Below the pieces are notes generated by a model. It was not told the DNA's origin, searched no databases, and saw only the letters and a program-made list of their open reading frames with translations. 21,586 nucleotides of DNA, taken from a virus. Position 1 is the first letter of the stretch. Each line of letters opens with the position of its first letter. This document shows positions 1 through 21,586 of this stretch, piece by piece. Position numbers and translations under genes: made by a program. The stretch covers positions 1 through 21,586 of the IMG/VR virus record IMGVR_UViG_3300018080_000654. One strand, written 5' to 3'.

Positions 1-348
1 AGAAAGGGCATCAGTATCATAGCAGACAACCGAATAATCACCGCCCTGGATCGTGAAGGCATCATATATCTGCTCAACGGTAGTAGCTCGGATCTCCTCT
101 CCGGCAATATCGCCGGACAGGTCCGTCCCATCTATCCCGGAACTTACTACATCCAAATCGTCGGAATCATCATCAATATATATGATGCAAACAGTATCCC
201 ACATTGCAACAGCAAGACCACCGCTTGGATCGGTATGTACTTCCTCTGTGTCCACCACAGTAGAAACATCGCCGTCAGTTGCAAAAAGACACATGGCAAC
301 GAATGATAACAGAAGCCACGAGAAAACAATAACTTGGAATCTTCTCAT
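1..348 (-). CDS. Partial secreted protein with signal peptide (3' end outside window)
   Basis: The reading frame starts at ATG 348 and runs off the left edge without a stop, giving 116 codons. The first 23 residues form a Sec signal peptide: a basic MRRF start, the hydrophobic core VIVFSWLLLSFVAMCLFA, then a polar, acidic mature part rich in Asp, Thr and Val. The Cys at about residue 20 has no good lipobox, so a type I signal peptide is more likely than a lipoprotein. The ribosome site is weak (AAAGAGG). The start lies 10 bases after the stop of the 896-aa fibre gene, so it should be in the same operon. I do not recognise the mature domain. It is the third signal-peptide gene in a row at this end of the virion module, so it could be a fibre- or envelope-associated accessory protein. 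That role is an inference. Confidence 0.75.
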   Translation of the reverse strand, partial: MRRFQVIVFSWLLLSFVAMCLFATDGDVSTVVDTEEVHTDPSGGLAVAMWDTVCIIYIDDDSDDLDVVSSGIDGTDLSGDIAGEEIRATTVEQIYDAFTIQGGDYSVVCYDTDALS

Positions 349-358
349 TTCAGCCTCT

Positions 359-3049
359 TTACGTTATGTCAACCCAAGAACCGGAGGGATCAAAGAAGAT
401 GGTGTCTGCGTCATGGACTTCACCGACGACTTGTAGAATATCTCCGGAGTCGGAAGGTTTATTGGCCTCTTGAACCATTCCACCCGCAGTTCCGTCATCA
501 ACGAATAGGACGTTGGCAATGCCATTTCCTACAGTCCAATTCCAATCGTCCTCGCGGATATACCCACGTCGCATACAGAGACCGGAAGCGTCTGCGTTTA
601 TAGCCGCTACGGCGATGATCCTGCCGAGCATAGTTGTGTTCGAGCCGGCGTCCGCTTTCCACCATTTGCCGTCTGACTTTTTGTACAAAACATCTCCGAA
701 TGAGACATTTTCTCCAACGGTGTAATTCGCGACGTCGCCACTGTATTCACCGTCGGCATCTGGAATGTCGTACTGGATACTCTTCTCGTTCAGGTCGAGA
801 ACTCCGCCGAGTTGGGGAGTGGTGTCATCTACGAGATCGCTTAACTTCCCTGCTATTGTCGACTGATTGCTCTCAACGTTTACACGGACCGCTGCGGTTG
901 TATCATCTACAACACCAAAACGTGTCAGGTGAGCAGTGAGTGTGTCTCCGTGCGTAGACAGCTGCGTCTGGATCGCTGAGGTAACACCGTCAAGGTATCC
1001 AAGCTCAGTAGGCGACACGTTGGTTTCATAAGATGCAACCGCTATGTTTCCTGAAGATGTCACATTGCCATCGCCGTCAACGGAAAAGTCGGTATTGCCC
1101 GAACCATCCTTTAAAGTGATTCCTTCCCGTGTAATGACAATACAGGAATCTGCACCAAAACCAACTTCTTTCTCACCCGTGACGATAAACGGCCCGCCAC
1201 GCAAAGCAAGGGTATCGCCATCGCCATATTCGCCAGCCTGAATCATCCCGGCACCACCAGTATTGGGATCAAGATATATATCGCCTGTGGTATTGCCGGT
1301 TATTATCTTTACGTAGGTTCCCTCATCAGACCCAGCGGCTAAATTAAGATACCCATCCATAAAATGCACATATGGCTTTGTAGCATTGCCCCGCCAAAAA
1401 TAGGTATTGGATGCAAGGTAATATTCACCTGCAACATAGATGTCATCATTTAATTCAAACCTATCATCCCCGTCATCCCATATAATGGAGTGTGCTGTAT
1501 TGTTTCCGTCATCACTAAAATAAATAGCAACATCATGATCCTCTGAACCTGATGATCCATAATCAAGATACAGGGCCGTGCCCTCGCCTACTATTCGTGC
1601 ATCACCCGCAACGGACAATAAAGATTCAACGGTCAGCGTATCAACGGAAGCGGAATCGGTCACTGTAATATTCGCCCACGTTGAATCAATATCTATCTCC
1701 GCCCACGTCCCATTGCCAGAAGCATCAGACGTTAAGTAGTAGCCGGCATTAGCTCCGGTAGTTAACTTGATAGACGCAAACGTACCGACTTCGGATCCTG
1801 TAACATTGCCTGTAACAACGACAGAATCTGCACTCTGCACATACCCGCTTGTAGCAAGCATCAAATTCCCGCCATTGTTACGAACATAACTTTCATTTCC
1901 ATGGGCGTCCATGACGGTTAGAATACCAGGTTTTAATATCGTAGCGGCGGTATCTGCGGCCTCTGCGTAAGTGCTAAAGTTATTATTTATTGTTGTATCA
2001 ACTACTATAATGTAAGGAGCGGATCCTGTACTCCCTTTAAACATGGCATACTTGCCTGTAACAGACGTTAAAGTCATATCGTCGCCGGGTATGTCTGCAC
2101 GTAGAGCCGCGGTGCTATCTTCTTCTGCAGCAATACGAGCGAGATGCGCCGATGCAGTGTCATCTAAAGCAGAGATGTCAGTTCGATGGGCTGTGACACT
2201 GTCGGCATTTGCGTCGATTTCGCCTCGGTGTACACTGGTAGAATCATCAAGGGCTTGTATACTAATCAAGTGTGTTGCAACTGTATCATCCAAAGCATCT
2301 ATGGCGGTTCGATGAACACCCACCGAATCGTCAAATGCTTGGATACTTGTGAGATGAACACCAAGTGAGTCTGCATTTTTATCTATCGCTGTACGGTGAA
2401 CTCCTACGGAATCCGACACAGCGTCTATCTCCGTACGGTGAGTATCCACGCTGTCCTCCACCGCCGAGATAGCGCCACGATGTGTACTTATGGAGTCTTC
2501 GTTCGCGACAATCCTGCCGAGATGGGCGGTAGTAGTGTCTTCGATGGCTGAGATGTCAGTACGCAATGCCCCTACGCTGTCCTCGTTGGCGGCAATCCTG
2601 ATCAAGTGCGCTGCCACGGTATCTTCACTCGCCGCTATACGAACTAGGTGCGCTGCGACAGAGTCGTCCAGTGCGGTAAGACGTACGAGATGTGCGGCTA
2701 CGGTATCATCGAGCGATTGTATACCTGTCAGGTGAACAGCAAGTGAATCTTTATTCTTATTGATATCTACCCTCAGAGCCGCGATAGAGTCCGATGACGC
2801 TACTCCGTCATTGGTTGTATACACACGAACGAAATGCGTACCGAATCCGACGTAGTATCCGCTGTCGGCTTCGGAGAAGTAGCATTTCCCGAAGTCTTTG
2901 CTAATCCCATTGGTGTCGGCTACCGACTTAAACGACTTGAACCACTGCGAGTTATACCACCCTGACTGTGGCCGCGTGTCTGTAGGAGTAGCCGTTGAAG
3001 CAAATAGAACTACAACGAGTAGGACAAATGTAAGTAACTGTTTCTTCAT
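359..3049 (-). CDS. Secreted fibre/adhesin-like protein with 17 x 14-residue coiled-coil stalk (896 aa)
   Basis: Probably a receptor-binding or fibre protein. Residues 1-20 form a Sec-type signal peptide (MKKQ plus LLTFVLLVVVLFA), which is odd for a phage virion part. Residues 87-324 are 17 consecutive 14-residue repeats, D[ST]V..H[LR]..I.A.[DE], exactly two heptads each, as expected for a trimeric coiled coil. A Gly/Asn/Asp-rich beta-type region follows. Around residues 682-700 is LGYLDGVTSAIQTQL, a motif I know from many phage tail fibres, then two further copies of the stalk repeat (702-729). The C-terminal ~125 residues (VGENVSFGDVLYKKSDGKWW ... REDDWNWTVGN ... VVGEV) resemble a tip module common in environmental phage fibres; this is from memory. 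The ribosome site AAAGGAG lies 8 bases before ATG 3049. The 193-aa signal-peptide gene is just upstream. An alternative is a lysogenic-conversion surface adhesin. Confidence 0.75.
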   Translation of the reverse strand: MKKQLLTFVLLVVVLFASTATPTDTRPQSGWYNSQWFKSFKSVADTNGISKDFGKCYFSEADSGYYVGFGTHFVRVYTTNDGVASSDSIAALRVDINKNKDSLAVHLTGIQSLDDTVAAHLVRLTALDDSVAAHLVRIAASEDTVAAHLIRIAANEDSVGALRTDISAIEDTTTAHLGRIVANEDSISTHRGAISAVEDSVDTHRTEIDAVSDSVGVHRTAIDKNADSLGVHLTSIQAFDDSVGVHRTAIDALDDTVATHLISIQALDDSTSVHRGEIDANADSVTAHRTDISALDDTASAHLARIAAEEDSTAALRADIPGDDMTLTSVTGKYAMFKGSTGSAPYIIVVDTTINNNFSTYAEAADTAATILKPGILTVMDAHGNESYVRNNGGNLMLATSGYVQSADSVVVTGNVTGSEVGTFASIKLTTGANAGYYLTSDASGNGTWAEIDIDSTWANITVTDSASVDTLTVESLLSVAGDARIVGEGTALYLDYGSSGSEDHDVAIYFSDDGNNTAHSIIWDDGDDRFELNDDIYVAGEYYLASNTYFWRGNATKPYVHFMDGYLNLAAGSDEGTYVKIITGNTTGDIYLDPNTGGAGMIQAGEYGDGDTLALRGGPFIVTGEKEVGFGADSCIVITREGITLKDGSGNTDFSVDGDGNVTSSGNIAVASYETNVSPTELGYLDGVTSAIQTQLSTHGDTLTAHLTRFGVVDDTTAAVRVNVESNQSTIAGKLSDLVDDTTPQLGGVLDLNEKSIQYDIPDADGEYSGDVANYTVGENVSFGDVLYKKSDGKWWKADAGSNTTMLGRIIAVAAINADASGLCMRRGYIREDDWNWTVGNGIANVLFVDDGTAGGMVQEANKPSDSGDILQVVGEVHDADTIFFDPSGSWVDIT
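863..946 (-). repeat. Two detached copies of the 14-residue stalk repeat
   Basis: Residues 702-729 of the fibre protein (DTLTAHLTRFGVVD and DTTAAVRVNVESNQ) match the stalk repeat consensus but sit almost 380 residues downstream of the main array, just before the C-terminal tip module. A second short coiled-coil neck that clamps the tip trimer is a reasonable inference. Confidence 0.75.
2078..2791 (-). repeat. 17 tandem 42-bp coding repeats (14-residue coiled-coil units)
   Basis: The array encodes residues 87-324 of the 896-aa fibre protein with no gaps: 17 x 42 = 714 bases. The units have diverged at DNA level, but at protein level they hold D1, S/T2, V/I3, H6, I10 and D/E14. His6 is present in 14 of 17 units; units 1, 6 and 17 have Leu there. 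Two more units lie downstream at 863-946. Confidence 0.9.
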
Positions 3050-3060
3050 AGCTTACTCCT

Positions 3061-3642
3061 TTAAAACATCCACATTATAGTAAAGTAGACACGATGCTTG
3101 GCTCCAGCTACGTCATTGGCTGTCTGTGAGAACTTGAAGACCAGACCTCCTGACGACCACATCCAGCCGGACAGTTGCGCCGTGTACATCTTCTCGTGGG
3201 AATGATCCAAGTATACCGCGGAGGTAGAAGTATAGTCACCGGCAGTGGTGAAATCAATGAATAAGCTATCGTTCTCCGACTCATACCAGTACTTCTTCCC
3301 GACCGAGTAACTGAACGGCTTCATATACGGCGCCAGACTGTCGCTCTCGTCCCGCGTAAGGGAATCGATCACGATGTTAACGAAGACGTTACCGGTCCCA
3401 GACATAAGCTGATTCGTTGATACGCGCTCTGCGCTCTTGAGCCTTGTGGTATCCACGCGGAAGTAAAACCCATGGTCTGGATATGGGAAACTCACGTATA
3501 CATTCTGAGTCTCGGTGCTGTCGAGGTCAAACGTGATGCCAACAATCTTCCCAAAGTTTACCACGGCCTGTCCGAAGTTCTGCCCATAGGCGGTACCTAT
3601 AAGCATAAAGATTAATATTAATACAAATAGTAATCGTCTCAT
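3061..3642 (-). CDS. Secreted beta-rich protein with signal peptide (193 aa)
   Basis: Residues 1-20 form a clear Sec signal peptide (MRRLLFVLILIFMLIGTAYG, likely cleaved after AYG or AYGQ). The mature part is beta-strand rich with many aromatic residues (FPYPDHGFYFRVDTTRL, KKYWYESENDSLF, SGWMWSSGGLVFKF) and ends in FTIMWMF, an aromatic C-terminus. I do not recognise the family. ATG 3642 follows AGGAGAT at good distance and lies one base after the stop of the 142-aa gene; the 896-aa fibre gene follows 11 bases later. A co-produced partner or base of the fibre is possible. The aromatic C-terminus is reminiscent of proteins that end in an outer-membrane strand, but the length does not settle this. 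Confidence 0.7.
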   Translation of the reverse strand: MRRLLFVLILIFMLIGTAYGQNFGQAVVNFGKIVGITFDLDSTETQNVYVSFPYPDHGFYFRVDTTRLKSAERVSTNQLMSGTGNVFVNIVIDSLTRDESDSLAPYMKPFSYSVGKKYWYESENDSLFIDFTTAGDYTSTSAVYLDHSHEKMYTAQLSGWMWSSGGLVFKFSQTANDVAGAKHRVYFTIMWMF

Positions 3643-3643
3643 C

Positions 3644-4072
3644 TCAATATCTCCTGCGTCTGTGTATGGTAAAATTGCTGTGCGCTTTCGGAAGTCCTGC
3701 CGCCGGGTTCATTTGATCAATAAACTGCCCCTTCAGCCGGTGAAAATCCATCATGTGTTTGAGCTTCACATCGTCATCGGTAGCAAGCTCGGATTTCACG
3801 TACGCCATTAAGGCATACATAAATCCTTCATTCACGTTTATAACAGCGGCTTCGTCAGGATCCGTGACGAGAACACCGTCCGAATCCACGAATGCCCCAT
3901 CAGGATCTGTGTACATTATAGCAAGCCCGTTCTCAAGATCCGCTGTAGGTGGAGTATAGTAATTAATTGAGTCGGCCTTATACAGATATATATTTCTCCC
4001 TATCTGTTTATATACCCAGTTCTCCGTATATGTGAGAAGGGTGTCGAATAATGTAATATTTATTGTACTCAT
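3644..4072 (-). CDS. Small structural protein candidate (142 aa)
   Basis: Unrecognised. The N-terminal part is mixed alpha/beta (FDTLLTYTENWVYKQIGRNIYLYKADSINYY), the middle is acidic (DPDGAFVDSDGVLVTDPDEA), then there is a helical stretch (GFMYALMAYVKSELATDDDVKLKHMMDFHRLKGQ, cut here by description) and a basic tail HRRRRY. The start ATG 4072 overlaps the upstream stop as TAATG and is preceded by AGAGAGGAT, so it is translationally coupled to the 259-aa gene. Position after adaptor-like genes and before fibre genes suggests a tail or connector component, but no motif proves it. Confidence 0.65.
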   Translation of the reverse strand: MSTINITLFDTLLTYTENWVYKQIGRNIYLYKADSINYYTPPTADLENGLAIMYTDPDGAFVDSDGVLVTDPDEAAVINVNEGFMYALMAYVKSELATDDDVKLKHMMDFHRLKGQFIDQMNPAAGLPKAHSNFTIHRRRRY

Positions 4073-4851
4073 TATCCTCTCTCTGAGTCGAGATAATCTT
4101 CATCCGGTACAACCACATCGGGACTCTGTGTCTCAAACCTGTCGTATTTTATATCCCCAAATACGGGCTTTACCTTGACGTACTTATGCTGACCTATTTT
4201 CTTCAAGCTCACATTTTGGAATATAAGCTCTCCAGAGTCATCACTGGCTTTGATCCTGAATCCAATATCAGCCAAATGCGGAGCCACGAATTCGACTACA
4301 TTATGGCCATCAACCACATCGGCTAGATGGTGCTCACTTCCTACAAGACTGTGTGAATAACCAAGCGGGTGTGTTATTGCACTGTTTGGGCACAGTATAA
4401 CCTTGAAGTCGCCTGACTTTGGGTAGGCATCAAATGTCAACCTGTATAAACCTCCGGCTTCAATCAGGTCAGAATTAAGATGTAGGAATTCGGTAGTTGG
4501 GTCGGTGGTACTAAAATCAAATGCGTAGTTTTCCGTCGTGTCTATCGTAGACTCTTCCTCAGCGGTCCAATTACCGGTTTCGCTTGATCCAGACGGATAC
4601 CGATCTCCAGAGCTAATCAACTCAGCTCCGTCCGCGGATTCTACAACCAGTATCCGGACATCGTTAATAGCCACACACCCATCTGGAAGCGGGTACAAAG
4701 CCCGGCCTTCGTAGATATTCTGAAGGTGGATCCTCGGACTGATTACATCAACAGAATCAGGGACTTCTGTAGACAAACACTTCCTGATTGCCTCGATTAC
4801 AAGACCTGTCGCACGAGCCCCTATACGTTCCATAAATTGGTCTAGTGTCAT
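4072..4851 (-). CDS. Adaptor-like structural protein with possible inserted beta-sandwich (259 aa)
   Basis: The N-terminus (MTLDQFMERIGARATGLVIE ... IYEGRALYPLPDGCVAINDVRI) resembles phage head-tail connector proteins in which a helical start is followed by a YPLP.d...i.dVr segment. Around residues 80-215 lies a different stretch: a Trp-containing loop, then LYRLTFDAYPKSGDFKV, NVVEFVAPHLADIGFRI and ELIFQNVSLKKI. This order matches the carbohydrate-binding CBM4_9-like beta-sandwich pattern (tY.ltFda ... v.F.ap ... f.NVsL). The connector-like sequence then resumes (KYVKVKPVFGDIKYDRF). I infer a beta-sandwich inserted into, or fused with, a connector. ATG 4851 overlaps the upstream stop (ATGA), with GGTGG as ribosome site. 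Confidence 0.6.
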   Translation of the reverse strand: MTLDQFMERIGARATGLVIEAIRKCLSTEVPDSVDVISPRIHLQNIYEGRALYPLPDGCVAINDVRILVVESADGAELISSGDRYPSGSSETGNWTAEEESTIDTTENYAFDFSTTDPTTEFLHLNSDLIEAGGLYRLTFDAYPKSGDFKVILCPNSAITHPLGYSHSLVGSEHHLADVVDGHNVVEFVAPHLADIGFRIKASDDSGELIFQNVSLKKIGQHKYVKVKPVFGDIKYDRFETQSPDVVVPDEDYLDSERG

Positions 4852-5342
4852 TTCACCACCAGCATTTCTAGTGCGAGATGACCAGCCGAGCTATTGTTCG
4901 AGCCATCATTGTCACACGTCCTGAGTTCAAAGTCCGTATTCAGGTTAAGCCCGGGCAAGTACGGAATTGTCCAGACATGACCAGCCGGGATGAGAGCTAT
5001 TGCATTCGAATTGAAGAAAACCTTGATTGATTTATCGAGAACAGCACCGAGTGCAGAACTCGACACGTACGTCTTACCTGTGTTTTTAAATGCAACGAAC
5101 TTTGCTGCGCTTTCTGTCGAGACCGCTACAGCAGCGGAGTCATCAACCTGGACGTAATACGGAGAACCGTCTTTCTGGCCTTGTACCGGTGCTGCCTGAC
5201 CGTAATCCGTAATCGCAACCTCACCCCAACCAGACAAGATCTTACCAACTTCTCCGGCTATGTGGCCATGGGTGCCGGCGTTCTCATCGGTAAGCTCCTC
5301 TATCGGTATAACAGTCGTCTTCACTCGGATCAAGTCGCCCAT
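4848..5342 (-). CDS. Small beta-rich virion protein candidate (164 aa)
   Basis: No recognised family. After an acidic N-terminal region, the sequence is a series of short beta strands (AAKFVAFKNTGKTYVSSSAL, KSIKVFFNSNAIALIPAGHV, LALEMLVVK), a style typical of small phage head or tail structural proteins with a 'fkntG ... vkv.fn ... i.aGhvw.iP' layout. The AAAGGAA ribosome site precedes ATG 5342. Its stop overlaps the next start as ATGA, and it begins two bases after the stop of the 821-aa gene. A structural role is inferred from position and composition only. Confidence 0.6.
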   Translation of the reverse strand: MGDLIRVKTTVIPIEELTDENAGTHGHIAGEVGKILSGWGEVAITDYGQAAPVQGQKDGSPYYVQVDDSAAVAVSTESAAKFVAFKNTGKTYVSSSALGAVLDKSIKVFFNSNAIALIPAGHVWTIPYLPGLNLNTDFELRTCDNDGSNNSSAGHLALEMLVVK

Positions 5343-5344
5343 GA

Positions 5345-7810
5345 CTAATTCCTTTTCTTATCAGATTCAACTCCGATATCCGTGTGGAAGATCCGCAGGT
5401 AGTCCATGAATAGATTACTGTACAATATTTTATATTGTTCTATATCAGCAACTCGAGCTTGAGTATTTACAGTCATCATCTGGATTTTTGATGTAGATTC
5501 GGCAGCGAAATTCTGGATCTCGGCCATGAATTTCTCGATGACGTTCTTGTTATTCCCGAGGACGTAAGATACCTCATTAGCGTAAATCTCGATGTCTTTC
5601 GTTACCCTTGCGACCTCGGCATCCACGTCAGTCTTGTAACTACTCAGTACTTTCTCTAAGGTAGCTTGAAATACAGATACATCAGCGCCCTTCTCCTGAG
5701 CATAGGTATCCACAGCTTTCTTAATGAGTTCGGCGTAGAGAGCAAATGTAGCATCAAATTTGGCCTTCGACTGCGCGACTTCATCCGCATATTGCCTCAG
5801 ATACCCTTCCATATTGATCTGAAGTTCGCTTACCAAGGCATGAACTTTTTCAACCCACATCTGGAATGAGGTCTGGACGTCTTGCAACCACTCCTGAACT
5901 TCCGTAGTTACCTGTTCATGATACAATGCTATCTCTGCAGAGAAAAGCTGAATCTCGTTGACTGCAGTCTGTGTCTCGCCTAACTGAGTATGCTCGGCAT
6001 TCTTCACAGATTCTGTGATAGATGCCTGATACACCACATTATCCTCATTGAATTGGGCAATTGCACTCTGAATATCTTGGGTAAAAGCCGCAATCTCTCC
6101 CGACCTGGCTGCGACAGCCGCTTCGATAGAACCCTTGATCTCTTCCGCGATCCATGCGTTGACAGTAGCATCCGCTTCGAGTTTATATGCTTCGAGCTTG
6201 GCCATATTTGCTTTGTATGTCGCGTCCAGTTCAGCAGCGAAAACTCGTATCTCATCCTGAGTAAATGTTGTCTGGTTAGCGATATCCAATTCGTACTCTT
6301 TAAGAATTGCCGATACTTCATGTTGATACTCCGTCAATGCCAACTGCGCTTTATGTACCCAAAGGTTCACCGAGTTCTGAATTTCGTCAAGCATGAAAAT
6401 TTGAACCTTGGCTTGAATCTGAGCAGCATAAGATTCAATTTCCGCTTTGTACTTCCCGAGTTCAGCGGCATACTCGCTGGATTCTTTTGTGTTTACGAGG
6501 CCGGCTTCCTTGATATCCGCATCCAAAACAGCCAAGTATTCAGTCTTCGCCTCCTCAAACTCGTTCAGGTGGTCCTGAACATTTGCTGCAAAGTCTTGAA
6601 CAGCGGCTTGGACCTGCTTGATCCGTTCTCCCGCAATGGCCAGATCTTCCGTTGTATCAATGTCTGTAGTAACCGCGGCCATTGCCGTAGCTATATTTAA
6701 GGCCGAAGTTGGGCCGGTATACTCAGGTGCTGACCCTGGCGTAATCGATGGCGCAGTAAATGAAGGAGCGGACGGTGCGCTGGGCGCACTCAGAGAACTG
6801 ATATCACAACCATTTAACTCAGGAGGAGAATCCAGTGTGACGGTAGGCAATTCCAATCCATCTACTTGAGCGGCCGCAGTCACGGAGGCCGAGATTGAGT
6901 GATCGAGTTCGGGAATGGAAGGCATAGAGAGTGCCGCTGGAGTAGGCATAGGAGTCAGGGCCAACACCGGTATATCAAACACAGGGGCTGTCCCAAAAGC
7001 GGCCAGCTGTCCTGCTGAGATCGATACTGAAGGCGCTGATGGCGCAGACGCTTCGAGTGAAAACTCAGGCAGTGAATAATCGTCAGGCATAGAAAGAGTA
7101 GGCAAGACTACAGAATCTATTGCTGTAAATGAAGGCGCATCTCCGATACCAGAGAAATCGATATCACTTTCGCTGAGCGAGTCCGGCAGACTTAATTTCT
7201 CGGGAGCGGAGTACGTAGGCAGTGACTTTGTAATTGATGCAAACTCGCCGATTGTAGGAGCGGTAAGATTCTCCAACGATGTGGGTATGGACACATTACT
7301 GATCAGATATTCGAGTTCATGCATAGCGGTCAGGATAACCGTGGCATCAATCATCTCGTCAGCAAAACCGGTGACTGTCTGAGAGTCTTTATCCAAATCT
7401 CCCGGAGCTTTGAGAGAGGTACATCCTGCAGACTCGGTAGCACCGAGAGCAGGGAGTACATACAGTTTTCCATCCTTTACATAGTGAACGGGATGGTAGG
7501 CCGTTGCTTTGTGTATACTGCCTGCCCTGGCCGCCCTGAGCGCCATCTGAAACGGAATCTCGTAGGATTCCCGGCTTCCGGCAGTGGATCCGACCCGGTA
7601 CACATAGGGGAAATACTGATCATCGGCTACGCCGAGACCATCATTCGTTATAGCCGCGTTGACCCCTATCCGTTTCGCAATGTCCGGGGCCACACCTACT
7701 GTTTTCCGTAGAACTTCTCGAGAGGCGCGATTCAAGAAATCGGCCGCTCTCCCATCTGCTATAGTCGATCCTGTAAGGTACTCCGCTCGGGCTTTAAGAG
7801 TAGTCGCCAT
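5345..7810 (-). CDS. Adaptor-like N-terminus fused to proline-rich linker and long coiled coil (821 aa)
   Basis: Three regions are visible. Residues 1-175 (LKARAEYLTGSTIADGRAAD ... ADEMIDATVILTAMHELEYLI) look like a phage head-tail adaptor/connector domain. Residues 180-370 are a low-complexity Pro/Ser/Ala-rich linker (SAPSAPSVSI, TPMPTPAALSMPSIPEL, SAPSAPSAPSF). Residues about 380-800 are almost purely helical, with aromatic residues recurring every 11 residues in several segments (YQHEVSAILKEY, YHEQVTTEVQEW, WLQDVQTSFQMW, YADEVAQSKAKF, FQATLEKVLSSY), a hendecad-type coiled coil. Cysteine is nearly absent. The ATG at 7810 overlaps the upstream stop (TAATG) after GAGGTGG. It is much longer than ordinary adaptors (roughly 150-200 aa), so it may extend from the neck as a whisker or tail component. 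The role is inferred. Confidence 0.65.
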   Translation of the reverse strand: MATTLKARAEYLTGSTIADGRAADFLNRASREVLRKTVGVAPDIAKRIGVNAAITNDGLGVADDQYFPYVYRVGSTAGSRESYEIPFQMALRAARAGSIHKATAYHPVHYVKDGKLYVLPALGATESAGCTSLKAPGDLDKDSQTVTGFADEMIDATVILTAMHELEYLISNVSIPTSLENLTAPTIGEFASITKSLPTYSAPEKLSLPDSLSESDIDFSGIGDAPSFTAIDSVVLPTLSMPDDYSLPEFSLEASAPSAPSVSISAGQLAAFGTAPVFDIPVLALTPMPTPAALSMPSIPELDHSISASVTAAAQVDGLELPTVTLDSPPELNGCDISSLSAPSAPSAPSFTAPSITPGSAPEYTGPTSALNIATAMAAVTTDIDTTEDLAIAGERIKQVQAAVQDFAANVQDHLNEFEEAKTEYLAVLDADIKEAGLVNTKESSEYAAELGKYKAEIESYAAQIQAKVQIFMLDEIQNSVNLWVHKAQLALTEYQHEVSAILKEYELDIANQTTFTQDEIRVFAAELDATYKANMAKLEAYKLEADATVNAWIAEEIKGSIEAAVAARSGEIAAFTQDIQSAIAQFNEDNVVYQASITESVKNAEHTQLGETQTAVNEIQLFSAEIALYHEQVTTEVQEWLQDVQTSFQMWVEKVHALVSELQINMEGYLRQYADEVAQSKAKFDATFALYAELIKKAVDTYAQEKGADVSVFQATLEKVLSSYKTDVDAEVARVTKDIEIYANEVSYVLGNNKNVIEKFMAEIQNFAAESTSKIQMMTVNTQARVADIEQYKILYSNLFMDYLRIFHTDIGVESDKKRN

Positions 7811-8628
7811 TATACCACCTCAAGAATTCTCTTGAGTTGCATTTCCTCATTAGAGTAAAAGCGGTATGCTTCCGTAGCCAATTTCTCAGCACGTTCAAAG
7901 GCTCCGTCTTCCCGCCTCAGTTTAAAGAGTTCCATGATCTGATTCCGAACATCGATGTCTGTACAGACGCCTGTGTACAGCCGGCTACCAGGGCTATAAC
8001 CATTCCAGATAAAGGGTCTTCCCAATAACGCCATCTCAGCCACGGTGGCTGAGCTCCCCTCAAACGTACGAAGCCGTATGCCGGCAAAGCAATCCTGGTA
8101 TACTTTGATTATGTCTTCCCGGCTGTATTCATCCGGACGGATTACCTCGATGAATTTCACGGGTAGCTCGGAGCGGATTGCGTTGTAGAATCCAGATCCA
8201 CCTACGTAGCCGTCATCCGGTGCATAAACCAAAAGCCCCTGACCGGGAGCCACGAGGTTACCGGACCAATGATCGGGGTTTGTGAATGGTATTTGTATCT
8301 GGATTAAATTTCGAAGTTCCTTGAGTTCCCGTGTAATATGATGGGATGTTGATATATGTACTATATTCAGTTTCGTATTCATATCTTCCAATACTTCAAT
8401 AGGTACAGTAGCAGCATCGTTTCCGCACCAGATGACAAAAACTCTCCCTTTGACTTTTTTCACAAACCCGTAGTCTTCAGGTGTGTACATTCCTACCTGA
8501 AGCGTCGGTCTGTAGTATTCAAATGTAGAATCTGAGAATGGGTTGACAGGGCACTTTACATCAAGTAAAGTGTTAAAATACTCAGTGAAATGAGTAAACT
8601 GGTTTGAGATATTGTACTGCGTCACCAT
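7810..8628 (-). CDS. GT-B-type glycosyltransferase-like protein (272 aa)
   Basis: The C-terminal half carries the E-x7-E signature of GT-B retaining glycosyltransferases: FEGSSATVAEMALLGRPFIW, with E190 and E198 and the usual small-residue, A-x-G-x-P-x-I context. Upstream segments fit the Rossmann strands (GRVFVIWCGND at 61-71; GQGLLVYAPDDGYVGGSGF at 129-147, as in the donor-binding start of the second domain; PVKFIEVI). It is shorter than full GT-B enzymes (about 350-400 aa), so the acceptor domain is reduced or missing. The predicted activity is transfer of a sugar from a nucleotide sugar; the acceptor is unknown. ATG 8628 follows AAAGGAGGGAG. It sits inside the head module, between decoration and adaptor genes, so glycosylation of a virion protein is a possible role (inference). 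Confidence 0.7.
   Translation of the reverse strand: MVTQYNISNQFTHFTEYFNTLLDVKCPVNPFSDSTFEYYRPTLQVGMYTPEDYGFVKKVKGRVFVIWCGNDAATVPIEVLEDMNTKLNIVHISTSHHITRELKELRNLIQIQIPFTNPDHWSGNLVAPGQGLLVYAPDDGYVGGSGFYNAIRSELPVKFIEVIRPDEYSREDIIKVYQDCFAGIRLRTFEGSSATVAEMALLGRPFIWNGYSPGSRLYTGVCTDIDVRNQIMELFKLRREDGAFERAEKLATEAYRFYSNEEMQLKRILEVV
7819..7836 (-). promoter_or_regulatory. Inverted repeat over the ribosome site of the 821-aa gene
   Basis: On the minus strand CTCAAGA-GAAT-TCTTGAG forms a 7-bp stem with a 4-base loop. Its 3' arm ends in GAG, the first bases of the GAGGTGG ribosome site for ATG 7810. Ribosomes finishing the glycosyltransferase gene would open it, so it could enforce translational coupling. 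It is short and lies in coding sequence, so chance is possible. Confidence 0.35.
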
Positions 8629-8642
8629 GGGCTCCCTCCTTT

Positions 8643-8683
8643 AAACGCATGGGGGGTGTCTCCACCCCCCTGTGAATGCGTTT
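8643..8683 (-). terminator. Long GC-rich hairpin between decoration and glycosyltransferase genes
   Basis: AAACGCAT (8643-8650) pairs with ATGCGTTT (8676-8683), and inside it GGGGGGTG (8651-8658) pairs with CACCCCCC (8663-8670) around a TCTC loop; a 5-base bulge sits on one side. That gives 16 base pairs in total. There is no T-run after it in the minus direction (ATGCGTTTAAAGGAGG follows), so full termination is doubtful. Attenuation, or an RNA-end stabiliser that keeps capsid and decoration mRNA abundant, fits better. Confidence 0.6.
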
Positions 8684-8684
8684 A

Positions 8685-9110
8685 TTATGCGCCGTGGTTG
8701 GAGTACCACACCAACACTTTAACGGTTCCGGTCGTATCAGCCTTGGTGTTCACCAAGACATCGATGGAATCCTGTGCGGCATAGTACCGTCCAGCCACGC
8801 ACGTATTGGTGCAGTGGGGAGCCATGATAATGTCGTTCGCCGTAGCCCACTCACCAAGTCCGTCGATATACCGATCGGTGTTGTCTCCGTCACCGACATC
8901 GATATCAGGGGATCCGCCGGCGATTGCCGCAACGATGAGCAATCCCACAGCGTACACGTAGGAATAGATGGGAACGACGGTTCCGTACTTCTTTCCGGTC
9001 GCGGTAACCAAAAGTGAACCGCTCACGAAAGGCTGGTGACAGAGAGCGTACAGATTCTCTTCATCAATCGCAAACTTCTCTGTCGAACCATGGAGTCTTA
9101 CTTTCGTCAT
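8685..9110 (-). CDS. Head decoration/stabilisation protein candidate (141 aa)
   Basis: A small protein directly after the capsid gene (23-base gap), ATG 9110, with the strong ribosome site AGGAGGT. It has beta-type N- and C-terminal parts (GSLLVTATGKKYGTVVPIYS; GTVKVLVWYSNHGA) and an Ala/Gly-rich middle (VYAVGLLIVAAIAGG) followed by an acidic loop (DIDVGDGDNTD). This hydrophobic stretch is too short and glycine-rich to be a convincing membrane span. Decoration or head-stabilising proteins are normally encoded immediately next to the capsid gene and have this size. Function comes from position; no family motif was recognised. The strong hairpin at 8643-8683 closes the transcript segment. Confidence 0.55.
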   Translation of the reverse strand: MTKVRLHGSTEKFAIDEENLYALCHQPFVSGSLLVTATGKKYGTVVPIYSYVYAVGLLIVAAIAGGSPDIDVGDGDNTDRYIDGLGEWATANDIIMAPHCTNTCVAGRYYAAQDSIDVLVNTKADTTGTVKVLVWYSNHGA

Positions 9111-9133
9111 GTCTTACCTCCTGACAGAAAATA

Positions 9134-10675
9134 TTACAGCCAAGCGGCCCAAGTCTCAGGCAGCGTGACTTGGATACCGAACTCGGTCTGGATGAGGTTC
9201 ACGATTGCGTCGACACCAGAGGTCTCGATCTTGATGACACCGGGGTAAATAGTGGTGTCGCGGTTCCTCGCATTACCCACGAGAGGCCGGTACAAAATGT
9301 TGTTCATCGGCACGCCCAGGATCTTGATGGGTGTACCGTCGAGATGGGGGTCAACCATGATGTTGATCGTCCCATTCATCGCTGGAGACGTGAACTGATG
9401 AACAGCAGCCCCGCCGATGGAACGCGTTCCGGTAAACTGGACACCGTAGACGGCGCCGCGGTTATCGGTAGCGTTACCGATCATCATATTCTGGTACAAG
9501 TACCCACCGAGTTTCATGAACCAATTTCCCCAATAGGTCTGACACACAAACAGGTAATCCCTGATGTTGTTGACTCGAGGATCCGTGAGAATGGTCATGT
9601 CATCGAGGAAATCGTCCTGAGTCTTGGATGTGCTCAGGCTGAAGATGTTTCCGTAGTTGATCGCGAAGTCCACAATACCTTGGGTATGCTGCGCCCCGTC
9701 CGAATCGGCTCCAAGAGCGGAGAAGTAGATGCGGTTGGCAATATCCCATTTGTGGAGCAGGATCGTTTTCAGCCAAAGCCGCAGGAATTCATTCTTCTCG
9801 ATCTTGAGCTCGGTGGCAGCGGTGGACCCATCAATCCCGATAGCATGTTTGACGATGGTCGTCATACCATATCGGGTATAGAAGGGCTTGTGGTTGTACC
9901 ATCCCGGCAAACCGGAACCTCTCTTGTACACATTACCGACGACGTACGTACGCATACTCTCCAATGTGGCCTGGGTACCCGAGTTGGTCAGGATACCGGG
10001 GGAGTAGGTGTAGGTATCGGAAATGGGCGTGGTGGCATCGGTGAAGCTACACAGATACTTATTGGTTGCGGTCTTGATCGCCCTGGTGACCTCAATTCCG
10101 ACGTAGGCATACTGTCCGGAAGTTCCGACAGACAAGATCTTGCCTTCGAAGTAGTCGTCCAGGGTGACGCCGTCAGCGGCGGATTTGGTACAAACCTTGA
10201 TCACCTGATTAACAAGCAGGAAGTTGGGGCATGTACCGCTGTCACCAATGGCGATTTTGTTGGTGGCCTGGCCAAAAATGTTCCCGACCAATCCAGAGGA
10301 CAGGTAGTCGGTACCGATCTTCAAAGCCATGAACGACCCCTTCGTCTGAGGAGTCAGCGAAGAGATGTCATTGCTGTTGCAGGTATACTCGGCTGTGGCG
10401 GTCGGTACCGTGCCAGTCCCTGACCACGCTTTCCAGCCCACAACATACCCATAGCGCTTGTAGGTAAAATCGCGCTCTTCGGGTATCTTCCAAATCGTTT
10501 CTGCGACTGAATCATTCTTCTGAGCGGCCAGTACCCGGAACAGGGTATCGGTGCTCAACATCAGTCTAGAGAGCCTGTCGCTCCCGTAGGCGTACCCCCT
10601 TCGGAGATCGCCTATGTTGTACGTCGCATCATTGTCGGTCTGTGACAGATTGACAATACTTAGAGGAGTATCCAT
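9134..10675 (-). CDS. Major capsid protein (513 aa)
   Basis: Forms the icosahedral shell. The call rests on synteny (directly after the scaffold gene and before a small decoration-type gene), on size, and on composition. The N-terminal arm (LRRGYAYGSDRLSRLMLSTDTLFRVLA, residues ~24-50) is helical and polar like the N-arm of HK97-fold capsid proteins. A core rich in Gly, Thr and aromatic residues follows. The segment FLRLWLKTILLHKWDIANRI (about residues 300-319) looks like the spine helix, and the C-terminal part (VDPHLDGTPIKILGVPMNNI) like the closing A-domain strands. The ribosome site GGAGG lies 6 bases before ATG 10675. It should be expressed from the promoter at 11804-11833 together with the scaffold. 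I cannot place it in a named capsid family. The antisense strand carries a 417-codon open frame, treated as a shadow. Confidence 0.75.
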   Translation of the reverse strand: MDTPLSIVNLSQTDNDATYNIGDLRRGYAYGSDRLSRLMLSTDTLFRVLAAQKNDSVAETIWKIPEERDFTYKRYGYVVGWKAWSGTGTVPTATAEYTCNSNDISSLTPQTKGSFMALKIGTDYLSSGLVGNIFGQATNKIAIGDSGTCPNFLLVNQVIKVCTKSAADGVTLDDYFEGKILSVGTSGQYAYVGIEVTRAIKTATNKYLCSFTDATTPISDTYTYSPGILTNSGTQATLESMRTYVVGNVYKRGSGLPGWYNHKPFYTRYGMTTIVKHAIGIDGSTAATELKIEKNEFLRLWLKTILLHKWDIANRIYFSALGADSDGAQHTQGIVDFAINYGNIFSLSTSKTQDDFLDDMTILTDPRVNNIRDYLFVCQTYWGNWFMKLGGYLYQNMMIGNATDNRGAVYGVQFTGTRSIGGAAVHQFTSPAMNGTINIMVDPHLDGTPIKILGVPMNNILYRPLVGNARNRDTTIYPGVIKIETSGVDAIVNLIQTEFGIQVTLPETWAAWL

Positions 10676-10690
10676 TTACAGCCTCCGGAA

Positions 10691-11785
10691 TCATTTGGGA
10701 TCAAATTTAATCCCGCCTGCGGTGGCTTCTGCAATAGCTTCCACAGCCTCTATGAGTTCCTCGCCGGGGTGCTTTATATTCGGCACAGTATTCATATTCA
10801 GATTGTCCGCAGAGGGATTGAGTATCCTGTCAGGACCAGGTTGCTGCTGTCGTTGCTGCTGATTTTGGGCAGCTTGGTTAAACTGCCCGGCTTCGAGCTG
10901 GTGAAGTTTGACGAGATCCAAAGCCGTAGGTTTGTGTGAAAGGGCTTTGGTTACTTCGTCGGGGGATAACCCCGTTTTCTGAGCAAGTGCGGTAATCGCG
11001 TTCTGATTCGCGATGGAGTTCACGGCCATGGTTACCTCGTCGAGTTTGCTGGTAAGGCCGCCTTCGAGCTGTTTAACACGGTCCTCCACTGTCTTGCCGG
11101 CTGCCGTGGTTGCGACATTGCCAAGCATTTTAGCAAAGGCCAATCCGATTTTTGAATTGGGGTTAAACAGATCCGCAACTCGGATTTCATCGTCCAAATC
11201 GACGTCACCAAGATCGGACGCTGCTTGAAACAGCACGTTCCTGATATCGCCGTCACCTGCACTGTTGGACTGATTTTGTCCCTGCGCCACATCGCCACTC
11301 TTGCGTTTACCATTCCCGCCTTGCTGCACATATCCGATCATGTGCTGGTAAAACCCGGGGTCATCCTGAAGGGCCTTGATGATGGGTCCCACGTCCTGAA
11401 GCTGAATTTTTGCTTCGTTCAATTGAGACACGAGCTGCTCCGGATCTCCAAACTTCGCAACCTTGGCCTTCAAGGCTTCCAATTCTTGGGCTGCGTTATC
11501 TTGTCCAGGTTGGCTTCCAGCGGGGTTCGCGCCCTGTTGGGATTGGCCAGTGACACCACTCGGTGTTTGGGCCGCGCCCTGGGGTTTGTCAAACTGTACG
11601 CCTGGAAGGGATTTCCCTTGATGGGGAGTAACCGGTCCCGGATCCGCAATACCTGCGTATTGGGCGATTCTCCGCATACGTGCCTCAGCCGTACTGTTTG
11701 GGTCTTGCTGCCCCTGATTCCCGCCTTTATCAGCCGGATTCTGCCCTGGCTGTGCAGATGCATTTTGATTATTCGGTAGTGCCAT
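10691..11785 (-). CDS. Capsid scaffolding protein (364 aa)
   Basis: Helps assemble the procapsid and leaves before DNA packaging. The sequence has the typical scaffold make-up. Residues 1-105 are disordered and rich in Gln, Gly, Pro and Asn. A helical segment follows (ELEALKAKVAKFGDPEQLVS, then QLNEAKIQLQDVGPIIKALQ). The next part is Gly/Gln-rich (QQGGNGKRKSGDVAQGQNQS), then there are helices around VEDRVKQLEGGLTSKLDEVT and a Q-run (QNQQQRQQQPG). The C-terminal ~50 residues are charged and helical, where scaffolds usually contact the capsid protein. GGGAGGT lies 8 bases before ATG 11785. It is the first gene after the promoter at 11804-11833, and the capsid gene follows 15 bases downstream. 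The sequence shows no serine-protease motif. Confidence 0.75.
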   Translation of the reverse strand: MALPNNQNASAQPGQNPADKGGNQGQQDPNSTAEARMRRIAQYAGIADPGPVTPHQGKSLPGVQFDKPQGAAQTPSGVTGQSQQGANPAGSQPGQDNAAQELEALKAKVAKFGDPEQLVSQLNEAKIQLQDVGPIIKALQDDPGFYQHMIGYVQQGGNGKRKSGDVAQGQNQSNSAGDGDIRNVLFQAASDLGDVDLDDEIRVADLFNPNSKIGLAFAKMLGNVATTAAGKTVEDRVKQLEGGLTSKLDEVTMAVNSIANQNAITALAQKTGLSPDEVTKALSHKPTALDLVKLHQLEAGQFNQAAQNQQQRQQQPGPDRILNPSADNLNMNTVPNIKHPGEELIEAVEAIAEATAGGIKFDPK

Positions 11786-11803
11786 TATTGATTACCTCCC
11801 ACG

Positions 11804-11833
11804 AATGTAGTCCAAATGTACGTACAATGTCAA
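11804..11833 (-). promoter_or_regulatory. Sigma-70-like promoter for scaffold/capsid operon
   Basis: On the minus strand TTGACA (-35, 11828-11833) and TACATT (-10, 11804-11809) are 18 bases apart; a second TACATT at 11815-11820 would leave a spacer too short. The -35 box has all six consensus bases and is preceded by a T-run. The motif TTTTTC-TTGACATTG ... TACATT is nearly the same as at 19525-19553, which suggests a shared class of phage promoters. The start would be about 20 bases before the scaffold start codon. Confidence 0.65.
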
Positions 11834-11855
11834 GAAAAAATTAGCGATACCGCTA
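11834..11855 (-). terminator. Short intrinsic terminator after the portal gene
   Basis: On the minus strand TAGCG-GTAT-CGCTA forms a 5-bp stem directly at the portal stop codon (TAG is part of the stem), followed by AATTTTTTC. The T-run leads straight into the -35 box of the scaffold promoter. The stem is short, so termination may be partial. It would separate terminase/portal transcription from the strongly expressed capsid genes. Confidence 0.5.
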
Positions 11856-14186
11856 TGTGTTACGTTTTTTATCACCCTCCTTTTTTCCTTTCTCCGCATC
11901 GGCTTTTGCTTTATTAATGGCTATGAGAGTAGCTGCTTTTAAATCCGCACGGGTTTTCGCTTCGGTAGCACTGATACGCGATTCCGCTTCATGTATACGC
12001 TGAGATATAGCAGACTGAGCAGATGCTACGTCAACCCTGATTCCCGCCGTCGTGAGTTTATGTGTAAGTGATTTAATCGTAATCTGATGCTGGTCGACTG
12101 TAGACTGAAGTTGCTGAATCATCTGCTCCTGCTGTCGGATTGTATTGGCTTTCTCGATCATGGTAGCCCGGTCTCCGACGTCTGCAGAAGCAAGTAGGTC
12201 GGCATCATCTACGGCAACACCGAGCTCTCTCAACTCCTTCAGTTTCATATAGTTAAGTTCAGTACTACGAGGCAGGGTAGATCCAGGTATAATCGTAATG
12301 TCGGCGACGTCGTCGAATACGGTATGGCCGGGGGCATAAGCATTTCCATCCAGCTTGTACTGAGGCCTGTTGATTTCCAGCACTTTGTACTCGGCAGTAT
12401 TTGGATCAAGATATGACATAACTTTGTATTCGGTATACACCTGACGCGCCATCTCGACAAATACCGTACCGGCCATTTTGAGCGCCGGCTCCATTACATT
12501 CTTGATCCATGCCCGTATCCTTCTGGTATTCACCTCATCCATTTGGATCATACCTTTGAACGGCATACGGGAGAGGTCTCCGGCTACGGAGGGAAGAGTC
12601 GTCGCTCCCATACTGTCCTCGATTCCCATCTCACCTTCCTTTACAACATCGGCCAGCATGTTGGGAATCTGAGCAGGCAGGACCGGTACAGGCGCGTTCC
12701 AACCCCTGTTGTATTCGAGACGCGCGTTTGGAACGGTGCAGTTCTCATCCCACTTCTTCGGATCCGTGATCGATCCGGATTCGTGGAGCCACCGGATAGC
12801 CGCACCGAGGGTGACATGATATAGTAAAAGCTGATGACTCTTATTCACTTCTTCCTGCTTTCCGATAACTTTCGATACCAGCGATGTCGGGTAAGGTGTA
12901 CCCGTGTAATGATACGGAAGCGGTATGATCGGGTAGTGTGTAATTCCCAGGTCTACCCGATCCAGGAACGTGTCGAACCCAACTGAGCGAATTCGAATGA
13001 CGTGTGGTTTCCAGAATTTGACATCCCGGATAATTTGATACCCGAGATCGGTTGCTTGCTTTTTGAACTCGTCAGCCTCGGCTTCTTTCATCACAACGAC
13101 TTCGATAGCGTACAAATCTTCAGCAGCCCTCTTACGCGATTCCTCAAGATGTGCCCGCATCGTCTCGCCTTTTTCCTTCTCGAGTTTTTTGAGCTCGATC
13201 TGATGCCGTTCTTCAGAGATGGCCTCGTCTTCCTTCATCTCGTTAATACGGGCAACTCTCTCCGCAAACTCGAGGTTTACTTCCTGCTCGATCATCTTCA
13301 TGTATTCTTGGACGCCTTGCTCAGCTTGCTTTAAGTCGACGTCCTCGGGTACATTTTGAACAACCATGCGACGATAGGGTTTTGATTCTTTTGAGAATTG
13401 AGTGTGGAGTGTAATCCGGGCCGCTGGATCACCGGTCTTGTTAAGTATCTCGTGTATATCGGAAGCATAGATATTCTCCGATATCTCTTCGACCCGGTGT
13501 GTGCCAGAGTCCGACTGGAATGGATTCCCTCTCGCGCCGAGGATTTCCCGTTTGAACATAGGAAGCTGTTCGCATAACGCCTGTTTGGTTAAATGCTGCT
13601 CGACCTGGATGTAGTGAGCGTCTTGGAACATAATGTCTTTACTGTTTTCGGCCACAACTACGTCCCAGGTAGGCAGTGTGTTGAACATTACTTCGCCACT
13701 TCCATCGTCCGCGTTCTGATCAGGATAGACATACAGATACCCAAGCGACTTCGACAGCGAATTCTCTATGTACAATCCCGCCAAAGACTGGAAGTTTGAC
13801 TTCTCGAGAGAACGCATCAGCATTTTTGTTGCGAGGTCTGCTTCGACTACCCGAGTCCCGGAGATCGATGTAGCGCGGAATGCCGGCGAGTTGGCTGTAA
13901 TGAGATACTTCAATCTCTCGAGAGAAGGCCCAATCTTGTCATGGATAAACGTAGGGATCCCCGCGGACTCAAGGTCGTTCAGCTCACGCTGAGACAGTTG
14001 ATCTCCCATGCTGAAATTGTAGCTGTTCTTGGAGCGCTTGAGCCATAGTGCACGAGCGCCGCTGTTCGCATTTTCTCCAATGTAGTGGAGGACTTTGGCC
14101 AACTCCTTCTCGCTCATACCGCCGAAGTCGACGCGCCCCATGGTTTGTGCGAGCTTTTTGTAATCCCGCTTCTCGGCTCTTTTCAT
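11853..14186 (-). CDS. Portal protein, P22-like family (777 aa)
   Basis: Dodecameric ring at the head vertex through which DNA is packed and released. The N-terminal third (NFSMGDQLSQRELNDLESAG, then IPTFIHDKIGPSLERLKYLI, then SPAFRAT) matches the pattern of P22-type portal proteins, which read '...G.QWs..e...l...g.p....N.i.p......G....'. The middle holds a long charged coiled coil (MKMIEQEVNLEFAERVARIN and onward). The C-terminal ~110 residues are helical and Lys/Ala-rich (barrel-like). I start it at ATG 14186, which has GAGGAGG 6-8 bases upstream and overlaps the TerL stop as ATGA, rather than at the in-frame TTG 30 bases earlier. At 777 aa it is close to the large P22-like portals. The stop codon forms part of the terminator at 11834-11855. 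Confidence 0.85.
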   Translation of the reverse strand: MKRAEKRDYKKLAQTMGRVDFGGMSEKELAKVLHYIGENANSGARALWLKRSKNSYNFSMGDQLSQRELNDLESAGIPTFIHDKIGPSLERLKYLITANSPAFRATSISGTRVVEADLATKMLMRSLEKSNFQSLAGLYIENSLSKSLGYLYVYPDQNADDGSGEVMFNTLPTWDVVVAENSKDIMFQDAHYIQVEQHLTKQALCEQLPMFKREILGARGNPFQSDSGTHRVEEISENIYASDIHEILNKTGDPAARITLHTQFSKESKPYRRMVVQNVPEDVDLKQAEQGVQEYMKMIEQEVNLEFAERVARINEMKEDEAISEERHQIELKKLEKEKGETMRAHLEESRKRAAEDLYAIEVVVMKEAEADEFKKQATDLGYQIIRDVKFWKPHVIRIRSVGFDTFLDRVDLGITHYPIIPLPYHYTGTPYPTSLVSKVIGKQEEVNKSHQLLLYHVTLGAAIRWLHESGSITDPKKWDENCTVPNARLEYNRGWNAPVPVLPAQIPNMLADVVKEGEMGIEDSMGATTLPSVAGDLSRMPFKGMIQMDEVNTRRIRAWIKNVMEPALKMAGTVFVEMARQVYTEYKVMSYLDPNTAEYKVLEINRPQYKLDGNAYAPGHTVFDDVADITIIPGSTLPRSTELNYMKLKELRELGVAVDDADLLASADVGDRATMIEKANTIRQQEQMIQQLQSTVDQHQITIKSLTHKLTTAGIRVDVASAQSAISQRIHEAESRISATEAKTRADLKAATLIAINKAKADAEKGKKEGDKKRNT

Positions 14187-15784
14187 GATGACATCCTCCT
14201 CTGTGATCCCTTCCAAGATGAACGAATAGGCCCGTCAGCCGAAAAACTCTGAAGCCCCGATTCGTGGACGTTGGTTACGTCAGAACTGTAATTTGCAGGC
14301 ATAGTCATATACACAGTTGCGAAAAACAAGGACTCAATTAAATCATCGTGTTTCATAGAAGGCCCAAAGCCTATGATCTGGTTAATCATCTCATCCTGCC
14401 CATGCCTGACTTTTATCCTGCTGGTGGATAGGTACGGGTTGAGTCCTGTCTTTATTTTATTTAACTTCTCTCGTCCTGCAGGAGGTTCCGGAATAATATG
14501 CACATCCTTTCGCTCAGTCTTCTCTTTCCATGCCTCAAAGTCGTTCATGAGGCCGCGGGTAACGGTGACATCTTCGACCACAGCATACTGAACCGCATAA
14601 GTATCATATATATCGACCAAGATCTCGACTGTGCCTTTATCACCTATAAGTTCTCCGGATGAGCTGTACAGGCCGATGGTACGCATATTCCGCTTTAAGA
14701 AATATTCCATAACGTGGATTTCGAGGTTGAGAAGGTAGGCTATTACAGTTATAGCCGTGTAATCGGATTCATGTGTATCGATATCTGTAGCCGGATCACA
14801 ACCTATGTAGTAATTAGCGGGGATATATTCACCATCGCCTGTGATTACAAACGTGCGTCTGGTGTGTGGATGCATGAAGAAGCGTGAGTTATGATAGCCT
14901 ATGTGCTGGCGGGTCCATATCCTCGACTGCTCTGAACGTACCTGGAGTTCATATTCCTGGTAATACCCTTGGGTAGAACCGAACGTACTGAGATACCAAT
15001 TCTTTTTCTCGATGAGTTTCTGCTTGGAGAACCGCGGGTACCAAAGGACGCCGCCCTTCATCTTCGGTTGAGTAGCGGGGAAGAAGTGTACTTTCCAAAG
15101 AGCCGGTACGTTGTTCCCCTGTTCGTCATATATGTCAACGGTGCGGCTTCGTATAATATCTGCACATAAGGAATCGTCGTGAACGGGTGTGGCGTTTATG
15201 ATCATACGGCCTATGTCCGGATCCAAGGCAGGGAATACCGCATCAGCGACACGGCGCTTTATAGCGGCTCTGGCTTCAGGCGTCTTCGTGTTGTCTTCGT
15301 TCTCGATGTCATCGAGGATGATTACGTGGAAACGCTCCGCTCCTCCATAAATATTGGCTTTTGTCTCTCCTCGAATCATCTTCAGGTTTGACCTAGAAAT
15401 GAGGGTCTGGCCATGCCGGAATTCTTTGTAGTGCTCATTCCATTTAAAGTTGACTTCTTTCCCGGAGAGGTTACCGAAGTAATACCGGAATACTTTACTA
15501 TAGACTACCTGCTTGTCGATGTAGTCCATGTTATTAAAGGCTTTGGTGATATTGTCGGCAATCCATACAAAGAATGGAGGCGGACCTACAGGACCGCCAT
15601 GGTAACGCTTCCTTGAGTAGAACGAGAAGTTGTGAAGGATGAGAGCTTTCGTGAGGGTAGTTTTGCCATGGCCACGAGCTACGATGTTGGCCACGTACTT
15701 AATGGTACGATCGAGGAGACTGTCCGCCATGATATAATGGCAGGGTGGAGACGGACTTTTCCTAAAGTCCCCTGGTAAAAACAA
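14183..15784 (-). CDS. terL: Terminase large subunit (at least 533 aa; true start probably upstream)
   Basis: Packaging motor ATPase and nuclease. Counting from TTG 15784, the Walker A-type loop is VARGHGKTT (35-43) and the Walker B VIILDDIENED (154-164); the RNase H-like nuclease follows with YYIGCDPATD (Asp330), AVVEDV (Glu404/Asp405) and KHDDLIESL (Asp480/481). The C-terminal ~30 residues are Ser/Arg-rich. The coding frame clearly extends beyond TTG 15784: upstream, in frame, it reads LSAREEAFHKAEGDLIYYGK before LFLPGDF, and the G-x-L-I-x-[FY]-G-[RK]-x-[FL]-L-P pattern is the conserved N-terminus of such terminases. The frame stays open to a TGA at 15890-15892 but holds no ATG, GTG or TTG there. 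Candidates are CTG 15883, ATT 15880 or a +1 shift from the 128-aa gene. The stop overlaps the portal start (ATGA). Confidence 0.9.
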   Translation of the reverse strand: MFLPGDFRKSPSPPCHYIMADSLLDRTIKYVANIVARGHGKTTLTKALILHNFSFYSRKRYHGGPVGPPPFFVWIADNITKAFNNMDYIDKQVVYSKVFRYYFGNLSGKEVNFKWNEHYKEFRHGQTLISRSNLKMIRGETKANIYGGAERFHVIILDDIENEDNTKTPEARAAIKRRVADAVFPALDPDIGRMIINATPVHDDSLCADIIRSRTVDIYDEQGNNVPALWKVHFFPATQPKMKGGVLWYPRFSKQKLIEKKNWYLSTFGSTQGYYQEYELQVRSEQSRIWTRQHIGYHNSRFFMHPHTRRTFVITGDGEYIPANYYIGCDPATDIDTHESDYTAITVIAYLLNLEIHVMEYFLKRNMRTIGLYSSSGELIGDKGTVEILVDIYDTYAVQYAVVEDVTVTRGLMNDFEAWKEKTERKDVHIIPEPPAGREKLNKIKTGLNPYLSTSRIKVRHGQDEMINQIIGFGPSMKHDDLIESLFFATVYMTMPANYSSDVTNVHESGLQSFSADGPIRSSWKGSQRRMSS

Positions 15785-15824
15785 CTTCCCATAATAGATG
15801 AGGTCACCCTCAGCTTTATGGAAT

Positions 15825-15860
15825 GCCTCCTCCCGAGCCGATAATACCCGAGGAGGAGGC
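15825..15860 (-). promoter_or_regulatory. Stem-loop with GGAGGAGG arm at the TerL 5' end
   Basis: On the minus strand GCCTCCTCC (15860-15852) and GGAGGAGGC (15833-15825) form a perfect 9-bp stem with an 18-base loop. The 3' arm is a very strong Shine-Dalgarno-like sequence, but no ATG, GTG or TTG in the TerL frame lies at a suitable distance after it. The stem encodes PPP...EEA of the TerL extension. It may slow or reposition ribosomes, or be unrelated to translation. Confidence 0.5.
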
Positions 15861-15875
15861 GTTATGTTGAAAGGT

Positions 15876-16262
15876 TTAATCAGTAGACTTCACTTTGTCG
15901 TCCCCGTGGTTCTGTTCGTTTTCGATGGCATTCGGTGCAGGAAGTGGTTCCGTAGGCTCTGGCTTGCCGAGCGTATCATTCACCGAGGCGGGCTTACGCT
16001 CTTTTGTAGCCGGAGCCGAGTCTGAGGTAGGCGCAGACGGAATAAGTCGGGAACGTGCGGCCTTCACATTCTCGCCGATCTGAACAAGATTGGCCAGCTT
16101 GATCCGCTCCTGAGCAGCGATGAAGATCTGTGAGTAAGCCTGGGCCAGACGGTGATACTCATCGACACGGGTCTCCCCTTTCATCTTCTTGAGCATTGTT
16201 TCCGCGGCCAGAGCTTCCTCGGTAAGCAAGCCGGGGTATTTTTCTTCCAAAGTCAACTCCAT
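15876..16262 (-). CDS. Hypothetical protein between terminase subunits (128 aa)
   Basis: Unrecognised. Residues 1-70 are helical with a mixed charge pattern (LLTEEALAAETMLKKMKGET; AQAYSQIFIAAQERIKLANL). The remainder is disordered and rich in Pro, Glu, Ala and Ser (PSAPTSDSAPATKERKPA; GKPEPTEPLPAPNAIENEQN). ATG 16262 follows GGAGG and lies 14 bases after the TerS-candidate stop. The TAA stop (15878-15876) sits within the open upstream part of the TerL frame, which is shifted by +1 relative to this gene. A packaging accessory protein or a second small-terminase-type component is possible from position. It could also supply the N-terminus of TerL by frameshifting, but no obvious slippery sequence is present. 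Confidence 0.7.
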   Translation of the reverse strand: MELTLEEKYPGLLTEEALAAETMLKKMKGETRVDEYHRLAQAYSQIFIAAQERIKLANLVQIGENVKAARSRLIPSAPTSDSAPATKERKPASVNDTLGKPEPTEPLPAPNAIENEQNHGDDKVKSTD

Positions 16263-16276
16263 GAGTCTTCCTCCTG

Positions 16277-17170
16277 TTAATTTGCCAACTGCTCATCTCC
16301 TATAAAGGGAGCATCGGACTCTCCGGACTCCGGGACAGCAGTCTGATCTACTACAGATTGAACTTTTTCATCTGGATCGACGAAAGCGCCTTCTGCGGCC
16401 AAGCGACGTGCTTCATCACGTCCGGAATCAACTTCTCCTCCTACGATCTCAGCCTCATGAGGAAGCCTCCCAGGAGCGTCTGGCATAGCCGCGTTCTCGC
16501 TGACGGCCTCGAGATCATCCCGAAGCATTTTGATAGCGGACAGCCTTGCCGACTCTGTGGCATCCTCGCTCTCGGCGATCTGCACAGTAAGCCGGATCAA
16601 CTTCTTTATATCAATTCCCTCTTCATTCAAGGCTTCTTTTACTTCTTCCCTCAGAGCTTTCATAATTCGAGCCTCCGACAGTAGTTTTGTTACCCTGGCG
16701 ATGAGATATGCCGGTTCTACGGATCCGAAAACCGTCTCGTACGCATCATACGGGTCGGCTCCCCGGATCAACTGCACCATCCACAGCCTTTCCTTCCGTG
16801 TGATGCCGCATTTCGGCCTATACCCGAGTCCTCCGCCCTTTCTGCCGCTGAATGTGTACCTGGATGGGTGTTTATCCGGGTTTGTATCCATCAAAATGCC
16901 GTCATCGCAGAAGAATGTGCCTATTGCAGTGCGGCAATACCCGTTCGGGTGCTGTGTTTTCGCGACTCCGAAGGCACCTTTGATAGCTGAACGCTTCAAA
17001 ATCTGCAGAATTCGGCCATCATCGGATAGGATCCACGCTCCTTCAGGCGCTTCACGCCAGTTTTCCCACAGCGTTGGGACTCCATGGGGGGTTCTTTCGA
17101 AAAATTGCCGGAATTCCCCTACGGTATCAAAGATAAAGTGGGGAACTCCGGAGATATCGATGTGTTCCAT
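16277..17170 (-). CDS. Terminase small subunit candidate (297 aa)
   Basis: Expected to recognise phage DNA and load TerL. Residues ~124-225 (TRKERLWMVQLIRGADPYDA, FGSVEPAYLIARVTKLLSEA, then KEALNEEGIDIKKLI and SARLSAIKMLRDDLEAV) follow the layout of small-terminase HTH proteins: '..r.f......g.d...A...fg......a...v..LL....i...l.e....l.eeGid'. Residues 1-120 form an extra N-terminal domain not usual for TerS, with a helical start, GAWILSDDGRILQILKR, three Cys (79, 88, 121) and a basic Gly-rich stretch (SGRKGGGLGYRPKCG). Residues 226-297 are acidic and disordered, which would suit a TerL contact. ATG 17170 overlaps the stop of a 33-aa micro-gene (TGATG) that carries its ribosome site GGAGG. It lies two genes ahead of TerL, as expected. 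Confidence 0.65.
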   Translation of the reverse strand: MEHIDISGVPHFIFDTVGEFRQFFERTPHGVPTLWENWREAPEGAWILSDDGRILQILKRSAIKGAFGVAKTQHPNGYCRTAIGTFFCDDGILMDTNPDKHPSRYTFSGRKGGGLGYRPKCGITRKERLWMVQLIRGADPYDAYETVFGSVEPAYLIARVTKLLSEARIMKALREEVKEALNEEGIDIKKLIRLTVQIAESEDATESARLSAIKMLRDDLEAVSENAAMPDAPGRLPHEAEIVGGEVDSGRDEARRLAAEGAFVDPDEKVQSVVDQTAVPESGESDAPFIGDEQLAN

Positions 17171-17271
17171 CAGCCTCCACAGAACAGGAACTTGACTACC
17201 GCGATGATAAAATCACGAAGGTTGTCCAGATAGTTCAGTAAGGCTTCGATCACGATTGCGATCCAGTTCAT
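17170..17271 (-). CDS. Membrane micro-protein coupled to TerS candidate (33 aa)
   Basis: A small gene with ATG 17271 and a good ribosome site (TAGGAGAT, about 8 bases ahead). It encodes MNWIAIVIEALLNYLDNLRD and then FIIAVVKFLFCGG before TGA. Two short hydrophobic stretches flank an acidic/basic patch; the pattern is amphipathic or membrane-associated rather than a single clean span. Its stop shares bases with the TerS-candidate start (TGATG), and the GGAGG of that start is inside its last codons, so translation is almost certainly coupled. It could be a leader peptide whose translation opens the TerS ribosome site, or a small membrane effector. No family is known to me. Confidence 0.65.
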   Translation of the reverse strand: MNWIAIVIEALLNYLDNLRDFIIAVVKFLFCGG

Positions 17272-17296
17272 AATCTTATCTCCTAAATTTTAAACA

Positions 17297-17349
17297 CAGC
17301 GCAGCCCAATCTGTGGCCGCGGGGGAACAGTCAAAGACGGACTGCGCTG
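17297..17349 (-). other. Structured intergenic segment with 8-bp inverted repeat
   Basis: CAGCGCAG (17297-17304) and CTGCGCTG (17342-17349) are perfect inverted repeats enclosing 37 bases, with a competing small hairpin (CAGTC/GACTG, 17328-17344) inside. On the minus strand the outer stem is followed by TGTTTAAAATTT, only a weak T-run. It occupies the 145-base gap between the 61-aa gene and the 33-aa micro-gene, the largest gap inside this arm. It could be a partial terminator, a processing site, or a packaging-related site near the terminase genes. The rest of the gap (17350-17416) shows nothing I recognise. Confidence 0.4.
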
Positions 17350-17416
17350 CGCCCTGGGTGAATCCGACCGTGTGACCTGGAGGGATCGTTGGTCGGTGGA
17401 GCCCGGTTTAATCCAG

Positions 17417-17602
17417 TTACTCATTGGGCTCGAGTGCTTGCAGTATTCTGCGCTTGAACGCTTCATTCATATTCCCGAACCTTGGAAGGTTCTGTGATAC
17501 AATATCCTTGAAGATATTGATTTCGATTTCTGTTTGGAACTCAATCGTAATACGAGCGTACGCAGATGTCGGTGCGGTCGGTCTTGTGAATTTAACGTCC
17601 AT
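17417..17602 (-). CDS. Small hypothetical protein (61 aa)
   Basis: ATG 17602 is preceded by GAGGGGG, and the gene is last of the small-gene run before the structured gap. The sequence reads like one beta strand (AYARITIEFQTEIEINIF) followed by two helices (FKDIVSQNLPRF; NEAFKRRILQALE). It has no cysteine and no hydrophobic span. I do not recognise it. A small DNA- or protein-binding accessory factor is plausible but unproven. Confidence 0.55.
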   Translation of the reverse strand: MDVKFTRPTAPTSAYARITIEFQTEIEINIFKDIVSQNLPRFGNMNEAFKRRILQALEPNE

Positions 17603-17611
17603 GGCCCCCTC

Positions 17612-17929
17612 TTATTTCTGTTTGAGTCTTGGACACGTTACGGGCGAACACAGCCGCTGTATTCTGCGAAGTTCCCCACCCGTCTGTTCTGAATCTACAA
17701 TAATTTCCATAAGGCTGCATATGCGGACGTACAACGGCTTGCCGTCTCCGGAAGCGATAGCAACCCCTTTGTCTCTGTGATTGCATGAACTCGAAAACTT
17801 GGGGAAGGGCTCATTAACCTGTCCCACATACGCAGTCTCGACAGTCTGAAGTAACTCTCCGGTCAACTGAGCGGCCCCCAGTGCTTCTGCGAATGTTTCT
17901 ACCTCTAACTTTTTACCGTCGTCTTTCAT
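17612..17929 (-). CDS. Hypothetical protein (105 aa)
   Basis: ATG 17929 follows AAAGGAGGGATC, a ribosome site of the type repeated in this operon, and overlaps the stop of the 91-aa gene (ATGA). The N-terminal half is helical and acidic (LEVETFAEALGAAQLTGELL), the middle has FPKFSSSCNHRDKG and GKPLYVRICSLMEIIV, and the end is Cys/Arg/Lys-rich (RRIQRLCSPVTCPRLKQK). Four Cys (residues ~49, 71, 93 and 98) might bind metal, but their spacing is not a standard zinc ribbon. Function unknown. Confidence 0.6.
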   Translation of the reverse strand: MKDDGKKLEVETFAEALGAAQLTGELLQTVETAYVGQVNEPFPKFSSSCNHRDKGVAIASGDGKPLYVRICSLMEIIVDSEQTGGELRRIQRLCSPVTCPRLKQK

Positions 17930-18201
17930 GATCCCTCCTTTTCAAGATCATCAATTATTAATAGATTAAGGCGGGGATGGTCGTACCCACCTTCCCTTTC
18001 ACAGCACGTCGCCATACGTGGGGTACCACCACGTTTGACAATAAAGGATTTGATTCCAACAGTTCTCACCGGTTTTGCCGATATCCTTCCCCCGATTTCT
18101 ATACTACGGAGTAACTCAAGGTACAGCTTTTTAGCTAAGCCGCGCTGGGCGAAGTGTTTCTTCCGGTCCTGCCATTTGTATTTAGGATTCTTCCGAACCA
18201 C
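17926..18201 (-). CDS. Basic hypothetical protein (91 aa)
   Basis: The N-terminal 60 residues are strongly basic (MVRKNPKYKWQDRKKHFAQR; KKLYLELLRSIEIGGRISAK), consistent with nucleic-acid binding, and the C-terminus is acidic (LIIDDLEKEGS). Start and stop are tightly packed: it begins two bases after the stop of the 62-aa gene and overlaps the next start as ATGA. No clear Shine-Dalgarno is seen apart from purines in the upstream gene end (CCTGAGGAAT), so it probably depends on coupling. No family recognised. Confidence 0.55.
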   Translation of the reverse strand: MVRKNPKYKWQDRKKHFAQRGLAKKLYLELLRSIEIGGRISAKPVRTVGIKSFIVKRGGTPRMATCCEREGGYDHPRLNLLIIDDLEKEGS

Positions 18202-18203
18202 GA

Positions 18204-18392
18204 TTATTCCTCAGGTAAATTTGACTTCAGCACATACTGATCTTCCAGAAACTGCGCGACCTTCTTCAGCCGGTCGATGTCATTACGTTCGATGAGCTTC
18301 CGGTCGAATGCGGGACTGTTGACTGTAGACTTCTCGAGCATCTCGATGATGTCAACGTCCGGCATTGCGATCCGCATTATTACAGGACTCAT
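18204..18392 (-). CDS. Small hypothetical protein (62 aa)
   Basis: ATG 18392 follows AAGGAGGGATAACC, a very strong ribosome site. The protein is short and helical (DVDIIEMLEKSTVNSPAFDR; RNDIDRLKKVAQFLEDQYVL) with an acidic end. It resembles many anonymous small early phage proteins, and I cannot assign a role. It lies in a run of tightly packed small genes upstream of the terminase genes. Confidence 0.55.
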   Translation of the reverse strand: MSPVIMRIAMPDVDIIEMLEKSTVNSPAFDRKLIERNDIDRLKKVAQFLEDQYVLKSNLPEE

Positions 18393-18407
18393 GGTTATCC
18401 CTCCTTG

Positions 18408-18641
18408 TTATATAAGCTCCGATATAAACACCCAAAACAGTATAAAGAGTGTTGCAAAGAAAGATACAGTTACGAGTAAAACTGGGATGTACCAAAATGG
18501 GCACTTCCCCTGCGCCACGCCTATTGCAGCTAGGACCAATAGGGCCACACAAGCGAGTATAATAAACACAAACGCGACAAAACCCAGCATACACAGGAAC
18601 GGTGTTACAAATCGGTTAGTAGCTTCAAGTATGTTATTCAT
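18408..18641 (-). CDS. Small integral membrane protein (77 aa), holin candidate
   Basis: Two strong hydrophobic spans are visible: residues ~13-43 (PFLCMLGFVAFVFIILACVA and onward to VLAAIGVA) and ~50-75 (YIPVLLVTVSFFATLFILFW), separated by a short QGKCPFW turn; the first is long enough to kink. The N-terminus is polar (MNNILEATNR). Size and two-span topology are compatible with a class II holin, but there is no charged C-terminal tail and no endolysin beside it, so an unknown membrane role is equally likely. ATG 18641 has GGGGAGGG upstream and overlaps the end of the CxxC gene by 8 bases. Confidence 0.6.
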   Translation of the reverse strand: MNNILEATNRFVTPFLCMLGFVAFVFIILACVALLVLAAIGVAQGKCPFWYIPVLLVTVSFFATLFILFWVFISELI

Positions 18642-18816
18642 CCTGCCCTCCCCATGTTGTTCTTAATTGCTCACCCAGTTGATCAGTGCACGCTCTGCAG
18701 AGTAAAGTTTCATAAGCCGCCCTGAATGGTTTTCCGGAGTCACTGCATATCATGACTACAGCAGTGGTTACTATCCTCCCCGGCTCGATGTCAATTCCAC
18801 ATTTTTTGCATTCCAT
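18634..18816 (-). CDS. Small zinc-ribbon-type protein (60 aa)
   Basis: Two Cys pairs, CKKC (residues 3-6) and CRAC (40-43), are spaced 33 residues apart, with an extra Cys at 24 (MICSD). This is the layout of a small treble-clef or zinc-ribbon fold. Between them is a beta-rich part (GRIVTTAVVMICSDSGKPFR). ATG 18816 follows TTGGAGGGATCAA. Such tiny zinc proteins are common in phage accessory operons and often bind nucleic acid or host proteins. No partner is shown by the sequence. Confidence 0.6.
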   Translation of the reverse strand: MECKKCGIDIEPGRIVTTAVVMICSDSGKPFRAAYETLLCRACTDQLGEQLRTTWGGQDE

Positions 18817-18887
18817 TTGATCCCTCCAATTTTACAGTTGAGATTTTCGGTGGTGCTCCTGACCGTCTCCGTGTTCGGAGCCAGTAG

Positions 18888-18980
18888 CTACTCGTCGGCG
18901 TCGAGCCACGGGACGGTTACAATCCTGATTTCGCCAATAGGCATCTTGACGATAATCGCGTTATAACACGGCGTCTTCAT
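18888..18980 (-). CDS. Micro-protein (30 aa)
   Basis: I start this at ATG 18980 because CGGAGGGATCAA lies directly in front and the start overlaps the stop of the 89-aa gene (ATGA); a longer in-frame form reaching to 19079 has no ribosome site and lies wholly inside that gene. The product MKTPCYNAIIVKMPIGEIRI then VTVPWLDADE looks like two beta strands. Unknown function. The 71-base gap after it contains only a small 5-bp hairpin (18867-18880). Confidence 0.5.
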   Translation of the reverse strand: MKTPCYNAIIVKMPIGEIRIVTVPWLDADE

Positions 18981-19246
18981 TTGATCCCTCCGCTCACGGT
19001 GTAACCGGACTTGATGCGTATAAACTTCCAGATGTAATCCGGCTCGACCGTCATCTTCTTCAATTCGAGCCTTCTGCATATATCGCGTATCCTGTCGGCC
19101 ATGTACTTGAGTTGCATTCTGCTCACACCTTCGTAGTGATCCACAAAGAACGCAGAAGACCCAAGGTTCTGTACAGCGCGGCCAATCGCCTCAAGCATCC
19201 GGCCGGTCATCCTGCCAGTTCCTCTAAACCTATCTACTTTACTCAT
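18977..19246 (-). CDS. Basic hypothetical protein (89 aa)
   Basis: A helical, arginine-rich protein (MSKVDRFRGTGRMTGRMLEA; ADRIRDICRRLELKKMTVEP) with an aromatic middle (FFVDHYEGVSRMQLKYM). Net positive charge suggests nucleic-acid contact. ATG 19246 is preceded by a G-run (TGGGGG about 8 bases away). The gene ends in the ribosome site of the next micro-gene, with an ATGA overlap. I do not recognise a family. Confidence 0.55.
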   Translation of the reverse strand: MSKVDRFRGTGRMTGRMLEAIGRAVQNLGSSAFFVDHYEGVSRMQLKYMADRIRDICRRLELKKMTVEPDYIWKFIRIKSGYTVSGGIK

Positions 19247-19264
19247 GCATAAACCCCCATTGTC

Positions 19265-19429
19265 TTAACCCAACAGCCGTCTCACCCAAGACTTCTCGTG
19301 AGGCGGCCTCCAAGTCAGCGCTCTCCAGATCATCCTGAAAAGCCCTTTACCTATGTGGATGTGCCACGCACTCCCTGTACGGCGTACTTCCCACTCATCC
19401 CCGATGCGCCTGATTCCGTAGATCAACAT
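19265..19429 (-). CDS. Small hypothetical protein (54 aa)
   Basis: First gene of the leftward arm. The frame opens at ATG 19429 with TAGGGGGTGA upstream, and ends at TAA 19267-19265, 18 bases ahead of the 89-aa gene. The product (MLIYGIRRIGDEWEVRRTGS, AWHIHIGKGLFRMIWRALTW, RPPHEKSWVRRLLG) is very basic, with six Trp in 54 residues and an initial beta-hairpin-like part. The upstream leader from the promoter at 19525-19553 is about 90 bases. Function unknown. A plus-strand open frame over the same region has no ribosome site and is treated as a shadow. Confidence 0.6.
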   Translation of the reverse strand: MLIYGIRRIGDEWEVRRTGSAWHIHIGKGLFRMIWRALTWRPPHEKSWVRRLLG

Positions 19430-19524
19430 TTGCGTCACCCCCTATCTCCGATCTTACAGAGAGCAGGCAGGGAATCGAGACGCTTGGCGACTCTGCATCC
19501 CCCGCCACTGCTCCCTATGACCGG

Positions 19525-19553
19525 AATGTACAAACAACGTTAATCAATGTCAA
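19525..19553 (-). promoter_or_regulatory. Sigma-70-like leftward promoter
   Basis: On the minus strand TTGACA (19548-19553), a 17-base spacer, then TACATT (19525-19530). The -35 box is perfect and the spacing ideal. It shares TTTTTC(C)TTGACATTG and TACATTC with the scaffold promoter at 11804-11833. It would drive the small-gene/terminase arm from about 19518. Confidence 0.7.
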
Positions 19554-19709
19554 GGAAAAAGTGGCAGACCCCAAGATCTCAAGGCTAAAATTTTTGGTAG
19601 GAAAAATTTTTGGAAATATCTGTTCTCTGCACCCTCCACTTGTTAATGGGGCGCCCATCTACTGGGGTTTTTTCTGTGGCATTTCTTTGGTTTTCCAGGA
19701 TTAATCTAC

Positions 19710-19738
19710 TCTATATGCGCTTAAATATACACTATCAA
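19710..19738 (-). promoter_or_regulatory. Second leftward promoter candidate
   Basis: On the minus strand TTGATA (19733-19738), a 17-base spacer, then TATAGA (19710-19715), in an AT-rich setting. The nearest 17-bp palindrome-like site ends 23 bases upstream of the -35 box. If active, it would start transcription near 19703 and read through the promoter at 19525-19553. The match is good but AT-rich DNA yields such pairs by chance. Confidence 0.4.
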
Positions 19739-19760
19739 TATGAAATACTAAGTCCATGGG

Positions 19761-19795
19761 TGGTCTGAAATCGACCAGTGGCCGGAAATCGACCA
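19761..19795. promoter_or_regulatory. Distal pair of 17-bp inverted-repeat sites
   Basis: Two sites with centres 18 bp apart: TGGTCTGAAATCGACCA (19761-19777) and TGGCCGGAAATCGACCA (19779-19795). Each is a dyad with 6-base arms around GAAAT. They lie about 200-235 bp upstream of the -24 element of the sigma-54-type promoter, within the normal range of enhancer sites. Confidence 0.75.
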
Positions 19796-19800
19796 AACGG

Positions 19801-19980
19801 ATTAAGCCTCTGTTTCCATTGGACTTAGCTCATAGGCAGTAGCGCCACATACGGTGTTAAGTTATTGTTTCCAATGGATTTAACCCAAGTGGCCGGAAAT
19901 CGACCACCATGGCCGGAAATCGGCCACTTGCTCTATTTTATAGAAAAACCGGTAAGTTATTGTTTTTATTAGAGTTGACT
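19801..19980. repeat. Three imperfect 30-bp direct repeats
   Basis: Copies begin at 19801, 19856 and 19951. The consensus is about GTTAAGTTATTGTTTCCAAT plus GGATTTAACT; copies 1 and 2 share TGTTTCCA.TGGA.TTA, and copies 2 and 3 share TAAGTTATTGTTT. The part TAA-NNNN-TTGTTT is one base from the reverse complement of the IHF consensus. Copy 3 lies between the enhancer-like sites and the sigma-54 promoter. Confidence 0.6.
19890..19926. promoter_or_regulatory. Proximal pair of 17-bp inverted-repeat sites
   Basis: TGGCCGGAAATCGACCA (19890-19906) and TGGCCGGAAATCGGCCA (19910-19926), centres 20 bp apart, close to two helical turns. The last copy is a perfect dyad (TGGCCG/CGGCCA). The pair lies about 70-105 bp upstream of the -24 element, which suits a dimeric activator binding side by side. 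A half-site, GGCCGAAATC, occurs at 19984-19993. Confidence 0.75.
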
Positions 19981-19994
19981 GACGGCCGAAATCT

Positions 19995-20011
19995 TTGGCA
20001 CAGGGTTTGCA
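19995..20011 (+). promoter_or_regulatory. Sigma-54 (RpoN)-type promoter for the rightward arm
   Basis: TTGGCAC (19995-20001), five bases, then TTGCA (20007-20011). The invariant GG (19997-19998) and GC (20009-20010) are at the exact -24/-12 spacing, and 11 of 11 defined bases of TGGCAC-N5-TTGCA match. Transcription would begin near 20022, giving a leader of about 38 bases to the 59-aa gene. No good sigma-70 promoter was found in this direction. Confidence 0.7.
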
Positions 20012-20059
20012 GGCATTTTGACCAGCATCCGGCCGACGTTTTTTAAAAAGGAGTTAACA

Positions 20060-20239
20060 ATGAATAGTATTCAAAGGTTAAAAGATCAGTACTACATTGA
20101 AACCGGTATAACTTTCGATTTAGTAGATCATTACTTATGGACAAAACGCGGGACAATAAGAAAGCGATTAGTTGGTATGACCTCAACCCAATTCCAGAAG
20201 TGGGTTTTCAGGGATTTAGAAAAAATGCTTTGTGCATAA
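20060..20239 (+). CDS. Small hypothetical protein, first gene of rightward arm (59 aa)
   Basis: I start at ATG 20060 because AAAAAGGAG lies 6-8 bases upstream; a longer form from 20018 lacks a ribosome site and would begin before the predicted transcript start. The protein is basic and helical (MNSIQRLKDQYYIETGITFD; LWTKRGTIRKRLVGM; FQKWVFRDLEKML), which is compatible with DNA binding, but no clear HTH could be confirmed. Base composition is more AT-rich than in the leftward arm. As the first gene under the sigma-54-type promoter it is a candidate regulator of the divergent region (inference). Confidence 0.6.
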   Translation: MNSIQRLKDQYYIETGITFDLVDHYLWTKRGTIRKRLVGMTSTQFQKWVFRDLEKMLCA

Positions 20240-20300
20240 GTGCAAAGCTAAAATAATACTCATCCACAAAAGCCTTGATAATAAGGCAGGGAGGCAAAAC

Positions 20301-20714
20301 ATGAGTAAATCAAAGTACGAACCCAAGGCAGACCGTATACTCTATGTCGGGCAGAAAATCGTTATTAGTAAGACGGATACGTCCCAAATCGTTGTATACC
20401 CCCAATGGAGACAGTATCTCGACGGTGCTCCCCGTGCAGTATTGGAGACTCACGTATTACGGCCTGGAGCTAAGCCCTGGAGCAAAAAGACGCCTATGAC
20501 CGCGGAGAACATTCCGGTCATTATTAAAGCTTTGACGGCTCTTAATGCCAAAGCCGTCAAAGAAGAAGCTTTTGGGCGTGCATTTGAACGGGGTTCTCAG
20601 CCTAAGAAGTCCAACGGTAACAATATCGAATATCAGCCACCCAAAGTTGGTATGACCGCGGCAGGGACGGAATACGATGAGGAATCCGTCGAAGAAAGCG
20701 ATACAGGCAAGTAA
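20301..20714 (+). CDS. Hypothetical protein with acidic tail (137 aa)
   Basis: ATG 20301 is chosen for its ribosome site (GGCAGGGAGG, about 7 bases away); a 23-residue longer form overlaps the previous gene and lacks one. Layout: a basic start (MSKSKYEPKADRILYVGQKI), a beta-type part with PQWRQYLDGAPRAVLETHVL, a helix (AENIPVIIKALTALNAKAVK), then a disordered end with the acidic DEESVEESDTGK. Acidic C-terminal tails are common in phage single-strand-DNA-binding or DNA-mimic proteins, but the body shows no OB-fold pattern I can defend. A hairpin terminator follows 23 bases after the stop. The gene contains a perfect 10-bp inverted repeat (20531-20561). Confidence 0.6.
   Translation: MSKSKYEPKADRILYVGQKIVISKTDTSQIVVYPQWRQYLDGAPRAVLETHVLRPGAKPWSKKTPMTAENIPVIIKALTALNAKAVKEEAFGRAFERGSQPKKSNGNNIEYQPPKVGMTAAGTEYDEESVEESDTGK
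20531..20561 (+). repeat. 10-bp inverted repeat inside the 137-aa gene
   Basis: TTTGACGGCT (20531-20540) and AGCCGTCAAA (20552-20561) form a perfect 10-bp stem with an 11-base loop. The same TTTGACGGCT recurs at 21137-21146 in the downstream CxxC gene. Both lie in coding sequence. Regulatory use is only a possibility. Confidence 0.5.
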
Positions 20715-20736
20715 TTAATCCCGTATCCGTTTGAAT

Positions 20737-20770
20737 AGCGTCCTATGGCGTGTGCTATAGGGCGCTTTTC
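20737..20770 (+). terminator. Intrinsic terminator after the 137-aa gene
   Basis: AGCGTCCTAT (20737-20746) pairs with ATAGGGCGCT (20757-20766) with one T-G wobble, a 10-bp stem and 10-base loop, followed by TTTTC. It would close the two-gene transcript from the sigma-54-type promoter. Confidence 0.7.
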
Positions 20771-20778
20771 TATTAACC

Positions 20779-20806
20779 TTAACACGTTATAGGAAACGTA
20801 TATAAT
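20779..20806 (+). promoter_or_regulatory. Sigma-70-like promoter overlapping a start codon
   Basis: TTAACA (20779-20784), 16 bases, then a perfect TATAAT (20801-20806). It directly follows the terminator, so it could restart transcription. Its start point near 20813 would fall inside the 67-aa gene, whose ATG (20805) overlaps the -10 box. Confidence 0.45.
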
Positions 20807-21008
20807 GCAAATTACAAGGTTAAAACATACCGTGACGATACAAGTAATTACTACGTCGAAACCAATACGCAACCTAATAGTAACTGGTACCTTGACTAAA
20901 AACGGTTTGACAATAGAGGCCGTGGATCAATACGGGGATATAGTTGAACCGCAATGCATTCCATACTATGCTATTAGTATCATTCAAAAATCACTTAACG
21001 TCAAGTAA
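20805..21008 (+). CDS. Small hypothetical protein (67 aa)
   Basis: ATG 20805 with only a weak ribosome site (AGGAAA, about 11 bases away). The sequence is beta-rich (HTVTIQVITTSKPIRNLIVT; GLTIEAVDQYGDIVEP) and ends in a short helix (ISIIQKSLNVK). There is no further Met in the frame, so if transcription begins at the TATAAT overlapping its start, this gene would depend on read-through from upstream. Function unknown. Confidence 0.5.
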   Translation: MQITRLKHTVTIQVITTSKPIRNLIVTGTLTKNGLTIEAVDQYGDIVEPQCIPYYAISIIQKSLNVK

Positions 21009-21071
21009 TCTGAGTATACATTAAGCCTTGATTTAAAGGCCGCTATTGCACGTTATTGTGTCGAAGGATAC

Positions 21072-21269
21072 GTGCATTGCCTAAAGTGTAGATCATTCAA
21101 TTGCGGGTTTGTTAGAGGCCTAATTCGTGAAATACCTTTGACGGCTAAATGGCCGTACATTCCGCTCATTTCTCGATGTAATATATGCCAAATTCAGATC
21201 ACCAGATCATATCCGAATGATACGGCACTTTTTGTCACATTGCAAAATGAAAGTGGTGTCGAGATTTGA
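21072..21269 (+). CDS. Small CxxC zinc-binding protein (65 aa, GTG start)
   Basis: Two Cys pairs, CLKC (residues 3-6) and CNIC (36-39), plus Cys11, point to a zinc-ribbon-like fold; the second half is beta-rich (YPNDTALFVTLQNESGVEI). The start is GTG 21072 with AAGGA 5 bases before it. No ATG alternative keeps the first Cys pair. Possibly a nucleic-acid- or host-protein-binding accessory factor; no family recognised. Confidence 0.5.
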   Translation: MHCLKCRSFNCGFVRGLIREIPLTAKWPYIPLISRCNICQIQITRSYPNDTALFVTLQNESGVEI

Positions 21270-21272
21270 ACA

Positions 21273-21290
21273 GTGTCCGTTTTTGGACAC
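21273..21290. promoter_or_regulatory. 18-bp palindrome GTGTCC-N6-GGACAC
   Basis: Perfect 6-base arms around GTTTTT, placed 3 bases after the CxxC gene stop and 76 bases before the next start. No T-run follows, so it is not a standard terminator. A dimeric-regulator operator is possible. It is unrelated in sequence to the TGGCCG sites. Confidence 0.45.
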
Positions 21291-21366
21291 CAGTCACAAC
21301 TCGGCTAGTATTAACATCTACAAACGCATCTACTGGCCGGATCAATCCAAACTGCGAGGGAAAATC

Positions 21367-21586
21367 ATGGAAAGAATTAACAAACCGAAGTACACATCTC
21401 AGAAAGCCAAACACGGATCGGTGATCCAGATCAAGCCTACATATCCGAGAAAACAGTATTGGGGTTTACTCATGCTTGTCAATACTGTGAATGATTGGGG
21501 TATCGCCGCATACTACTGGAGCCCTCAGCGAGGGATGCTGTTCGTTAGACTCGAATGGCATGATTTTGAGTACATCGGAGAAGCGC
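21367..21586 (+). CDS. Partial small phage protein, conserved-hypothetical type (3' end outside window)
   Basis: ATG 21367 with GAGGG 7 bases upstream; 73 codons to the window edge and no stop. The readable part has a basic start (MERINKPKYTSQKAKHGSVI), then QIKPTYPRKQYWGLLMLVNT, DWGIAAYYWSP, and LFVRLEWHDFEYIGEA. This order ('G..v.i......wg..L.vv...k.wGv..y...p......yvRl.w.d.e.vG.a') is one I know from short conserved phage proteins of unknown function. The resemblance is from memory and no activity can be assigned. Confidence 0.7.
   Translation, partial: MERINKPKYTSQKAKHGSVIQIKPTYPRKQYWGLLMLVNTVNDWGIAAYYWSPQRGMLFVRLEWHDFEYIGEA

What the first reader, a model, noticed from the sequence alone, without database searches (positions are those of the whole stretch)
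19761..20059. Sigma-54-type phage promoter with four upstream enhancer-like sites
A rightward -24/-12 element, TGGCAC-AGGGT-TTGCA (19996-20011), matches the RpoN consensus at every defined base with exact spacing. Upstream, at about 70-105 and 200-235 bp, are two pairs of a 17-bp dyad (TGGCCG-GAAAT-CGRCCA). Sigma-54 promoters need an AAA+ enhancer-binding protein bound to paired dyads at just such distances. Together these suggest a phage gene arm controlled by host RpoN and a specific activator, so phage gene expression would be tied to host nitrogen, stress or surface signals. Such wiring is rare among described tailed phages as far as I know. The parts are seen in the sequence; the circuit is inferred.
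Basis: partly seen in the sequence, partly recalled or inferred. Interest (0 to 1): 0.85.

Follow-up and report, generated by a model that had tools for sequence, protein, structure and literature searches.

The report
Phage early arm driven by sigma-54
An uncultured group of bacterial viruses starts its DNA-replication genes from a switch built like the bacterial nitrogen-type (sigma-54) promoters, complete with paired activator sites and a DNA-bending site, which suggests that infection waits on a regulator supplied by the host.

Summary
TGGCACAGGGTTTGCA (19996-20011) is the only RpoN consensus match in the window (about 0.01 expected), and the four 17-bp dyads are its four best dyad hits. 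The same promoter sits at the same divergence point in every recovered close relative whose DNA spans it: L034/G010, L121/G020 with its near copy L119, and L035/G011 (terminase 46-50% identical). Differences in the element fall on undefined or degenerate bases. A dyad matrix built only from the window recovers paired sites at matching distances in these relatives. In L035 one dyad pair lies midway between two divergent -24/-12 promoters. The downstream arm carries replication genes in the complete relative G010. No phage activator (Sigma54_activat, HTH_8, GAFTGA motif) was found, so the activator is probably the host's. Best explanation: a host-RpoN, enhancer-dependent, IHF-assisted master promoter for the early arm. 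Phage use of RpoN is known from Pseudomonas phage YuA (late genes), so this is a new variant of a known kind. Host, activator and actual transcription remain untested.

The parts
19996..20011 (+). -24/-12 (RpoN-type) promoter element TGGCACAGGGTTTGCA; inferred start about 20022-20023
   Evidence: conserved in L034, L121, L119, L035
19910..19926 (.). proximal enhancer dyad, TGGCCGGAAATCGGCCA, centre -105
   Evidence: counterparts at -114 (G010, L121) and -77 (G011)
19890..19906 (.). proximal enhancer dyad, TGGCCGGAAATCGACCA, centre -125
   Evidence: counterparts at -134, -133 and -96
19779..19795 (.). distal enhancer dyad, TGGCCGGAAATCGACCA, centre -236
   Evidence: counterpart at -224 in L121
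19761..19777 (.). distal enhancer dyad (degenerate), TGGTCTGAAATCGACCA, centre -254
   Evidence: counterparts TGGTCTGGAATCGACCA at -243 in L121 and CGGTAAATTTCCGGCCA at -244 in G010
19953..19979 (+). IHF-like element between proximal dyads and promoter; core TAAGTTATTGTTT 19953-19965 (reverse complement AAACAATAACTTA, one change from WATCAANNNNTTR)
   Evidence: core TAANNNNTTGWTT begins at -65 to -70 in all relatives and occurs only twice per genome or locus
19858..19884 (+). second copy of the IHF-like repeat, just upstream of the proximal dyad pair
19803..19829 (+). third, diverged copy of the same repeat next to the distal dyad pair; similar sequence adjoins the distal pair in L034 and L121
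20048..20053 (+). AAGGAG, likely ribosome-binding site of the first rightward ORF
   Evidence: sequence
20060..20239 (+). first ORF of the rightward arm (59 aa, no family match)
20301..20714 (+). second ORF of the rightward arm (137 aa); 30% alignment identity to L034:6435-6779(-), homology uncertain
14183..15784 (-). terminase large subunit of the diverging structural arm (anchor for finding relatives)

Best explanation
The element at 19761-20059 is the main promoter of the rightward arm of an uncultured podovirus-like phage. In relatives that arm carries the replication genes. Host RNA polymerase with sigma-54 (RpoN) would bind the -24/-12 element as a closed complex. A host-encoded AAA+ enhancer-binding protein would bind the paired 17-bp dyads at about -105/-125 and -236/-254. 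IHF, or a similar bending protein, bound at about -64 would loop the DNA so that the activator can open the complex. Transcription would begin near 20022 and enter the arm at the ATG at 20060. Shown here: the sequence elements, their statistics, and their conservation in order and distance. Inferred: binding by RpoN, IHF and an activator, the host origin of the activator, and early timing.
For: (1) Only exact RpoN site in the window, 0.010 expected. (2) A TGGCAYN5TTGCW site at the same divergence point in L034/G010, L121/G020, L119 and twice, divergently, in L035/G011. It is absent from the other 11 more distant records of that scan, and expectation is only 0.08-0.10 per 56-kb genome. In 1.64 Mb of relatives, outside this clade it occurs only in L058 and L060, which share one site without dyads. 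(3) GG and GC are invariant; differences among the sites fall on the N5 spacer, the C/T base of the -24 box or the final A/T. (4) A dyad matrix built only from the window finds ranks 1, 2 and 4 of the whole G010 genome at -114, -134 and -244; ranks 1, 2, 7 and 8 of L121 at -243, -114, -133 and -224; ranks 2 and 10 of G011. (5) TAANNNNTTGWTT starts at -70, -69, -69, -69 and -65 in five loci but occurs only twice per genome or locus. (6) Across IMG/VR, 28 stretches match TTGTTTTT-N26-30-TGGCAYN5TTGCW; only the three from this clade also have strong dyads (14-20 bits; the next best is 10). (7) In L035 one dyad pair lies 76 and 95 bp from both divergent promoters, resembling the RpoN- and IHF-dependent divergent orp operons of Desulfovibrio vulgaris (PMC3897727). 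(8) Replication genes lie in the arm downstream in relatives.
Against: No transcript data. Host unknown, so the presence of rpoN, IHF and a matching activator cannot be checked. The dyad pair was not found as a recurring host motif: 3 of 392 genomes in one phylum sample, 0 of 398 in another, and the one hit resembling the phage sites (L028) has no sigma-54 site in a plausible place. The IHF call rests on consensus resemblance; strict IHF consensus is met only in L035. Relatives are few: four loci, two of them near-identical.
Confidence: 0.82

Rival explanations
1. The dyads are operators of a phage-encoded DNA-binding protein (repressor or activator) acting on an ordinary sigma-70 promoter, and the -24/-12 match is incidental.
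For: Paired dyads also suit repressors. Sigma-70-like hexamers exist in the region: 19553 leftward in the window, and others in L034, L121 and L035. A weak dyad-like site overlaps the inferred start at 20019.
Against: The -24/-12 element is conserved at a near-fixed distance from dyads and bending site in all members, and GG/GC never change. No conserved sigma-70 promoter toward the arm was seen at a common position. No DNA-binding regulator showed among the 25 best Pfam families of the early-arm proteins.
Confidence: 0.08
2. The dyads are hairpin promoters for a virion RNA polymerase, as in phage N4, to which the terminase is distantly related.
For: The terminase matches phrog_38 and N4-like phages at about 26-28% identity. 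The dyads could form hairpins (6-bp stem, 5-base loop).
Against: No ORF in the complete relative G010 approaches the size of the N4 virion polymerase; the largest is 1332 aa. No RNA_pol match, though that search had no positive control. The dyads are imperfect in relatives.
Confidence: 0.03
3. The repeats are iterons or an origin of replication, with the promoter a minor feature.
For: Two families of short repeats in a non-coding stretch at the head of the arm that carries replication genes.
Against: Order and distances are kept relative to the -24/-12 element in several genomes. In L035 the dyads are centred between two divergent -24/-12 promoters.
Confidence: 0.04
4. The promoter is sigma-54-dependent, but the activator is a phage protein too diverged for the profiles used.
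For: Many early-arm proteins have no family match.
Against: No Sigma54_activat match at E<=1, no HTH_8, and no GAFTGA-like motif in long ORFs, in one genome with matching ends (G010) and another of similar size (G011).
Confidence: 0.08

Closest known systems
Pseudomonas phage YuA (Yuavirus), sigma-54-dependent promoters
   Same: A tailed phage using host RpoN. PMC5053324 states that YuA development is strictly dependent on host sigma-54. The YuA record annotates three high-activity -24/-12 promoters.
   Different: YuA's three sites lie in the structural (late) region of a siphovirus. Its annotated intervals give no forward site above 6 bits on my matrix, and the clade's dyads do not recur at them. 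Here one consensus site with paired enhancer dyads and an IHF-like site heads the replication arm.
Divergent orp operons of Desulfovibrio vulgaris (sigma-54, activator DVU2106, IHF)
   Same: Two divergent sigma-54 promoters with activator palindromes and IHF sites between palindrome and promoter (PMC3897727); L035 has a similar layout.
   Different: Host chromosomal genes with a known cognate activator; a phage arm with unknown activator here.
N4-like phages (Schitoviridae)
   Same: Distant terminase similarity; P22-type portal; structural and replication genes in opposing arms.
   Different: No N4-type giant virion RNA polymerase seen; the early arm appears to use host polymerase.

Membership tests
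Sigma-54 (RpoN)-dependent promoter | -24 GG and -12 GC with fixed spacing (TGGCAC-N5-TTGCA/T) | tested here: met
   conserved in relatives
Sigma-54 (RpoN)-dependent promoter | transcription lost without rpoN | not testable with these tools
   no host in hand
Sigma-54 (RpoN)-dependent promoter | upstream activator sites, usually paired dyads about 80-250 bp upstream | tested here: met
Sigma-54 (RpoN)-dependent promoter | cognate AAA+ activator present in the cell (phage- or host-encoded) | tested here: inconclusive
   none in the phage genomes; expected in the host, which is unknown
IHF-assisted sigma-54 promoter | IHF site between activator sites and promoter | tested here: inconclusive
   TAANNNNTTGWTT at -65 to -70 in all members; full WATCAANNNNTTR consensus only in L035 (AATCAACACGTTA); binding not tested
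RpoN-using phages (YuA type) | -24/-12 promoters in the phage genome | tested here: met
RpoN-using phages (YuA type) | relatedness to YuA or the same promoter and enhancer sequences | tested here: not met
   capsid protein and regulatory region have no match in the phage collection; clade dyads absent at YuA promoters
N4-like vRNAP promoters | virion RNA polymerase gene | tested here: inconclusive
   no ORF of that size in G010; PF00940 search without positive control

The most novel reading that the evidence does not exclude
A lineage of lytic phages has placed the start of its whole early programme, and in one member two diverging units, under a single host enhancer-binding protein. Replication then proceeds only when a particular host signalling pathway is on, and the infecting genome can otherwise wait as a silent passenger.
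Probability: 0.4. Interest if true: 0.8.

Novelty: new variant of a known kind. Interest (0 to 1): 0.64.

Why it matters
Sigma-54 promoters are tightly off without an activator that senses a specific host state, so a phage that starts its replication genes this way has a built-in link between host physiology and infection. The only precedent found in the literature searched (YuA) is annotated with RpoN promoters in its late region. The conserved dyads give a direct handle for finding the host activator, and hence the host and the signal, of an uncultured phage group.

Tried and rejected
Host identification failed. No tRNAs in the relatives. The capsid protein has no match among described phages. 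The dyad-pair pattern in bacterial genomes gave nine stretches, of which only L028 (a Planctomycetaceae MAG) resembles the phage sites; it has no usable -24/-12 downstream and is isolated in its phylum. The pattern was absent from 398 genomes of a second phylum. Exact paired-dyad scan of IMG/VR: nothing, because the pattern was too strict. Relatives of the 137-aa ORF by its peptides: none. Rfam: no match. Structure of the early-arm ORF family: confidence too low to use (pLDDT 42). Consensus -24/-12 sites in L058 and L060 were set aside because they lack dyads and the bending site. Several high matrix scores in other distant relatives were not pursued; the one that was read (shared by L018 and L019) lies inside an ORF.

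Full report
WHAT IS THERE. The window is a 21,586-base virus fragment. A leftward arm encodes a terminase large subunit (14183-15784), a P22-type portal (11853-14216) and other structural genes. After a non-coding stretch, a rightward arm starts at the ATG at 20060. In that stretch lie four 17-bp dyads, three copies of a second repeat and one -24/-12 element. The exact element is expected 0.010 times in the window. On an approximate RpoN matrix it scores 19.7 bits; the next site scores 11.3, and 1 of 60 shuffles does as well. The four dyads are the top four hits of their own matrix and the only matches at up to three mismatches, 0.07 expected.

RELATIVES. Scans of viral contigs with the terminase found many distant relatives at 35-41% identity. 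They also found a small clade at 46-50%: L034/G010 (56,737 bases, with matching 123-base ends, so probably complete), L035/G011 (56,073), L121/G020 (56,193), its near copy L119, and L120, a fragment that begins inside the terminase gene. L035 comes from the Ace Lake (Antarctica) co-assembly.

CONSERVATION OF THE PROMOTER. At the divergence point each spanning relative has a -24/-12 element: L034 TGGCACGGCGTTTGCT, L121 and L119 TGGCACGGGCTTTGCT, L035 TGGCATGCTTGTTGCT toward the replication arm plus TGGCATAAGGATTGCA in the other direction. Across 13 whole records the pattern TGGCAYN5TTGCW gave three matches, all in this region of G010 and G011. Against an expectation of 0.08-0.10 per genome, two in one short gap of G011 is far from chance. 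Compared with one another, the sites keep GG and GC; they differ in the N5 spacer, at the C/T base and at the final A/T. In 1.64 Mb of relatives, outside this clade the pattern occurs only in L058 and L060, without dyads or bending site.

CONSERVATION OF THE DYADS. A matrix built from the window's four dyads alone was scanned over the relatives. In G010 the genome-wide ranks 1, 2 and 4 fall here, at -114, -134 and -244. In L121 ranks 1, 2, 7 and 8 fall at -243, -114, -133 and -224. In G011 ranks 2 and 10 fall side by side. The window's own centres are -105, -125, -236 and -254. In L035 one pair lies at -76 and -95 from both of two divergent promoters.

The promoter-proximal copy of the second repeat (19953-19979) contains TAAGTTATTGTTT. 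Read on the other strand, AAACAATAACTTA is one change from the IHF consensus WATCAANNNNTTR; L035 has AATCAACACGTTA, a full match. The core TAANNNNTTGWTT occurs only twice per genome or locus, yet one copy starts at -70, -69, -69, -69 and -65 in the window, L034, L121, L119 and L035. IHF sites between activator sites and a sigma-54 promoter are the classical layout; the orp operons of Desulfovibrio vulgaris show it for two divergent promoters (PMC3897727).

SPECIFICITY CONTROL. Of 28 IMG/VR stretches that match TTGTTTTT-N26-30-TGGCAYN5TTGCW, only the three from this clade (all with the 28-base gap) have strong dyads, scoring 14-20 bits; the best elsewhere is 10. The window's own record may be left out of such scans.

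WHAT IT DRIVES. In G010 the arm downstream runs about 26 kb (28708 to 2452) and includes a uracil-DNA-glycosylase/DNA polymerase A fusion; together the early-arm proteins of G010 and G011 include primase, DnaB helicase and nucleases. Early timing is inferred from this content.

WHO ACTIVATES IT. No Sigma54_activat domain at E<=1 in G010, G011 and six other records, none in nine more, no HTH_8 in G010, G011, G020 and G021, and no GAFTGA-like motif in long ORFs of G010 and G011. The activator is therefore most likely the host's. Neither host nor activator could be named.

HOW IT MOST LIKELY WORKS. Sigma-54 holoenzyme waits at the promoter; a host enhancer-binding protein on the dyads, brought close by a bend at about -64, opens it when its signal is present. 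The elements and their conservation are shown; the binding, the signal and the timing are inferred.

COMPARISON. [quoted passage not shown] The YuA record annotates three -24/-12 promoters in its structural region. By my matrix those intervals hold no strong forward site, and the clade's dyads are not at them. So the use of RpoN is not new. Placing one consensus, enhancer-paired, IHF-like promoter at the head of the replication arm, conserved across a clade, is a new variant. Ten literature searches of the open-access library found no described phage with this layout; that library lacks most subscription papers.

Noticed in passing
window 19650-19672; L034 7360-7420; L121 7430-7480: A terminator-like hairpin with a T run pointing toward the replication arm lies upstream of the enhancer region; L034 and L121 share a CCCGCCCCCGTAAAATYGGG motif followed by T-rich sequence. 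It may insulate the arm or end a small RNA.
   Followed up: partly
window 19553-19525 (-): TTGACA-17-TACATT, a 10 of 12 sigma-70-type promoter pointing to the leftward structural arm, so the two arms may use different sigma factors.
   Followed up: no
window 20019-20035: A weak dyad-like site (TGACCAGCATCCGGCCG) overlaps the inferred start; it could give feedback control by the same activator.
   Followed up: no
L113:5014-7533 (G010): DNA polymerase A with an N-terminal uracil-DNA-glycosylase domain in one 839-aa protein.
   Followed up: no
L028:3426-3460: A Planctomycetaceae MAG has TGGTCGTTAAGCGACCAGTGGCCGAAAATCGGCCA about 90 bases upstream of a 390-aa ORF, very like the window's distal pair; no -24/-12 site follows it.
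   Followed up: partly
L034:5001-5681, L035:310-648, G011:5626-6321: Repetitive early-arm proteins (pentapeptide-type and MLTYG-type repeats) in the relatives.
   Followed up: no
window 359-3049: An 896-aa ORF with many repeats of the DDSVAAHLVRI type near its N terminus, probably a tail-fibre protein with a long coiled region.
   Followed up: no
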